Both the position numbers and the translations under genes were made by a program. Positions 1 through 64,000 of a stretch of DNA of 64,000 bases are shown piece by piece; position 1 is the first letter of the stretch; each line of letters starts with the position of its first letter. The DNA is from Stappia taiwanensis. Lineage in GTDB: Bacteria > Pseudomonadota > Alphaproteobacteria > Rhizobiales > Stappiaceae. The notes below the pieces were generated by a model. That model saw only the letters and a program-made list of their open reading frames with translations. It was not told the DNA's origin and ran no database searches. The stretch covers positions 1 to 64,000 of the forward strand of contig NZ_BMCR01000002.1 of the NCBI RefSeq assembly GCF_014635285.1, written 5' to 3'.

Positions 1-57
1 GGACCACAACGTGAACGGCGCTAGCCTATGAACGGGTACATTCAGGGGAGCAGGTCA
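1..57 (-). mobile_element. Possible terminal end of an IS3-type insertion sequence (continues off the window)
   Basis: Read on the minus strand, the phage tail-gene fragment stops matching at position 57, and the next bases are TGACCTGCTCCCCTGA. A sharp junction that starts with TGA and a C-rich inverted-repeat-like end resembles the termini of IS3-family elements, which usually begin TG. Only 57 bases are present, with no transposase and no second inverted repeat, so the identification rests on the junction and on my memory of such ends. It could equally be another rearrangement breakpoint. Confidence 0.3.
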
Positions 58-213
58 CAGGCCATCGGCCGGCACACGCTCGGGCAGCATGTCGCCGCGC
101 AGCGCGGTGGCGGGCAGCGCCGAGAGCCGCGCGTGCAGCGCGGCGAGGATGGTTTCACGAGGGGTGGGCAATTGGAATTCCGGAGGTTGAGGGGCGGCTT
201 GACCCAACAACAC
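55..213 (-). pseudogene. 5' fragment of a phage tail/head-completion gene
   Basis: A GTG-started leftward frame of 52 codons contains ALPATALRGDMLPERVPADG. This is the N-terminal signature of the small tail-completion protein (often misnamed acyl-CoA transferase) that follows the DUF6441 gene in many rhodobacterial and rhizobial prophages. The family protein is normally well over 100 residues. Here the frame hits TGA at 57 exactly where similarity ends. Its start lies 26 bases past the end of the glycosylase gene, so the four-gene cassette at 240-3246 separates it from its expected upstream neighbour at 3400-4034. The identification comes from the remembered motif and is fairly secure. The gene is not functional as it stands. 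Confidence 0.6.
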
Positions 214-239
214 GCTTAGCTAGGCGCAGACACCATGCG

Positions 240-917
240 TTACTGCATGAACTCAAGTGATAGTTGTCGAGCGGTTTGTTCTGACTGATAGCGCCAGATA
301 CTCGCATCGAATTCACGTCGAGAGACGGATAACAAGTCTGCCGCAAAGCTAAACACTTCGCGGAGATAATCGTAGCTGTCGTCTTCCAATCCCGCGAGTT
401 CGGCAAAGCCCCGGATGTGGCGATCTACAGCGATGCAATCCACCCCCACCAGGCAGGCCATGTAGTCAACGGTTTTTGGGCCGACACCTCTGACTCGCCG
501 GATGTCCATCCGAAAGCTCTTGTCGCGTAGCGCTCTGCTCAGCTCGGATGTACTGTCAATTTCCGCCTCGGCCATGAAGCCGACCAGATTGTCAAAGCGT
601 GACACCTTCTCCCGATGCTCCCATTGCAGGAACTTTGGGCTTCCCTCTTGCTCGATCACCGGGACCAAGTTGCTCATGGTTGTGGCGTTCGGGAAGGTTC
701 TAAGAATAGTGGCAATGCGGGGCTTCACAACTTTCGCGTAGTTCAGCCCGGCTTGTAGGACCGAGTCAGCAAGTACCGCGCCCATGTGCTGATAGACCGG
801 CCTGCAAGAGACGCGCGGTCCCAGAACACCGGTCCGAACAGCATGGTCGGCAACGCGCCGGGCGGCATGCAGAGCGTCTGAACTGTTCCGGTTTTCCGCC
901 ACTTCTATTCTTTCCAT
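240..917 (-). CDS. HhH-GPD superfamily DNA glycosylase-like protein of the QueC cassette
   Basis: This 225-residue protein carries the helix-hairpin-helix core of the endonuclease III/OGG superfamily: RGVGPKTV at about 143-150, with Lys148 where the catalytic lysine of bifunctional glycosylases sits, and AVDRH at about 163-167, with Asp165 as the activating acid. Both catalytic residues are present, so base excision with lyase activity is plausible. There is no C-terminal iron-sulphur cysteine cluster, unlike EndoIII. It is the last gene of a four-gene operon and starts directly after the QueC-like stop (TAG then ATG, no gap). HhH-GPD proteins (Cap11) accompany QueC-like proteins in type IV CBASS, so a role in immunity is inferred rather than housekeeping repair. 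The substrate is unknown. Confidence 0.85.
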   Translation of the reverse strand: MERIEVAENRNSSDALHAARRVADHAVRTGVLGPRVSCRPVYQHMGAVLADSVLQAGLNYAKVVKPRIATILRTFPNATTMSNLVPVIEQEGSPKFLQWEHREKVSRFDNLVGFMAEAEIDSTSELSRALRDKSFRMDIRRVRGVGPKTVDYMACLVGVDCIAVDRHIRGFAELAGLEDDSYDYLREVFSFAADLLSVSRREFDASIWRYQSEQTARQLSLEFMQ

Positions 918-1538
918 CTACGCAATGCCAGCTTCCACCAAGGCATTCAGCCTCTCTACGCAGTTGGCGCAGGCCCCGCAAGGAAAGGAACTTGACGCCT
1001 GACAAGAGAAGGTGCGGCCGATAGGGACCCCGAGGTCCAGCGCTTGTCGGACGACGTCGACCTTGGCTTTCTCGCGGAAGGGCGCATGGAAGCGTACGGC
1101 GCCGACACCACGTGAGAGCTCTTCGAGGCCGTTCATGAACTCGGTGCTGCAGTCTATTTCCTTGGCATGATTGCTGTTGATGAAGCCCGAATACACGTCG
1201 AGGATCCGAAGCGTCTGGGCGCGAGCTGCGGCCACAGCGACGAACAGCATCGTCCGGTACGGGAGGTACAGGTCATCATCTGAGACGGCTTCTTTCCAGA
1301 GGTCCGCTTCCACGATCATCCGTGATGGCGAGCCCTTGAAGACGTCCGAGATATTCAGCCGTTCTGGCGGCATCGCCTCCTGCGGGAGGACTTCCTGCAC
1401 TTTCGCCCATTCTGTCTCAACACAGTGTTGGCCGTAATCGAAGAAGATGGGATGAACTTCTGTCCCTTCGTTGACCAGCAGATAGCAGACCGTTGTCGAA
1501 TCGAGTCCGCCAGAGACCATGACGACAGCCTTCTTCAT
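918..1538 (-). CDS. QueC-like 7-cyano-7-deazaguanine synthase family protein (Cap9-like)
   Basis: This 206-residue adenine-nucleotide alpha-hydrolase fold protein has the PP-loop SGGLDS at residues 9-14 and a C-terminal zinc-type cluster at Cys179, Cys187, Cys190 and Cys193 (CGACANC), the hallmarks of QueC. QueC converts carboxy-deazaguanine to preQ0 using ATP and ammonia. No queD, queE or queF lies alongside, so it is probably not a housekeeping queuosine gene. Its start overlaps the upstream stop as ATGA (1535-1538), showing translational coupling. QueC homologues also occur in the defence systems Qat (QatC) and type IV CBASS (Cap9). I recall reports that Cap9 joins a deazaguanine to the N terminus of a partner protein. 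By analogy this is the likely central enzyme of the cassette. Confidence 0.88.
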   Translation of the reverse strand: MKKAVVMVSGGLDSTTVCYLLVNEGTEVHPIFFDYGQHCVETEWAKVQEVLPQEAMPPERLNISDVFKGSPSRMIVEADLWKEAVSDDDLYLPYRTMLFVAVAAARAQTLRILDVYSGFINSNHAKEIDCSTEFMNGLEELSRGVGAVRFHAPFREKAKVDVVRQALDLGVPIGRTFSCQASSSFPCGACANCVERLNALVEAGIA

Positions 1539-2866
1539 GAACGCGTCGCCCTTAGTCTCGAAATAACTTCGAAGAGGCCGTTTAGGCAGCTATCGAGCTT
1601 GTCCGAATAGACCGCGCTACCCGCCATCACCATGGTGTTGGTATTCTCTTTGAGCGGATCGAAGGTGATCACGGGCTTCTTCAGGGCAAGAGCCAGGCCA
1701 ATTTCAACGAGTGTGCCTGGATCGCGCTCCAGCGGCAGTGCAAAAACAAGATCACACTCCTCGAGAAGGCCCAAATCACCCAGATATGCGGCTCGCATTT
1801 CATGCATCGAGCTTTGCGGTGTTAGCTCTCCGTTCTCTTGTACCGGGCGGCGAACCCGAAAATTATGATAGGTGAGCGCCCGAAGTGCTTCTTCGAGGTG
1901 CGTGCGGTCGACGTAGGAAAAATCGGGAGCGGCGAAGTAGATCTGAAAGTCCGGCCGTGCATGCCAAGGCAGAAATGTTCCGCCCAAGCCGCGCATTTGC
2001 TCGACGGAGAGCGCAAGGCTGCGCTGGACATCTCTTTTGAAGTCGTCCGGGTAGGTCGTCTGGGAATAGCATGTTGCAGCGCGCGCTGCCCTCCATCCGG
2101 CATCAAAGACGGCGCCATCCAGCATGGACACGAAAACCGCTGAATACACGTCACCGACACCGACCGAGTTGACGGTTTCGCCGAGGAGCGCCGGAATCTC
2201 GTCGAATTGGTCACCTCGCAGATCAAACACACGGCTGCCGCCGCGATTCTCCTTCAGAAGAATGGCTTGCGGCGACAGATCGCGCAGATCAGCCAGCAGG
2301 CTGGACATATCCTCCGACGCTTTCTCCAGGAACATTGGAGAGGATGTGGAAGTCACTACGGCGGCAGTGTTTCCCTTGAACGATGAGAGCGATTGAAGGT
2401 CCGGGAGATCATAAGCGATATCGAAGCTTGCCTGAACATCCTCGGCAAGTAGGGATCTCAGGACCGTGAGATCGTACTTTCCAGGGAAAATCAGACATGT
2501 TTTGAAGGTCTTTAGTGCCTCAACTTCACCGCGGTATTCGACAGACTTTTCGTCCCTCAGGATGTCTTGATAGGCTTGGTCTGCGAGTTCGGTCGGATCG
2601 CCAATCGCCATGACGTTGGGCGCGCCCTTGACCTCTGCCAGCCAGATGAATTCGCTGCATCCCAAGCGTTCGAGGTAAGTTCGCGCCTGATCGACCAGAT
2701 AGCCGGGGCATACCGCGGCCACGGAAAAGTTCGCGTCTATTGCCCACAGCCCCCGGGCCGCGTGAACGATGCCGCCGAGCCGTAGCTTACTTTCAGCGGC
2801 TGCCTTTGGCAGGGTGAAATCTACGTATACCTCGCCGACCAGCAGAAGGTCTTGCCTAGGGTTCAT
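1535..2866 (-). CDS. Fusion of PfkB/ribokinase-like domain and nucleoside 2-deoxyribosyltransferase-like domain
   Basis: This 443-residue two-domain protein has an N-terminal half with a PfkB-fold signature: a GG pair at 31-32 in the substrate-binding region and GVGD at 236-239, matching the GAGD anion-hole and catalytic-Asp motif of sugar and nucleoside kinases. From about 308 a second domain begins with IYFAAPDF and contains DPGTLVEIG (382-390). That is the family pattern of nucleoside 2-deoxyribosyltransferases, with Glu388 in the place of the catalytic glutamate. The pairing suggests phosphorylation of a nucleoside or sugar coupled to base transfer or release. In type IV CBASS a TGT-like base-exchange enzyme (Cap10) occupies the comparable slot. 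It overlaps the small gene upstream and the QueC-like gene downstream by 4 bases each. Exact chemistry is unknown. Confidence 0.8.
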   Translation of the reverse strand: MNPRQDLLLVGEVYVDFTLPKAAAESKLRLGGIVHAARGLWAIDANFSVAAVCPGYLVDQARTYLERLGCSEFIWLAEVKGAPNVMAIGDPTELADQAYQDILRDEKSVEYRGEVEALKTFKTCLIFPGKYDLTVLRSLLAEDVQASFDIAYDLPDLQSLSSFKGNTAAVVTSTSSPMFLEKASEDMSSLLADLRDLSPQAILLKENRGGSRVFDLRGDQFDEIPALLGETVNSVGVGDVYSAVFVSMLDGAVFDAGWRAARAATCYSQTTYPDDFKRDVQRSLALSVEQMRGLGGTFLPWHARPDFQIYFAAPDFSYVDRTHLEEALRALTYHNFRVRRPVQENGELTPQSSMHEMRAAYLGDLGLLEECDLVFALPLERDPGTLVEIGLALALKKPVITFDPLKENTNTMVMAGSAVYSDKLDSCLNGLFEVISRLRATRS

Positions 2867-3246
2867 GGCGTGCGCGGCGCAAAGTCCACGTTGACCGATG
2901 CAACTGGAGTCGATGCCGAGGAGTTGACGCGCCCCTCATAGGTGAAGCCCGCGGCCATGCAGTCCGCGAGATAGTTGAAGCTGGTTGGCAGCGCCCCCAC
3001 GGTCTGGCCGCTCGGGTCGACGGCGAACAACCGGCCACGCTGCTCGATGGTTAGCGCAGTGTTGGCCGGAGGAACGCCGCCGCTCGCGGTGAAGTAGTCA
3101 CACTGTTCAACCTCTTCGAGGGCACAGGAGAATGCCCGGGCGCAGCGATCTTCCCCACTTGCGCCGCCACCCCCGGCTCCCTCACCACCGTCTTTCGGAC
3201 GCGAGCCAGGGTAGTCCGAGAAGCTTCCAGAGCCAGTGCTACCCAT
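2863..3246 (-). CDS. Small Gly-rich protein with Met-Gly N terminus, first gene of the QueC cassette
   Basis: This 127-residue protein has no domain I can name. I chose the ATG at 3246 over the in-frame TTG at 3258 because a GAGGG Shine-Dalgarno-like element lies 5 bases before it. The N terminus is then Met-Gly-Ser-Thr-Gly, followed by SFSDYPGSRP, a Gly-rich stretch (20-31), and a compact region from about 32 to 107 with four cysteines (35, 41, 49, 96) and LPTSFNYLAD. Removal of the initiator Met would expose glycine. Its stop overlaps the next start as ATGA. In QueC-linked defence systems a partner protein with an N-terminal glycine is reported to be modified, so this is a candidate acceptor or effector. 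That role is inference. Confidence 0.75.
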   Translation of the reverse strand: MGSTGSGSFSDYPGSRPKDGGEGAGGGGASGEDRCARAFSCALEEVEQCDYFTASGGVPPANTALTIEQRGRLFAVDPSGQTVGALPTSFNYLADCMAAGFTYEGRVNSSASTPVASVNVDFAPRTP

Positions 3247-3399
3247 ATCATCCCTCAAATCAGCATCTTGTGTTCCTGGGATGGTCTTTCAGTTGATCTG
3301 GTGTTGCAAGCCATAAATGTAGACTTCGACGAGCGTGAAGAAAAAGCCACGAAAGTTGGCGAACGCAACGAGCAAGGATTCGGCCCATTTTCGCTGGCT
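3247..3399 (-). promoter_or_regulatory. Leader region of the QueC cassette, promoter not resolved
   Basis: This 153-base gap separates the stop of the DUF6441 gene from the first cassette gene and is more AT-rich than the phage DNA on its right. It is the only place for a cassette-specific promoter. I see weak candidates (a TACATT around the middle, a TTGCAA nearer the start codon) but no pair with good spacing, so I cannot place a promoter. The GAGGG ribosome-binding element for the first gene lies at its left end. Confidence 0.3.
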
Positions 3400-4034
3400 T
3401 TATCCCAACCGCCCCTCCACCCAATTCGCCACGATCAGCCCGGACACACTGTCTTGCGCCCGCTCGGCATCCCGGGCGAGGTTCAGCCGCTTCGGCAGCT
3501 TCACCTGTGGCACCAGCAGGAAGATCGGTGCGGTGACCTGGTTGCGGCCGGTCTTCGCACGCGATGCCACCGCCTGGCCGCGCGTGTTGATCCGGGCGCG
3601 GTCGGCGACAAGCAGGCTCGGACCTCTCCGGCGATAAACGAAGCGCAGGCGCAGCCCGCGGCGGCGTTCCCATTCGCCAGGGGTGAGCTTGGCGCCTCGG
3701 AGACCACGACCGGCCGCCTCGGTCGGTATTGCGAGCCAGAATCCGTCCTTCGAGCGGATCAGCGGGCCGGTGTCATGGGCGCCGACGATGACCGGCGCCT
3801 TCGACCATACCAGCGCCGCCGCGTTCAGGCTCTCTCCCGCCTTCGGGTAGGTCTGGCTCCGGATCGAGTTGGCGAGCCGCCGGCCGAGCCCGCGCCGGTG
3901 ATCTGGCCGCGCCAGGCGGTCTTGAGCCCTGTCCCGGCCTCGCGCATGGCGGCGGAGACCGCCTTCTCGCCCGCCTTCACCTCGGCGGCCATGGCGGCGA
4001 CGAGGTCGGGCGTGATGTCGAGCTTCAGCTTCAT
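3400..4034 (-). pseudogene. DUF6441 phage head/tail-connector protein, frameshifted
   Basis: Two overlapping frames together make one family protein. Frame one starts MKLKLDITPDLVAAMAAEVK and runs to GQITGAG. It then goes out of frame, while a second frame continues LGRRLANSIRSQTYPKAGES through a conserved C terminus to TAA at 3400. The total length is 635 bases, one short of a multiple of three, and restoring one base in the GGGC run near 3885-3893 joins the two halves into about 211 residues. I see no classic slippery heptamer, so mutation or a sequencing error is more likely than programmed slippage. The start overlaps the upstream stop (ATGA). DUF6441 proteins sit at the head-tail boundary in these prophages. 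Confidence 0.7.
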
Positions 4035-4342
4035 GCCGGGCGCAGGTCCACGGTCCAGACCAGCCGTTCGCGGTCGCGGACAGGCTCGCCCTGGATGAGA
4101 AAGGCCTCGCCGTCGATCTCGATGCGATCGCCGGGCCGCGGGTTCGCCACCTCGGCGAGGCGCAGATCCAGCCGGGTGGTTTCCGACCAGATGCGCGCCT
4201 CGCCGAAGCTGCTGATGTCGTCCGGCCGGCGCAGGATCGCGCGAACCAGCGATGGCGCACCGCCGTCGGCGGTGTAGACCACATCGCGCGCCAGATGCGC
4301 GTCCGCGAAGAGCGCGTCGAGGGCGGCGGCGAAGGCGGTCAT
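4031..4342 (-). CDS. Phage head-tail joining protein
   Basis: This 103-residue protein lies between DUF2190 and DUF6441, the usual slot of a small head-tail connector. The sequence includes RPGDRIEIDGEAFLIQG and ends LVWTVDLRPA. That beta-rich pattern is typical of connector proteins whose C terminus evaluates as a small SH3-like or gpFII-like fold, although I assign it mainly by position and overall look. The start was set at the ATG that overlaps the upstream stop (TGATG at 4340-4344) rather than at a longer upstream extension in the same frame. The stop overlaps the DUF6441 start as ATGA. Structural role in virion maturation is inferred. Confidence 0.6.
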   Translation of the reverse strand: MTAFAAALDALFADAHLARDVVYTADGGAPSLVRAILRRPDDISSFGEARIWSETTRLDLRLAEVANPRPGDRIEIDGEAFLIQGEPVRDRERLVWTVDLRPA

Positions 4343-4677
4343 CAGAAGCTGCCGTTCAGGCGCACTCGGCCGATGGTGTCGCCCGCCCCGCCCGCCACCG
4401 CCTCTACGGCCACGCCGATGAGGGTGTTGTCGGTCGCGACCGTGGTGCAGCGCTTGTTGCTGTCGTCCCAATAGACCCTCGCGCCGACGGTCCAGGCCTG
4501 CGAGCCGATCTTGGTGAGGTCGAAGACGCCGGTGAGCGCGGCCTCGACCGTGGCGCCGCTGGCGGCATCGCCGGCGGCCACGCCGAAGATGGCGCCGACG
4601 AGCAGGCCGTCGCCGGAGGTCACGGCGTAGGGTGCGGTCAGGGTGAGCGTGTTGCCGGGCTGGACGTAGTTCTTCAT
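4342..4677 (-). CDS. DUF2190 family phage capsid-decoration protein
   Basis: This 111-residue protein begins MKNYVQPGNTLTLTAPYAVT and contains VGAIFGVA and GARVYWDDSNKRCTTV, the recognisable pattern of DUF2190. These are small capsid-associated proteins encoded just after the major capsid protein and thought to decorate or stabilise the head. It lies 82 bases downstream of the capsid gene, after a hairpin, so its mRNA level may be set separately from the capsid mRNA. It overlaps the next gene by 3 bases. Confidence 0.8.
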   Translation of the reverse strand: MKNYVQPGNTLTLTAPYAVTSGDGLLVGAIFGVAAGDAASGATVEAALTGVFDLTKIGSQAWTVGARVYWDDSNKRCTTVATDNTLIGVAVEAVAGGAGDTIGRVRLNGSF

Positions 4678-4701
4678 CGCGGGGTCCTCTTGGATACGAC
4701 G

Positions 4702-4725
4702 ACGGGCGGCGCGAAGGCCGCCCGT
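4702..4725 (-). other. Stem-loop between capsid gene and DUF2190 gene
   Basis: A perfect 9-base stem (ACGGGCGGC with GCCGCCCGT) closes a 6-base loop. No T-run follows on the minus strand, so it is not a standard terminator. It may be an RNA-processing or stability element that sets the ratio between the capsid mRNA and downstream mRNAs. Confidence 0.5.
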
Positions 4726-4759
4726 GCGTCAGGGATCAGGGTTCAGGGGATGGCCCGGA

Positions 4760-6823
4760 TTACGCGCCGGGGTTCTTGTAGAGGCCGCGCCAGTCGATGG
4801 CCTTGGCGCCGAAGTCGAGGCGGCACTTGATCTCGACGCCGTCGACGTCGAAGCCGTTGCGCGTCTCGATATAGGCGCCCTGCTGGCCCTCGAGATAGGC
4901 GTACTCGATGGTGTCGATCTGGTTCGGGCTCGCCGCCAGGTACCAGGCCGTCTCGCTCGCCGCATCGAGCCGGGGCTCGGCGATGGGTGAGAGCGTGCGG
5001 ATCGACTGCGGGACGACGTTGCCGCTCTGGGCGGGCACGAGGTTCTGGGCGACCAACTGCTCGGCCTTGAGCTCCAGCGCCGCCGGCACGATCAGGAAGG
5101 CGGGGCGGATGTTCAGCACGGTCTTCTTGTCGAGGCCGGTCTGCTTGCGCATCGCCGCGCGTGCCAAGCCGACGCTGTCCACACCGAGCGCCGCGCCGCT
5201 GCCGGCGAGGTTCTTGTGGGTCGCGTGGAACAGCGCCGTGCCGTCGGCCATCGCGGGGTTCGACGTCACGATGTCCCAGACCACGTCCGACTCCAGCTGG
5301 GCGATGGAGTTGCCGTACATCGCCGGGATGCGCGTGAAGGCGTCGAGGTCGTCGTTGATCAGCACCTGTCGGGTGATCGCGACGACGCGGCCGTAGGTCT
5401 CGATGCGGTAGCTCTCCTTGCTCTCGCCGAGCGTGCCGCGCTTGAACTCGCCGCTTTCGCCGACCTTCAGGAGCTGCGGCGCCTCGCCCAGCTGGACGCG
5501 GTGCATCGCCTTGAAGTCGGTCGCCAGCACCTGCCGGCAGAAGAGCGGGAAGGTCCGCGGATAGGCCTCGTAGGCCTGCCGCAGCGTCTTGTTGGTGACG
5601 GCGGCGAGGATCTCGGGGAAGTCCGAGGTCGAGTGCAGCGCGCGCGTCGCCACCTCGTCGCGCGACAGGCCGCGCGTGCTGGCGCCTGCCGTTTCGAGGC
5701 TTTCGCGGGCGAGTTCCATCAGCGTCATGCCGCGGTACTCCCGGGCGGATTCCTCCAGCGGGAACAGCGTCGGGCTGTAGCGGTGCAGGAGCGCGTTCGA
5801 GATCGCCTCGCGCCGGGTGACCGTGGCGTCGCGCCCGCCGAGCGGGATCGAGACATGCGGGAAGGTCCGGGTCTCGTCGGCCTTGGCCGCGACCTGGTCG
5901 AGGATCAGCCGGCGCGCCTCGTCGATGGAGACGCCGCGCTTGATGAGGTCGTCCGCGAAGCCTCGCTCGAGCTGGAGTTTGTCGGCGAGACCATGGATCG
6001 TGGAGACGCGCTCGCGTTCCTGCGCGCGGGCCTCGCTGACCAGCGCATCGGTGTCGACGCCGCGGCTGCGGTCCTCGGGTGTCGGCTCGGACGCGGGTTT
6101 CGTGGCCGTGGGCTTGGTGTCGGCTGCGCGGGTCTGCGTTTCGGCAGCGCCGATCGTGTTGTCGGTCATGGTGGTCTCCTCGGGCGCTGCCGTGGTTTTG
6201 CTCTGCTCGGCCGTCTCGGCCGTAGTCTCGGTCCTGTCGGTCATCGGGGATGCTCCTTGCTCGGTGGTGGCGTCCCGGCGGTGGAGGACGCAGTCGTGAT
6301 GTTCGCCCTTGGCGCGGAAGCCGGCGGCGGGATCGGCGCCCACGGGCACGGCGGAGATCTCGAACGGCGTCCAGTCGACCGCCCGCCAGAGCTCTCGCTG
6401 GCCGTCAGGTTTCGAGATCTCGAAGCGGTGGACCTGGTAGCCGATGGAGACCGCGCGGATGTGCCCGGCCTCGATGTCGCGCCAGATGTCGCCCACCGCG
6501 TCGCGCTCGGAGAGCCGAATGCGGGCGATGCCCTGACCGTTTTCGATCCGTGCCGAGCCCGGCACGACCGAGCCGATCACCGCATCGAGATCGTGCGCCT
6601 CGTGCACCTTCAGGAACGGCGCGCCCGCGTTCAGCCGCTCGAGCCGCACATGCTCGGGCGCCATGCTGAGTTCCTCGTCATGCGGCTCGCCGAAGAGCGC
6701 GGCGCGCCGCACCCGGGCGCCGGTCGACCAGATCACCTCGACGCTGCGGGTCTCGGGGTCGATGCTGTTCGGCGCAAGCTCCGCCGCCCGGCGGAACGCC
6801 GGCAGTTCGATCGTCTGCTCCAT
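4760..6823 (-). CDS. Prohead protease / scaffold / major capsid protein fusion
   Basis: This 687-residue fusion has an HK97-type prohead protease at residues 1-130, with KVHEAHD (His74 or His77) and AVSIGY (Ser126) as the catalytic His and Ser regions. A low-complexity Thr/Glu/Ala linker follows (about 155-225), then a helical scaffold-like stretch and a Mu gpT-like major capsid domain from about 300 to the end. The protease would cleave itself free after assembly. The start is the ATG at 6823, which has GAGGA upstream; the same frame stays open to 6970 inside the portal gene, but that extension is not used in related phages. A protease-capsid fusion is a known, if less common, arrangement. 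Confidence 0.85.
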   Translation of the reverse strand: MEQTIELPAFRRAAELAPNSIDPETRSVEVIWSTGARVRRAALFGEPHDEELSMAPEHVRLERLNAGAPFLKVHEAHDLDAVIGSVVPGSARIENGQGIARIRLSERDAVGDIWRDIEAGHIRAVSIGYQVHRFEISKPDGQRELWRAVDWTPFEISAVPVGADPAAGFRAKGEHHDCVLHRRDATTEQGASPMTDRTETTAETAEQSKTTAAPEETTMTDNTIGAAETQTRAADTKPTATKPASEPTPEDRSRGVDTDALVSEARAQERERVSTIHGLADKLQLERGFADDLIKRGVSIDEARRLILDQVAAKADETRTFPHVSIPLGGRDATVTRREAISNALLHRYSPTLFPLEESAREYRGMTLMELARESLETAGASTRGLSRDEVATRALHSTSDFPEILAAVTNKTLRQAYEAYPRTFPLFCRQVLATDFKAMHRVQLGEAPQLLKVGESGEFKRGTLGESKESYRIETYGRVVAITRQVLINDDLDAFTRIPAMYGNSIAQLESDVVWDIVTSNPAMADGTALFHATHKNLAGSGAALGVDSVGLARAAMRKQTGLDKKTVLNIRPAFLIVPAALELKAEQLVAQNLVPAQSGNVVPQSIRTLSPIAEPRLDAASETAWYLAASPNQIDTIEYAYLEGQQGAYIETRNGFDVDGVEIKCRLDFGAKAIDWRGLYKNPGA

Positions 6824-6836
6824 GAATGGATCCTCG

Positions 6837-8348
6837 TCAGACCGCGTCCGTTTCCGGATCGTCCGGATCGGTCGCGGGGTCGGCCGGCGCATTTGCTTGC
6901 GCACTGCCGGTCTTGGTGACCCGGCGCGGGTCGCTGTCGAGCACGAGGCCCAGCTCATCGAGCTTGGCATTCGTGGCCGCGATCTCGGCCAGCACAGCGT
7001 TTGGGTTGCGGCCTTGCCGGGCGATGGCCTCGGCGAGCGTCATGGTGCCGGAACGGATGGCGAGCAGGTCGGCCATCGCGTCCTTCTGCGGATCGACCGC
7101 CTCGAACTTCGGCGGTGACCATTCCACCGGCACGTCCGGCGTCGGGATGCGCCCCGCCGCCCATGCGGCCTCCGTGAACCAGCGCCAGACCGGCGCGCAG
7201 AACATCGGGATGAACAGCTGCCATTGCACCGCATCGATCATGCGCCGGAACTCGACGAGCCCCGCGCGGATCGAGGAGTAGTTCACCTGGCTGAGGTCCC
7301 CCGTCAGCAGCTCGTAGGGCACCCGGAACCCGGCCGAGATCGTGTGCAGGCTCGCGCGCTTGTATTCGCCATAGCCGCCGGTGGCGGCGGGCTGGTTGAA
7401 CCGGATGTCCTTGCCGCCGCGGGCATAGGCGATGAGGCCCGGCTCGAACTGCTCGACCCGGTTGCCGTCAGCGTCGACCACCGCGGGCGCGATGCCCTGC
7501 TGCGCTTCCTCGTCGCCGAAGACGATGGCGGTGACGCAGGCCTCGGTCTTCTTGCGGACGATCTCGGCCACCTCGTAGTCGTCGAGATCGCGCAGGGCCC
7601 GGATCACCGGCGCGCCCCAGGGCACGCCGCGCGCCTGCGTGCGCTGCTTTTCGTAGACATGGGCGATCTCTGTCGCCGGCACCGCCCGGCTGGTGAGACC
7701 GCCGGTCAGACTGAGCGTCGCGTCGCCCGGATGCGCGCCGAAGAGCCAGTAGGCCCGCCGCCGCCCGAGCGCGTCGAACTCGATGCCCTGCACTGCCTGG
7801 CCCGCGCCGAGCGCGCCGTTGCGGGTGGCGTCGAGGAAGTCGGCCTCGAGCAGTTGCAGCTGGACGGGCGGCATGACGCCGTCGCCGGGGCGTCGGGGGC
7901 GGCGGCGCACCAGCACCTCGCCGGCCTCGACCATCTCGCGGCAGGCGAGCGTCTGCAGCCCGTAGAAGTCGAGCTGGCCGTCGGCGTCGCAGCCACGCGC
8001 CCAGATCTCGAAGAGACGGTCCACCTCGCGGTCGAGGGCGGCGTCGCCACTCGCGGCGCGGGGCATGATGCCCGCGCCGACGATGTTGTTCACCAACACA
8101 GACACGGCCTTGGCCGCATGCGGGTTGTTCCGGACCAGGTCTCGCATCCGGTCGCGCAGCAGCGCACCGGCCCGGCCGATCTCGGCGTCGGCGGAGGAGC
8201 CCGGCGCGTGCCAGCCATCCGTGCGCCGTCCCCGCGCCGCGCCCTCGTAGGAGCGGGCGAGCCCCTCGAAGGCCTGCCGCGCCAGCACGCGGCGCGTGGC
8301 CGTGCGCGGGGCGACGCTCGCGATGGCCCTGTCGAGCCAGGAGACCAT
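6837..8348 (-). CDS. Lambda-family phage portal protein
   Basis: This 503-residue protein begins MVSWLDRAIASVAPRTATRR and contains the portal signature region VRNNPHAAKAVSVLVNNIVG and a long C-terminal acidic tail (DPATDPDDPETDAV). Portals form the dodecameric DNA-entry channel at one capsid vertex and bind the terminase. Length and position directly after gpW and the terminase fit the lambda B family. Its start overlaps the gpW stop as TGATG, and the capsid fusion starts 13 bases after its end. The frame is intact. Confidence 0.92.
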   Translation of the reverse strand: MVSWLDRAIASVAPRTATRRVLARQAFEGLARSYEGAARGRRTDGWHAPGSSADAEIGRAGALLRDRMRDLVRNNPHAAKAVSVLVNNIVGAGIMPRAASGDAALDREVDRLFEIWARGCDADGQLDFYGLQTLACREMVEAGEVLVRRRPRRPGDGVMPPVQLQLLEADFLDATRNGALGAGQAVQGIEFDALGRRRAYWLFGAHPGDATLSLTGGLTSRAVPATEIAHVYEKQRTQARGVPWGAPVIRALRDLDDYEVAEIVRKKTEACVTAIVFGDEEAQQGIAPAVVDADGNRVEQFEPGLIAYARGGKDIRFNQPAATGGYGEYKRASLHTISAGFRVPYELLTGDLSQVNYSSIRAGLVEFRRMIDAVQWQLFIPMFCAPVWRWFTEAAWAAGRIPTPDVPVEWSPPKFEAVDPQKDAMADLLAIRSGTMTLAEAIARQGRNPNAVLAEIAATNAKLDELGLVLDSDPRRVTKTGSAQANAPADPATDPDDPETDAV

Positions 8349-8554
8349 CAGCGATCCCCGCGCGAGAAGCCGGCGAAGCCCGCTGTGGGCCGCGCCTTGG
8401 TCCCGGCGATCTGGCGCTCGATGGTGCGGATGCGCCCGAGCAGGTCCTCGGCCGAGCCGTAGTCCACGGTCTTGCCGTCATAGCTCACCCGCGACGTCCC
8501 GCTCGCATAGGCGCGCCGGAGCGCTGCGAGCTCCGCTTCCGTCCAGTCGGCCAT
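8348..8554 (-). CDS. gpW-like head-tail joining protein
   Basis: This 68-residue protein matches the gpW family: an N-terminal helix (TEAELAALRRAYASG), a short beta hairpin (RVSYDGKTVDY) and a second helix (SAEDLLGRIRTIERQI). In lambda, gpW stabilises packaged DNA and prepares the portal for tail attachment. It is wedged between the terminase stop and portal start with no spare bases, the standard gene order. The frame is intact and of the normal length. Confidence 0.88.
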   Translation of the reverse strand: MADWTEAELAALRRAYASGTSRVSYDGKTVDYGSAEDLLGRIRTIERQIAGTKARPTAGFAGFSRGDR

Positions 8555-8555
8555 G

Positions 8556-10550
8556 TCAGAACCATCCTTCCCGCCGCCCGAGCCAGTCGGAGCGGCGCTT
8601 GCCCTGCGGGCTTACATCAGGCCGCCCGATCATGCCGGCGGGGCTGTCCATGCCGCTCGGGACACCGAGCTGCGCCTCAAGATCGGCCCACGTCGCTTCG
8701 GGCCAGCGATCCGCGCCCGCGATCCAGGCGGCGGCGCGGGCGTAGACCCGGCAGTCCAGCGCCTCGTTGCGTTCGCGGATCTTCTGCCATTCGAGCTTCG
8801 CGAAGCCGCGGCGGTTGCGGACGGTCACCAGCTGCTCCGCCGTCAGCTGCCGGATCCACTCGGTGTCGGCCCAGCCCGGCAGATGCACCGTGCCAGGCGG
8901 GAACTCCGCGCCGGCTTCCAGTTCCTCGGGCGTCGGTCGCGCCAGCCGCAGGAAGCGGTAGGTCTCGGCCTTGAAGGTCGAGGTCGCCACGGTCCAGAGC
9001 CGCGCGCCGCGCCGCAGGCGTTTGCCGCCCGCGGTCGCGTCGACGAAGGTCGGCCCCGAGACCGGGCTCGCCCGGTTGAAGCCTTCGAGGCCCTTCACCG
9101 GCGCTACCTGCGCAAAGCCGACCGAGCGCGCCCAGCCATAGACCGCGGCCGTCTCGTAGCCCGTGTCGATGGCCAGCCGCGCGAGGCCGAGTTCCGCACC
9201 GCCGGCATGCCGCCAGCTGCGGCCCAGCAGATCCGTCAACGCGTCCCAGCACTCGGGATGCGCAGGGCCGCCTTCGATCACCACGTGATCGACGAGCCAG
9301 CTTTCCAGCCCGCGGCCCCAGGCCCAGACATCGACTTCGATCCGATCCTTCTGCACATCGGCGCCGGCGGTCAGGAACAGACCCTTGTCCGGGACCGTGC
9401 CGGCGTGCCAGTCCTCGCGCCGCTCCGCGATCCGCTGCCAGTCGGGCGCATCGCCGGTCTCGATCCAGGTCTCGCCGAGCACCGTGTTGCGAAACACCCG
9501 CTCGGCCTCGTCCGAGCCCGCCGCCGTTTCCTTGTCGCGCGCGATGTCGGCCCAGCTCTTCCACCCCGGCGGCGAATAGAGCGCCGAGAGATGAAACCCC
9601 ACCGTCCGCGCATCGCGGGCCTCGGCGGTCGCCCGCCATTCGCCAGCGGCCAGCATCGCCGGCTTGTCGTGTTCTTCGATGGGCTCGTCGCAGGCATCGC
9701 AGTGATACGCCGCCGTCTCCGGTTTGCCCTTTTCCCAGCGCAGCCGCTCGAAGCGCAACCACTGCATCGCGCCGCAATGCGGGCACGGCACGAAGAAGCG
9801 CCGCTGATCGCTCGCCTCGTATTCCCGCTCGATCCGGCTCACGCCGCGGATCGTCGGCGTCGAGACCAGGAACACCTTGCGCCGGTGCGCGAAGGTTAGC
9901 GACCGCGCCTCGGCGAGGCCCACCGGGTCGCCTTCCTCGTCGGCCGAGGCGGGATAGGCGTCGACCTCGTCGAGGAAGACGTAGCGGGCAGGCATCGAGC
10001 GCAGGCCCACCGCCGAGTTCGCGCCGGTCATCACCAGCACGCCACCCGGGAAATCCTTCGACAGCTGCGTGTTGCCGCTGTCGCGCGCCCGCGCCGGGCG
10101 GACGCGTTCCTTCAGCGCCGGGCTCTCCTCGATCAGCGGGTCGATCCGCTGGCGCGAGTTCCGCTTGGCCAGTTCCACCGTCGGCTGGACCGCGAGCATC
10201 GGGCCCGGTGCGTGATGGATCACGAAGCCGATCCAGTTGTTGCCGGCCTCCGTCGCGCCGACCTGCGCGGCCTTCATGAACACGACCCGCTGCGTCGGAT
10301 CGCCGGGCGAGAGCGCGTCCATGATCGCGCGCATGTAGGGCGTGCGCTCTGTTCGGTAGCGGCCGGGCTCGGCGCTCGCGCGCGAGCTCAGCCAGCGATG
10401 CGTGTCCGACCATTCCGAGACGGTCAGCCAGGGATCGGGCGTGAGGCCGCGGCCCCAGGCCCGGAGCAGCGCCTCCGCGCCGTCGAACTGCGTGACCTCG
10501 TCAGAGAGCAATCCGGGGCTGGGCGAGTTCCTCGAGATGGGCGCGGACAT
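8556..10550 (-). CDS. Phage terminase large subunit, GpA family
   Basis: This protein of up to 664 residues has the packaging ATPase motifs FMKAAQVGATE (Walker A variant, about 91-101) and YVFLDEVDAYP (Walker B, about 190-200). A zinc-ribbon pair CPHC...CDAC sits near 250-285, followed by a C-terminal nuclease domain with repeated acidic residues. It cuts concatemeric phage DNA and drives it into the prohead through the portal. The ATG at 10550 gives a 50-base overlap with the small subunit; a TTG at 10511 would shorten this to 11 bases and may be the true start. The frame is intact. Confidence 0.93.
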   Translation of the reverse strand: MSAPISRNSPSPGLLSDEVTQFDGAEALLRAWGRGLTPDPWLTVSEWSDTHRWLSSRASAEPGRYRTERTPYMRAIMDALSPGDPTQRVVFMKAAQVGATEAGNNWIGFVIHHAPGPMLAVQPTVELAKRNSRQRIDPLIEESPALKERVRPARARDSGNTQLSKDFPGGVLVMTGANSAVGLRSMPARYVFLDEVDAYPASADEEGDPVGLAEARSLTFAHRRKVFLVSTPTIRGVSRIEREYEASDQRRFFVPCPHCGAMQWLRFERLRWEKGKPETAAYHCDACDEPIEEHDKPAMLAAGEWRATAEARDARTVGFHLSALYSPPGWKSWADIARDKETAAGSDEAERVFRNTVLGETWIETGDAPDWQRIAERREDWHAGTVPDKGLFLTAGADVQKDRIEVDVWAWGRGLESWLVDHVVIEGGPAHPECWDALTDLLGRSWRHAGGAELGLARLAIDTGYETAAVYGWARSVGFAQVAPVKGLEGFNRASPVSGPTFVDATAGGKRLRRGARLWTVATSTFKAETYRFLRLARPTPEELEAGAEFPPGTVHLPGWADTEWIRQLTAEQLVTVRNRRGFAKLEWQKIRERNEALDCRVYARAAAWIAGADRWPEATWADLEAQLGVPSGMDSPAGMIGRPDVSPQGKRRSDWLGRREGWF

Positions 10551-11058
10551 GGGCCTCCAGAACCTTCTGCATGGCCGCCGTCTCCGTTCCCAACTCCGCC
10601 GCCATCAGCGCAGCCACCCGCGCCGGCCAGTTCACCCACGCGTCGCGTTCCTCGCGCGCGAGCCGGAAGACCAGCGCCGTGGCGCGGTCGCGATCGACGA
10701 GCTCGCCCTTCAGCTTGGCGAGCCGGATGCGCCGCTCCTGCGCCTTCAGCACCTCATGCGCCGTCTTCGCCTGCAGGAAGGTCGTGCCGCCGCCAGTAGC
10801 CGGAGCTGCGAGACCCTGTTCCTTGAGCGTGTCGCCGACCGCCGAGACGGCCGCCTCGGGCACGGGTTTCAGCTTCGGCGACGCCGGCTTCCTGGTCTTC
10901 GACGGATCCGTCGTCTCGGCTCGCCGCTTGTCGGACGCCGCGGCGTCTATGCTGCCATCCTCGTGCAGGACGAGCCGGCCGGCGGCCTTCGCCTTCTGGA
11001 TCGCGCCGCGCGACAGCCCGACATGGGCGGCGTACTGGCGCTCGCTCATGCCCTGCAT
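10501..11058 (-). CDS. Terminase small subunit-like DNA-binding protein
   Basis: This 185-residue protein begins MQGMSERQYAAHVGLSRGAI, an N-terminal winged-helix or HTH of the Nu1 type (often annotated as 'elements of external origin'). A charged linker rich in Lys and Pro follows, then a C-terminal helical region (KAQERRIRLAKLKGELVDRD) that would contact the large subunit. Position directly before the large terminase supports the role of recognising the packaging site. Upstream there is a divergent intergenic region with an inverted repeat. Confidence 0.75.
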   Translation of the reverse strand: MQGMSERQYAAHVGLSRGAIQKAKAAGRLVLHEDGSIDAAASDKRRAETTDPSKTRKPASPKLKPVPEAAVSAVGDTLKEQGLAAPATGGGTTFLQAKTAHEVLKAQERRIRLAKLKGELVDRDRATALVFRLAREERDAWVNWPARVAALMAAELGTETAAMQKVLEAHVRAHLEELAQPRIAL

Positions 11059-11089
11059 TGCCAGCCCCGATTATCATTCAAAGTCAGCT

Positions 11090-11108
11090 GCTTATCGAGT
11101 TGATAAGC
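11090..11108. promoter_or_regulatory. Inverted repeat in the divergent region before the terminase genes
   Basis: GCTTATC and GATAAGC form a perfect 7-base inverted repeat around a 5-base centre. It lies in the 111-base gap between the leftward terminase small subunit and the rightward gene at 11170. It could be an operator for phage late transcription or a hairpin in either leader. No regulator can be assigned. Confidence 0.4.
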
Positions 11109-11169
11109 CTCGCGGACAGAGCGAACGTCCGATCACAAGGACGATGCAACTCACCATGGAGCCACCACG

Positions 11170-11442
11170 ATGACCACGCGCCTCAACCCGATCACCACCC
11201 CGCGCTTTGAGGCCCGCGCCGAGAAGGCGCGCCGGAACAAGGAAGCCGCACTCGGCGCCTTCATCGGCAAGAAGGCCGAGATCGACGAGATGCTCGCCCG
11301 GCTGCAGGCGCTCAGCGACGACCACTTCAACACCCACCCCGACGAAGTGAACTGGGGCCATGTCGGCACCCTCGAACACTACGCCAGCCTGCTGAAGCGC
11401 ATCACCGACAGCGCCTTCGGCGAGGGCGAACACGCCCGCTGA
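11170..11442 (+). CDS. Conserved phage hypothetical protein, 90 residues
   Basis: This small, highly charged, mostly helical protein begins MTTRLNPITTPRFEARAEKA and contains FIGKKAEIDEMLARLQALSD. It has no transmembrane segment or signal peptide. Similar short proteins occur beside the DUF3489 gene in rhodobacterial prophages, which is why I accept it as real. It reads rightward, against the flanking leftward blocks. The function is unknown. Confidence 0.65.
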   Translation: MTTRLNPITTPRFEARAEKARRNKEAALGAFIGKKAEIDEMLARLQALSDDHFNTHPDEVNWGHVGTLEHYASLLKRITDSAFGEGEHAR

Positions 11443-11535
11443 TCTCCGGCACTGCCGGAACTCCTGCCGCGCCCTGCGCGGCTCGGGGTCGTAGAAGGCG
11501 CCGCATGACGCGGGCCTCGAACACGGATACCCCAG

Positions 11536-12123
11536 ATGACCAAGCTTTCCGACACCCAGCTCGTGATCCTCAGCGCGGCTGCTCAGCGCGAGGACCGCAA
11601 CGTCCTGCCGCTCCCCGGCTCGCTCCGCGGTGGCGCCGCCGCCAAGGTTGTCGGCGCGCTGCTGAAGCGCGGGCTGATCGCCGAGACCGCGACCGACAGC
11701 CGGGCCAAGGCCGACGCCGCCCTCAACCGCATCTGGCGAAACGACGAAGACGGCAACGCTATACTCCTGCATATCACCGACGCGGGCCTCGCCGCCATCG
11801 GCGTCGAGCCGGAGAGCCCCGATCCCGCGCCCAAGGGCGCCGACGATGCTCCGAATGCGAAGCCTCCGCAGAACGCTCCGGCCGCGGCCGACCCCGCGCC
11901 CAAGGCGCGCACAACGCGCACGGGCACCAAGCAGGCCAAGCTGATCGACATGCTCCGCGCCGAGGGTGGCGCGACCATCGACGAGATCGTCGCGGAAACG
12001 GGATGGCAGCCGCACACCGTCAGAGGTGCCATGTCAGGCGCGCTGAAGAAGAAGCTGGGCCTGACGATCACCTCCGAGAAGGTCGAGGGGCGTGACCGGG
12101 CCTACATGATCGCAGAGGACTAA
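11536..12123 (+). CDS. DUF3489 domain protein with winged-helix C terminus
   Basis: This 195-residue protein has an N-terminal helical part (MTKLSDTQLVILSAAAQRED) that resembles a small helix-turn-helix, an Ala/Pro-rich linker (about 100-135), and the C-terminal DUF3489 domain TIDEIVAETGWQPHTVRGAM. That domain reads as a winged helix-turn-helix, so DNA binding and regulation are likely. The family is frequent in alphaproteobacterial prophages and genomic islands, commonly near DNA methyltransferases, as here. No target can be named. Confidence 0.8.
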   Translation: MTKLSDTQLVILSAAAQREDRNVLPLPGSLRGGAAAKVVGALLKRGLIAETATDSRAKADAALNRIWRNDEDGNAILLHITDAGLAAIGVEPESPDPAPKGADDAPNAKPPQNAPAAADPAPKARTTRTGTKQAKLIDMLRAEGGATIDEIVAETGWQPHTVRGAMSGALKKKLGLTITSEKVEGRDRAYMIAED

Positions 12124-12175
12124 CGGCGCAACACCACACTCCCGATGCCGCTGCCCAACGCTGGGCGGCGGTCCT

Positions 12176-12400
12176 TCATTCCACGCTCCGCATCCGGATC
12201 GCCTCGAACAGCCGCCTTAGCAAGTAGCCACGCGCCAGCGAGACGCCGACGAAGGCGAGGCCGATGCTCAGATGCTCCGCGAGACCCGTTTCTATCCCGA
12301 ACCATGGGAACACGACGATCTGCGTGGCGATGGCCAAAACGTAGCCGACGACAACGTTTGCCGCGGCCTCGACCAACGACATGGTCCGGCTCTGCTTCAT
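12176..12400 (-). CDS. Small two-helix membrane protein (DUF7220-like)
   Basis: This 74-residue protein has hydrophobic segments around 12-34 (VVVGYVLAIATQIVVFPWFG) and 41-60 (LSIGLAFVGVSLARGYLLRR), predicted to span the inner membrane twice. Its start overlaps the end of the upstream methyltransferase gene by 4 bases, so it belongs to that phage operon. Similar small membrane proteins follow phage methyltransferases in related prophages. The function is unknown; nothing visible marks it as a holin. Confidence 0.65.
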   Translation of the reverse strand: MKQSRTMSLVEAAANVVVGYVLAIATQIVVFPWFGIETGLAEHLSIGLAFVGVSLARGYLLRRLFEAIRMRSVE

Positions 12401-13380
12401 CGCAGGCTCTCCAGAAACGCCGTCACGAACTCCGCCGCGAGCGGCGGCACAATTGCATTGCCGTAGCCCCGCAGGAACCCCATGCGGCCGGATATCCCAT
12501 CAGCCAGCGGGAATGTTCCGGGTTCAACGGGCCGCCAGCGGCCATCCCGGCAGAGGAGCCAGTCCGGATCTCGCCAGACGCCGTCCGTCGCATTGGTCCA
12601 GGCGGGGTCGGCGCCTTCGACCAGTCCACCAGCTTCACCGTCCTGCGGCTCGCATCCGTGTTGCCGGCCGCGTTGTACGCTGCCGTCGCGGGCGAGCCTG
12701 CCATCGCCGTCGGCCAGCCCGCCAGCCAGACCTGCCGACCGAGCAGCGCATTGATCGGCACCGCCCGGCATTCCGATCCGTCCTTGTGATCCCGCGCCGA
12801 GGCCGTCGCCCAGCCCGCTACTATCGAGGGCGACTGCGCCAAAGAACAGGCGCTGACGGATGTGCGGCGCGCCGATGCCCGCAGCCGGCAGATCGGCCGC
12901 CGCGACGGCGTAAGATGCGGCTTCCAGGTCAGCCGCCAGAGCGTCGAACCACGCCCAGCCAGCTGGATCCTCAGCCGCTGTTCGAGCCGCGCCGCCAACC
13001 GGTCCGAGCACTGCCGCGCTGGCCACCTGCTCGCCGAATACGAACTCCGGCCGGCAGGCCGCGACGAGCCGCAGGAATGCCGGAGCGAGATGGCGGTCAT
13101 CGTCCTGTCCCTTGCGCTGCCCGGCCTGGCTGAAGGGTTGGCAGGGCGGCGAGCCGGTCCAAACCGGCAGGCTCTCGGCCACGCCAGCGAGGCCCAGTGC
13201 ATAGGGCCAGCCGCCGATCCCGGCGAAGAAATGGCATTGCGCGAAACCGCGCAGGTCCGCGGGTTCCACGTCGAGGATGGAACGCTCGTCCACATCGCCG
13301 GCCGGCAGCAGCCCGGCCGCGATCAGTTCCCGCAGCCATGCACAGGCCGCGGGGTCGGCATCGTTGTAGTAGACGGCCAT
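12397..13380 (-). CDS. Phage C5-cytosine DNA methyltransferase
   Basis: This 327-residue protein has C5-MTase motif I-like FFAGIGGWPYALGLAG (about 51-66), motif IV TGSPPCQPFSQAG with catalytic Cys80, IGAPHIRQRLFF (motif VIII) and a C-terminal RGYGNAIVPPLAAEF (motif X). It transfers a methyl group from SAM to cytosine, probably protecting phage DNA from host restriction. The middle (about 185-265) is Gly/Asp-rich and looks degenerate, whereas a +1 frame over 12423-13295 encodes plausible methyltransferase-like text including NPEHSRWLMGYP. The start overlaps the upstream gene as TGATG. The specificity is unknown. Confidence 0.82.
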   Translation of the reverse strand: MAVYYNDADPAACAWLRELIAAGLLPAGDVDERSILDVEPADLRGFAQCHFFAGIGGWPYALGLAGVAESLPVWTGSPPCQPFSQAGQRKGQDDDRHLAPAFLRLVAACRPEFVFGEQVASAAVLGPVGGAARTAAEDPAGWAWFDALAADLEAASYAVAAADLPAAGIGAPHIRQRLFFGAVALDSSGLGDGLGAGSQGRIGMPGGADQCAARSAGLAGGLADGDGRLARDGSVQRGRQHGCEPQDGEAGGLVEGADPAWTNATDGVWRDPDWLLCRDGRWRPVEPGTFPLADGISGRMGFLRGYGNAIVPPLAAEFVTAFLESLR

Positions 13381-14699
13381 CAGGCGGCATCGGCCCTGTC
13401 GCCCAGCCGCTCGGCCTTCACCTCGGCGAAGGCCCGGCTGTCGCCGTCGAGGATCGCGTCGCGCTCGGTCTCGGCCTGCCAGCGCTCGACGGCGACGTCG
13501 ACATAGGCCGGGCTGATCTCCATCGCGAAGACGCGGCGGCCGTTGGCCTCGCCTGCCATGATCTGCGACCCGGAACCACAGAAGGGTTCGTAGCAGAGCC
13601 CGCCGCGGGCGACGTGCTGGCGCATCGGAATCCCGAAGGCGTCGAGCGGCTTCGGCGTCGGGTGGTCGGGGCGGTCGTCCTTAGCGAAGCTGGGCATCTC
13701 CCAAGTGGACGGCAGCGTCTGCTCGGCCACCTTCGGCGGGCGGTTCGAGCGGCGCCAGCCCATGAAACAGGGCTCGTGCTTCCAGAGGTAATGGGACCGG
13801 GTCAGAACCCCGCGGTCCTTCACCCAGATGATCTGCTGATGGACGAAGGCGCCGGCCTTCTCCCAGCAGGTCTCGAGCATCGCCTGCCGGCGAGAGGCGT
13901 GCCAGCAGTACCAGGCTGCGTCCTCCGTGATCGCCTCGGCGACCGCCGCGGCGATGAAGCCGTCGTAGAGCTCCGCGCCCTGCGAACTGTCGTCCCAGGT
14001 CGTGCCGTAGGACGCCGACCAGTCCTTGTTCCGGGTCGGGTGGTTCGAGCCGTCGTAATCGACCAGATACGGCGGGTCGGTCGCGAACAGCACCGCCCGC
14101 TCGCCGTTCATCAGGCGGCGCACGTCGTCGTGGCTGGTCGAGTCCCCGCAGAGCAGCCGGTGGTCGCCGAGAATCCACAGGTCGCCCGTCCGCGTTGCCG
14201 GGTTGCGCGGCGGCTCCGGGATGGTCACCGGAGGCACGGAGCCCCCGGCGCCACCTTCTTCTTCACCGCCCCCGTCCGGATCGAAGGCCAGCAGCTTGTC
14301 CAGTTCGCCGTCGGAGAAGCCGACCAGCGAGAGGTCGTAGTCGTCAACGAGCAGGTCCTGCAACTCGGCCGAGAGCATAGCCTCGTCCCAGCTGCCGAGT
14401 TCGGTCAGCTTGTTGTCCGCGATGCGGTAGGCCCGGCGCTGCTCCTCGGTCAGGTGGCCCAGCACGATCACCGGCGCTTCGGTCAGCCCGAGCTGCGTCG
14501 CCGCGAGCACGCGCCCATGGCCCGCGATCAGCTCGCCGTCCTCGCCGACGAGGCACGGCACGGTCCAGCCGAACTCAGCCATGCTGGCAGCGATCTTCGC
14601 GACCTGGTCGGCCCCGTGCACCTTCGCGTTCTTCGCGTAGGGCTGCAGGCGCGCAAGCGGCCAGGTCTCGATCCGCTCGGGGGCGAAGGCGAGGGTCAT
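13380..14699 (-). CDS. ParB-like domain fused to DNA adenine/N4-cytosine methyltransferase
   Basis: This 439-residue protein has residues 1-130 forming a ParB/Srx-like N-terminal domain, with GELIAGHGR at 55-63 and RIADNKLTELGSW near 92-104. After an acidic Gly linker, a beta-class amino-methyltransferase domain follows with DPPY at 208-211 and YEPFCGSGSQ near 388-397 as SAM-binding motif. It modifies adenine N6 or cytosine N4 in DNA, and in phages usually protects against restriction or marks replication status. The ATG at 14699 has AGGA 10 bases upstream; a longer frame to 14789 lacks such support. It is coupled to the C5-methyltransferase gene. Confidence 0.88.
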   Translation of the reverse strand: MTLAFAPERIETWPLARLQPYAKNAKVHGADQVAKIAASMAEFGWTVPCLVGEDGELIAGHGRVLAATQLGLTEAPVIVLGHLTEEQRRAYRIADNKLTELGSWDEAMLSAELQDLLVDDYDLSLVGFSDGELDKLLAFDPDGGGEEEGGAGGSVPPVTIPEPPRNPATRTGDLWILGDHRLLCGDSTSHDDVRRLMNGERAVLFATDPPYLVDYDGSNHPTRNKDWSASYGTTWDDSSQGAELYDGFIAAAVAEAITEDAAWYCWHASRRQAMLETCWEKAGAFVHQQIIWVKDRGVLTRSHYLWKHEPCFMGWRRSNRPPKVAEQTLPSTWEMPSFAKDDRPDHPTPKPLDAFGIPMRQHVARGGLCYEPFCGSGSQIMAGEANGRRVFAMEISPAYVDVAVERWQAETERDAILDGDSRAFAEVKAERLGDRADAA

Positions 14700-15115
14700 G
14701 CAGGTTCCTGTCGATGATCGATCGGCATTGGCAGGGTGGCCTCCGGCACAGCGGTGTCCACCGGCTTCCGGCTGGACTCCGGCATCCACCGGGTATCCAC
14801 CCCACGCGGCCGGTCAGATGTTTGAGTTCACGAGGGTTTCAGGCGTCGCGGTTGGACGCTGGACTCCGGTGGCTTCCCAAAAAACCGGCCCTGTCGCTGG
14901 CGAAATGCCGAGCCAAGCCCGCCAGCATACATAGTCGCCAGGAAGGAACCATTGACTTCAATGGGTTGGCGGCATGGGCACCGGCTGGACACCGCGCGGG
15001 ATCCGGGAGTCCACATGCGCCGTCCGTCCCGCGCGCGCCTCTCCCGAGTATATCCGTTTTCTAACCCTGAGCGCCCCTTCGTGAAACCCTTCCCGATGTC
15101 TCTCCGAAAATTCAG
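14700..15115. repeat. Noncoding gap with repeated TGGA/TCCA-CCGG words
   Basis: There is no convincing gene in these 416 bases. A short word recurs in both orientations: GGTGTCCACCGG (14753), CTGGACTCCGG (14772), GCATCCACCGGG (14782), GGTATCCACC (14792), CTGGACTCCGGTGG (14859), CCGGCTGGACACCG (14981) and GATCCGGGAGTCCAC (15000). Such iteration suggests multiple binding sites for one protein, for example a regulator or replication initiator. Chance in GC-rich DNA is possible because the word is short. Confidence 0.4.
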
Positions 15116-15562
15116 TCACAGGAGGATTTTTCTTGACAGCCGGTCGGCGTTCTCGATCACGAAACGCTTCGATCGCTTGCGCGACGGCACCCGCCCGTTG
15201 AGCCGCCAGGTGATCAGCGCGATCCCGTATTCCCAGTGGCGGTTGGCGGCGGGACGGCTCAGCCCCACCTCCCAGCAGATCGGCTTCCACGGCTTGCGGT
15301 TGGCCCTCAGCCAGACGATGCGGGCGTCGTCCTTCTCCAGCCACCGCAGCCAGAGCATCGCCTCCTCGGCCTGCGTGATCTGACGCGGACTCGGGCGCGG
15401 CCGGCGCATCCGCGGCTCCTGGCCGACTTGGTCCGCGAAGCTATGGAAGTACTCAGGCCAGGCGTTGAAGTAGCCCTGCGGCTTCACGGCCGGCATCTGC
15501 GCGAACACGTCTGCGGCGAGTTCCAGCCGGTCCTGCACCGTTCCCGTGGTCCATTCAGCCAT
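15116..15562 (-). CDS. DUF6362-like phage protein
   Basis: This 148-residue protein begins MAEWTTGTVQDRLELAADVF and has the conserved-looking core ITQAEEAMLWLRWLEKDDAR followed by IVWLRANRKPWKPICWEVGL. The last third resembles a helix-turn-helix (SRPAANRHWEYGIALITWRL), so DNA binding is possible. It overlaps its upstream neighbour by 8 bases in a leftward run with the RuvC-like gene. DUF6362 members occur in the same place in related prophages. The role is unknown. Confidence 0.7.
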   Translation of the reverse strand: MAEWTTGTVQDRLELAADVFAQMPAVKPQGYFNAWPEYFHSFADQVGQEPRMRRPRPSPRQITQAEEAMLWLRWLEKDDARIVWLRANRKPWKPICWEVGLSRPAANRHWEYGIALITWRLNGRVPSRKRSKRFVIENADRLSRKILL

Positions 15563-15755
15563 CTCGCTCCTCCTGTTTCTTTCCGTAGAGTTTCTCCCCC
15601 AGTTGCCGCACGAGTTCCCGTTCCGGCCAGCTAAGCCGGTCGTCGTTGACCGAGACCGCCAGAACGCCCTGCTCGTGCCAACCGTCACGCTTGACCTGTT
15701 CGGGATCGCGGCGGCGCCCGCCATAGCCCGGCGGGGTGAAGCGCATGGTTCTCAT
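15555..15755 (-). CDS. Small conserved phage protein, 66 residues
   Basis: This small basic protein begins MRTMRFTPPGYGGRRRDPEQ and ends LGEKLYGKKQEERDG, with DGWHEQGVLAVSVNDDRLSW in the middle. The start at 15755 overlaps the RuvC-like stop by 4 bases. I see no named domain or membrane segment. Tight packing between two genes and intact length support it as real. The function is unknown. Confidence 0.6.
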   Translation of the reverse strand: MRTMRFTPPGYGGRRRDPEQVKRDGWHEQGVLAVSVNDDRLSWPERELVRQLGEKLYGKKQEERDG

Positions 15756-16273
15756 GCCAGCCCTCCCTTGGTCTCGATGGCCCACATCAGGATCGCGATA
15801 GCATCGGCCTCGTTGTCGTCGGCCGGGCTAAAGCCCCGGGCACGGGCGGCGTCGATCATGGCGTGTTTCGGCGCATTGCCCTTGCCTGTGGCGTGCCGCT
15901 TGATCGTGCCGACAGGGACGCCCTCGTAAGACACGCCACGCAGTTCCGCCCATGCGGTCAGCGTGGCCATGAGGCCGCCGTAGACATGGGCTGCGTCGGT
16001 CCCGGCGTGGCGGCGCACCTCCTCGAACCAGATCGCTTCCACCGGCCCCGAGAGCCGATCGATCTCGGACAGCCAGTTGGTGAAGCGCAGATACCGCATG
16101 CCGCCCCCATCGAAACGGCCGGGCTTAAAGCAGACCGTTCCCGTGGTGATCAGCCCATCATGGCCACGCAGCGCCCAGCCGGTCGTTGTACCGAGGTCGA
16201 GGGCGAGGACGGCGCCCGTCGGCGGATTCAGGGTTGCGCCCGGCACGTCGCCGGACAGAGTTGTATCAGCCAT
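15752..16273 (-). CDS. RuvC-like phage Holliday-junction resolvase
   Basis: This 173-residue protein has an RNase H-fold start, VLALDLGTTTGWAL, carrying the first catalytic Asp. IWFEEVRR provides the middle Glu region, and DDNEADAIAILMW the C-terminal Asp pair of the RuvC family. Enzymes of this kind cut branched DNA made during recombination or before packaging. The start is the ATG at 16273, the first Met with the normal spacing to the catalytic strand; the open frame continues to 16375 without support. It is the first gene after a 356-base regulatory gap. Confidence 0.85.
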   Translation of the reverse strand: MADTTLSGDVPGATLNPPTGAVLALDLGTTTGWALRGHDGLITTGTVCFKPGRFDGGGMRYLRFTNWLSEIDRLSGPVEAIWFEEVRRHAGTDAAHVYGGLMATLTAWAELRGVSYEGVPVGTIKRHATGKGNAPKHAMIDAARARGFSPADDNEADAIAILMWAIETKGGLA

Positions 16274-16398
16274 GGGTGGTCTCCTTTTCTGGTGGCTGCT
16301 CGGGTGGAAGACGACGGCGGTTGATGCTTGGCGGTACCGGCCGCCGTCGTCGGATTGGGGTTCAGGGAAGGTCAAAGCCCACGCGCGCGGATGCTTTG

Positions 16399-16445
16399 CT
16401 CCGTATGGATGGGGGCCAAACCCTCAGGTTGGCCCCCATACGGAG
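16399..16445. other. Long stem-loop in the gap upstream of the RuvC-like gene
   Basis: The arms ATGGGGGCCAA and TTGGCCCCCAT, extended by CTCCGT and ACGGAG with a 4-base bulge on one side, make a 17-pair stem around a 9-base loop. No T-run follows on either strand, so it is not a simple terminator. Position in the leader of the leftward RuvC/methyltransferase block suggests an RNA structure or a protein-binding cruciform. Confidence 0.55.
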
Positions 16446-16530
16446 TATGGGGGTTTCCACTCTTCTTCATCGGATCCTGACAAGTATCTGTTTTCACGTT
16501 TCTTTCTCCCGTTTTCGATGACAAAGGTGC

Positions 16531-16550
16531 ATGACAGAGGCCTTTGTCAT
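16531..16550. promoter_or_regulatory. Palindromic operator-like site, copy 1
   Basis: ATGACAGAGGCCTTTGTCAT is a 20-base palindrome with one mismatch. A half-copy ATGACAAAGG lies just before it at 16518-16527. The same palindrome recurs perfectly at 16601-16620. Repetition of a long palindrome in a noncoding gap is the hallmark of an operator array for a dimeric regulator. Confidence 0.65.
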
Positions 16551-16600
16551 CGTCATCGCCAAGTTGTTGATTTCATTGGATTCATGGTAAAGGCATGAGG

Positions 16601-16620
16601 ATGACAAAGGCCTTTGTCAT
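16601..16620. promoter_or_regulatory. Palindromic operator-like site, copy 2 (perfect)
   Basis: ATGACAAAGGCCTTTGTCAT is a perfect 20-base palindrome placed 70 bases from copy 1 and 10 bases from the end of the primase-helicase gene. The gap 16274-16629 thus holds two full sites, one half-site and a long hairpin, and probably contains the promoter of the RuvC-methyltransferase block. The cognate regulator is not identifiable in the window. Confidence 0.65.
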
Positions 16621-16629
16621 ATGACGAAG

Positions 16630-18996
16630 TCACTCATCGAGCCCCTCCGGATAGACCCAGACGGCGGGGTTCTCGACCTCTCTGGCACGCCCGGAATGAG
16701 GGCATTTGAAGTGGGTCGGCAGGACCGGTTCGCCCTCCGCCAGGACCTCCCCGGTCTCGGCATCGACCACCGGATCGCGGCCGAACCGCATGCCCTCCAC
16801 GCAGAGGTAGCCGAAGTGTGATCGCGTGGCGGGGTAGCCATGTTCGGCCAGGTCGCGACGGAACTTCGCGAAGCCCTTGGTCGCCAGCACGCTCAGCCGG
16901 TCGCGGATGGTGTATTGACTGCCCAGCCCGTTCTGGTTCTCGAAGGCCGCCCCGAACTGGGTGGACGTGTAGAGCCGCCCCTCGGCCGCCTCGTCGAGCA
17001 ACAGGGCAAGGATCACGTCCTGTTTCCGAACGCGCTCGGCATCGAACTTCGCGCCCTGTTCGGCCCGCACGAGCCGTTCGTTCATCGGGTTGACCTCGAC
17101 CCACTCCCCCTTGACCTTGTCGACGAGCTTCGCCGGCAGCGCCGGGCCGTTCCTGAGCTCGATTTCGAGCCGGCGTTCGGATGCGTCCTCCTCCGGCCGG
17201 TGCAGGATCAGCCCGGTCGTGTAGAAGCCCCTGAGCGCGCTGGCGCCCGAGAGTGCGAGGAATGGATCTTCCTTCACCTGGTGCTTGGAGAGCTTCTTGG
17301 TGTGATGGACGAGGATCACGCCGCAGTCGGGATTGACGTGGTCGCGCAGCACCTCGACGCGGTCCTTCAGGAAGAACATCATCGCTGCGTTGTCGTTCTC
17401 GCCGCCGCCATCCGGTCCGCCGTCGAAGAGGTTGCGGATCGGGTCGATGCAGAGGATGTCGAGGGGCGCGTCCGGAAACGCAGCTCTGATTGCGGCGGCC
17501 ACGCGCGTGCTGCCCTCGGCATCGAGCAGCATCTTCAGCTTCGGGGTAACGACGAGGTTGTCGCGCGCGGCGGCGATCAGGTCCGCTGGCAGGCCGATCT
17601 GCTGCATCCGCTCGCGCAGGTAGTGATACTGGATCTCGGCCTGCAGGTAGAAGATCCGCAAGGGCCGCGGCGGGGTGAAACCGAGAAAGGGCACCCCGGC
17701 GGCCATGTGCACGAGCCAGGCGATCAGCAGATCGCTCTTGCCCACCTTGGGCGCGCCGCCCAGCACGAGGAGCCCGCCCGGCGTAAGCACACGCGGGCCG
17801 ATGATATCGTCGGGCATCGGGCTGGTATCGTCGAGCAGCGCGCCCAGCGTGAAGGTGGGCATCTCGTCGGGCACCGGCGCGGCGCTGTCGAGCCGAACGA
17901 GCGGCGGCCCGTGGCGTTCGACATGGCGCGCCCAGAGGCGTTCGGATTCACGCTTGAGCCGCTCCACCGGCCACTGAGGCCGCAACATGGCCGCGTTGTA
18001 GCCGCAGATCGCCTCCCAGCCCTCGCTCCTGGACAAGCGGCCCTCGTGGACCATCCGGATGAAGTACCCGATCGCGGCGGACGCGCCCTCGAAGCGCGAC
18101 CAGTCGTCGGTGCCGCCCTCGCGCACCGGGGTGACCAGGACATCGTCCACCGCCGGTTTATCGGGCGTGGCGAAGTCCGGCGTCAGGTTGACGCCCGGCG
18201 CGGGTGGCATGTCGGCGACGGCCTCGGCGAACTCGTCGAGATCGCGCTCGAGGCCAGCGTTCAACTCCACGATCCGCACCAGCGTCTTGAGGCCATTCTT
18301 GTAGTAGACCGAGCCCGCCACCCGGATCGGCTGATGCGCCGAGCGGAAATGCATGTCGCCCCCGACCTTGCCGGCGATGTCGCCGCGCAACCGGCAGAGG
18401 CGCCGGATATCGTCGCCCTCGGCGGGTTCGGTGAGCTTCCACCAGACGTGGGCCTTGTGCTGTCCCTCGGGCGTGATACCGCCGCTTTCGACGACCATGG
18501 TGGGCGGGCCGAGATGGCGCTCGAGATGGGCGCGTTTGGCGGCGATGTCGCCGCTGTCGATGTCGACGACGACGGCCTGCATCTGCGCCACGTCCGCGGC
18601 CTTGGCCTGGCCGGTTTCCGCTACCGTTCCGGGAATGACGTAGACCGCGGCTCCCTCGCGCGCGGCCCAGTTGGCGAAGGTGGCCATCTTCTCGGGCGCG
18701 GTCTCGTCGGCCGCGATCCAGATGTTGTGCGGCCGCCCGTCGATCCCCTGGCCCTTGTCAATGAAGCTGCGCACCGGGATCAGCCCATCGCAGTAGCCGA
18801 ACACCACCTCCATGAAAGAGGCGATCTGCGCAGGGTCCGGCTCGTCGCCGAACGGGTCGATTTGCGGTGCTGCGTCGTTGAAGTCGCGCCAGGGGTTGAA
18901 ATGGACGAGGTTGGCCTCGGGATGGTCGGTCGTGCTGTCGTCGCGCATGTCGGTGTCCTCGGGTGGTTCGGGCGGGTCTTGGGGGGCATCGGTCAT
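16630..18996 (-). CDS. Phage primase-helicase (RepA-like AAA ATPase)
   Basis: This 788-residue protein has an N-terminal part resembling an archaeo-eukaryotic primase fold (VVVDIDSGDIAAKRAHLERH, then the HVWWKL strand). Its centre is a RecA-like helicase domain with Walker A GGAPKVGKSDLLIAWLV (about 425-441), Walker B-like LDILCIDPIRNLF and VILVHHTKK. The C terminus has a winged-helix-like region. It would prime and unwind phage DNA. The start at 18996 overlaps the nuclease gene stop (ATGA) and is therefore coupled; the open frame to 19041 is unlikely to be used. Confidence 0.82.
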   Translation of the reverse strand: MTDAPQDPPEPPEDTDMRDDSTTDHPEANLVHFNPWRDFNDAAPQIDPFGDEPDPAQIASFMEVVFGYCDGLIPVRSFIDKGQGIDGRPHNIWIAADETAPEKMATFANWAAREGAAVYVIPGTVAETGQAKAADVAQMQAVVVDIDSGDIAAKRAHLERHLGPPTMVVESGGITPEGQHKAHVWWKLTEPAEGDDIRRLCRLRGDIAGKVGGDMHFRSAHQPIRVAGSVYYKNGLKTLVRIVELNAGLERDLDEFAEAVADMPPAPGVNLTPDFATPDKPAVDDVLVTPVREGGTDDWSRFEGASAAIGYFIRMVHEGRLSRSEGWEAICGYNAAMLRPQWPVERLKRESERLWARHVERHGPPLVRLDSAAPVPDEMPTFTLGALLDDTSPMPDDIIGPRVLTPGGLLVLGGAPKVGKSDLLIAWLVHMAAGVPFLGFTPPRPLRIFYLQAEIQYHYLRERMQQIGLPADLIAAARDNLVVTPKLKMLLDAEGSTRVAAAIRAAFPDAPLDILCIDPIRNLFDGGPDGGGENDNAAMMFFLKDRVEVLRDHVNPDCGVILVHHTKKLSKHQVKEDPFLALSGASALRGFYTTGLILHRPEEDASERRLEIELRNGPALPAKLVDKVKGEWVEVNPMNERLVRAEQGAKFDAERVRKQDVILALLLDEAAEGRLYTSTQFGAAFENQNGLGSQYTIRDRLSVLATKGFAKFRRDLAEHGYPATRSHFGYLCVEGMRFGRDPVVDAETGEVLAEGEPVLPTHFKCPHSGRAREVENPAVWVYPEGLDE

Positions 18997-19751
18997 GCGG
19001 GAAGGCTCCAGCAGCGCTCGGTCCAAGGGCAGAAGCGGCATTCAAAGAAGTCGCGATTGGCCCCGATGCGCGGCAGCAGTTCGCCCGCGTCGGTCGCCCG
19101 CAGGATCCGCACGCCCCGGTCGGACATGCGCTGCGCGAGATCGGCGTCGAAGGGCACCAGTTCATGGTGCAGCTCGGCGGTGTCCTTGTTGATCGCGGTG
19201 AAGATCGCGGGGTTGGCCGAGATGCCCGGCACCATCGCTTCCATGTAGGCTTGGTAGAGCGCGATCTGGGCGGCGTAGACCGGCTTTGCGACGGTGACGC
19301 CCTTGGCCACCGTCTCGCGCCAGTTCTTCGCGTTCATGGTCTTGCATTCCCAGAGCGCCGGGGTGCGTAGCCCCAACGCCGCGGGGGCCTCGGCGACGAT
19401 CCCGTCGACATGGCCGCGGATGCGCCCGCCAGCGACGGAGAAGCCGAACTGCCCGCCGTCACGTTTCCGGGTGACCAGATCGAGCGCCGCCGCCCGCAGC
19501 CAGCGGATGGCGAGATCCTCCAGCTCATGTCCGATCGCGAAGATCCGGAGCGAGCGGCCGGAAAAGTCCTGGCCCTCGTCCTTCGACGCGCCGGCGAACT
19601 CGAACTGCAGCGCGCGCTCGCAGGCATGGCCCAGCCGGGATGCGCCCAGATAGTCACGAGGTGGCGTCTCTGCGCGTTCGGCCTCAAGCGCGGCGTCCAC
19701 GGCCGCATTGATGCGCTCGGCGATGCCGGGGCGGTGGTTGTAGTCCAGCAT
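18993..19751 (-). CDS. Cas4-like PD-(D/E)XK nuclease of the phage recombination module
   Basis: This 252-residue protein has GHVDGIV with the catalytic Asp and LWECKTMN (E-x-K) of the PD-(D/E)XK fold. HACERAL plus FFECRFCPWTERCW supply four cysteines placed like the iron-sulphur cluster of Cas4/AddB-type exonucleases. It probably resects DNA ends for phage recombination with the Sak4-like ATPase. It overlaps its upstream neighbour (TAATG) and its downstream neighbour (ATGA). Not CRISPR-associated: no array or cas gene is present. Confidence 0.85.
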   Translation of the reverse strand: MLDYNHRPGIAERINAAVDAALEAERAETPPRDYLGASRLGHACERALQFEFAGASKDEGQDFSGRSLRIFAIGHELEDLAIRWLRAAALDLVTRKRDGGQFGFSVAGGRIRGHVDGIVAEAPAALGLRTPALWECKTMNAKNWRETVAKGVTVAKPVYAAQIALYQAYMEAMVPGISANPAIFTAINKDTAELHHELVPFDADLAQRMSDRGVRILRATDAGELLPRIGANRDFFECRFCPWTERCWSLPA

Positions 19752-20218
19752 TAGAACGGGATCTCCGCCTTTTGGGCGATGCGGGACATCTCGGCGCCGT
19801 AGCCTTCCAGCACCTCCTCGATCAGGGCCGTGACCTCGGTCTCGGATAGGTCGCAGAGGCGCTTCTGCCAGCCAATTTCATCCATGAACCGGCCCAGCCG
19901 TTTCATCACCAGTGTGATGGCAAGACGCTCTTCATCGGTCGTTCCGATCATGGTCAGTCCTTTTCTGTGACGGGCCGCGAACCACCGCTGGCAGGACATT
20001 GAGCAGAACCAGTGGTGTTTGCGCGGGCGCGGTTTGTTTGGGTCGAAGAAGCCGAAGCCCTGCGCCGGGCGCAGGCAGACGGCGCAGTGGCGAGCCGGGC
20101 CAGAAAACGGTCCGGGGGACCGTTTTCCCGGCGAACGGCGCGGATGCCAGAGGCGATCACGGCCCTGTCGATCCGGAGCCGCTGCTGACGGGGATGGGAT
20201 TTGCGCGACATGGTTCAC
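19751..20218 (-). CDS. DUF6511-like zinc-finger protein
   Basis: This protein of about 155 residues has a treble-clef-like zinc site, CAVC...CSMSC with HHWF between, at about 56-85. A helical C terminus follows (TDEERLAITLVMKRLGRFMD and LSETEVTALIEEVLEGYGAE). The start was set at the GTG overlapping the helicase stop (GTGA, 20215-20218), but a second frame starting with ATG at 20211 (MSRKSHPRQQRLRIDRAVIA) also looks protein-like at its N terminus, so a frameshift in the first 50 codons is possible. The C-terminal 100 residues are the secure part. Confidence 0.6.
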   Translation of the reverse strand: MNHVAQIPSPSAAAPDRQGRDRLWHPRRSPGKRSPGPFSGPARHCAVCLRPAQGFGFFDPNKPRPRKHHWFCSMSCQRWFAARHRKGLTMIGTTDEERLAITLVMKRLGRFMDEIGWQKRLCDLSETEVTALIEEVLEGYGAEMSRIAQKAEIPF

Positions 20219-21903
20219 GCCGCCCTCCGTTCCGGCCCGGCTGCCGTCTCGATCAGCTGACGGATGGCGCGCTTGTTGAAACCGAAGGTCATCAGCGCAG
20301 ACGCGCGATAGCGCGTCAGGCCGAAGTCGTGCCGGCACTCAGGCGGCAGGTACTGAAGCTGCTTCTCAGTCGGCGGCTGGCGCAGCCATCCCCTCGTCTT
20401 GAAGGCGCTCTCGTCGGTCTCATGGGTGTTCAGCCAGTCGTCCGCCTGCGCGAGGCAGACAGTGCGTTCACCAACGCCTAGCAGATGCGGGCGTTCGCCC
20501 TTCGCCCCGCCGATGGCGTACCAGACCCCGTCCAGCCAGAAGATGCCGCCCCAGGCTGCGAAGCCCGTGGCCATCAGCGCATCGTCCGTGCCGTAAAGGT
20601 CGACCCACGCGAAGCTGGACCGCTTCAGCAGGTCGATCTCGGTCATCATGAAGCCCGAGAGCGGCGCGGCACCGTCGCCTTCACCGGTATCTTCGTCCTC
20701 CCGCGGGAATGCCTCGCCGCAGAGCGGACATTCGGTGGCGGCGAGCGGGATCTCCGCCTCGCAGGCCGGGCAGGTCTTCGTCGGCGCCTCTCCGGTCTCG
20801 GTCTTGCCGTCCAGATCGACGTCCTGCTCCAGCGTGCCGTGGATCAGGCTCGACGTCCCGAAATCCAGCACCACGCAGTCGGTCTTGACGATGCCGGGAT
20901 GTTCTTCGGGATCGATGGTGCGCAGCCCGCGCCCGACCATCTGGATCATGGTGGACTTGTAGGAGCTGGGCCGCAGCAGCACGACGCAGGAGGTGGGCGA
21001 GTAGTCCCAGCCCTCGGTCAGCACTGCCACGTTGACGACGACGCGGATGTCGCCCGCGGCGTAGTCGGCGAGGATCGCCTTGCGGGTTTCGGCCGCCAGA
21101 TCGCCGTGGATCAGCGCGGCGGAAACGCCAGCGGCCCTGAACGCCTCGGTGACATGCTCGGCGTGCGCGACGGTAGAGCAGAACACCACGGTCTGCCGGT
21201 CGCCCGCCTTTTCCTTCCAGTGCCGGATCACCTCATCGGTGACGGGGGCGCGGTCCATGATGCCCGCGACCTCCGCCATGTCGAAATCCGACATGGTCTT
21301 GCGGACCGAGCGCAGCTCGTCCAGCACGCCCACGTCGATGACGAAGGTGCGCGGCGGCACCAGATGGCCCGAGGCGATCAGCTCGCCCAGCCGCATCTGA
21401 TCGGCGACATTGTCGAAGACCTCGCGCAGACCCTTCCTGTCGCCCCGGTTCGGCGTCGCCGTGACCCCGAAGATCCAGGCGTCGGGATTGGCTGCGCGCA
21501 CCCGGTCGATGATGCGGCGGTAGCTGTCGGCGACGGCATGGTGCGCCTCATCCACGACGAGCAGGTCGAGGCGCGGCATGTCGGCGAGGTTCGAGGCCCG
21601 CGCCAGCGTCGGCACCATGGCGAAGGCGACCTGGCCGCCCCAAGACTTTTCCGCGGCGTCGATGACCGATGTGGCGACGCCCGGCATCACGCGCTGGAAC
21701 TTGGCGCGGTTCTGCGCCGTCAGCTCGTCGCGGTGCGCCAGCACGCAGGCCTTGGCGCCGTCGCCGATCATCTTGCCGGTGACCGCCGACAGCATGATGG
21801 TCTTGCCGGCGCCAGTGGGCGCCACGCCCAGCGTGTTGCCGCGGGAAGCGAGCGCAGCCACGCTGCGCTCGACGAAGGTCTTCTGGCGGGGGCGCAGGCG
21901 CAT
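20215..21903 (-). CDS. SF2 DEAD/DEAH-box helicase
   Basis: This 562-residue protein has motif I APTGAGKTIMLSAV (about 28-41), motif II VVDEAHHAV, motif III GVTATP, motif V VAVLTEGWDYSP and motif VI QMVGRGLRTI, in order. A C-terminal zinc-ribbon CPACEAEIPLAATECPLCGE follows. It resembles the SSL2/RecQ-like helicases of alphaproteobacterial prophages that act in replication initiation or recombination. It begins 15 bases after the gene encoding a probable single-strand-binding partner. The frame is intact with all motifs. Confidence 0.9.
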   Translation of the reverse strand: MRLRPRQKTFVERSVAALASRGNTLGVAPTGAGKTIMLSAVTGKMIGDGAKACVLAHRDELTAQNRAKFQRVMPGVATSVIDAAEKSWGGQVAFAMVPTLARASNLADMPRLDLLVVDEAHHAVADSYRRIIDRVRAANPDAWIFGVTATPNRGDRKGLREVFDNVADQMRLGELIASGHLVPPRTFVIDVGVLDELRSVRKTMSDFDMAEVAGIMDRAPVTDEVIRHWKEKAGDRQTVVFCSTVAHAEHVTEAFRAAGVSAALIHGDLAAETRKAILADYAAGDIRVVVNVAVLTEGWDYSPTSCVVLLRPSSYKSTMIQMVGRGLRTIDPEEHPGIVKTDCVVLDFGTSSLIHGTLEQDVDLDGKTETGEAPTKTCPACEAEIPLAATECPLCGEAFPREDEDTGEGDGAAPLSGFMMTEIDLLKRSSFAWVDLYGTDDALMATGFAAWGGIFWLDGVWYAIGGAKGERPHLLGVGERTVCLAQADDWLNTHETDESAFKTRGWLRQPPTEKQLQYLPPECRHDFGLTRYRASALMTFGFNKRAIRQLIETAAGPERRAA

Positions 21904-21918
21904 GGCCGGTCTCCCCCC

Positions 21919-22500
21919 TTACTGCGCCCAACTCGGCCGACCGGTGACGCCGGGGGCGGAGGTGGGCTGGCCGGACGGAGCGGCCGAGGAAGGCGGCTGC
22001 GCGACCGTCCCCATAAGCGCGGCGTAATCGCGATGGTCCGGCGTGACCGCGGCGCGGATCTCGTTCTTCTCCTCGCCCATGGCATCGGTGCCGATGTCGA
22101 TGCGGGCCACGAACTCGAGCCCGTCGAGATCGGCAAGGCCGTTGATCCTGCGCGCAGCCTGTGCCTCGGGCGAGGTGTCCTTGTCGGAAATCCCGCGCGC
22201 CGAGTTCAGCATGCCGCGGACGAGGCTGCGGCCCATGTTGGCCCAGTCCGGGCCCTTCGGGCTGTGGAGCCCGATCAGCGTGAAGATCTTGCGCCGGGCA
22301 TAGGGCCCCTCGAGCACCGTGAACTCCCCGTTGAGATACACGGCGCCGGTGGAGCCACGGGTGGCATAGCCCCCGGTCCAGCCCTGCGACGGGTCGTCGA
22401 AGCCGCCGGGGCGGATGGTGAGCCGCACCTTGGCCAGCGTGCCTTTGGGGATGAGATTGGCGTTGGACTGGGCGTCGTTGAAATCGTTCCAGGAACCCAT
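21919..22500 (-). CDS. Phage recombination-associated protein, probable ssDNA-binding
   Basis: This 193-residue protein begins MGSWNDFNDAQSNANLIPKG and contains YLNGEFTVLEGPYARRKIFT. It ends in a low-complexity Pro/Ser/Gly/Ala tail, a layout typical of single-strand-binding proteins with a disordered C terminus. In this phage family it always lies next to the Sak4-like ATPase. No catalytic motif is visible. Assignment is by composition and neighbours. Confidence 0.6.
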   Translation of the reverse strand: MGSWNDFNDAQSNANLIPKGTLAKVRLTIRPGGFDDPSQGWTGGYATRGSTGAVYLNGEFTVLEGPYARRKIFTLIGLHSPKGPDWANMGRSLVRGMLNSARGISDKDTSPEAQAARRINGLADLDGLEFVARIDIGTDAMGEEKNEIRAAVTPDHRDYAALMGTVAQPPSSAAPSGQPTSAPGVTGRPSWAQ

Positions 22501-22519
22501 GGGGTCTCTCCTTTTCGGT

Positions 22520-23386
22520 TCAGGATTGGGAAGCGGCGGCGCCGGCGGGATCGGCCGGCGGGGCGTAGGTCAGACGCTCGGGCGCGGGACGGCCGGGGGC
22601 ACGAATCTTCTCCATCAGCCGGCCGAGATGGGGCTCTTCCACCATGTCGAGCCGGCCGGAGCGGTCCTTGGCCGGATAGCCCCACGGGTTGAGCGTCTGG
22701 CAGACGAAGGCGCGATACGGCTCGCCGCCGTCGGCCTTGAGTTCGGCCATGGTGATGACCTCGTCGACGATCCCCGGCAGTTCGAGCCCGGTCTTGGAGC
22801 CGTCGATCTGGGGTGCGAAGACCTTGCGGTTGAAGTCGTCGAGCTTCGTGTCGAGGATGCCGACGAACCAGACGTTCCGGGCCCGCGTGTGCTGCAAATG
22901 GGTGAGCCAGGCGATCATCTCGCGGCCGTGCAGCCCGTAGGCCCCGCGAACGTCGGGTTTGCCGGTCTTGTCCGAATGCGCCTCCGGCTGGCCCTTGCAC
23001 CACTGGAAGCAGAGCCGTCCGGCGACGGTGATCGAGTCGACGAAGATCGTGTCAAAGCGATCGAGCGCGGCAGGGTCTCCGAATTTCTCGCAGACCGCCT
23101 CGAAATGCGCCCGGCTGTAGGGCTGGTCGTCGCGCAGTGCAGGGTTCGGTCCACCGATGAACACCGCGAAATCCCGGCATTCGGTCCAGGTGCGCGGGCG
23201 GATCGTGTCGCCAGACCAGCCCTCGATGGCGAGATCGCCGGCCTCGAGATCGAAGAAGAGCGTGGTGGAGGCGTCGAGCGTCCACAGGAGCGAGGTCTTG
23301 CCGATCCCGCTGGCCCCGAAGATGCAGCCCTTGATGCCGCGCGGCTCGGCCAGACGCTCGTCGGCGCTTATGATGGGGAGGGTCAT
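22520..23386 (-). CDS. Sak4-like RecA-fold ATPase
   Basis: This 288-residue protein has Walker A GASGIGKTSLLWTLD (about 24-38), a FFDLEAGD strand and Walker B-like FDTIFVDSITV. This is the AAA_24/Sak4 pattern of phage single-strand annealing or RecA-like proteins. It would promote strand pairing together with the nuclease at 18993. The start at 23386 overlaps the upstream stop as ATGA. The open frame continues to 23590 but overlaps another gene. Confidence 0.85.
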   Translation of the reverse strand: MTLPIISADERLAEPRGIKGCIFGASGIGKTSLLWTLDASTTLFFDLEAGDLAIEGWSGDTIRPRTWTECRDFAVFIGGPNPALRDDQPYSRAHFEAVCEKFGDPAALDRFDTIFVDSITVAGRLCFQWCKGQPEAHSDKTGKPDVRGAYGLHGREMIAWLTHLQHTRARNVWFVGILDTKLDDFNRKVFAPQIDGSKTGLELPGIVDEVITMAELKADGGEPYRAFVCQTLNPWGYPAKDRSGRLDMVEEPHLGRLMEKIRAPGRPAPERLTYAPPADPAGAAASQS

Positions 23387-23916
23387 TGCGCCCCTCCCTC
23401 TGGCTTGATCTCGATCTTGAGCGCGCCGGGCCGTACGGTGCGGGCGGGCTCGAAACCGGCGCGGATCGCATCCGGCCACGCCGCGTATTTGCGCTCGGCC
23501 ACCTTGTAGGTGACGTCGACATATTGCGCGGGGTCGTCGCCGGCGGTGCGGATGCGCTCGACCATGGCGGCGAGCTGGTCCTGGTTCCACTCGACGCGTT
23601 TCGGCAGGTCCGCGACGATGATGAAATCGCCGTCATAGAAGCGGACGGTGCCGGTATCCTTCTCCTGCGCCTCGCGCATCTCGGCCGCGCGCGTTGCGTA
23701 GCGGATGGTCAGCGCGCCATCGAGGCGGGCCTTCGCGGCTTTTGCCTGTTTCAGACGCTCGTCCACCTCTCGCTGCAGGATCGCGAGCAGATCCACAGGC
23801 AATTGCGCAATCTCGGCCGGGTCGAGCCCGGTCAGATCGTCCGGCGTGGGCGCGTTTTCGGGATAGGGCATGAACGGGTCTCCGTGTTCGGTGAAGTGGT
23901 CGGTCAGGCGGGCCAT
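23383..23916 (-). CDS. Hypothetical partner of the Sak4-like ATPase
   Basis: This 177-residue protein has a helical first half (DLLAILQREVDERLKQAKAA) and a second half with strands and aromatic residues (VRFYDGDFIIVADLPKRVEW). It has no signal or membrane segment. It is translationally coupled on both sides (TGATG and ATGA). It appears regularly beside Sak4-like genes in related prophages, but I know of no demonstrated function. Confidence 0.65.
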   Translation of the reverse strand: MARLTDHFTEHGDPFMPYPENAPTPDDLTGLDPAEIAQLPVDLLAILQREVDERLKQAKAAKARLDGALTIRYATRAAEMREAQEKDTGTVRFYDGDFIIVADLPKRVEWNQDQLAAMVERIRTAGDDPAQYVDVTYKVAERKYAAWPDAIRAGFEPARTVRPGALKIEIKPEGGAQ

Positions 23917-24278
23917 CAGGCGGCCTTCTGCTCGACCAGCAGCCGGTCGAGCGGTATTTGGGTTGCGCTGGGTTTGGGCCGGGCGATTGCGAGATAGATG
24001 AAGCGGTCCGGGCCAAGGCGCTGCTGGACGAGGTGCACAAGCCCCGACTCGCAGGCGCGGAAGGCGGCTGCGGCGAGCCCGGCCAACCGCTGGCGATCCT
24101 TGTCCGGGAACTTCGAGATCCCCGGCATTGCGTCGATGCCGAGAAAGCCCCGGTGATAGTCCAGCCGGTCGCCCGGCGCGGCCTGACCGATCCAGGCGCA
24201 GAACTCGATATCGGTGAGCGGACGCGCGGCGCGGGCGACCGCGGCGAAGGCGCTATCGGGCATGACGATCATCTCCAT
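23916..24278 (-). CDS. Hypothetical phage protein, 120 residues
   Basis: This protein begins MEMIVMPDSAFAAVARAARP and includes FCAWIGQAAPGDRLDYHRGF and a C-terminal RFIYLAIARPKP. The GDRLDYHRGFL string resembles a conserved motif of small rhodobacterial phage proteins. No domain name can be given. It overlaps the next gene by 3 bases and belongs to the leftward early operon. Confidence 0.6.
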   Translation of the reverse strand: MEMIVMPDSAFAAVARAARPLTDIEFCAWIGQAAPGDRLDYHRGFLGIDAMPGISKFPDKDRQRLAGLAAAAFRACESGLVHLVQQRLGPDRFIYLAIARPKPSATQIPLDRLLVEQKAA

Positions 24279-24287
24279 TTCCCGCCT

Positions 24288-24590
24288 CTACGCATCGGTT
24301 CCGGAAGACGTCCCCGGCGCGCATTTCCGGTCGGCGTAGATCGCCACGAGCGGCGTTCCGTCTTGGTGGGCGCCGGCCTTCTCGATGCGATAGGTGCGGT
24401 GGTTCTTCAGGATCTCGGGCAGTTCCCAACGGCGGTAGAGGCCGGGAATGCGGAACATCTCGCCTGACGAGACCGGATCGTGTTCCTTCATCGGGTCATC
24501 CTTCGTGGCGGCCAGCGACCTTTGCGGGCCAGTCACGTGGGAAAAGCCGTCCGGAGGCACGGAACGGGACATCGGGTCAGGCAAATTCAT
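24288..24590 (-). CDS. Small phage protein, 100 residues
   Basis: The C-terminal half (MFRIPGLYRRWELPEILKNH, then TYRIEKAGAHQDGTPLVAIY) looks folded, while the N-terminal 35 residues look disordered. I chose the ATG at 24590 because GGGAGG lies 8 bases upstream; an internal ATG at 24491 is the alternative. It overlaps the sigma-like gene end by 14 bases. The function is unknown. Confidence 0.5.
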   Translation of the reverse strand: MNLPDPMSRSVPPDGFSHVTGPQRSLAATKDDPMKEHDPVSSGEMFRIPGLYRRWELPEILKNHRTYRIEKAGAHQDGTPLVAIYADRKCAPGTSSGTDA

Positions 24591-25299
24591 GGAAGGCCTC
24601 CCGCAGCCGCCGCGTGGCGCGCTGGTAGCGCTTGCGCGCGGCCGCCTCGGACAACCCGAGAGCCCGGGCGGTCTCGCCTTGCGTGAAGCCGTCGATCGCC
24701 ACGCGCAGGACAAGATCGCCATCGCGGCCGACCAGCCGTTCGACGTCCCGGCGCAGGAAAATCCCTTCCACTCCGCAGATCGGGCCGGTCGCGCAATCGT
24801 CGATCGTGTCGGGGTCGGCGTCGTCCACGGAGGTCCACCAGGCGGCCTCGCGGCAATGCGCGCGAATGGCGTCGCGCTCGACATTGCGCAGCACCGTCGC
24901 GGCGACCCGGTTGACGCGCCGCAGATCGAGCCCCCGGACGGTTTCGGTGGCGCGCGCGAGGATCTCGGAGGAAATGTCCTCCGGGCGTCCGGCCTTGCGC
25001 CAGAGGAGCCGCCGGCGCACTGCATCGAGGCCCGGCCAGAGCGCGAGAAGCACAAGGGTCAGGGCGCAGTCGGACGCGGCACCACCGCCGTGGGCCGCGC
25101 CAATCAACGCCATCAGGATGCGGTTCTTGCGCTCGGCGCAGCCGTCGCGGCCATGCAGCGCGTCAAGAAGCGCCGCCGGATCCGTGAAACCGGCGAGCGC
25201 CGGATCGCTGCACCGGATGGTCTCGAAGGATTTCTGGAACTGAAGTGTTGTGGAGGTCATCACGAGGCTGTCGTGAATCTCGTGCCATTTGAAGGACAT
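24577..25299 (-). CDS. Sigma-70 region 4-like protein
   Basis: This 240-residue protein carries a C-terminal helix-turn-helix FTQGETARALGLSEAAARKRYQ preceded by a region that could fit sigma region 2 (ATETVRGLDLRRVNRVAATV). This resembles ECF-type sigma factors with a degenerate N terminus. A phage-encoded sigma-like protein could redirect host polymerase to late genes. The ATG at 25299 is used; an ATG at 25260 would shorten it by 13 residues, and neither has a strong ribosome-binding element. Confidence 0.6.
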   Translation of the reverse strand: MSFKWHEIHDSLVMTSTTLQFQKSFETIRCSDPALAGFTDPAALLDALHGRDGCAERKNRILMALIGAAHGGGAASDCALTLVLLALWPGLDAVRRRLLWRKAGRPEDISSEILARATETVRGLDLRRVNRVAATVLRNVERDAIRAHCREAAWWTSVDDADPDTIDDCATGPICGVEGIFLRRDVERLVGRDGDLVLRVAIDGFTQGETARALGLSEAAARKRYQRATRRLREAFHEFA

Positions 25300-25398
25300 C
25301 GAACGTCTGCCTTTCGGCCAGGCGTCCGGCGCCTTGTCGTGGCCAGGTCAGGACGTCGCGCGTCTCTTCGGTTTCAGGGGATTGGGTGGGCGTCCGCG

Positions 25399-25644
25399 TC
25401 AGTGCGCGGGGGCCGATGCCTTGTTCAGCGTGCCGCAGCCCCGACAGGTGGCGACGGCCGGCAGGCTCACGAGATATTCGTGGCCGCGCGCGAAACGCAG
25501 GTGAAGCTGCCCGTCGCGGCGGACGCCAAGCAGCTTGTCACACCGCGTACAGCGCCAGTCAGCGCCCGAGGCTTTGGGGGTGTTCTTTTCGGCGACGGTC
25601 CGGCTGCCTGCCGCCGGATGACGCGATGGATCGGGAGTCGGCAT
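25399..25644 (-). CDS. Com-like zinc-finger protein
   Basis: This 81-residue protein has two CxxC pairs, CTRC at about 48-51 and CRGC near the C terminus, with aromatic and basic residues between them (HLRFARGHEYLVSLP). That layout is like the Mu Com translational activator and other small phage zinc ribbons. A GAGGAG element lies 7 bases before the ATG. An RNA- or DNA-binding regulatory role is likely. It stands alone, with gaps on both sides. Confidence 0.65.
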   Translation of the reverse strand: MPTPDPSRHPAAGSRTVAEKNTPKASGADWRCTRCDKLLGVRRDGQLHLRFARGHEYLVSLPAVATCRGCGTLNKASAPAH

Positions 25645-25723
25645 GGAAATGCTCCTCTGTTGTGGAGCCTTTCCAATAATCAGCGGATTGTTCGACCGTC
25701 CCGCACAGCATGTTAGACCGTCG

Positions 25724-27967
25724 TCAGACGCGCTCTTCGACCAGCGCCTCGAAGACGTCTTCCGTGGAGCTTTCCCCGGTGACCAGGCGCCAGTATCCGC
25801 GCTTTTCACCCCTGGCGATGTAGACGTTCAGAATGCTCTCCCAGGTCTTTGTGCGGAACGCCTGCTGCGGGCTGCGCGAGCCGAGGCCGTCCATCAGCTG
25901 TTTCACTTGCACATCGGGGCTGCCGGACTTCCAGGCGGCGACGAGCCGGTCGAAGATCGTGATCTGGTCGGCGCCCGTCAGGGCAAGCGGCGCCTTGCCC
26001 GGGATGTGCACGGTCGCCGATTGCGGCCCCGAGCGGAGGACCTGCGGCGTCGCGCCGCCGCGCGCCAGCGGCAGGTTGGTGCGGTAGGCGAGCTCGAGTG
26101 CGGCGTGCGGGATCACCGGGCCCTCCGCTTCCAACGACAGGTTCCGCAGCATCGGCAGGACCACGTTGGGACCGAGATAGCCGGGCCCTTCGCCGCTGGC
26201 TGACAGGACGATGCCGACGCCCGCGCTGTTCCGGGCACGCATGAGCTGATCCAGCCGCGTGACGGTCTTCAGATCGTAGAGCCGACGGGCGAAAAAGATC
26301 GGAACCTCGGCGCCGTCGATCCGCGTGGATCCCAGCAGCGACAGATCCGGGTCAATCACATGGGCGGTGGACCTGATCAAAAGCGGTTTCAGCATCCCGA
26401 CCACGGTTTCATGCAGCCAGTCGCGGTTGATCTCGAACATCTCGAGATCGGCCGTCGGCCGCAGGCCCCCGTCCTTGCCGAAGGCGTCGACCGTGCGCGA
26501 CATGCCCTCGATCCCGGACGGCTTGACCGCCGCCTCGCCGCCCGTGTCGTCCTCGTTGATCAGCACGATGTCCTGGCGTCCGCGCCGATCGAGCAGCCCG
26601 CCCTGGATCAACTGGTCGGGATCGAGACCCAGTTCACGCAGATGCTCGCCGCTGACCTCGTCCTCGGTCCGGTTGTGGAGTATCACCAGTTGCCGGAACA
26701 TCGCGCGCAGATCGCCCGGATCGATCTGCCTGAAGGCGCTCAGGATGCCCCATGCGTCGAGCAGCGCGAACCCGAGAGTGCGCTCGTCGGGATCCTTGTT
26801 GCTCTGCAGGTTGCAGCTTTTCGAGCCGGAGATGGTGATGTTGAGCGTGCGCTCCCTGTCGTCGCCCACGCGATTGTAGGCGACCGCGATGCCGATGCGG
26901 CTGAAACCGTCGGCGCGGCGGAAGATGTTGTTCGGCCTGAGGTAGCAGTCGGCCACCTCCTCGATATCGTCGTCCGATGCGACCTTCAGGAGCAGCTTGC
27001 GCCGCCAGTTGCCGAGGCGGATCTCGGCCTCGAGCACGCGGGCGTCGGTGATCTCGTATCCGTCGATCCGCGGCAGATCGAGCCGCAGGGACGAGCGGAA
27101 GCGCGACAGGTTGTAGCGCTTCCAGGTCAGCGGTTTCTGCGAGACATCGTGGCCGAGCGCCTGTTCCGCAAACGCGCCGGCCACGCCCTGACGCACGACC
27201 GGACTGTCCGCGCAGACCTCGATCTGGCGGATCGCCGGCGTGTAGATGAGGGTCGCTTCGTTCGGCGGGCGATAATAGATCGTGCCCCGGCGCCCATCGT
27301 CGCGGTGGTCATGAACGCTCGACAGCGGCCCGCCGTGCCGGACGATCAGCATGATCGATGCCGGATGTGCGGCGGTCGCAGGCAGATCGATCGCCTTGAC
27401 GGTGCAGGCGGTCTTGAGCTGGAGGACTTCGGTGATCTTCCTTGCCAGCGCATTCTCGTCCACCGCGCCCGAATCCAGGTCGATCGCCTTTTCGAGTTCC
27501 ACCTCGAAAGCATCGTAGAGCTTGCCGTAATCCCTGAATTTCCGGGCGAAGTGGAAACTCTCGGCATCCTCGAATGTTCGGCGGGCATTCAGGAAGGCCC
27601 AGATACTCTTGCAAAGCGGATCCGGCTGTCGCTCGAATTCGACCGATTGCTCGTCCGTGAGCTGCTGGTCCGCAATGGCCGAAAGCGAATCGATGCCCTT
27701 GCCTTCGGCCAGGGAAAGAATTCTGCGGGACCGCTGCTCCGCCGGGCGCAATTCATCCTGATCGAATTCGGCGAGGACGCGAACAAGCTCCTGTCGAAAG
27801 GTTTCAATGGCCTCGTCGTCCGAGAAATCGGGGACACCCTCGGGCAGGGCGAAATCGGGCTCGTTTTCTCCTTCCCTGGCGGCGAGCACCGCTCTGGCAA
27901 GGTCGATCCGCGCATCCTCGATCAGGGCGTGAATGTTGGGACCGATCGGGGATGCTTTCCGCGCCAT
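25724..27967 (-). CDS. Large phage-borne protein of unknown function, 747 residues
   Basis: No domain is recognised. The ATG at 27967 has AGAGGTGA just upstream; the frame stays open to 28135 but without such support. The N-terminal 200 residues are acidic and helical (EPDFALPEGVPDFSDDEAIE). The middle contains many beta strands (GTIYYRPPNEATLIYTPAIR, CYLRPNNIFRRADGFSRIGI), and the C terminus has YLGPNVVLPMLRNLSL. There is no transmembrane segment, Walker motif or obvious nuclease motif. It is divergent from the integrase operon, a slot often used for repressors or accessory defence genes in such prophages. Confidence 0.7.
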   Translation of the reverse strand: MARKASPIGPNIHALIEDARIDLARAVLAAREGENEPDFALPEGVPDFSDDEAIETFRQELVRVLAEFDQDELRPAEQRSRRILSLAEGKGIDSLSAIADQQLTDEQSVEFERQPDPLCKSIWAFLNARRTFEDAESFHFARKFRDYGKLYDAFEVELEKAIDLDSGAVDENALARKITEVLQLKTACTVKAIDLPATAAHPASIMLIVRHGGPLSSVHDHRDDGRRGTIYYRPPNEATLIYTPAIRQIEVCADSPVVRQGVAGAFAEQALGHDVSQKPLTWKRYNLSRFRSSLRLDLPRIDGYEITDARVLEAEIRLGNWRRKLLLKVASDDDIEEVADCYLRPNNIFRRADGFSRIGIAVAYNRVGDDRERTLNITISGSKSCNLQSNKDPDERTLGFALLDAWGILSAFRQIDPGDLRAMFRQLVILHNRTEDEVSGEHLRELGLDPDQLIQGGLLDRRGRQDIVLINEDDTGGEAAVKPSGIEGMSRTVDAFGKDGGLRPTADLEMFEINRDWLHETVVGMLKPLLIRSTAHVIDPDLSLLGSTRIDGAEVPIFFARRLYDLKTVTRLDQLMRARNSAGVGIVLSASGEGPGYLGPNVVLPMLRNLSLEAEGPVIPHAALELAYRTNLPLARGGATPQVLRSGPQSATVHIPGKAPLALTGADQITIFDRLVAAWKSGSPDVQVKQLMDGLGSRSPQQAFRTKTWESILNVYIARGEKRGYWRLVTGESSTEDVFEALVEERV

Positions 27968-28158
27968 GGACTCACCTCTGCGAACACCTGCAATTGACTG
28001 ATTCAACCGGCGATAATCGTGAAATTGCCGCGAGGGGCAAGCCCCGATGTTCCGCAACTGTTCCCATAGGGTCCGCGCGTCGGAGTTCGATGTCTCATCG
28101 CGGGGCTTCGGGTGGCTTTTGAACGGTGACGACAACGCAATTCACGACCGCCTCCGAC

Positions 28159-28362
28159 ATGAAACGTCCCAATCCCTTGCCACCCGACATGATGACCCCA
28201 GCCGAGCGCCGCGCCGAACTGTGCGGTCTTCTGGCGCTCGGGCTGGTCCGTCTGAAGCTGCGCGAACGCGACGAAGCGTCTGTCGATACTGGAGAAATTC
28301 GCCTACACTCTTCGGCCGACCAATGCCGTCATGCAACTCCAACTCACCGGAGAACCGCATGA
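28159..28362 (+). CDS. Small protein at the head of the integration operon
   Basis: This 67-residue protein contains MTPAERRAELCGLLALGLVR and ends ATPTHRRTA. Short proteins with this PAERR..LA.GL.RL pattern precede DUF2924 and serine recombinase genes in many alphaproteobacterial prophages. The ATG at 28159 is favoured over a GTG at 28126. Its stop overlaps the DUF2924 start (ATGA). The function is unknown; it may assist recombination. Confidence 0.6.
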   Translation: MKRPNPLPPDMMTPAERRAELCGLLALGLVRLKLRERDEASVDTGEIRLHSSADQCRHATPTHRRTA

Positions 28363-28811
28363 ACAAACCTGATCCCATTCCCGCGCGCCTGGCAGCACTC
28401 AAGACCGCGACAACGCCGGAGTTGAAGCAGCAGTGGCGTGACCTGTTCGACAGCGAGCCGCCACCGTTCAATCGGCGCTACCTTGAGAGCCGGCTGGCCT
28501 ACCGCATCCAGGAGCTGGCCTATGGTGGGCTGAAGCCGGAGACGATCCGGCGGCTGGAGCGGTTGGGCGAAGACCTCGACGGCGGCGACCGGACGAAGAG
28601 CCGCATCCGCGCCGACACCATGCCCATCGCCGGCACGCGGTTGATCCGCGAGTGGCAGGGCGTCGAGCACGCCGTCACAGTGACCGCTGACGGCTTCGAG
28701 TGGCAGGGGCGGCCCTACAAGTCGCTGTCCGCCATCGCACGCGCGATCACCGGCACGCGCTGGAATGGCTGGGTCTTCTTTGGGCTGAAGAACCGGAGGG
28801 CGCGGACGTGA
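28359..28811 (+). CDS. DUF2924 family protein
   Basis: This 150-residue protein carries RRYLESRLAYRIQELAYGGL and GTRLIREWQGVEHAVTVTAD, the family signature, and ends with GTRWNGWVFFGLKNRRA. DUF2924 proteins are almost always encoded directly before a large serine recombinase and are thought to be accessory factors, perhaps directionality or DNA-binding factors, though this is unproven. The overlap with the recombinase start is GTGA. The frame is open back to 28047 but the upstream part looks non-coding. Confidence 0.85.
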   Translation: MNKPDPIPARLAALKTATTPELKQQWRDLFDSEPPPFNRRYLESRLAYRIQELAYGGLKPETIRRLERLGEDLDGGDRTKSRIRADTMPIAGTRLIREWQGVEHAVTVTADGFEWQGRPYKSLSAIARAITGTRWNGWVFFGLKNRRART

Positions 28812-30118
28812 CGAAGCCGGTCGTACGCAAACAGCGCTGCGCCATCTACACCCGGAAATCCTCCGAGGAAGGGCTGGAGCAGGAGTTCAACTCGCTCCAT
28901 GCCCAGCGGGAGGCGTGTGAATCCTTTATCGCCAGCCAGCGGTCCGAAGGCTGGGTGCTGGTGCGCGACCGCTATGACGACGGCGGCATCTCGGGCGGCA
29001 CGCTGGAACGCCCGGGACTGAAGCGCCTGATGGTCGACATCGAGGACGGGCTGGTCGACGTGGTTGTCGTCTACAAGATCGACCGCCTCAGCCGATCGCT
29101 GGCCGACTTCGCCAAGCTGGTCGAGGTGTTCGACCGCAATGACGTGACTTTCGTTTCCGTCACGCAGTCCTTCAACACGACCACGTCGATGGGGCGGCTG
29201 ACGCTGAACATTCTGCTGTCCTTCGCGCAGTTCGAACGGGAGGTGACGGCCGAGCGCATCCGCGACAAGGTCGCCGCCAGCCGCAAGAAGGGGATGTGGA
29301 TGGGTGGCGTGCCGCCTTACGGCTACCGGGTCGAGAACCGGAAGCTGGTGATCGACGACGCGCGCGCCGAACATGTCCGCTGGATCTTTGCCCGGTTCCT
29401 CGAGATCGGCTCGGGAACGGAACTGGCGCGGGAGCTGGCGAAGCGCGGGATCCGCACGCCGCGCGGCAACCGGATCGACAAGAAATACCTCTACCGGATG
29501 CTGAACAACCGCGCCTATATCGGCGAGGCGGTCCACAAGGGCGAGAGCTACCCCGGCGAGCATGACGCGATCATAGACCGCGAGACGTGGGACCGCGTCC
29601 ACGCCATCCTGCAGGAGAGCCCCCGAAAGCGCGCCGCCCGGACCCGCGCCGAGACGCCGGCGCTGCTGAAAGGTCTGCTGTTCGGACCGGACGGCGCCGC
29701 GTTCTCGCCGACCCATACGCGCAAAGGCGACAGGCTCTACCGCTACTACGTCAGCCAGACGGTACTGAAACACGGTGCCGGATCCTGCCCCGTGGGCCGC
29801 GTGCCCGCGGGCGAGATCGAGGCGGCCGTCATCGACCAGCTCCGCGCAGTCTTCCGGCAGCCCGAGATCGTGGCGGGGACGTGGAAGGCGGCGCGCGCCC
29901 ACGCCGACGACTTCACCGAAGCCGACGCCCGTACGGCCCTGCAGCAGCTTGACCCGCTGTGGGACGAACTGTTCCCCGCAGAGCAAGCCCGCATCGTGGC
30001 GCTGCTGATCGAGCGCGTGGACATCGGCACCGACGGGCTCAACGTGCGCTTGCGCGTCGATGGCCTTGGCGGTCTGGCCCGCGAGATGCTGGCCGGTGGC
30101 ATAGAGGCCGCAGCGTGA
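28808..30118 (+). CDS. Large serine recombinase (phage integrase)
   Basis: This 436-residue protein has the N-terminal resolvase domain with YTRKS (catalytic Ser18), DRYDDGGISGGTLERPGL and YKIDRLSRSLADF. A recombinase domain (GVPPYGYRVENRKLVIDD) follows, then a zinc-ribbon region and a C-terminal helical part. It would catalyse site-specific phage integration and, with a partner, excision. It starts with GTG overlapping the DUF2924 stop. It sits at the right end of the phage genes, so one attachment site should lie within a few hundred bases downstream. Confidence 0.93.
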   Translation: MTKPVVRKQRCAIYTRKSSEEGLEQEFNSLHAQREACESFIASQRSEGWVLVRDRYDDGGISGGTLERPGLKRLMVDIEDGLVDVVVVYKIDRLSRSLADFAKLVEVFDRNDVTFVSVTQSFNTTTSMGRLTLNILLSFAQFEREVTAERIRDKVAASRKKGMWMGGVPPYGYRVENRKLVIDDARAEHVRWIFARFLEIGSGTELARELAKRGIRTPRGNRIDKKYLYRMLNNRAYIGEAVHKGESYPGEHDAIIDRETWDRVHAILQESPRKRAARTRAETPALLKGLLFGPDGAAFSPTHTRKGDRLYRYYVSQTVLKHGAGSCPVGRVPAGEIEAAVIDQLRAVFRQPEIVAGTWKAARAHADDFTEADARTALQQLDPLWDELFPAEQARIVALLIERVDIGTDGLNVRLRVDGLGGLAREMLAGGIEAAA

Positions 30119-30510
30119 CACACGGCGCACCGATCCCCGACACCGTGACACTTCACGTCCCGTTCCGCATCGCGAAGCGCGGCGGAAAGAAGGAGATGCA
30201 GATGCCCGAAGGCGCCACGCACTCGCCGCGGACTGACAACACGCTGGTCAAGGCGCTGGCCCGTGCGTTCCGATGGAAGCGGATGCTCGAGTCGGGCGAA
30301 TACGCCACCATCGCTGAACTGGGCGAACGAGAGGGCATCGCGCCCTCCTACATGACCCGCGTCCTGCGGCTCACGCTGCTCGCGCCTGACATCATCGAGG
30401 CGATCCTGGACGGGAAGCAGGGGCCGGAGTTGACGCTGAGGAAGGTGCTTGAGCCGTTTCCGTTGGAGCGGAGCAGACAAGAAGCACATTTCAGCATTGC
30501 GCGCCGGTAA
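30115..30510 (+). CDS. HTH-like protein downstream of the recombinase
   Basis: This 131-residue protein has a helix-turn-helix stretch (TIAELGEREGIAPSYMTRVL) followed by a conserved LTLLAPDIIEAILDGKQG region. It is coupled to the recombinase gene by a GTGA overlap. Proteins of this kind follow serine recombinases in alphaproteobacterial elements and may be recombination directionality factors or regulators. The final 20 residues differ from the usual ending, suggesting truncation close to the element boundary. Confidence 0.7.
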   Translation: MTHGAPIPDTVTLHVPFRIAKRGGKKEMQMPEGATHSPRTDNTLVKALARAFRWKRMLESGEYATIAELGEREGIAPSYMTRVLRLTLLAPDIIEAILDGKQGPELTLRKVLEPFPLERSRQEAHFSIARR

Positions 30511-30716
30511 CGGCGTGGAGTGTTTGGTCCATCCGGACTTTGCTGAAAACGGAACCCTTGGCCGGATCTTGGTGTCGATGCCGTTGAAGCAGGCGCAGTG
30601 AAGCGGCGACAGTACCGCCGCGACAAGGCTCCAACCTCTTGCTCGATATCGGCCGAACAACTCGTCGGGCGTCGCAGAGGCTGGCGCTGTCGTCCCGATC
30701 CGCTCGCACATAGCCG

Positions 30717-30735
30717 CAACATTTCACGTATGTTG
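30717..30735. promoter_or_regulatory. Operator 1 of the GHKL operon
   Basis: CAACAT and ATGTTG flank a 7-base spacer, giving a perfect 6-base inverted repeat. A second copy of the same design starts exactly 30 bases later. It lies just upstream of the predicted -35 element, a place suited to cooperative repression. Confidence 0.65.
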
Positions 30736-30743
30736 ACGCTATA

Positions 30744-30772
30744 TTGCAACATAAGCGTTCTGTTGCTATATA
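30744..30772 (+). promoter_or_regulatory. Promoter of the GHKL defence operon, probably leaderless
   Basis: TTGCAA (30744-30749) and TATATA (30767-30772) are spaced by 17 bases, a good sigma-70 pattern. The ATG of the first gene is at 30779, only 6 bases past the -10, so transcription would begin at or near the A of the start codon. A leaderless mRNA fits the absence of a ribosome-binding element there. Confidence 0.6.
30747..30765. promoter_or_regulatory. Operator 2 of the GHKL operon
   Basis: CAACATAAGCGTTCTGTTG repeats the design CAACAT-N7-NTGTTG with one arm base changed. It occupies the spacer between the -35 and -10 elements of the promoter at 30744-30772, so a bound protein would block RNA polymerase. 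The 30-base offset from operator 1 is about three helical turns, favouring cooperative binding. Confidence 0.65.
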
Positions 30773-30778
30773 CAGGAC

Positions 30779-31000
30779 ATGAAGGACAAGAGAGAGAGCT
30801 TCGTGAGGTTGGCGGAGGGGCGTGTGAACCGAGCCCTCAAGGACATCCGGCTGATTGGCAACCTCTCGAATCGGTCTGCGTACAGCTACTCCGACGAAGA
30901 CGTGAAGAAGATCTTCAGGGCTCTGCAGCGGGAGCTCGAGCTTGCTCGATCACGCTTCGGCGACGGTGAAAGCAGCGGTTCAGGTGATTTCAAGCTGTAA
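30779..31000 (+). CDS. Small first gene of the GHKL/DUF6339 operon
   Basis: This 73-residue, highly charged, helical protein contains RVNRALKDIRLIGNLSNRSA and YSDEDVKKIFRALQRELELA. I have no domain name, but the KIFRALQ-type ending recurs in short proteins that open restriction-like operons. The ATG is used with a probable leaderless transcript; a GTG at about codon 16 with GGAGGGG before it is an alternative start for translation of a shorter form. It probably serves the system's complex or its regulation. The function is unknown. Confidence 0.7.
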   Translation: MKDKRESFVRLAEGRVNRALKDIRLIGNLSNRSAYSYSDEDVKKIFRALQRELELARSRFGDGESSGSGDFKL

Positions 31001-31044
31001 ACGCAGCCATTTCAGAGAATTCTATAGAAGGAGCGCGTGGAAGG

Positions 31045-32946
31045 ATGGTTGAACCTGTTCTGAGATTCCTGACCAACGAAGCAGGCGAGAAGGAGGGCCT
31101 CGGCGACGCCGGAATCGAGACGTTTCGTGATGCGCCTTATGCCAGCTGCGCTCGGGAAGCAGGGCAGAACAGTCGTGACGCAGCGACGGGCCTGCCCGCG
31201 GAGCCCGTTCGAATGTCCTTCAATGTCTTGAAGCTCGATCCCTCAAGCTTTCCGTCACACGACCTGCTCAGTGATACGATCTCCGCTTGCAGCGCCGAGG
31301 CAGAACAGGATCGCGAGAAGGAATTCTTTTCGAATGCTTCCAAAGTAATCGGCGCAAGTTTCATTCCGGTGCTCGAGATAGCCGATCACAATACGACTGG
31401 CCTTGTTGGCCCGCCCGACAAGGATGGCACTCCCTTCCATTCACTCGTCAAGGCTTCGGGGGTGACAGCAAAGGACACCGCCGACTCAGGCGGCTCTTTT
31501 GGGATCGGAAAGAACGCGTCCTTTGCCGTATCGGATCTTCAGACCGTCTTTTACGCGACGACGTACAAGGACGGAGACGCGGAAGCTTTTGCTGCTCAGG
31601 GAAAGGTGAAGCTGGTTTCTCACACTGCGTCCGACGGCACCAAACACAGGGCAACCGGCTATTGGGGTGACCCCGATGGCTTTCGGGCCGTGACCGACCC
31701 TGCCTTGGTGCCGGAATGGATGAAGCGCACCGAGACCGGAACCTCAATCTTCTGCATGGGTTTCCGGGCCGCTGAGGACTGGGCGGAACGGATGACCTAT
31801 TCGCTCGTCTCGAATTTCTTCTGCGCTGTTCATCGCGAAGAGATGGTTTTTGAAGTCGATGATGGCAGGATCAATATCAACCGAAACACGCTCGAGAGCC
31901 TTTTCTCCAGGCAGGACATCATCGATGCAGCGGAGCGTACAGGGCACCAAGCCGATCTTACCTTCGCAGGGCAGCTCTATCGTTGCCTCGTTTCGGACAG
32001 CGCGGAAGAGCATGTTCTGACCATCCCGAAGCTTGGGCAGTTACGTGTCAGAGTGCTGATCGAAGAGGGAATGCCCAGCCGTGTCGGTTTCATACGAAAC
32101 GGAATGCTGATCACTGATAATCTTCGACACTTTGGACACCCTCTCCAGCAATTCCGGGGCTCCCGCGACTTCGTGGTCGTAGTGGAACCAGCCGATCTGG
32201 AGGCTGGCGTGCTGTTGAAGAAGCTTGAGAATCCGGCACATGATGGCTTCTCGGCGGAACGGCTCCCCGATGCTGCCAAACGCGCTGATGCCTCGACCGC
32301 GATGAAACAACTCGGCAAGGAGCTCCGGGAGATCATCAAGGCCACAACCGGCGTCAAGCACGAGGGCTCCGTCGTCCTCGACGAACTTGGTCGTTTCTTC
32401 TCGGAGACCGGCAAGACCGACAAGCCCGACGATCCGAATGCAGAACATGATCCCGAACGGTACACCTACGAGTCCAAGCGACGGAAATCAAAGTCTCGAA
32501 AGGCACCCAGCCCTGCTGGAGGCGAACGAGGCGGTCGAAGCCAGACCGGGACGGGTTCTGGCGGTAAAGGAGGTGGTAGCGGCTCCGGAACCGGTGGCGG
32601 CACGGGCGGCCGCGGCAGTGCAGGAGACCGAGAGCCAGTTGTTCTGCGCGAGGTACGCAATCTCATCCGCTCAGACGGCTCTGGAGCAGCCACATCCCGT
32701 GAACTGCATTTCACGCCGGAAGCCTCGGGACCGATCGAGTTGATGGTTCAGGCCACGGGTGTGAATGCGCCCGAGGGCCTCAACGTAACGGCGGCGGACG
32801 CGGGCACTCCCGGCTCTGGTGTGCTTACTGTTGACGTGAAAAAAGGCGAACGGTGCAAGGTCACCGTTTCGTTCGATGAACCATACGATGGCCCGATCGA
32901 GTTGATCGCCATAAGCCGCGCGGCAGTCGAGGAAACGCCGGCATGA
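31045..32946 (+). CDS. GHKL-fold ATPase (MORC/Hsp90-like) of a defence operon
   Basis: This 633-residue protein has an N-terminal Bergerat ATP-binding fold: N box REAGQNSRDA (37-46), G1-like ADHNTTGL (113-120) and G2-like GGSFGIGKNASF (149-160). After about 470 a basic region (YESKRRKSKSRKAP) and a Gly/Ser/Thr-rich linker lead to a C-terminal beta-rich domain (about 535-633). GHKL ATPases dimerise on ATP binding and act as clamps on DNA or protein; MORC-like ones occur in bacterial restriction-type systems. The next gene overlaps by 4 bases. Confidence 0.82.
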   Translation: MVEPVLRFLTNEAGEKEGLGDAGIETFRDAPYASCAREAGQNSRDAATGLPAEPVRMSFNVLKLDPSSFPSHDLLSDTISACSAEAEQDREKEFFSNASKVIGASFIPVLEIADHNTTGLVGPPDKDGTPFHSLVKASGVTAKDTADSGGSFGIGKNASFAVSDLQTVFYATTYKDGDAEAFAAQGKVKLVSHTASDGTKHRATGYWGDPDGFRAVTDPALVPEWMKRTETGTSIFCMGFRAAEDWAERMTYSLVSNFFCAVHREEMVFEVDDGRININRNTLESLFSRQDIIDAAERTGHQADLTFAGQLYRCLVSDSAEEHVLTIPKLGQLRVRVLIEEGMPSRVGFIRNGMLITDNLRHFGHPLQQFRGSRDFVVVVEPADLEAGVLLKKLENPAHDGFSAERLPDAAKRADASTAMKQLGKELREIIKATTGVKHEGSVVLDELGRFFSETGKTDKPDDPNAEHDPERYTYESKRRKSKSRKAPSPAGGERGGRSQTGTGSGGKGGGSGSGTGGGTGGRGSAGDREPVVLREVRNLIRSDGSGAATSRELHFTPEASGPIELMVQATGVNAPEGLNVTAADAGTPGSGVLTVDVKKGERCKVTVSFDEPYDGPIELIAISRAAVEETPA

Positions 32947-33779
32947 GGTTTTCAGAAGAAACGCGCTATCCACATCCGGTCCTGGCGCAGGACACAGGGG
33001 ATTTCACCACTGGTGAATTCGACATGGTCTTCACCCTGAGCGAAGACATCGCAACTGGAGCACTATCCATTCAGCACGAAACCACCCTGACGGAAGACGG
33101 GATCCGGCAACTCGTCGAGACCGGAAGGGCATCGGTGGGCTGCTTTGTCCGCTGCGCGGACACGTATCATACTGAACTGCGGACACTGGCCTGGCCCTCA
33201 GGCCGCACCGACTTCGCCGCCGGAGTTCTGCTGAACAGGGTATCCTTGCGACCGATCGTCTGGTTGAACGACGAATTGTCTGCTTGGGACCCGGGGACCA
33301 TTCACCCGGAGTTTTCACCGCCGGTGGACCTGAGCCGCGGCGACATCATCGCAATCGGAGAGGAGCACATCATCTCGGTCGGACAGGCGAAGCTTGCTCC
33401 CATCGAGAGCATTTTCGAACTCGACCGATCGCCGGACATTCCGGAAGGAACGTTGCAGGTTGAGCTGGAGCGGGACCGCATCACGATTCTCGCCGGAGAG
33501 AAGACACACGAGACCATCATGCTCTTGCGCGAGCAGAAGGCCGGCAAGCCGGTCGTCATGAACGCCGTCTACCTTCCGGCTGTAATGGAAGTCCTTGATG
33601 CGCTGCAAAGTGGCGCGGACCAATACGAGCCATATCGCTGGCATGCTCCTTTCACGGCTCGCTGCGACGCCCGGGGCGTTGATCCAAAAACAGATACTTC
33701 AATCCTCGAGAGCGCTCAGAAACTCCTCGATAGCCCGGCAAGCGGATTGGAGCAGTTGGTGGCGGAGGCAGACAGATGA
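32943..33779 (+). CDS. Defence-operon protein of unknown function, 278 residues
   Basis: This protein is mostly beta strand with many acidic residues (TLSEDIATGALSIQHETTLT, LSRGDIIAIGEEHIISVGQA). The C-terminal third is helical (VMNAVYLPAVMEVLDALQSG). No catalytic motif, signal peptide or membrane segment is seen. ATGA overlaps on both sides tie its translation to the GHKL ATPase and DUF6339 genes, implying one complex. No function can be assigned. Confidence 0.75.
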   Translation: MRFSEETRYPHPVLAQDTGDFTTGEFDMVFTLSEDIATGALSIQHETTLTEDGIRQLVETGRASVGCFVRCADTYHTELRTLAWPSGRTDFAAGVLLNRVSLRPIVWLNDELSAWDPGTIHPEFSPPVDLSRGDIIAIGEEHIISVGQAKLAPIESIFELDRSPDIPEGTLQVELERDRITILAGEKTHETIMLLREQKAGKPVVMNAVYLPAVMEVLDALQSGADQYEPYRWHAPFTARCDARGVDPKTDTSILESAQKLLDSPASGLEQLVAEADR

Positions 33780-34537
33780 CGGAATCGCCGCTCAAGTATC
33801 TCTCGGAAAAGAAGCTTTCCGAGCTCAAGGAGAGCATTGTCGCCAACCGCGACCGGTATGAGGCAGGAGACTTCCTTGATCTCGAGCATGATAACGGCTG
33901 GGCAGTTGAGACCGGCACTGTACAGGTTGATCATGACCTGCTGGCGAAGCTCGATGGCACAGCGAGGACTGCAGCTGCCGACATCGACAACTCCCTGATC
34001 CTGTTCCAGGCCCTTCAGGGGATGACGCCTGCTCTCGCGCGGGAAGAGCGTGTCTGGGCCAGACTGACGCACATCGAATGCCTTGGCTATTCGCGGGAAA
34101 GGTGGCTCTCAGGGAACAAAAGCGAGCAGCTCGACGCCCAGGTCCGTATCCACATGTTCGCTCCCGGACTTACCGCGATCCGCGACGACAATGCATTATC
34201 CCGTCTCTGGTGGAACATGCACATCGCGAGCATTGCAGATCCGGATGATCCCGAGGGTGCGCTGCGACTAATACTCAAGACCGCGGACATTCGGAGCAAC
34301 TTTGTCGAACGCACGAACACCGCCGCTCGAAAGCCGCTTGCGAGAGCCGTCGTCCGCGCAATGCGACGGGAGCCATGGATCACGTCCAGCGAGAGAGCCT
34401 TCAGGGAATTCATGATCGCTCTCAATCGAGACGGCGGAGGGATCCTGTTCGAGGCTCTCTCTGACGACGAGGCCGACGCACTCATGGATACCTGTGCCTC
34501 CCGAGCACAGGCTCACATGGCGAAAAAGGCTGCCTGA
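33776..34537 (+). CDS. DUF6339 family protein
   Basis: This 253-residue protein begins MTESPLKYLSEKKLSELKES and contains DIDNSLILFQALQGMTPALA, then EERVWARLTHIECLGYSRER, which match what I recall of DUF6339. The fold is unknown and mainly helical. The gene ends 4 bases from the end of the convergent methyltransferase gene. DUF6339 genes are commonly next to GHKL ATPase and cytosine methyltransferase genes, pointing to a shared defence role that to my knowledge has not been worked out. Confidence 0.7.
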   Translation: MTESPLKYLSEKKLSELKESIVANRDRYEAGDFLDLEHDNGWAVETGTVQVDHDLLAKLDGTARTAAADIDNSLILFQALQGMTPALAREERVWARLTHIECLGYSRERWLSGNKSEQLDAQVRIHMFAPGLTAIRDDNALSRLWWNMHIASIADPDDPEGALRLILKTADIRSNFVERTNTAARKPLARAVVRAMRREPWITSSERAFREFMIALNRDGGGILFEALSDDEADALMDTCASRAQAHMAKKAA

Positions 34538-34541
34538 TCCT

Positions 34542-36179
34542 TCAACCCTTGGCCTCGTTTTGCTCGAGGAGTTCAAGCTCTGAGGCATCCGGAACCGGTT
34601 TCAAAGTAGAAGCATCGCCGTCGAGATCGTTTTCTTCCCCTATTTCTGGCACCAGAACCTCATGTAGCAATGCCGCGATATGGCGCGCGAGGAACGGCGG
34701 CACGGCATTCCCGACTTGTACATACTGCTGAGTGCGATTGCCAAGGAAGACGTAGTCATCCGGAAACGTCTGAAGACGGGCGGCTTCCCTGACAGTCAGG
34801 CTGCGACATTGGACCGGGTCGGGGTGGATGAAGTAGTGGCCATCCTTGGAGATGTGGCTGGTCACGGTGCTCGAAGGCTGCCCCGCAACCTGGACGCGGA
34901 ACCGGTCATTGAAGACGCCGGTGTGCCAGTTGCGGTGGTCAGGGCTGATGGCTGAGGGAAAGTCTGCGGCCTTGGGGCTGTAACCGTGCACTGAGCCAAA
35001 CACCGATGCGAAAAGATAGCGGCCAAGGTCTGACTTCATGTGCCCTCGAGTCTCGTGCTGGGCAACTGCACGCAGCTCGAGCCGTTCAATCCAGTTCAGC
35101 AGTTCGTCGTTTGAGTGACCATACTGGTCTGGTAGAGCCGACGAATCCCGGAGACTGGGCATCTCCGCCTCCAGCCGTTCAATCAAGGAGGCAAACGCTT
35201 CATGGAGTCGAACGTCGTCTTTTTCCTTCGTGAGCTCTGAAAGCAACTCGGCTGCTTGGACCACCTCTTGTCGCCAAACCGTAACGTCGTCTCCGCCGCG
35301 GCTAATTCCACTGCGCAATGCCGGTAGAGTCAGGATGGTACTGCCGACGGTCCTGACGTTACGAGGCACGTCCACTTCGGCTCGAGCAGCCCGATCTGCG
35401 AGGTCGGAACGGATCCCGATGATGATCACTCGATGCCGTTTCTGGGGAATGCCAAACTCTTCCGCACGGACGATGAAATCCGATGGTCGCATGGCCTCCC
35501 GCAAGCTGGCCCTGCCATCCTGGATAAGGATGGCGCGTATCTCGTACTCATGGCCGTGGCCCGTCCCAAGCGAGGAGAGGTCTTCCATCAGCATCTCGAA
35601 CACGAGGCGGCTTTCGACCGTCGAGGACAGCATGCCCTTGACGTTCTCCATGACGAACGCGGCAGGACGAAGTTCATCAAGCACCCGAATGTACTCGCGA
35701 AACAGGTAGTGCCGCTCATCCTGCTCAGGCACGTAGCCGACCTTGCCCCTCGAACGCGCACGACCGACGAGGGAATAGGCCTGACAGGGCGGCCCACCGA
35801 TCAGGATCGTATCGTCGAAACTAGCCTTGAGGCTGTCGATGGCGGCGTCAATTGCGTCCGCGGCTGTCTCGGTTCCGAGTTCGAGGGCACGCGCTTCCTC
35901 GATAGCGAGTCGCCACGCGTCGGCGTCAACTTCTGACCAGTCCGGTTCGGGAGCGTGTCCTGCATGGAAATTAATGAATTGCACCGGCAAGGCGCCGTGC
36001 CGCGACCGATACTCACGCAGGAATGCACGCAGCGTCAGTGTCCGGTGAGCCGAGGCCTCCTTCTCGACTGAAATGCCGATCCGGAACGGTGAGTGGCCGT
36101 CCGCGACGAAGGACGCAAATCCCTCGCCAAGTCCGCCTGGGCCGGCGAACAGATCAACGATGCCGAAAGTGGAAGGCAA
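34542..36179 (-). CDS. C5-cytosine DNA methyltransferase of the defence island
   Basis: This 545-residue protein has all main C5-MTase motifs: I VDLFAGPGGLGEGF (8-21), IV IGGPPCQAYSLVG with catalytic Cys132, VI AFVMENVKGM, VIII PQKRHRVIIIG and X QVGNAVPPFLA. The target-recognition region between VIII and X is long. It probably marks self DNA for the convergent GHKL operon. The start is TTG at 36179 with GGAG 8 bases upstream. The gene is divergent from the Vsr gene across 61 bases. The specificity is not readable from sequence. Confidence 0.92.
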   Translation of the reverse strand: MPSTFGIVDLFAGPGGLGEGFASFVADGHSPFRIGISVEKEASAHRTLTLRAFLREYRSRHGALPVQFINFHAGHAPEPDWSEVDADAWRLAIEEARALELGTETAADAIDAAIDSLKASFDDTILIGGPPCQAYSLVGRARSRGKVGYVPEQDERHYLFREYIRVLDELRPAAFVMENVKGMLSSTVESRLVFEMLMEDLSSLGTGHGHEYEIRAILIQDGRASLREAMRPSDFIVRAEEFGIPQKRHRVIIIGIRSDLADRAARAEVDVPRNVRTVGSTILTLPALRSGISRGGDDVTVWRQEVVQAAELLSELTKEKDDVRLHEAFASLIERLEAEMPSLRDSSALPDQYGHSNDELLNWIERLELRAVAQHETRGHMKSDLGRYLFASVFGSVHGYSPKAADFPSAISPDHRNWHTGVFNDRFRVQVAGQPSSTVTSHISKDGHYFIHPDPVQCRSLTVREAARLQTFPDDYVFLGNRTQQYVQVGNAVPPFLARHIAALLHEVLVPEIGEENDLDGDASTLKPVPDASELELLEQNEAKG

Positions 36180-36240
36180 ATCACGCTCCTGACGATCTTC
36201 AGTCAGGCGGTGTATACCAGGTTCAGGGACGAAAACCAGG

Positions 36241-36768
36241 ATGCAAGTGACAGATATTGTGGATCAGCAGACCCGATCTCGCATGATGGCAGGGATCAAG
36301 GGAAAGAACACGAAGCCTGAACTGGCGCTTAGGCGGGCTCTGCACGCTCGCGGGTTCCGCTACCGGCTTCACTCAAAGAACGTCCACGGCAGGCCTGACC
36401 TCGTCCTTCCGAAGCACCGAGCGGTCATCTTTGTGCACGGGTGTTTCTGGCATCGGCATGAGGGGTGTCGCTACGCTACCACTCCCGCGACGCGCGTAGC
36501 GTTCTGGCAGGCAAAGTTCGACGCGAACGTTGCGCGAGACAGTACCGTTCGGGACGCGCTGCTTGCGGCGGGCTGGCGCGTAGCGACGATCTGGGAGTGT
36601 GCCCTTCGAAAACCGGAAAAGGTCGCGGCAGCGGCCGACCAGCTTTCGACATGGTTGTTCTCCGAAACGGAGACGCTCGAGCTCGGCGAACGTGAGGTCT
36701 CGTCACCTACAGGAAAAGGCGAGGATGTCAGCTCGTGCAGCTTATTGGTTCAACCCGGCAGGGCATGA
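36241..36768 (+). CDS. Vsr-like very-short-patch repair endonuclease
   Basis: This 175-residue protein contains RSRMMAGIKGKNTKPELALR, GRPDLVLP with the catalytic Asp of the Vsr fold, and FVHGCFWHRHEGCRYA with metal/zinc ligands. Vsr nicks at T:G mismatches that arise when 5-methylcytosine deaminates, so it offsets the mutagenic cost of the adjacent methyltransferase. The last 35 residues extend past the usual family length and look unstructured. A GTG two codons inside could also serve as start. Confidence 0.9.
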   Translation: MQVTDIVDQQTRSRMMAGIKGKNTKPELALRRALHARGFRYRLHSKNVHGRPDLVLPKHRAVIFVHGCFWHRHEGCRYATTPATRVAFWQAKFDANVARDSTVRDALLAAGWRVATIWECALRKPEKVAAAADQLSTWLFSETETLELGEREVSSPTGKGEDVSSCSLLVQPGRA

Positions 36769-36996
36769 TGCGCCTGTTGAATGTTCGATCCGAGTGTCTT
36801 CTTGCGCACGCCACTGGCGTCGAAGTGTTTAGCCGGGAACTCCGGAAAGCGATTTTATTTCAGAGGCTTGCAACCTATTCACCAAATCCACGCAGTCATG
36901 AGGTCCGGAGAATATCGCCCCCGAGAGACTGCTTCCGAGCCTCCTCGCGCGAGGGCCGGTGCTCAGCCCCACCCGCATACCCCCCAAAAACAACGG

Positions 36997-37018
36997 AAAA
37001 ATCCGGCCGCAGCCGGAT
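36997..37018 (-). terminator. Rho-independent terminator of tRNA-Ser
   Basis: On the minus strand ATCCGGC and GCCGGAT form a 7-base stem with a 4-base loop, followed by a short T run (A-run at 36997-37001 on the plus strand). It lies about 27 bases past the tRNA 3' end. Its presence shows that the tRNA and its terminator are intact, so the island edge is left of 36997. Confidence 0.65.
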
Positions 37019-37044
37019 CGGGAGAACGCTTTCGCGGAGGCAAG

Positions 37045-37134
37045 TGGCGGAGAGGAAGGGATTCGAACCCTCGATACCGTCTCCGGTATACTCCCTTAGC
37101 AGGGGAGCGCCTTCGACCACTCGGCCACCTCTCC
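37045..37134 (-). tRNA. tRNA-Ser(GCU)
   Basis: On the minus strand the acceptor arm GGAGAGG pairs with CCTCTCC; GTGGCCGAGTGG gives the D arm, and the anticodon loop CTGCTAA carries GCT. A long variable arm (TACCGGAGACGGTA) follows, typical of serine tRNAs, then the T arm GGTTCGAATCC and an encoded CCA. The genome island starts beyond its 3' end, which is a common integration position. Confidence 0.95.
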
Positions 37135-37516
37135 GTCCGGTTTCGTTTACGCGGCAAAGCCTCGCAGTTCAAGGGCTTTCTTGCCCCTGTGGATGATTTC
37201 CGGTGGAGCTCTCCCCTGCAATTCCTTGCAGGAACGTGCAGTGAACAAAGAGAGATTTGCAGAAACTCTCGTACAAAACCCGAACAGTTTTGTCCTCATC
37301 AGTTCTCAGAATGGGGGATTGCGCCGCGCGGCGCGCCCTTCGGCCGGCCCCTCCAGATAACCAGCGCTCACCAGCACTCAAGGAAATAGATCATCACCGT
37401 AAAGCGCAACCACCAACCCATGCAATGCCGGGACCTCTCCCCCTTCCCGTCACCCGCGTCATGCCTTTGGGAGCCACCCCCGCCCGAAAGCCGGATACCG
37501 AGATCAGAACCAGGCG
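37135..37516. other. Intergenic region upstream of tRNA-Ser
   Basis: There is no convincing gene in these 382 bases. They must contain the tRNA-Ser promoter. A hairpin with 7-base arms (CCTGCAA, TTGCAGG) lies at 37215-37232. The region is partly AT-rich. Nothing else is supported. Confidence 0.4.
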
Positions 37517-37978
37517 TCAGTCCGCGAGCCGTTCGAACATCCCCTTGAGCATCTCGGTCATCTCCTTGCGCTCCGCCTCGTCGAGCCCCTTATAGACCCG
37601 CTCGCGCACTTTCTCGGCCTCCGCCCAGCCCCGATGACGCAACGCCACGCCGGCCCGGGTCAGGGTCACCTCAGTCACCCGCCCATCGGAGGCGCGCGGA
37701 CGGGTCACCACCAATCCATCGGCCACCATGCGCTGAATGATCTTGGTGGTGGTGTTGAGCTTGATCACGCAGATTTCGGCGATTTCCGAAACGCTCATGT
37801 GCTCGCCGTCGTAAAGGACCATCAGCACGCGCCAGCGCGGCACATCGAGACCGACCGGCTTCAACACCGATTCCATCACCTGGAGATAGCGGGCGTTGAT
37901 GCGCAGAACCCAGAAAAACGGCCACTCCCGCATCTGAAATTCGGATCGGGCGGGGGAATGCGTTTTCTCTCGGTCCAT
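37517..37978 (-). CDS. MarR-family transcriptional regulator
   Basis: This 153-residue winged-helix protein has LDVPRWRVLMVLYDGEHMSV, then EIAEICVIKLNTTTKIIQRM as the recognition HTH and DGRVTEVTLTRAGVALRHRG as the beta wing. MarR dimers usually repress nearby genes and release DNA on binding small aromatic ligands. The 329-base region before it contains an inverted repeat, and the divergent neighbour encodes a secreted DUF2147 protein. The target is inferred, not shown. Confidence 0.9.
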   Translation of the reverse strand: MDREKTHSPARSEFQMREWPFFWVLRINARYLQVMESVLKPVGLDVPRWRVLMVLYDGEHMSVSEIAEICVIKLNTTTKIIQRMVADGLVVTRPRASDGRVTEVTLTRAGVALRHRGWAEAEKVRERVYKGLDEAERKEMTEMLKGMFERLAD

Positions 37979-38072
37979 CTGCGTCTCTCAAAAGAGGAAA
38001 ACAAAACAGTCGCACGACCCCTGATGGTAGGAGACCTGGCGCGCTTGTCCATAGGCCGGATGGCCGATATCG

Positions 38073-38092
38073 TTACGTCACCTCTTGCGTAA
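38073..38092. promoter_or_regulatory. Possible MarR operator
   Basis: TTACG and CGTAA form an inverted repeat with 10 bases between them, 95 bases before the MarR start. The octamer TTGCGTAA within it recurs at 38256-38263, 45 bases before the DUF2147 gene. Two copies flanking the divergent region suggest the MarR protein may control both genes. The motif is short, so chance is possible. Confidence 0.3.
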
Positions 38093-38307
38093 GGCCTTTA
38101 CGGGGCACACTCCGCCAAAGAGCAGGCCGCACCAATTGTGCGCCGCGCCCCCTTCCCAATCCCCCGCTACGTCCGACCGGAAATACCGCGAAACCACCCG
38201 CCAGGTGCCCTAGGGGCACGGCTGGTCAACTTCCACCAAAGCGTGTAGCTTCCGTTTGCGTAAAGGGAATGTGGTGTCCATTGACGCCCGATAGGAGGAG
38301 ACGCTTC

Positions 38308-38721
38308 ATGAAGATCACCGTTGCCGGCCTGGCCGCCGGTCTCACCCTCATGCTGACCCTACCCGCCCAGGCTGCGGATGCACGCGGCGAATGGGCCCGC
38401 CCGAGCGGGTCGTCACGCATCAAGATCGCAAGCTGCGGCGGGGCGCTCTGCGGCACCCTGGTGTGGCTGAAATCGCCGCGCAAGGATGTGAAGAACCCAG
38501 ACCCGGCAAAGCGCAGCCGGCCGCTGGTCGGCAGCCGCACGGTGCTCGGCATGAAGCCCAGCGGCAAGGCGGGTCAGTGGAAGGGCAAGGTCTACAATGC
38601 CGAGGATGGCAAGACCTATACCGGCTTCATGACCATGGATGGCAACAACAAGCTGAAGCTTGAGGGCTGCGTGCTCGGCGGGTTGATCTGCAAGGGCGAG
38701 ACCTGGTCGCGCGTGCGCTGA
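38308..38721 (+). CDS. DUF2147 secreted protein
   Basis: This 137-residue protein has a signal peptide at 1-22 (MKITVAGLAAGLTLMLTLPA then QAADA), so it is periplasmic. The mature part has the DUF2147 beta-barrel pattern GEWARPSGSSRIKIASCGGALCGTLVWL and KVYNAEDGKTYTGFMTM, written here in pieces. An AGGAGG element lies 7 bases before the ATG. DUF2147 proteins are small lipocalin-like proteins of unknown ligand. It is divergent from marR. Confidence 0.85.
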   Translation: MKITVAGLAAGLTLMLTLPAQAADARGEWARPSGSSRIKIASCGGALCGTLVWLKSPRKDVKNPDPAKRSRPLVGSRTVLGMKPSGKAGQWKGKVYNAEDGKTYTGFMTMDGNNKLKLEGCVLGGLICKGETWSRVR

Positions 38722-38800
38722 TGCCACTGTGACGGTGCGCCCCGCGCGGATGGGAGGTCCGCGCGGGGGACGTATCAGGCCCCAGACAGGGGCCGCGCGA

Positions 38801-39514
38801 TCAGCTTGCGCGCTGACCGAACAGCACCGCCTGGGCCTTGGTGTCGCTGGACAGATCGAGTTGCCTACGCCTGTCCTCGCCCACGGCAAGACCGCGCCGA
38901 ACGGCCGGGCGTGCCTTCATCCGCTCCAGCCAGCGCGCCACATTGGGAAAGTCCTTTTCAAGGTCCATTCCCTGTCGCTCCCAGCCGGTGGCCCAGCCCA
39001 CCAGCGCCATATCGGCGATGGAATAGTCGCCCGCCACGAAGTCGCGCCCTTCCAGCCGCTTGTTGAGAACACCATAGAGCCGGTGCGTCTCGTTGAGGTA
39101 GCGGTCCATCGCATAGGGCAGCTTTTCCGGCGCATAGACGCGGAAATGATGGTTCTGGCCGAGCATCGGGCCAAAGCCGCCCATCTGCCACATCAGCCAT
39201 TCTTCCACCTCGACCCGGGCACGTGGATCCTCCGGATAGAACCGGCCGAACTTGCGGCCGAGATATTGCAGGATCGCCCCGGATTCGAACACCGAGATCG
39301 GCGCGCCATCCGGGCCCTCTGGATCGATGATCGCCGGCATCCGGTTGTTGGGCGAGATCTTCAGGAAATCGGGCTTGAACTGGTCACCGGCACCGATGTC
39401 CACATAGGTGACCTTGTAGGGAACGCCCAGTTCCTCCAGCATGATGGTGATCTTCCAGCCATTTGGGGTTGGCCAGTAGAACAGCTCGATCGGCTTGGTC
39501 TGTGCAGCGCTCAT
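38801..39514 (-). CDS. Glutathione S-transferase, YghU/YfcG-like
   Basis: This 237-residue protein has an N-terminal thioredoxin-like domain (LFYWPTPNGWKITIMLEELG, then NNRMPAIIDPEGPDG and SVFESGAILQYLG), with the cis-Pro and the ES pair that bind glutathione. An all-helical C-terminal domain with DYSIADMALVGWATGW follows. The NGWK region fits the Nu-class YghU/YfcG enzymes that reduce disulphides or peroxides with glutathione. The ATG at 39514 is chosen; the open frame to 39631 is unsupported. It is cytosolic. Confidence 0.9.
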   Translation of the reverse strand: MSAAQTKPIELFYWPTPNGWKITIMLEELGVPYKVTYVDIGAGDQFKPDFLKISPNNRMPAIIDPEGPDGAPISVFESGAILQYLGRKFGRFYPEDPRARVEVEEWLMWQMGGFGPMLGQNHHFRVYAPEKLPYAMDRYLNETHRLYGVLNKRLEGRDFVAGDYSIADMALVGWATGWERQGMDLEKDFPNVARWLERMKARPAVRRGLAVGEDRRRQLDLSSDTKAQAVLFGQRAS

Positions 39515-39627
39515 GCATGCATCTCCACGAGAAGCGGTCTTCAAGGAAAAAGCCGCGAGAGACGCCCCACGGCTTGTATGCCCCTGCACGTAAGACACTT
39601 CAGCGCGAAGACAATGGCCGGACGGGT

Positions 39628-40119
39628 TCACAGCATCAGCTTGTAGCCCTCATGGGTCGCCTCATAGCCCAGCGCGCGGTAAAAATCGTGTGAGACCTGC
39701 CGCGCCTTGTTTGAGGTGAGCTGCACCAGCGCACACCCCTCCTCCCGCGCCCGCGCCTCGGCAAAGCGCATCATCGCCGCGCCGATCCCCATGCGTCGGA
39801 CCTCAGGGTTCACATGCACGCTCTCGACCTGCGCCCGCGGTCGCCCCTGAAAGCTCAATCCGTAAAGAAGGGAAAACTCGAAGGACCCGGCAAGGCGCGC
39901 CGGATCGTCGTCGAGCCGGGCGACATAGAGCGTCGCGCGCGCCCCGTCCATCATCCGCCGGAAGGCCCGGCGATAGGGCGCAAGGTCAGCCGTCTCCGCT
40001 CCGACCCGCACGCCTGCGGCATTGGCCGACATCAGCGCAACGACGGCGGCAAGATCCGCCTCCGTCGCCAGCCGGATCTTCAAAGCGGGCGCAGCGATTT
40101 TCTTTTCCATGCGAGGCAT
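39628..40119 (-). CDS. GNAT-family N-acetyltransferase
   Basis: This 163-residue protein has the GNAT core AQVESVHVNPEVRRMGIGAA (motif A with the acetyl-CoA loop) and a C-terminal QLTSNKARQVSHDFYRALGY. That ending is common in antibiotic or amino-acid-type acetyltransferases acting on small amines. The start at 40119 has GGAG just upstream; a second ATG at 40110 is possible. It is 22 bases downstream of btaB, so it may be co-transcribed, though no lipid role is known. Confidence 0.88.
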   Translation of the reverse strand: MPRMEKKIAAPALKIRLATEADLAAVVALMSANAAGVRVGAETADLAPYRRAFRRMMDGARATLYVARLDDDPARLAGSFEFSLLYGLSFQGRPRAQVESVHVNPEVRRMGIGAAMMRFAEARAREEGCALVQLTSNKARQVSHDFYRALGYEATHEGYKLML

Positions 40120-40141
40120 GCTCTCCGGCGCGGGGTGAGTC

Positions 40142-40831
40142 TCAGGCCGGCAGCATACCCCCGTTGACGCGCCCATACACCGCATAGCCGCCATGAAGCG
40201 GGACAAGCTCCGCCGTCCGCCCCGCCCGCGCGGCAGCCTCGCCCAGCGCCTCGGCAAGATCGGCCCTCGGGCTGACATGAAAGGCCGCCAGCCAGGCGCG
40301 CATCGGCGCACGCAGGAAAGCTGGATATCGCTCCATCTGGCCGAAATCGACCACATGCATCTGCCCGTCCGGGGCGAGAACGCCAATACCGGCCTCCAGT
40401 ACCGCACGCCAGGGCGGGATCATCGACAGGCTGTAGGACAGAAACACCCGGTTGAACCGCGCTTCCCCGAAGAGCCACGCGGGATCAAAGTCGGAGGCAT
40501 CGCCCTCGGCCACAAAGACCCGGTCCGACAGCCCGGCCCGGGTGATCGCCGCCCGGGCGCTTGCCAGCATCTCCGCCGAGATATCGACGCCGAAGAACCG
40601 TGCCTGCGGATAGCGCCGCGCCGCCAGAATGAGATTGCGGGCGGTGCCGCAGCCCAGTTCCAACACCGTACCGCCGGCAGGCGGCGCCAGATCGGCAATC
40701 AGCCGGTCCCGGCCGAACAGATAGTATTTGCGGGTCGCGTCATAGATATGCCGCTGCCAGCGATAGATCCGGTCCATCAGCTCGCCGGACGTCCCCGGAG
40801 TGGCCTCAGGCACAGGCACGGGCGCGCTCAT
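40142..40831 (-). CDS. btaB: BtaB-like SAM-dependent N-methyltransferase, betaine lipid synthesis
   Basis: This 229-residue class I methyltransferase has motif I LELGCGTARNL (about 58-68) and post-motif FFGVDISAEMLASA. It makes diacylglyceryl-trimethylhomoserine (DGTS) by three N-methylations of the homoserine head group in the inner membrane. Identification rests on linkage to btaA and the matching length. Its ATG overlaps the btaA stop (TGATG), so the two are coupled; a GTG 3 bases upstream is an alternative start. Confidence 0.87.
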   Translation of the reverse strand: MSAPVPVPEATPGTSGELMDRIYRWQRHIYDATRKYYLFGRDRLIADLAPPAGGTVLELGCGTARNLILAARRYPQARFFGVDISAEMLASARAAITRAGLSDRVFVAEGDASDFDPAWLFGEARFNRVFLSYSLSMIPPWRAVLEAGIGVLAPDGQMHVVDFGQMERYPAFLRAPMRAWLAAFHVSPRADLAEALGEAAARAGRTAELVPLHGGYAVYGRVNGGMLPA

Positions 40832-42066
40832 CACGCCGCCCGGACATAAAGATGGAACCCGCCGTAGATCGACGACCGGTCGCGGCGGCCATAATCCTCC
40901 GAAGCCTCCGCCTCATAATGCCATTGCCCCAAGAGCCCCGGATCGACCCGGCCCGGCAACAGGCTCGGCGCGGCGGCAGTGCGGAACGCCACCCGCGCGC
41001 CCGGACGGGCGGTGCGGGTGATCTGCGCCCAAAGTTCGTTCAGTGTCTCGTCCGACATCCAGTCCTGAGCGTCGAGCAGAACGTAGCGGTCGACGCTCTC
41101 CGCCGGCTGGTCGGCGAGATGATCGGTGAAGGAGCGGTTGACCACCGTCACCCGGTCGGCGCGGGCGCGGATCTTCTCGAAATGCTCGCGCCGCAGATAG
41201 GGCGGCAGCGGTCCGGCCTCATCGTTGGCATAGGAGCGGCCAAAGGCCTGCCAGGCGAAGTAGTTCTCCGAAAGCGGGAAATCGCAGGCGAGTTTTTCCA
41301 ACCGCTGGCGCAACACACCGGCCATGCTGCCGCCGCTGGAGGCCAACGCCTCATACTGTGCCGGCGGAATGCCGAGCCCGTAGAGCGACACCCGCTTTGA
41401 AGTGGCCCAGCGCACCATCCGCTTGTCGAACAGAGGTGCCAGCGCGCTGTCGAAGAAGCTGCGCTGCTCCTCGAGCGAGCGGGCGCGCAGGATGTCCTTC
41501 GGATCGATGCCGTAAAGCCGCGCCACCTTGTGCCCGGCACCGATGAAATAGCCAAGCAGGCCGTGGTGATAGAGATCGCGGGCGAACAGCGAGATCCGGC
41601 GCCGGCCGGTCACCCCGCGCCGTTCCCAATAGGCGCGGCTGTCCGCATCGAGCCCATCGCGCAGAAAGCGGGTATAGGCCTCGACATTCGCCTTTTCATC
41701 CGCCTTGCCGAAGAAGCGGTAGAAGGCATCGTAGCCAGGTAGCCGGCGGGCGGCGGTGAGCTTCAGCCGCGTCAGCGCCACATGCGCCTGGTTGAGGTCG
41801 ACGGCGGTGATCTGTTCCGGATCCGCGGTCAGATAGCTGAGGACGTTGCAGCCGCCCGAGGCAATGGCGACGACCCGGTGGTCGCGCTCGATGGCGAGCG
41901 CTTCCATGTCAATCTCCGGGTCTTCCCAGATCTGCGGATAGACCAGCCCCTTGAACGCCCAGGTGAAAAGCCGCTCCAGCGCGCCCTCGCCTGAAAGCGC
42001 GCTGTTGCGATGCACAGCCTGCCCGAGTAGTTCGCGCCTGCCCATGGTGTTGCGCTCAGAGGTCAT
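40831..42066 (-). CDS. btaA: BtaA, SAM:diacylglycerol 3-amino-3-carboxypropyltransferase
   Basis: This 411-residue DUF3419 protein contains FKGLVYPQIWEDPEIDMEAL, VVAIASGGCNVLSYLTADPE (SAM loop), AVDLNQAHVALTRLKL and VLLDAQDWMSDETLNELWAQ. BtaA moves the aminocarboxypropyl group of SAM to diacylglycerol, the first step in DGTS synthesis. In Sinorhizobium and Rhodobacter this pathway replaces phospholipids under phosphate limitation. A probable Pho box about 60 bases upstream supports the same control here. It is followed directly by btaB. Confidence 0.92.
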   Translation of the reverse strand: MTSERNTMGRRELLGQAVHRNSALSGEGALERLFTWAFKGLVYPQIWEDPEIDMEALAIERDHRVVAIASGGCNVLSYLTADPEQITAVDLNQAHVALTRLKLTAARRLPGYDAFYRFFGKADEKANVEAYTRFLRDGLDADSRAYWERRGVTGRRRISLFARDLYHHGLLGYFIGAGHKVARLYGIDPKDILRARSLEEQRSFFDSALAPLFDKRMVRWATSKRVSLYGLGIPPAQYEALASSGGSMAGVLRQRLEKLACDFPLSENYFAWQAFGRSYANDEAGPLPPYLRREHFEKIRARADRVTVVNRSFTDHLADQPAESVDRYVLLDAQDWMSDETLNELWAQITRTARPGARVAFRTAAAPSLLPGRVDPGLLGQWHYEAEASEDYGRRDRSSIYGGFHLYVRAA

Positions 42067-42124
42067 GCCATCATCTCCCGGCTCAAGAACGTTCGTCTCA
42101 AGATGAGCCGGGTAAGCCCGTTCC

Positions 42125-42142
42125 GTTACGGGATGATGACAG
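42125..42142 (-). promoter_or_regulatory. Pho box upstream of btaA
   Basis: Read leftward, CTGTCAT CATC CCGTAAC has a perfect first PhoB half-site, a 4-base spacer and a second half-site with 4 of 7 matches to CTGTCAT. It lies 59 bases before btaA. Known PhoB control of btaAB in other Alphaproteobacteria makes it credible. It overlaps a small CCCGT/ACGGG hairpin just after the gatB stop. Confidence 0.6.
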
Positions 42143-42156
42143 GGTGTTCCCGCGCC

Positions 42157-43641
42157 TTATTCGATGCCGATCTTCGCCCGCAAGAGGTCGTTGACCGCCT
42201 TGGGGTTGGCCTTGCCGCCGGTGGCCTTCATCACCTGGCCGACGAACCAGCCGAGCAGACCCGGCTTTTCCACCGCCTGCGCGGCCTTTTCCGGGTTGGC
42301 GGCGATGATCTTGTCGACCTCCGCCTCGATGGCGCCCAGGTCGGTGACCTGCCGCATCCCGCGTGCCTCGACGATCTCCGCCGGGTCGCCGCCCTCGGTC
42401 CACAGGATCTCGAACAGCTCCTTGGCGATCTTGCCGGAAATGGTGCCGTCCTTGACCAGATCGACCAGGCCGCCGAGCTGCGCCGCCGTCAGCGGGCTTT
42501 CGGAAAGGTCGTGCCCTTCCTTGTTGAGCCGGCCGAAGAACTCGTTGATCACCCAGTTGGCGGAGAGCTTGGCATCGCGCCCCTTGGCCACCTCTTCGAA
42601 GAAATCGGCGGAGGCCCGTTCGGCAACGAGGATATCCGCGTCATAGGCCGACAGGCCATAGTCGTTGATGAACCGCGCCTTCTTGTCGTCCGGAAGCTCC
42701 GGCAGGTCGTGGGCGAGACCGTCCACATAGGCCTGCTCGAATTCCAGCGGCAGCAGGTCCGGATCGGGGAAGTAGCGATAGTCATGCGCCTCTTCCTTGG
42801 AGCGCATGGAGCGGGTCTCGCCCTTCACCGGATCGAACAGGCGGGTCTCCTGATCGATGGTGCCGCCATCCTCCAGAATGCCGATCTGCCGCCGTGCCTC
42901 GTATTCAATCGCCTGGCCGACGAAGCGGATCGAGTTGACGTTCTTGATCTCGCAGCGGGTGCCGAAGGCTCCACCCGGCGCGCGCACCGAAACGTTGACG
43001 TCGGCGCGCATGGAGCCCTGATCCATGTTGCCGTCGCAGGTGCCCAGATAGCGCAGGATGATGCGCAGCTTGGTCAGATAGGCCTTGGCCTCGTCGGCGG
43101 AGCGGATATCCGGCTTGGAGACGATCTCCATCAGCGCCACGCCCGAGCGGTTGAGATCGACGAAGGACATGGTCGGATGCTGGTCGTGCAGCGACTTGCC
43201 CGCGTCCTGCTCCAGATGCAGCCGCTCGACCCCGACGGTGACCTGTTCGCCGCCCGGCATGTCGAGCAGGATTTCCCCCTCGCCAACGATCGGCTGCTTG
43301 AACTGGGAAATCTGGTAGCCCTGCGGCAGGTCCGGATAGAAGTAGTTCTTGCGGTCGAACACGGATTTCAGGTTGATCTGCGCCTTGAGCCCGAGGCCGG
43401 TGCGGATCGCCTGACGCACGCATTCCTCGTTGATCACCGGCAGCATTCCCGGCATCGCCGCATCCACCAGGCTGACGTTGGCATTCGGATCCTTGCCGAA
43501 CGCCGTCGAGGCGCCGGAGAACAGCTTGGCGTTCGAGGTCACCTGCGCATGGACTTCCATACCGATCACGATTTCCCAGTCGCCGGTGGCGCCCTTGATG
43601 AACTTCTTCGGATCGGGGGTGCGGGTGTCGACAAGCGTCAT
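42157..43641 (-). CDS. gatB: Aspartyl/glutamyl-tRNA(Asn/Gln) amidotransferase subunit B
   Basis: This 494-residue protein contains [50 protein letters not shown] and a C-terminal YqeY-like tail ending [14 protein letters not shown]. With GatA and GatC it converts Glu-tRNA(Gln) and Asp-tRNA(Asn) to the amidated forms; GatB holds the kinase and tRNA-binding sites. The ATG at 43641 begins the family-typical N terminus, although an upstream ATG at 43674 is open. It stands apart from gatCA, as in many Alphaproteobacteria. Confidence 0.96.
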
Positions 43642-43877
43642 AACGATCAGGTCCTGTTGCTGCGCGCGGGACACGATCCGGGGCCAGCCTGCCGCGAGGC
43701 TGGCACCGCATCGGCGGCGCGCCCGATTGGCCGTACGCCCGGAGACCCGGTGCGTCCGACGATAAAGCGAGAAAATGTCGTAAAGCGTTGGGTAGTGGGT
43801 CTTGCCCGCGCCCGCAAGAGGGTAGGCCGCGCAATCCGCGCGAAGTTCCGTTTTCGCCGGCGAAACAGGGCACTCTG

Positions 43878-44195
43878 TCAGCCTAGTGCGTCCGGCTCCT
43901 GCAGGATGAAGCGCAGGATCGCCGCCACCGCCTCGTAGAGCTCGGCGGGAATCTCCCGGTCCAGCTCCACGCCGGAAAGTGCCTCCGCCAGTGCCTCATC
44001 CTCTTCCACCGGCACCCCGTGCGCGGCGGCAAGCTCCAGGATTTGCGCCGCCACCTCGCCGCGCCCCCGGGCCGTCACCCGCCGTGTGCCGGCACTGTCG
44101 TAGCGCAGAGCCACCGCCAGCGGTGTGGTTTTGCGCCCCGGCACCAGAGGCGGGGCATCCGCCTGCCCGCCGGGCCAATCGCTGTCATCGCTCAT
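43878..44195 (-). CDS. FlhB C-terminal domain-like protein
   Basis: This 105-residue protein contains [20 protein letters not shown] and [20 protein letters not shown]. These correspond to the cytoplasmic export-switch domain of FlhB (EscU/YscU/HrpU family), without the membrane part. In alphaproteobacteria such stand-alone proteins accompany a FliK-like protein. The NPTH self-cleavage motif of true FlhB is absent. It overlaps the FliK-like stop by 4 bases. No other flagellar genes are nearby. Confidence 0.75.
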
Positions 44196-45415
44196 GAGAC
44201 CCGGTCCACATATTGCCCGGACGGCGCCGGCGGATCGCCAGGCAGACCAAACAGCACCCGCAACTCCATCACCTGAAGCCCCTGCGCGGACAAGTCCGCG
44301 CGCAAGGCGTCGAGCCGGCCTTGCAAGGCCTGACAGGTCGCCTCCCGCTCCGCCCAGACCGTGGCAAAGAGGCGCGGGCCATCGAGGCCGACCGCCGCTT
44401 CCACGGCCCCCGTCCAGGCCAAATCGAGGCCGAACCGCACCCGCCAGGCCGGGTGGGCCCCTTCGCCCTCATGGCCTTCCGTATCGTCCCGGCCAATCTG
44501 CAGGCTAAGGACACCGGTTTCCCGGCCAATGGCAAGCGGCAACTCCAGCACCCGGTCGAACAGGGCGGTCTCCGGTGCCCCTTCCGCATCGGCAAGAAGT
44601 CCGCGCGAGGCAAGCGCCGCGAGCCGCCCCCGGGCCAGCGCCGCCTCCACCTTGCCAAGCAGCAAGGCGGCGATCTCCCCGGCCTCGCCCCGGCTGAGAG
44701 CGGCGGCAAGCTCCGGACTGGCCGCCAGCCCTGCCTGGCCACGCGGATGGCGGGAAAGCCCCGGCGGAGCCGGCGGCGCCGCCTGTCGGGGAACCGGAGG
44801 CCGACCGCCGGCAAGATCGCGCAGCAGCGCGCGCAAGGTCGCAAGCGCGCCCTCCAGAGATCCCCCGCCTTCCGCGGGCACCACACCGGCGGGGGCTGCG
44901 GCACGCAACAGCGCTTGCTGTAATTTGGGCCCGTCGAGCGCTCCATCGCCCCTGAGCCGCAGGCCGAACAGGGCGACGATGGCCGCCTGTACCGCTGGAG
45001 GCAACAGGCTGGCCGCCAGCGAGGCCGGGAACCCGGCCAGCGTCGCCGTGGCCCCGGCATAAAGCGGCGCCAGCCCGTCCTGATCGGTGGCAAGCCGGGT
45101 GGCCAGATCAGAAATCCGCTGCAGCGCCGCCGCCTCCCGGCTCGCCGCCGTCGTCGGGGCGGGCGTCTCAGGCTCAACATGATAGCGCGGACCATCCGGC
45201 CCCTGCGCCACATGCAACCGCGCCCGCGCGCCCACGGGCAGCATCGTTTGGCCCTCCACATCGAATTGATGGGATCCGGCGACAAGCCGCATGACAGAAT
45301 CGGTGAGATGGCGGGCAACGCGCACGGCAATGACATCGCCGACATTGATCGGCGGCAGGCGCGTCACCGGCGTGACCGCCACTATTCCGGCCGGTGTCGA
45401 AATGCGCGAGACCAT
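44192..45415 (-). CDS. FliK-like flagellar hook-length control family protein
   Basis: This 407-residue protein is long, Ala- and Leu-rich and low in complexity, with a Pro-rich hinge (PVPRQAAPPAPPGL). Its C-terminal part (LSLQIGRDD, then LQGRLDALRADLSAQGLQVM) resembles the FliK C-terminal domain that interacts with FlhB. Coupling to a FlhB-C-like gene supports this. The N terminus (VGDVIAVRVARHLTDSVMRL) is not typical FliK. Because flagellar neighbours are missing, a role outside the hook is possible. Confidence 0.65.
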   Translation of the reverse strand: MVSRISTPAGIVAVTPVTRLPPINVGDVIAVRVARHLTDSVMRLVAGSHQFDVEGQTMLPVGARARLHVAQGPDGPRYHVEPETPAPTTAASREAAALQRISDLATRLATDQDGLAPLYAGATATLAGFPASLAASLLPPAVQAAIVALFGLRLRGDGALDGPKLQQALLRAAAPAGVVPAEGGGSLEGALATLRALLRDLAGGRPPVPRQAAPPAPPGLSRHPRGQAGLAASPELAAALSRGEAGEIAALLLGKVEAALARGRLAALASRGLLADAEGAPETALFDRVLELPLAIGRETGVLSLQIGRDDTEGHEGEGAHPAWRVRFGLDLAWTGAVEAAVGLDGPRLFATVWAEREATCQALQGRLDALRADLSAQGLQVMELRVLFGLPGDPPAPSGQYVDRVS

Positions 45416-45634
45416 CCCCTCCCCACCGTATTTGGCCCTCTCCCGATCGTACCGGGCTCTGAGAAGAGAAGATTAGCAGATTCGCCCTTCGGGAACGATT
45501 GCGCGCCCCGGATCAACCGAAGGCTGCAGCCCGAATTGATCTTGATCAATTCGTTGCGAACGCAACCATCTCATACTTGTGCCGATTGAAGACGCGCACG
45601 GCGCGTCCAGCGGATGGGCGGAAGGAGACGCGAC

Positions 45635-45898
45635 ATGGGGATCTTGCAACGGATGGACGAGCGCGCCACCCTGATGGGCCGGATGATGCGCACGGTCGGC
45701 GCCGACGAAGGCATGTCGGCAGACATGGGCCTGGGTCTGGCGCTCCACAGCGCCGCACAGAAGTGCCTTGGCTGCGACAGGCCGGAGGAATGCGCCGGCT
45801 GGCTTGACGCGCACCAAAACACCGGCGCCGATCACGCGCCGGACTACTGCCCCAATGCGAACCTGTTTGCCGACTGGAGCGGCCAGCGAGCGAAGTAG
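45635..45898 (+). CDS. DUF6455 family protein
   Basis: This 87-residue protein contains ERATLMGRMMRTVGADEGMS and a Cys cluster CLGCDRPEECAGWLDAH, with a further Cys near the end (YCPNANLF). It is probably zinc-binding or redox-active. GGAAGGAG precedes the ATG. DUF6455 proteins are small and widespread in Alphaproteobacteria, with no defined role. The gene is monocistronic and lies between convergent and divergent neighbours. Confidence 0.8.
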   Translation: MGILQRMDERATLMGRMMRTVGADEGMSADMGLGLALHSAAQKCLGCDRPEECAGWLDAHQNTGADHAPDYCPNANLFADWSGQRAK

Positions 45899-45932
45899 AC
45901 GGGCGAAGTAGACCGGCCGACCAACCCCAATA

Positions 45933-46232
45933 TCAGCGGCGACGGGACTTGCCGCGCAGGCCATAGGTCAGCGCGGCTGCCAACCCGCCGCCGACGAAGC
46001 GGAACGGGAAGACCGCAAGCGGCCCGCCCTCATAGCCCCCCACCGGCGACATGCCGCTCAGGTTGAGCGCGGCATCGAGCAAGACGGAGAGCGCGGCGGC
46101 GGCAAAGCCAGCGACAATCAGCTTCACCCGGGCATCGGCATACCAACCAAGCGCGGCGCCGATCAGCAGGGTGAATGGATTGACGAGGCCGGCAAGGCCA
46201 AACAGGACGGGAAGAGATTCGGCTAGGGTCAT
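45933..46232 (-). CDS. Small membrane protein, 99 residues
   Basis: Three hydrophobic stretches are visible: LPVLFGLAGLVNPFTLLIGA, VKLIVAGFAAAALSVLLDAA and FVGGGLAAALTYGLRG. It is thus an inner-membrane protein with a basic C terminus (KSRRR). It has no named domain. Composition and codon use fit the surrounding chromosome. The function is unknown. Confidence 0.65.
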   Translation of the reverse strand: MTLAESLPVLFGLAGLVNPFTLLIGAALGWYADARVKLIVAGFAAAALSVLLDAALNLSGMSPVGGYEGGPLAVFPFRFVGGGLAAALTYGLRGKSRRR

Positions 46233-46730
46233 GCCTCTCTTCTAAATCAACCTGCGCGAATGCGAAATCACCTGAAACGCATGAGATGGCCCTGAGCGGA
46301 CCGGCGCATTGCCGTTCTCGCCTGCCATCCCTCGCCCCCCGGGGTCTGCGTCCTTGCGGCAACACCCGGCAGCCCGTTTTCGGCAAACCGCTCCCCGCCC
46401 CTTGCGCCTTTTCCAGCCAGGCATCAGATTTGCCCCGTCGATCCAATGGAGTTTTGATGCGCGGAAATCGCGAGTCCCGGTAACGGCCGGTCCGAAAGCG
46501 GACCGGACGAGGAACACAGAAGGCACACCGGCACCCCAGCATGGGGTGTGAGCGGAGCACCCTGCCGTTCCTTCATCATCGAGGTTGCCCGCCGGCGGCG
46601 CATTGCGCAACGACCGGCCTCCCTAAAGGGCACCCCGAAACGGACATGACGCACGACCACAGACCAGTTCCTGCCGGCGCCACATCCTGCGGCGCGGCAC
46701 CGGTCTCGTGCGCGCAATTTTCGGACTTCC
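46233..46730. other. Intergenic region with two strong hairpins
   Basis: No gene is supported in these 498 bases. Two perfect hairpins are present: CCGGTCCG-AAAG-CGGACCGG (46487-46506) and CACCCC-AGCAT-GGGGTG (46532-46548), 25 bases apart. They might belong to a small RNA or a long yjhX leader. No known RNA family could be recognised by eye. Confidence 0.4.
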
Positions 46731-46988
46731 ATGGACATTTCCAAACCCGAACAGCGGGTGCTGCACCTGTTGGCGCAGGGCGGACGGATCGACGTCGAAA
46801 AGGACGATCGCGGCCGCATCATCGACAGCACCTGCATCACCCGCGATGGCTGGCACCACAACGGCTGTCCGCTGCCGCTTTTCAAGAAGCTGAAACGGCG
46901 CAGGCTGATCGCCTCGCGCGGCGGCGGGCCCTATCGCATCACCCGGCTCGGCCTTTATCGCGTACGCGCCGAACCGGACAATCGCTAG
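46731..46988 (+). CDS. YjhX/UPF0386 family protein
   Basis: This 85-residue protein starts [20 protein letters not shown] and continues with [40 protein letters not shown] and [10 protein letters not shown]. This closely matches UPF0386. E. coli YjhX has been described as a toxin that inhibits topoisomerase I and is paired with YjhQ. No YjhQ-type acetyltransferase adjoins here, so toxin activity is uncertain. The fold is a winged helix. Confidence 0.88.
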
Positions 46989-47011
46989 GATACGCCCTTG
47001 TAAACACATGC

Positions 47012-47042
47012 AAAAACCGCCGCCGGATCGCTCCGGCGGCGG
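47012..47042 (-). terminator. Rho-independent terminator after gatA
   Basis: An 11-base perfect stem (CCGCCGCCGGA and its complement) with loop TCGC is followed, on the minus strand, by five T residues (A-run 47012-47016). It lies 41 bases past the gatA stop. On the plus strand it has no T-run, so it mainly serves gatA, although it may also slow readthrough from yjhX. Confidence 0.85.
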
Positions 47043-47082
47043 CCTTGTCATCAAGACATTTTCTGAGGGAGCCGACCGGCTC

Positions 47083-48555
47083 CTACCACCAGCGGGTCGG
47101 CTCGAACCGGCCGGCAGCCTGCTCGATGGTCGAGCCGAGGCTGTAGAGGGTTTCCTCGTCGAACGGACGGCCAATCAACTGCAGGCCGAGCGGCAGGCCA
47201 TCGCCATTCACCCCCGCCGGCACGGCAAGGCTCGGCAGGCCGGCCATGTTCACCGTCACCGTGAAGATGTCATTGAGGTACATGGAGACCGGATCGGAAA
47301 ACTCGCCCGGGGCGAAGGCCGCGTCCGGCGTCGCCGGCGCCAGGATCGCATCGACGCCGGCCTGGAACGCCAGATCGAAGTCGCGCTTGATCAGCGTGCG
47401 CACCTTCTGCGCCTTCAGGTAATAGGCATCGTAATAGCCCGCCGACAGCACATAGGTGCCGATCAGCACCCGGCGCTTGACCTCGGTGCCGAATCCGGCG
47501 GCCCGGGTGTTTTCATACATGTCGGCAATGTCGGTGCCGTCGACGCGAAGCCCGTACCGCACGCCGTCATAGCGGGCGAGGTTGGACGAGGCTTCCGCCG
47601 GCGCGACGATGTAATAGGCCGGCAGGGCGTATTTGGTGTGCGGCAGGGAAATCTCGACGATCTCCGCGCCTGCGTCCTTCAGCCAGGCAATGCCCTGCTG
47701 CCACAGGCTGTCGACCGCGCCCTGCATGCCCTCGACCCGGTATTCGGCCGGAATGCCGATCTTCAGCCCCTTGACCGAACGGCCCACCGCCGCCTCGTAG
47801 TCCGGCACCGGCCGGTCCACCGAGGTGGTATCCTTGGGATCGACCGAAGCCATCGACCGCAACAGGATCGCGTTGTCGCGCACGGTCCGGGTGATCGGCC
47901 CGGCCTGATCGAGCGAGGAGGCATAGGCCACCACGCCCCAGCGCGAGCAGCGCCCGTAGGTCGGCTTCATGCCGACGGTACCGGTCAGCGCCGCCGGCTG
48001 GCGGATCGAGCCGCCGGTGTCGGTCGCCGTTGCCCCGAGGCACAGCCCGGCCGCCACGGCCGCCGCCGAACCACCGGAGGAACCGCCAGGCACCAGCGCC
48101 TGATCGGAGTCCTTGCGCCGCCACGGGTTGATCGCCTTGCCGTGGCAGGAGGTCTCGTTGGAGGAGCCCATGGCGAATTCGTCCATGTTCAGCTTGCCCA
48201 GCATCACCGCGCCATCGGCCCAGAGGTTGGCGGTGACGGTCGATTCGTAATGGGGCTTGAAGTCCTTGAGGATGTTGCTGCACGCTTGGGTATGCACGCC
48301 CCGGGTGGCGAACAGGTCCTTGATGCCGAGCGGAATGCCCTCCAGCGCCCCGCCGGTGCCATTGGCCAGCTTCTCGTCGGACCGCGCCGCCATTGCCCGC
48401 GCCTCGTCGCCGGTCACCGCCACATAGGCGTTCAGCGCCGGATTGCCGGCGGCAATCGCGTCCAGAAAGGCGCCGGTCAGCTCGCTCGCGCTGATGTCGC
48501 GCGCCGACAGCTTGTCACGCGCCTCGGCCAGGGTCAGGTTGGTCAACTCGCTCAT
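47083..48555 (-). CDS. gatA: Aspartyl/glutamyl-tRNA amidotransferase subunit A
   Basis: This 490-residue amidase-signature enzyme has [15 protein letters not shown] (catalytic Lys), [16 protein letters not shown] (Ser-rich signature) and [14 protein letters not shown], the elements of the Ser-cisSer-Lys triad. It releases ammonia from glutamine for transfer to mischarged tRNA through GatB. The start overlaps the preceding acetyltransferase stop (ATGA). It is the last gene of a leftward gatC-GNAT-gatA operon with a strong terminator. Confidence 0.97.
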
Positions 48556-49045
48556 GGGCTATTCTCTTCAGGCTTTGGATTCAGCGGCTTTTCGTAAAAA
48601 ACCGAATATTCGGTCTCGGGATAGTCAAGCACGGCAGCGCAGCGAACGAACCCGGCCCGCTCATAGACGCGCCAGGCGGCCGGATGGCGGTGACCGGTCT
48701 CCAGCACCAGCCGAAGAAGGCCCTCCTGCTGCGCCAGCGCCCCATCCGCTTCAAGGCCCGCTCCAGGATCAGACCGCCGATGCCGCGCCCCTGCGCCTCC
48801 GGGCGGGTGAACATCCGCTTCAACTCGCCGATACCGGCCGGATGGCGCCGCAACGCGCCGCAGCCGATTGCCCTCCCCTCTTCGCGGGCGACGAAAACGC
48901 TCGTCGCAGGCCCCGCCATCTCCTCCACCGACATGTGATAGCAATGCTCAGTGGGGGTCAGCGCCAGAAGCGCCGCGTTGAGTTCGGCAATCAGCTCCCG
49001 CATCTCGTCGGTCAGCGGGCTTTCCACGCCGATCGACACGGGCAT
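48552..49045 (-). pseudogene. GNAT acetyltransferase between gatC and gatA, single-base frameshift
   Basis: Two frames make one GNAT protein. Frame one gives MPVSIGVESPLTDEMRELIA to RPEAQGRGIGGLILERAL, and frame two continues ADGALAQQEGLLRLVLETGH, then AAWRVYERAGFVRCAAVLDY and EYSVFYEKPL. The span is 494 bases, one short of a multiple of three. Restoring one C in the GGGCC run near 48754-48757 joins them into about 164 residues. The frame-two stop overlaps the gatA start as ATGA, the arrangement expected of the intact gene. It may be a real mutation or a sequencing error. Confidence 0.8.
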
Positions 49046-49048
49046 GGA

Positions 49049-49336
49049 TTATTCCACCACCTTCGGGACCATGAAGAAATTGTCTTCCGAGGCCGGCGCA
49101 TTGGCGACCACGTCGGCGGCATAATCACCGTCGGTGACCTCGTCCGCGCGCTTCTTCATGCTTTGCTCGACCACCGAGGTCATCGGCTCCACATCGGACA
49201 CGTCGACCTCATCAAGCTGCTCGACGAAGGCGAGGATGTTGTTGAGGTCTCCGGTCATCTGACCGGCCTCGTCGTCCGTGACCTTGATGCGCGCGAGATG
49301 CGCGACGCGTTTCACAGTGTCGATATCGACGGACAT
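49049..49336 (-). CDS. gatC: Aspartyl/glutamyl-tRNA amidotransferase subunit C
   Basis: This 95-residue protein contains [40 protein letters not shown] and a C-terminal [17 protein letters not shown], the family ending. GatC wraps around the GatA-GatB interface and stabilises the complex. The ATG at 49336 matches the usual N terminus. It is followed 3 bases later by the frameshifted acetyltransferase gene. Confidence 0.96.
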
Positions 49337-49490
49337 CTGGTTCTCCGGGCTGTGGGGATCGGGCAAACGGCCGATCCTTGAACTGTCCCCGGCCTATATC
49401 ACCTGCCTTTGCCCGGCGGCAAGCCACAGGCCGGAGATCGGCGCCCCGATACCCGATTTAAGCCCTGCCCCCGGAAATTGGCGCCCGACC

Positions 49491-49988
49491 TCAGGCGCAG
49501 ATCCGCGCCTGGTTCGTCCCGGCAAGACAAGCGGCGGTCCCGCCACTTTGCATCAACCGGACCGTGCCAGGCTCCGGCGCCAGCATCCCCGCCTCCAGCG
49601 CCGCCGAGATCGCCGGAGCCAGAGCCGCACCGCGATACTGCCGCTCCTCCACCACCTGTCCGCCCGACCAGCGCTGCTGGTAAAGCACCTCATCGCGCAC
49701 CAGCTTGCCGTCGGTGTCGACCCCATCGAACCGGCACAGAACGGCCGCTGTCTCCCCCGGCCGGTCGCGGCACAGCCGGTCGATCGTGCCGCGCATCATC
49801 ACCGCCCGCCGCAGGATCGGTTGCAGCTTGCGGAAATAGGTCTCCGCGTCGCGGGCCACCAGCACATCGTTTTCGAAGACGCGGATGGCCGACGCGTGGA
49901 ACTCCCGCGCCGCCGCGCCAAGATCGCCTGCGGCAAGATGGACCAGATACGCATCGACACTGGAACGGAAATGGATCGGAGGCGACAT
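49491..49988 (-). CDS. NTF2-like (SnoaL-type) protein
   Basis: This 165-residue protein has an N-terminal helix (DAYLVHLAAGDLGAAAREFH), DAETYFRKLQPILRRAVMMR and GQVVEERQYRG, the cone-shaped alpha+beta NTF2-like pattern. Members bind small ligands or act as isomerases, and no catalytic residues can be picked out. It is probably a cytosolic stand-alone gene. The C terminus after 135 looks like an extra tail. Confidence 0.6.
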   Translation of the reverse strand: MSPPIHFRSSVDAYLVHLAAGDLGAAAREFHASAIRVFENDVLVARDAETYFRKLQPILRRAVMMRGTIDRLCRDRPGETAAVLCRFDGVDTDGKLVRDEVLYQQRWSGGQVVEERQYRGAALAPAISAALEAGMLAPEPGTVRLMQSGGTAACLAGTNQARICA

Positions 49989-50110
49989 GGGAGCTCCGGC
50001 GGAACACGAGGTGAAAACGGAAACGCAAGACCAACGGCAACATCAAGAACATTACGTGAACATTTGCCGCTTGTCCACCGCGTTTCCGCTCCTATCGATG
50101 CGCCCCGCGC

Positions 50111-50818
50111 TCAGGCCTCCAGCGCAGCCCCCGGGGTCATCACCCGCACCGTCTCCGCCTTGTCGCCCATTTCCTCCACGAAGGCATCGGCGGAGGCCGC
50201 CAGAATCGGGAAGGTTCCGAAATGACAGGGAATGACGGTGTCGAAGTCGAAATAGCGCCGGCAGGCAAGCGCCGCCGAGCGTGCCCCCATGGTGAAGCGG
50301 TCGCCGATCGGCACGATGCCGATCTTGGGCGCATGCAGATCGTGGATCAGCGCCATGTCGCTGAAGATGTCCGTGTCGCCCATATGCAGCAGCGTCGGCT
50401 CGCCGGGCGCGGAAACCACGATGCCGTTGGCGGTACCGAGATAGACCGGTGGCCAGCCGTTCGCCTGAGAGGAGGAGCTGTGCTGGGCCTGGGTCAGCGA
50501 CACCTGGAACGGGCCGACATCGACGGTGCCACCGCAGCCCATCGGATTGACCGCCTCGATGCCCTGCGACTGGACCCAGCTCACGATCTCGAAATTCGCC
50601 GTCACCTGGGCGCCGGTGCTGCGGGCGATCTCCACCACATCGCCGATATGATCGTCGTGGCCATGGGTGATCAGGATATGGGTGACGCCGGCGCTGGCGG
50701 TGGCCACGTCGAGCCCTGCGGGGAAGGACGGGTTCCCCGTCATGAACGGGTCGATCAGGATCGACGCATCCTTGATGTCGACGCGAAAGGCCGAGTGTCC
50801 GAAGAAGGTGATTTTCAT
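50111..50818 (-). CDS. UPF0173 metal-dependent hydrolase
   Basis: This 235-residue metallo-beta-lactamase-fold protein has the H-x-H-x-D-H motif ITHGHDDHIGDVVEI, with further ligands GCGGTV, LLHMGDTDIFSDM and VIPCHFGTFPIL. It corresponds to UPF0173/YtkL-like hydrolases of unknown substrate. The start is the ATG at 50818 giving MKITFFGHSAFRVDI. It is divergent from ruvX and probably cytosolic. Confidence 0.92.
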   Translation of the reverse strand: MKITFFGHSAFRVDIKDASILIDPFMTGNPSFPAGLDVATASAGVTHILITHGHDDHIGDVVEIARSTGAQVTANFEIVSWVQSQGIEAVNPMGCGGTVDVGPFQVSLTQAQHSSSSQANGWPPVYLGTANGIVVSAPGEPTLLHMGDTDIFSDMALIHDLHAPKIGIVPIGDRFTMGARSAALACRRYFDFDTVIPCHFGTFPILAASADAFVEEMGDKAETVRVMTPGAALEA

Positions 50819-50929
50819 GGTGGGGCAACTCCCTGTGACAGGTCCGACTGGCGGACGCTCTGAGTCCGCAACCAGCTTCGACAATGCCGCGATCTGTTCC
50901 ATCGGGCAAACCCATGCTAAAGCGCCAGA

Positions 50930-51439
50930 ATGGCAAATGACCCGCTCCTGTCCCATGAGGACTTCGCCGCCCTGCTGCCGGCCACCGGCCGGCTGATCGG
51001 CCTCGACCTTGGCACCAAGACCATCGGATTGTCCCTGTCCGACCTGGGGCGTGGCATCGCCACGCCGCTGGAGACCATCCGGCGCAAGAAATTCGGCGTC
51101 GATGCCGCCCGGCTGCTGGAAATCTGCACCCAGCATCAGGTGTGCGGTCTGGTGATCGGCCTGCCGCTCAACATGGATGGCAGCGAAGGCCCACGAGTGC
51201 AGGCGACCCGCGCCTTTGCCCGCAACCTCGCCCCCCTCACCGACCTGCCGATGACCGCCTGGGACGAACGGCTGTCGACCGCCGCCGTCACCCGCACCCT
51301 GATCGAGGCGGACCGGTCGCGCGCGCGCCGGGCCGAACTCGTGGACAAGATGGCCGCCTCCTACATCCTGCAAGGGCTGCTCGACCGGTTCGCCCATATG
51401 CGCAGGGCCGCCAGCACCGAGCCGACCGACCGGCCATGA
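50930..51439 (+). CDS. ruvX: RuvX/YqgF, pre-16S rRNA nuclease family
   Basis: This 169-residue RNase H-fold protein has [17 protein letters not shown] (first Asp), [17 protein letters not shown] and [16 protein letters not shown] (second acidic site), with the final Asp in [15 protein letters not shown]. YqgF processes the 5' end of 16S rRNA and may resolve junctions. It starts a rightward series of genes; its stop overlaps the AEC transporter start (ATGA). Confidence 0.94.
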
Positions 51440-52362
51440 GCGGTGTCCTCAACGCCCTGATCCCGGTCCTTCTGGTCATCGCCGCCGGCCATGTGGTCGC
51501 CCGCATGGGGCTGATCACCGGCGATCAGTGGCGCGGCATCGAGAAGATCACCTATTTCCTGCTGTTTCCGGCGATCATCATTTCCAATGTCGCCCGCACC
51601 GACTTCATGGCACTGCCCGCCTTCGGCATGAGCGCCACCCTGGTGCTGTCGATCCTGGCCATGGCGGTGCTGGGTCTGGCGCTGCAACCGCTGCTGAAAC
51701 GCGCCTTCGCCATCGACGGTCCGCGCTTCACCTCCATCTTTCAAGGGGCGATCCGCTGGAACACCTTCGTCGCGCTGGCCATCGCCGATGAGCTGCTCGG
51801 CGCCGATGGCGTGGCCCTGCTCGCGGTTGCCATCGTCGCCATGGTGCCGCTGCTCAACGTCATCTGCGTGCTGGTTCTGTCCCGATTCGCCAGCGGCAGC
51901 GCGCCCGGCGCGCGCAAGCTGATCCTCGACCTTCTGAAGAACCCGTTCATCTGGTCGACCGGCCTCGGCCTTGCCCTCAATGTCAGCGGCCTGCCGCTGC
52001 CTGGCTTCGCCTGGTCGACCCTGACAATCCTCGGCAGCGCCGCCCTGCCGATCGGCATCGTCTGCGTCGGCGCCGGGCTCGACCTCAACGCCCTGCGCCG
52101 GCCCGGCCCGGCGCTCACCACCGCTACGCTTCTGAAACTCCTGGTGATGCCCGCCTTCGGCGTCCTCTTCGCCAGCCTCATCGGGCTGGACGGACCGGCC
52201 CGCATCGCCGTCCTGATCGCCCTTTCCGTGCCCAGCGCCGGCGGTTCCTTCCTGCTCGCCCGGCAGATGGGCGGCGACGCCAAGCTGATGGCGGAAATCC
52301 TGACATTGCAAACCCTCGCCGCCGCCCTCACCATGCCGCTGGTGCTGTTGCTCGCGGTCTGA
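51436..52362 (+). CDS. AEC family transporter
   Basis: This 308-residue polytopic membrane protein has about ten hydrophobic segments, starting [20 protein letters not shown] and including [20 protein letters not shown] and [20 protein letters not shown]. The internal repeat and the [17 protein letters not shown] loop fit the auxin-efflux-carrier (MleP-like) family, which moves organic acids or amino acids. It is coupled to ruvX. The substrate is unknown. Confidence 0.88.
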
Positions 52363-52512
52363 GCCCCCGCACGGGTCACGCAAAGCCCCCCCACGGTCAC
52401 GCGAAGGAAGCCTCCGCCCCTCGCGCGGACAAGAAGCGCGGTGGAGAAATCGGCCGCCCCTGATGCGCCGTGCTTGAGAAACGCCGAAGATCCGCCTATA
52501 GGGTTGCCTTTA

Positions 52513-53469
52513 ATGAGCGCATCCATTCCCCCCGCCGCGGACGTCTATCCGCATCGTCACCTGCTCGGGATCGAAGGTCTCCAGCCGCAGGACATCCTCA
52601 TGCTTCTCGACCGCGCCGAAGCGGCCGTGGAGATCAGCCGTCAGGTCGAGAAGAAGAAATCGGTGCTGCGTGGCCGCACCCAGATCAATCTGTTCTTCGA
52701 AGCCTCGACCCGCACCCAATCCTCCTTCGAGATCGCCGGCAAGCGCCTTGGCGCCGACGTGATGAACATGTCCGTCTCCTCTTCCTCGGTGAAGAAGGGC
52801 GAGACGCTGATCGACACGGCGGCGACACTGAACGCGATGCACCCGGACATCATCGTCGTGCGCCACCATGCCGCCGGCGCGGTGCATCTCTTGGCGCAGA
52901 AGGTTGGCTGTTCGGTGATCAACGCCGGTGACGGCGCCCATGAACACCCGACCCAGGCGCTGCTCGATGCGCTGACCATCCGCCGGCACAAGGGCAAGAT
53001 CGCCCGCCTGACCGTGACGATCTGCGGCGACATCCTGCATTCGCGGGTTGCCCGGTCGAACATCATCCTGCTCAATGCGCTCGGCGCGCGGGTCAAGGTC
53101 GTGGCGCCTGCGACACTGCTTCCCTCCGGCATCGAACAGATGGGCGTGGAAGTCTGCCGCGACATGCGCCAGGGCCTCGACGGCGCCGATATCGTCATGA
53201 TGCTGCGGCTGCAGCGCGAGCGCATGTCCGGCGCCTTCATCCCCTCCGTGCGCGAGTATTTCCGCTACTACGGTCTCGACCGGGAAAAGCTGTCCGCCGC
53301 CAAGCCGGACGCGCTGGTCATGCACCCCGGGCCGATGAACCGGGGTGTGGAGATCGACCCGGAGATCGCCGACGGGCCGCAAAGCCTCATTCGCGAACAG
53401 GTGGAAATGGGCGTCGCCGTGCGCATGGCCGTCCTGGAAGCCCTCGCAGCGCATCTGCCCACCCGATGA
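52513..53469 (+). CDS. pyrB: Aspartate carbamoyltransferase catalytic subunit
   Basis: This 318-residue enzyme has [20 protein letters not shown] (carbamoyl-phosphate STRT loop), the 80s loop [31 protein letters not shown] and the C-terminal [13 protein letters not shown]. It catalyses the committed step of pyrimidine synthesis. It is followed by a pyrC-like gene, and in several bacteria the two products form a dodecamer. No pyrI lies beside it. Start ATG at 52513. Confidence 0.97.
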
Positions 53470-53480
53470 GGACACCGGAT

Positions 53481-54776
53481 ATGGCGACACCCGCGACCCC
53501 GCTCGTTCTCACCAATGCCCGGGTCATCGACCCGGCCCGCGATCTGGACGCCCCCGGCGCCGTGATCGTCGAAGACGGCGTCATCCGCGCCGCCGGCCCC
53601 GAGGCGATCAATCAAGGCGCGCCGGATGGCGCAAGGGTCCTCGATGTCGCCGGGGCGGTCGTCGCTCCGGGGCTGATCGACATGGGCGTCACCGTCGGCG
53701 AACCGGGCGGCGAGCACCGGGAAACACTTGCCAGCGCTAGCCAGGCGGCCGCCGCCGGCGGCGTCACCACCATGGTCACCTCGCCGCAGACCGAACCGGT
53801 GATCGACGATCCGGCGCTGGTCGATTTCATCCTGCGCCGGGCGCGCGACACCGCCTGCGTGCGCGTTCACCCGATGGCCGCGCTCACCAAGGGGCTGCAC
53901 GGCACCGAGATGAGCGAGATGGGCCTGTTGCAGGAGGCCGGGGCGGTCGCCTTCGCCAATGGCCATCGCTCGGTCACCCATTCGGGCATCATGCGCCGCC
54001 TGCTGACCTATGCGCGCGACTTCGACGCCCTCGTCGTCCATCACACCGAGGATCCGGATCTGGCCGGAGACGGGGTGCTGAACGAGGGGCTGATCGCCAG
54101 CTGGAAGGGCCTGCCCGCCAGCCCGCGCGAGGCGGAGATCATCATGATGGAACGGGACCTGCGCCTCGCCGCGCTGACCCGTGGCCGCTACCACGCCCAA
54201 CTCATCTCCTGCGCCGACAGCACCCGGGCGATGGCCCGGGCCAAGAACGACGGGCTCGACGTCACCTGCGGCATCTCCATCAACCACCTGACGCTCAACG
54301 AAAACGACATCGGCCCCTACCGGACCTTCTTCAAGATGTCGCCGCCGCTGCGGTCGGAGGAGGAACGCCAGGCGATGGTCTCAAGCCTTGCCGATGGCAC
54401 CATCGACGTGATCACCTCCAATCATGACCCGCAGGACGTGGAGACCAAGCGGCACCCCTTCGCCGAGGCCGCCGATGGCGCCATCGGCCTGGAAACCCTG
54501 CTCTCCGCCGGCCTGCGGCTGGTGCACTCGGGCGATCTGTCCCTGACGCGCCTGCTGGCGGCGATGACCTGCAACCCGGCGCGCCGGCTTGGTCTTGCCA
54601 GCGGACGGCTTGCCGCCGGGGCGCCGGCCGATCTCGTCGTGTTCGACCCGGACCGGCCCTGGATTCTGGAAAAGAGCGAGATCCATTCCCGGTCGAAAAA
54701 CACGCCGTTCGAGGGCGCCCGTTTTTCCGGCAAGGTCCTTCACACCATTGTTGCGGGACGCGAGGTCTCGCCCTAG
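53481..54776 (+). CDS. PyrC-like dihydroorotase homologue lacking metal-binding histidines
   Basis: This 431-residue amidohydrolase-fold protein begins TPLVLTNARVIDPARDLDAP. Where active dihydroorotases have D-x-H-x-H-x-R, this has LIDMGVTVGEPGGEHRETLA, with no HxH pair. ITSNHDPQDVETKRHPFAEA keeps the C-terminal Asp region. In Pseudomonas an inactive PyrC' of this sort is needed for PyrB assembly, and the same role is likely here; a true dihydroorotase should be elsewhere. The ATG at 53481 has AGGA 8 bases before it; an ATG at 53466 overlapping the pyrB stop is the alternative. Confidence 0.88.
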   Translation: MATPATPLVLTNARVIDPARDLDAPGAVIVEDGVIRAAGPEAINQGAPDGARVLDVAGAVVAPGLIDMGVTVGEPGGEHRETLASASQAAAAGGVTTMVTSPQTEPVIDDPALVDFILRRARDTACVRVHPMAALTKGLHGTEMSEMGLLQEAGAVAFANGHRSVTHSGIMRRLLTYARDFDALVVHHTEDPDLAGDGVLNEGLIASWKGLPASPREAEIIMMERDLRLAALTRGRYHAQLISCADSTRAMARAKNDGLDVTCGISINHLTLNENDIGPYRTFFKMSPPLRSEEERQAMVSSLADGTIDVITSNHDPQDVETKRHPFAEAADGAIGLETLLSAGLRLVHSGDLSLTRLLAAMTCNPARRLGLASGRLAAGAPADLVVFDPDRPWILEKSEIHSRSKNTPFEGARFSGKVLHTIVAGREVSP

Positions 54777-54809
54777 TCTTGCCGCCAAAGCGCAACCGGA
54801 GGCTGCACA

Positions 54810-55430
54810 TTGCCCGACCCGATCAGTTGGGGGTTCGACTGGCCCTATTACCTGACCGCCCTGGCCTTCGGCTATCTGCTCGGCGCCATTCCATTCGGGC
54901 TGTTGATCACCCGCCTTGCCGGTGAAGGCGACATCCGCCAGATCGGCTCCGGCAATATCGGCACCACCAATGTGCTGCGCACCGGCAAGAAGCACCTTGC
55001 CGCCCTGACCCTTGTCGGCGACATGCTGAAGGGAACGGTGGCGGTGCTGATCGCCGGGCGATACGGCGGACCGGATATCGCCCTGATCGCCGGGCTCGGC
55101 GCCTTCCTCGGCCACCTTTTCCCGCTGTGGCTGCGGTTTCGCGGCGGCAAGGGGGTGGCCACCTATCTCGGCATCCTCTTCGGCCTGTTCTGGCCGGCGG
55201 CCCTTTGCTTCATCGGCGTCTGGATCGGGATGGCCCTCGCGCTGCGCTATTCGTCGCTGTCGGCTCTGGTTGCCAGCCTGTTCAGCCCGGCCCTGCTCTA
55301 TTGGATGTTCGACCGGGTGCAGATGGCGGAGATGATGGCGCTTCTGACGCTGCTGCTCTGGGCCAAGCATCACGAGAACATCCGCCGCCTGCTCACGGGC
55401 ACGGAAAGCCGGATCGGCAGCAAGGGATGA
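54810..55430 (+). CDS. plsY: Acyl-phosphate:glycerol-3-phosphate acyltransferase
   Basis: This 206-residue membrane protein has about five helices and the PlsY motifs [36 protein letters not shown] and a C-terminal [14 protein letters not shown]. It starts phospholipid synthesis by acylating glycerol-3-phosphate. The start codon is TTG with CGGAGG upstream, which lowers translation. It overlaps dprA by 4 bases. Confidence 0.95.
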
Positions 55431-56584
55431 GCGCCGACGCCGCCGTCCCGCCTGGCCACAGGGCCCTGACGGATCGGCAGCGCCTTGCATGGCTGCGGCT
55501 CATCCGCTCGGAAAACGTCGGACCGATCACCTTTCGCGAACTGGTCAATCACACCGGCTCGGCGGAAACCGCCCTTGATGCCCTGCCGGAACTGTCGCGC
55601 CGGGGCGGCAAGCGCCGCATCCGCATCCACCCGCTTGAGGAGGCGGAAGCGGAAGTCGAGGCGCTGCACCGGCTTGGCGGCCATTTCCGGGCCCTGGGCG
55701 AATATGGCTATCCGCCGCTCCTGCGCCAGGTGGACGGCGCCCCGCCCCTGATCGCCGTGCGCGGCGCGGACGCGCCGCTTGCCGATCCCGCCGCCATTGC
55801 CATCGTCGGCGCCCGCAACGCCTCGCTGGCCGGCCAGAAGATCGCCGGCGAGATCGCCGCGCATCTGTCCAACGCCGGCTATCGGGTCATTTCCGGCCTG
55901 GCCCGCGGCATCGACACCGCCGCCCACCGGGCGTCCCTTGCCGGTGGTACGGTGGCGGTGCTGGCCGGCGGCGTCGATATTCTCTACCCGCCGCAGAACC
56001 GGCAATTGCTGGAGGATCTGCTGGCCGCCGGTGGCGCACTCGTCAGCGAAATGCCGCTCGGCTGGAAGCCCCGCGCGCGCGACTTCCCCCGCCGCAACCG
56101 GCTGATCTCGGGAATATCGCTGGCAACGGTGCTGATCGAGGCGGCCCGGGCCTCAGGGTCGCTGCACACCGCCCGCTTTGCCGCCGAACAGAACCGGGAG
56201 GTGTTCGTCGTGCCCGGCTCGCCGCTCGACCCGCGCTCCGAGGGTGGCAACAAGCTGATCCGCGATGGCGCCACCCTGGTCGGCAGCGGCGCCGATGTGA
56301 TCGAGAGCCTCGGCCCCCACCATCATGGCGACCCGTTCCTGCCAATCGACATTGAAGAGCCCAGCCGCGATGCGCCCCGGCAGCCGCTCACAGTCGACGA
56401 CGGCACCCGTGCCGCGCTGCTCTCAGCCCTCGGCTCGACGCCGGTCGACGTGGATGAAGTGATCCGTTTCACCGGTCTCGATACCCGGGCGGTCAACGTG
56501 GTACTGCTGGAATTGGAACTCGCCGGCCGGCTTGAACGCCATCGCGGCAACACGGTCTCGCTGATCGACAGCCGCTACGGCTGA
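55427..56584 (+). CDS. dprA: DNA-processing protein DprA/Smf
   Basis: This 385-residue protein has a Rossmann-like core with [60 protein letters not shown] and [20 protein letters not shown]. An N-terminal SAM-like part and a C-terminal winged-helix ([20 protein letters not shown]) complete it. DprA loads RecA on incoming single-stranded DNA. Start ATG overlaps the plsY stop. Confidence 0.95.
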
Positions 56585-56878
56585 CGCCGCCTCCACTTCC
56601 TCGAAAGGCACTCCCGCCGATACCGGCGATCCGCGCCCTCTTGCCGCAGTTCCAAGGTCAGCCCACGCGCCGCCGGCAACGTTCCCCCTTGCAGCTTTCC
56701 CGCGTCAGGCGATCCCCCTCCGGCCAGGGTCTGGCGGCGACCTCCCGCTGGCTGCCAATCGCCGGTCATATCCGGCCCGGGAAAACAGGGTGTTTGAATC
56801 ACCCGATACAACCTGAACTAAAATCTCCCAGGGAAATCCAGTTATCCATATGCATAAATATGAAAATACAACCCAGAA
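56585..56878. other. Intergenic region after dprA
   Basis: There is no gene, terminator with T-run or recognisable RNA in these 294 bases. The right part becomes clearly AT-rich near the end of the leftward small gene at 56879. Nothing else is supported. Confidence 0.4.
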
Positions 56879-57079
56879 TTACGGCATATTTTCCACCGAC
56901 TCGCCTTCACGAGCTGCTTCCATCTCACAGTGCCTTTCAAACGCCTCGACACGAGCCATTTCGAACAAATATGCAAGAAAAGACAAGTCGTTATGCATAG
57001 CCAAATCGCGAAGCTCCCGGCACATCTGAGCACAGTAGCGGGCGGCTTCGGACCTGTCTTTGGGGGGTTCAAGCGACAT
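56879..57079 (-). CDS. Small conserved hypothetical protein, 66 residues
   Basis: This acidic, helical protein contains ARYCAQMCRELRDLAMHNDL and SFLAYLFEMARVEAFERHCE. I have seen this pattern of short proteins in many Hyphomicrobiales next to dprA/topA. Start ATG at 57079. No motif for catalysis or DNA binding is seen, and AT content is higher than in its neighbours. The function is unknown. Confidence 0.65.
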   Translation of the reverse strand: MSLEPPKDRSEAARYCAQMCRELRDLAMHNDLSFLAYLFEMARVEAFERHCEMEAAREGESVENMP

Positions 57080-57263
57080 TTTGTGACCCGGGATCTGGCC
57101 GATGAAACCGGCGATACGGTTTTATGCAACCTTTGGTTTTCTATAATCATCCTACACGCATCGAATGTTGGTGTGCAAGAAGCCAAAGGCGCAGGCGCGC
57201 TTCATCCCGTGCAAAACTCCCCTTGCGTCGCCTCCCCTTGACCTGACGCAGCCGAAAGGTCAT

Positions 57264-57292
57264 TTGACAGCTGTCGCGCAATTGAGGATCGT
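57264..57292 (+). promoter_or_regulatory. Possible topA promoter
   Basis: TTGACA (57264-57269) is a perfect -35 element. Seventeen bases later GATCGT stands in the -10 position and is a poor match, although alphaproteobacterial -10 elements are often weak. It is about 85 bases before the topA start codon. The call rests on the -35 box. Confidence 0.35.
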
Positions 57293-57375
57293 CCCGCGAC
57301 ATTCATCAATGCCGGCTCCGCTCTCGTGCAGCCGCCATTTCTCGCTCTGAGACGTCGTTTTCCATCTGGGGTCTA

Positions 57376-60170
<2,795 letters not shown>

Positions 60171-60174
<4 letters not shown>

Positions 60175-62498
60175 CCCGCAAGCCGACGAAGAAGCCGCGA
60201 CATCCAAAGGTCAAGGCCAAGGCCAAGGCGGCGGCCGATCTGCCGGGCCGGGATGAGATCATGGCCTTTGTCGCGGCCAATCCCGGCATGGCGGGCAAGC
60301 GGGAGATCGCCCGGCATTTCGGCATCACCGGCGGTGCCCGCATCTATCTGAAGAAGGTGCTGCGCGAGATGGCCGAGGATGGCCTGATCGAGAAGCGCCA
60401 GAAACGCCTGATCCGCGCCGGCGATCTGCCGCCGGTGCTGGTGGTGACCGTCGTCGGCCGCGATGCCGACGGCGAATTGCTCGCCGAGCCGGGCAACTGG
60501 AACGAGGACGAACAGGGCGCACCGCCCAAGATCCTGCTCTTGCCGGAGCGCCACAAGGCACCGGGCCGCGCCACCGGACTGGGTGACCGCGCACTGGTGC
60601 GCATCACCGGCGATGCACCGGGCGCGGAGGCCAAACACGCCGCGCGCATCATCAAGCCGCTGGAGCGACAGGCCGCCTCCGTCCTCGGCATCCTGCGCAT
60701 TGGCGGCGGGCGCACCTTTCTGGAGCCGATCGACCGGCGCCAGCGGGAGCTGGACATCGACACCAGCGACCTGAAGGAAGCCAGCGACGGCGATCTCGTC
60801 GCGGTCAGCCTGACCGGACGCAGCGGGCGCTATGGCACCTCGCGGGCGCGCATCACCCGGCGCATCGGCGCGATGCATTCGGAAATGGCGATTTCGGAAA
60901 TCGCCCTGCACACCCACGGCATCCCGCACAGCTTCCCCACCTCGGTGATCGAAGCGGCGGAAAAGGCGGTGCCGGCCACCCGGGCGGGACGGGACGACTG
61001 GCGCGACCTGCCGCTGATCACCATCGACCCACAGGACGCCAAGGATCACGACGATGCGGTGCACGCCGCCCCCGATCCCGATCCGGCCAATCCCGGCGGC
61101 CATATCGTTACGGTCGCCATTGCCGATGTCGCCTATTACGTGCGCCCGGGCGAACCGCTCGACCGCGAGGCACACCTGCGCGGCAACTCGGTGTATTTCC
61201 CCGACCGCGTCATTCCCATGCTGCCCGAACAGCTCTCCAACGGCCTGTGTTCGCTGAAAGAGGGCGAAGACCGGCCGGCGATGGCCGTGCGCATGGTGTT
61301 CGACGCCAAGGGCAACAAGAAGAGCCACCGCTTCCACCGCATCACCATGCGCTCGGCGGTCAAGCTGTCCTATTCCGAAGCCCAGGCTGCCATCGACGGC
61401 AAGCCGGTCGAGGCGGTCAGCGAGGCGGTGCTCGACACTATCCTGAAGCCGCTCTGGGCCGCCTATGACAGCCTGTGCAAGGCACGCAAGGCGCGCGAAC
61501 CGCTCGATCTAGATTTGCCGGAGCGCAAGATCCGCCTGAAAGACGACGGCACCGTCGACGATGTCTACACGCCCGAGCGCCTCGAAGCCCATCGGCTGAT
61601 CGAGGAGTTCATGATCCAGGCCAATGTCGCCGCCGCCGAAACGCTGGAAAAGGCCAGCGTGCCGCTGCTCTACCGGGTGCACGATGCCTCCAGCCCGGAA
61701 AAGCTGGAAGCGCTGAAGGAGTTTCTCTCCACCATCGGCATTCGCCTGTCCGCGCCCGGCGGCCTGCGGCCGGCGATGTTCAACGCCATCCTGCACAAGG
61801 TGCAGGACCGGCCCGACGCGGAGCTGGTCAACCAGGTGGTGCTGCGCAGCCAGGCCCAGGCGGAATACGCACCGGAGAACATCGGCCATTTCGGTCTCAA
61901 CCTGCGCCGCTATGCCCATTTCACCTCGCCAATCCGCCGGTATGCCGATCTGATCGTCCATCGCGGACTGATCCGCGCGCTGAAGCTTGGCGACGACGGC
62001 TTGCCCGATGGCATGGAAGGCAAGCTGGAGGCAATCGGCGCCGATGTGTCGGCCACCGAGCGCCGGGCGATGCTGGCCGAACGCGACACCGTGGACCGGC
62101 TGATCGCCCTCTGGCTGGCCGACCAGGTCGGCGCCCGCTTCACCGGACGAATCTCCGGGGTTGTGAAATCAGGGCTGTTCGTGCGGCTCGACGACAGCGG
62201 CGCGGACGGGTTCGTGCCCGCCTCCACCATCGGCGACGACTACTACCACTACGACGAATCGTCGCATTCGATGTCCGGGCGAACCACCGGAGAAACCTTC
62301 TCTTTGGGCGACCGGGTCGAGGTCCGGCTTGTCGAGGCCGCCCCCTATGCCGGATCCCTGCGGTTTGAACTTTTGAGCGAAGGCCACTATCACAAACGTA
62401 AGAGTGGTGGGGAGCGGTCCCATTCCGGACGACGCAAACATAAGCCGCGCAGCGGCACAGCGGGACGGGACCGAAAATCGAAAGGTCGACGAAGATGA
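60171..62498 (+). CDS. rnr: Ribonuclease R
   Basis: This 775-residue RNase II/R family exonuclease has an N-terminal winged-helix (EIMAFVAANPGMAGKREIAR) and cold-shock-like domains. The RNB catalytic domain has ITIDPQDAKDHDDAVHAAPD carrying the metal-binding Asp residues, then FTSPIRRYADLIVHRGLI, followed by an S1 domain and a basic tail. It degrades structured RNA 3' to 5'. TTG start inside the topA stop (TTGA) indicates translational coupling. Confidence 0.95.
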
Positions 62499-62962
62499 CA
62501 GTCAGCTACGCCGGAGCAGGGGAGGCGCCCGTCGTTGCCAAGAGCAAGCCGAAGCGCGATGTCGGTCGCGCCATGTGGCTTGGAACCAAGGGGCACTGCC
62601 CCAGTTGCGGAACCGGCCGTCTGTTCGGCAAGTATCTGAAGGTCGAACCGGTCTGCGCCACCTGCGGCGAGGAACTGCACCACCACCGGGCCGATGATGC
62701 CCCGCCCTATTTCACCATCTTTGTTGTTGGCCACGTCATCCTGCCGATCGCCTTGGCCGTGGAGGTTGCCTTCACCCCGCCCATGTGGGTGCATTTCGCG
62801 ATCTGGCTGCCGCTGATCGTCCTGTCGACGCTGGCTGCCCTGCCGCCGATCAAGGGCGCGCTGATCGGCCTGCAATGGGCCAACTACATGCACGGGTTCG
62901 ACCCCAACGCCATTGGCGATGACGAGCCTGCCTACGACTTTGGCGGAGACCCGCGACCTTGA
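62495..62962 (+). CDS. DUF983 family membrane protein
   Basis: This 155-residue protein has two CxxC pairs (CPSCGTGRLF and CATCGEEL) forming a zinc-ribbon-like N terminus. Two transmembrane helices follow, around FTIFVVGHVILPIALAVEVA and VHFAIWLPLIVLSTLAALPP. DUF983 is common beside rnr in Alphaproteobacteria and has no established role. Overlaps on both sides (ATGA with rnr, TTGA with the NUDIX gene) place it in one operon. Confidence 0.9.
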   Translation: MTVSYAGAGEAPVVAKSKPKRDVGRAMWLGTKGHCPSCGTGRLFGKYLKVEPVCATCGEELHHHRADDAPPYFTIFVVGHVILPIALAVEVAFTPPMWVHFAIWLPLIVLSTLAALPPIKGALIGLQWANYMHGFDPNAIGDDEPAYDFGGDPRP

Positions 62963-63708
62963 CGACAAAGGAAGACCTGACCCGGCGCCTGACAGCGGCC
63001 GAACGCAACACCAGCGACCCCAACCTGCGCCCGCGCGATGCCTCCACCCTGCTGATCCTCGATCGCAGCGGTGGCGGCGTGCCCCGGGTGCTGATGGGCC
63101 GGCGGCACGAGCGGCACCGGTTCATGCCGGGCATGTTCGTCTTTCCCGGCGGCCGCGTCGACCCCGGCGACAGTCGCGTTCCGGTGCGCGGCACGTTCCA
63201 TCCGGAGGTGGAGCGCAAGTTGCGCCATGAGATGAAGGGGCCGAAGACCGCCGCCCGTGCCCGCGCCTTCGCGGTCGCGGCCGTGCGCGAGACCTATGAG
63301 GAAGCCGGCGTGTTCGTCGCGGGCCAGGCCGAACAACCCTGGGCCGGCAAGGACGATTTCGCCGCGTTTTCCGAGCGCGGCCTCATTCCGGATCTGACGC
63401 CGATGCGCCTTATTGCCCGGGCGATCACCCCGCCGCGCCGGCCGCGGCGCTTCGACACCCGTTTCTTCGCCGTCTTCGCCGATGCCATCGCCGATCAGCT
63501 CAAGGAGGGGACCGGCCCCTCGGGCGAATTGCAGGATGTGCACTGGCTGCCTCTCGACGAGGCAAAGTCGCTGGAGCTGCCGACCATCACGCTGACCATC
63601 ATCGACGAATTGCAGGCGCGCCTGCGCGATGATCCGGACCTGGCGCCGGCAGTGCCCGTGCCGTTTTATCACTGGCGTGGCAAGGGCTTCGTGCGCGAGG
63701 AGATCTGA
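62959..63708 (+). CDS. NUDIX hydrolase
   Basis: This 249-residue protein has the NUDIX box in PGGRVDPGD followed, after a long insertion, by AVRETYEEAGVFVAGQ, with the metal-binding REXXEE core. The insertion and HWLPLDEAKSL end are as in NUDT7/NUDT19-like enzymes that cut CoA or nucleotide diphosphates. The start is TTG within the DUF983 stop. The substrate is unknown. Confidence 0.9.
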   Translation: MTTKEDLTRRLTAAERNTSDPNLRPRDASTLLILDRSGGGVPRVLMGRRHERHRFMPGMFVFPGGRVDPGDSRVPVRGTFHPEVERKLRHEMKGPKTAARARAFAVAAVRETYEEAGVFVAGQAEQPWAGKDDFAAFSERGLIPDLTPMRLIARAITPPRRPRRFDTRFFAVFADAIADQLKEGTGPSGELQDVHWLPLDEAKSLELPTITLTIIDELQARLRDDPDLAPAVPVPFYHWRGKGFVREEI

Positions 63709-63766
63709 TCCTGCGGCGGCGGGACCGGCACGGGCGTTTTCCCGGTGCCTTCCCCACCCTTCCCGC

Positions 63767-63794
63767 TTGACTTTAACGGCGCGAAACGTATGGT
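63767..63794 (+). promoter_or_regulatory. Probable rpmG promoter
   Basis: TTGACT (63767-63772) and TATGGT (63789-63794) are spaced by 16 bases, a reasonable sigma-70 pair. It lies 95 bases before the rpmG ATG, with a T/C-rich stretch upstream. An independent promoter for a ribosomal protein gene at this point is expected. Confidence 0.5.
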
Positions 63795-63888
63795 GCGCCC
63801 TCAGTTTCCCAAGATCCCCGGTGGAACGTCTTCTCCCAGTTAGCGGAGCCTTGGACGCACGGCCGGAACAAGCTCAAGGACGAAATCG

Positions 63889-64000
63889 ATGGCCAAGGCG
63901 ACCACCATCAAGATCAAGCTTCAGTCGACGGCCGACACCGGCTTTTTCTATGTGACCAAGAAGAACTCCCGCACCATGACCGAGAAAATGGTCAAGCGGA
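63889..64000 (+). CDS. rpmG: 50S ribosomal protein L33 (5' part only)
   Basis: The first 37 codons ([20 protein letters not shown], then [17 protein letters not shown]) are the L33 N terminus of the alphaproteobacterial type, which lacks the zinc cysteines. The gene runs off the window; about 18 codons are missing. An AAGGA element is 8 bases before the ATG. Confidence 0.95.

Follow-up and report, generated by a model that had tools for sequence, protein, structure and literature searches.

The 64,000-nucleotide stretch of Stappia taiwanensis DNA analyzed here (the window; contig NZ_BMCR01000002.1, positions 1 to 64,000) carries a four-gene forward-strand operon in the order SM-GHKL-M33B-M33C, followed by a methyltransferase gene on the opposite strand and a Vsr gene. 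The first gene (30779 to 31000, including the stop codon) encodes SM, a 73-amino-acid candidate autoregulator with a predicted leaderless mRNA. It is followed by a gene for a GHKL-type ATPase that matches PADLOC model PDC-M33A (31045 to 32946; E = 1.9e-98), by PDC-M33B, of unknown function (32943 to 33779; PADLOC E = 5e-34), and by PDC-M33C, which contains DUF6339 (33776 to 34537; Pfam E = 3.3e-47, PADLOC E = 2.4e-26). The linked genes encode a C-5 cytosine DNA methyltransferase (34542 to 36179, reverse strand; Pfam E = 7.3e-44) and a Vsr mismatch endonuclease (36241 to 36768, forward strand; Pfam E = 2.2e-30). M33A, M33B, and M33C lie adjacent, which is the composition of the candidate defense system PDC-M33, and by this match the operon is a candidate defense operon. 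GHKL ATPases, which share the Bergerat fold, are defined by N-box, G1, and G2 motifs. Pfam gave no match to the GHKL protein of the window, and all three motifs are present in it (E38/N42, D114-G119, G150-G155), with at least 90% of 38 homologs retaining them. No restriction enzyme was recognized among the window open reading frames (ORFs) scanned, and PADLOC matched none of four ORFs lying from 36781 to 42066. Upstream of the operon, positions 28047 to 30510 probably represent a mobile-element module, comprising a serine recombinase gene (28700 to 30118) preceded by a DUF2924 gene and followed by a 183-amino-acid ORF.

Two predicted operator dyads lie upstream of SM: CAACATTTCACGTATGTTG (30717 to 30735), a perfect CAACAT-N7-ATGTTG that scores 12/14 against the family palindrome AACATTT-N3-AAATGTT, and CAACATAAGCGTTCTGTTG (30747 to 30765), which scores 9/14. 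A preliminary description of this DNA had reported two copies of CAACAT-N7-NTGTTG 30 bp apart, and both were recovered, starting at 30717 and 30747 and thus spaced by exactly 30 bp, the second with one mismatch. It had also placed one dyad in the spacer of a TTGCAA-17-TATATA promoter with the ATG 6 nucleotides on, which the sequence bears out. The putative promoter (30744 to 30772, forward strand) consists of TTGCAA at 30744 to 30749 and TATATA at 30767 to 30772 with an extended -10 TGC; the second dyad overlaps the end of the -35 and fills the -35/-10 spacer, and the ATG at 30779 follows 6 nucleotides after the -10. The match to the promoter consensus is weak (8/12, counted by eye), below a 9-of-12 scan that did not list it, so the promoter call rests on conservation in relatives. 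A genome search for further operator copies, proposed in the same description, found four forward sites of CAACAT-N8-TGTTG in 4.42 Mb, two of which are the twin dyads. With up to two mismatches, the window holds 28 box matches, both strands counted (shuffles: mean, 6.2; maximum, 17), and none between 30766 and 41310, so none lies near the methyltransferase gene. The related pattern AACATTT-N5-ATGTT has a single exact site in the genome and 43 forward matches at up to two mismatches, versus 16 for its reversed control. The twin dyads are not a product of chance.

The promoter geometry is conserved. TTRCAA-17-(TGN)TATRTA-6-ATG is kept in all six of the closest sequences (the window, L006 to L009, and L094). 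With the window and L094 96% identical upstream and L008 and L009 85% identical, these six count as three or four independent lines. The six bases before the ATG vary among them (CAGGAC, CGCGCC, TGTGAC, AGCCAA twice, and CACGAC) and share no Shine-Dalgarno sequence; in the window, no in-frame ATG, GTG, or TTG lies upstream of the SM start. Together with this variable gap, the constant spacing from -10 to ATG supports a leaderless SM mRNA, as had been predicted. The same prediction had assigned the leaderless ATG to the GHKL operon: it does open the operon, and the gene that it starts is the 73-amino-acid SM, the GHKL gene beginning at 31045. Many more distant SM homologs have a Shine-Dalgarno-like sequence, which suggests that the leaderless start is particular to this branch. 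DNA similarity to the window begins at 30718 for L007 and at 30741 for L008 and L009 (the operon-holding piece). L094, a contig that IMG/VR lists as viral, shares 90% identity with the window island across 6.2 kb.

The dyads had been read as twin operators. Their character as a dedicated, conserved operator is retained here as a prediction; their number is not, as they are the two best dyads within a phased array of about seven half-sites with the core AYRT (30708 to 30771; predicted binding sites, delimited by AYRT pair spacing and sequence reading). AYRT cores begin at 30708, 30719, 30730, 30741, 30749, and 30768, with a one-mismatch CTGT at 30760, giving intervals of 11-11-11-8-11-8 bp and positions -71, -60, -49, -38, -30, -19 (CTGT), and -11 relative to the SM start. 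An additional ACGT at 30726 is out of phase. Among 180 tested 100-bp windows of the stretch, the SM upstream region ranks first.

The array recurs upstream of SM homologs in many bacteria, so the operators are present in homologous islands, on which the preliminary description had staked its reading. Palindrome, pairs, and ranking were scored on 38 of 50 loci (the window and 49 others); L044, a copy of L035, was dropped, and 11 distant loci (L042, L043, and L045 to L053) were scored separately. Within 150 bp of the SM start, the palindrome, which was read from the same 38 loci on which it was scored, reached at least 10/14 in all 38 (shuffles: mean, 5.6; maximum, 10), at least 11/14 in 32 (mean, 1.3; maximum, 4), and at least 12/14 in 18 (mean, 0.2). 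AYRT half-sites numbered 265, with 148.5 expected. Pairs at 11 bp were found 81 times versus 5.0 in shuffles, with further peaks at 9 bp (44 versus 5.2), 20 bp (46 versus 4.7), 22 bp (39 versus 4.0), and 31 bp (28 versus 4.0); pairs at 10 and 12 bp were at background, and smaller excesses occurred elsewhere, e.g., at 13 bp (17 versus 4.8). The half-sites thus recur about once per helical turn. The region upstream of SM was the top-ranked 100-bp window of its locus in 30 of the 38, and none of them held a palindrome of at least 12/14 elsewhere. Across 28 loci, the array lies over the -35 no more often than under random placement (9 versus 8.5 expected, with promoter calls in homologs being crude), which confines the case for promoter occlusion to the close group. 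Phased pairs are absent from L008, although it is closely related to the window.

The 49 loci came from a scan of genome contigs with SM and belong mostly to alpha-, beta-, and gammaproteobacteria, with some from Firmicutes and others. Across the 50 loci including the window, the GHKL gene cluster c1 occurs in 41, the methyltransferase c2 in 34, and the Vsr c3 in 26, with two kinds of third gene (c4 in 24, c7 in 12) and of fourth gene (c5 in 23, c6 in 13). No gene cluster besides SM is constant at all 50, and the constancy of SM is by construction, as SM served as the query. Searching 385 genomes of the class with the PDC-M33A profile, a route independent of SM, gave hits in 14, and SM precedes the GHKL gene in 6 of these 14. 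Five of the six carry the array at P ≤ 0.05 (the window, L056, L064, L067, and L060, the locus also numbered L030), and the sixth, L057, has the palindrome only (P = 0.002). GHKL genes without SM, a set from which L065 was left out, showed array pairs in none of seven cases within 130 bp upstream of the GHKL start, and their palindromes reached only 7 to 10/14 within about 400 bp upstream; an operon promoter further up would be missed. Among loci fetched by the GHKL gene, the array is therefore linked to whether SM is present, and the earlier statement that no repressor gene lies beside the operon may be wrong. It is plausible that a dedicated regulator acts at this operon.

SM occurs in 9 of 398 genomes of the phylum. 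Seven of ten SM loci outside the motif definition had pairs at P ≤ 0.03 (a set excluding L060, the same as L030, L069, a close copy of L022, and L044 and L052), and two, L075 and L076, had neither pairs nor palindrome. Taking all 75 distinct SM loci, drawn from 82 and including the 37 that defined the motif (L095, with a short upstream region, L054, with a broken SM gene, and L044, L051, L052, L104, and L105, which repeat upstream DNA, are not among them), the array was present at P ≤ 0.05 in 47, versus 5 with control distances, and outside the motif-defining set in 15 of 38 versus 2. The array was thus not significant in 28 of 75 loci overall and in 23 of 38 outside the defining set. Its distribution follows the SM loop: 46 of 60 loci with NLxN in the loop have the array (46 of 61 counting L113), and 1 of 15 others does (1 of 14). 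Because of shared descent the sequences are not independent, and this association is therefore a pointer and not proof. Despite an NLSN loop, the array was not significant in L048, L049, L106, L109, and L112. Most Firmicutes loci, those whose SM loop reads KLGNK, and phage SM did not reach significance either. Among five rhizobial or roseobacter plasmid loci of an RRAY-like type, L110 has the array and L106, L109, L112, and L113 do not reach significance; in the Rhizobium plasmid locus L112 (5001 to 6323), the SM gene is cut short and an IS3 family transposase is annotated directly behind it. L107 and L115, from Deinococcus and an Arthrobacter plasmid, have the array by pairs (P = 0.002 each), with the palindrome not significant.

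The array is kept in L073/L088 and L074/L089, where 16 to 18 kb of fetched DNA holds no Dcm, Vsr, M33A, M33B, or M33C profile match. The partner ATPase of L088 and L089 matches neither c1 nor PDC-M33A, and its HATPase_c match is above the curated cutoff in L088 and below it in L089. Most array-bearing partner ATPases (those of L064, L067, L071, and L072) do fit the c1 family profile. Beside the SM-ATPase locus of L088 (7849 to 12088) lies an oppositely oriented gene with a reverse transcriptase (RVT_1) match just under the Pfam cutoff (E = 8.4e-7). Plasmid SM-GHKL-B-C operons in L111, L114, and L115 adjoin annotated MutH/Sau3AI, AlwI-family, type II, and Shedu nucleases, a hint that the SM-GHKL-B-C system often includes a nuclease.

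AlphaFold2 modeled SM as a helical hairpin (residues 2 to 30 and 39 to 60; mean pLDDT, 82.4; pTM, 0.61) followed by a disordered tail with a conserved F-x-L at its end. None of 46 aligned SM members gave a convincing match to a DNA-binding or helix-turn-helix family, and 16 of the 46 gave weak NCBIfam matches to an arginine repressor model (best E = 0.0012). Foldseek of SM against the PDB returned no match (best E = 6.1), a profile search of PDB chains returned nothing convincing (best E = 0.11), and no PADLOC model matched (best E = 0.033, to a CRISPR protein). The accessible portions of the literature on DUF6339, PDC-M33, and GHKL/Vsr do not describe SM or its operator. On sequence grounds, SM may be the operon's own control protein, and it is the best candidate regulator because it is the first gene, has its own promoter, lies where the array is located, and tracks the array in the GHKL-fetched comparison. 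If the model is right, its two-helix hairpin without a convincing helix-turn-helix would make SM a candidate for a new kind of controller.

The best explanation, which we hold with moderate confidence, is that an SM oligomer binds the phased array and shuts its own promoter. In this scenario, the helically phased operator array would cover the promoter of the SM-GHKL-M33B-M33C operon, and SM, made first from its leaderless mRNA, would bind along one DNA face as a dimer or higher oligomer and, in the window, cover the -35/-10 region and close its own promoter. The ATPase complex would be held low and would rise when SM is diluted, as upon entry into a new cell, or removed. We infer SM as the binder, and with it repression, cooperativity, and the inducing signal; against it as the binder, operators are not usually bound by a fold of two helices in a hairpin. 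Many SM genes lack an array, so SM may have a second role with partner proteins. An alternative that we consider possible, if rather doubtful, is that SM is a partner or coregulator of the ATPase and that another protein of the system, the GHKL ATPase alone or with SM, binds the array as feedback. The absence of a helix-turn-helix in the SM hairpin, the presence of the GHKL cluster in 41 of 50 SM loci, and the membership of most array-bearing partners in the c1 profile family would all fit such feedback, as would L075 and L076, where SM without an array precedes other large genes that are GHKL-like by eye. However, none of the seven GHKL genes without SM has the array, and L088 and L089 keep it beside a partner matched only by HATPase_c.

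The absence of the array from these seven related genes also speaks against an unlinked host factor, such as a silencer of AT-rich foreign DNA, as the protein that occupies the sites, an explanation that we regard as quite improbable. The sites are AT-rich, and no annotated regulator is constant beside them (the annotation covered larger gene clusters), but half-sites and spacing are similar across alpha-, beta-, and gammaproteobacteria as well as Deinococcus and Arthrobacter, groups that differ in their xenogeneic silencers (such as those of H-NS, MvaT, or MucR/Ros type), and no site of 12/14 was found elsewhere in the 38 loci. That the repeats act as RNA hairpins, or arose by chance, is highly implausible: they are inverted, but the predicted transcript in the window starts downstream of them, and the half-site spacing and shuffle comparisons argue against chance. 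SM might also act as a switch like a restriction-modification controller protein, with the distal dyads recruiting polymerase at low SM and the proximal spacer dyad repressing at high SM. With its twin sites, predicted leaderless regulator gene, and weak promoter, the SM upstream region is reminiscent of the promoters of C genes, as far as the available excerpts of PMC4824078 describe them, and in 8 of 28 homologs the best promoter match has no overlap with the array. Promoter calls in homologs are crude, and we consider such a switch, in which activation would be a prediction, unlikely. Autorepression by SM remains our preferred reading.

Controller (C) proteins of restriction-modification systems are helix-turn-helix (XRE-type) proteins. 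SM differs from them in lacking a convincing helix-turn-helix match and in its modeled two-helix hairpin, in its operator, where as many as seven AYRT half-sites are arrayed, and in its operon, which carries a GHKL ATPase with no restriction enzyme recognized among the scanned window ORFs. Like them, it has palindromic operators in its own promoter, as far as the sequence goes. The preliminary description had called the combination of twin operators and a leaderless mRNA an unusual design for defense, and this does not hold, because it is a known layout of C genes: in the excerpted account of C.Csp231I, the C gene has twin inverted repeats CTAAG-n5-CTTAG at OL and OR and a leaderless mRNA, like many homologous C genes (PMC4824078). 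A small-protein gene, twin inverted repeats over its own promoter, a predicted leaderless mRNA, and a linked methyltransferase are all points of similarity to the systems described there. The WYL autorepressors BrxR and CapW of BREX and CBASS likewise provide a dedicated regulator gene (here a candidate) beside a defense operon. These proteins combine a winged helix-turn-helix with a WYL domain, and SM is far smaller and unrelated to them by family search. The GHKL, M33B, and DUF6339 genes match the PADLOC models for PDC-M33, whereas SM is matched by none of that set, and the family library is silent on regulation. MORC and paraMORC systems similarly place a GHKL ATPase near a cytosine methylase and Vsr in the sections of PMC2292703 and PMC8011034 that were available, and no SM-like protein or operator was found in those sections; in contrast to these systems, no helicase is encoded among the four SM-operon genes.

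Seven viral contigs (L099 to L105) encode a standalone SM in which the NLSNR loop is replaced by LND and the F-x-L tail is kept. No array and no system-profile match was found on them (strand searched). The neighborhoods of five (L099 to L102 and L105) are alike, and the neighbors of SM in L100 (3989 to 4231) include a terminase large subunit and a portal protein (phrog_15, phrog_21). By tblastn, annotated phage records gave no SM match. We speculate that viral SM acts in trans, possibly as a counter-defense mimic. A much broader proposal, which we consider doubtful, is that SM founds a new class of DNA-binding autoregulators without a helix-turn-helix, in which a helical hairpin of 70 to 80 amino acids coats a phased half-site array and controls more than one kind of GHKL-ATPase defense operon across phyla, and that phages represented by L099 to L105 have acquired it as a counter-defense mimic that silences or poisons these systems. 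Apart from WYL repressors and the C proteins of restriction-modification systems, little is known of the control that keeps defense operons off until needed. In the present case, a single family of small, unannotated genes is accompanied by a matching operator array before ATPase operons. SM and its array could serve as a marker for finding further such operons, and the family offers a possible phage counter-defense gene.
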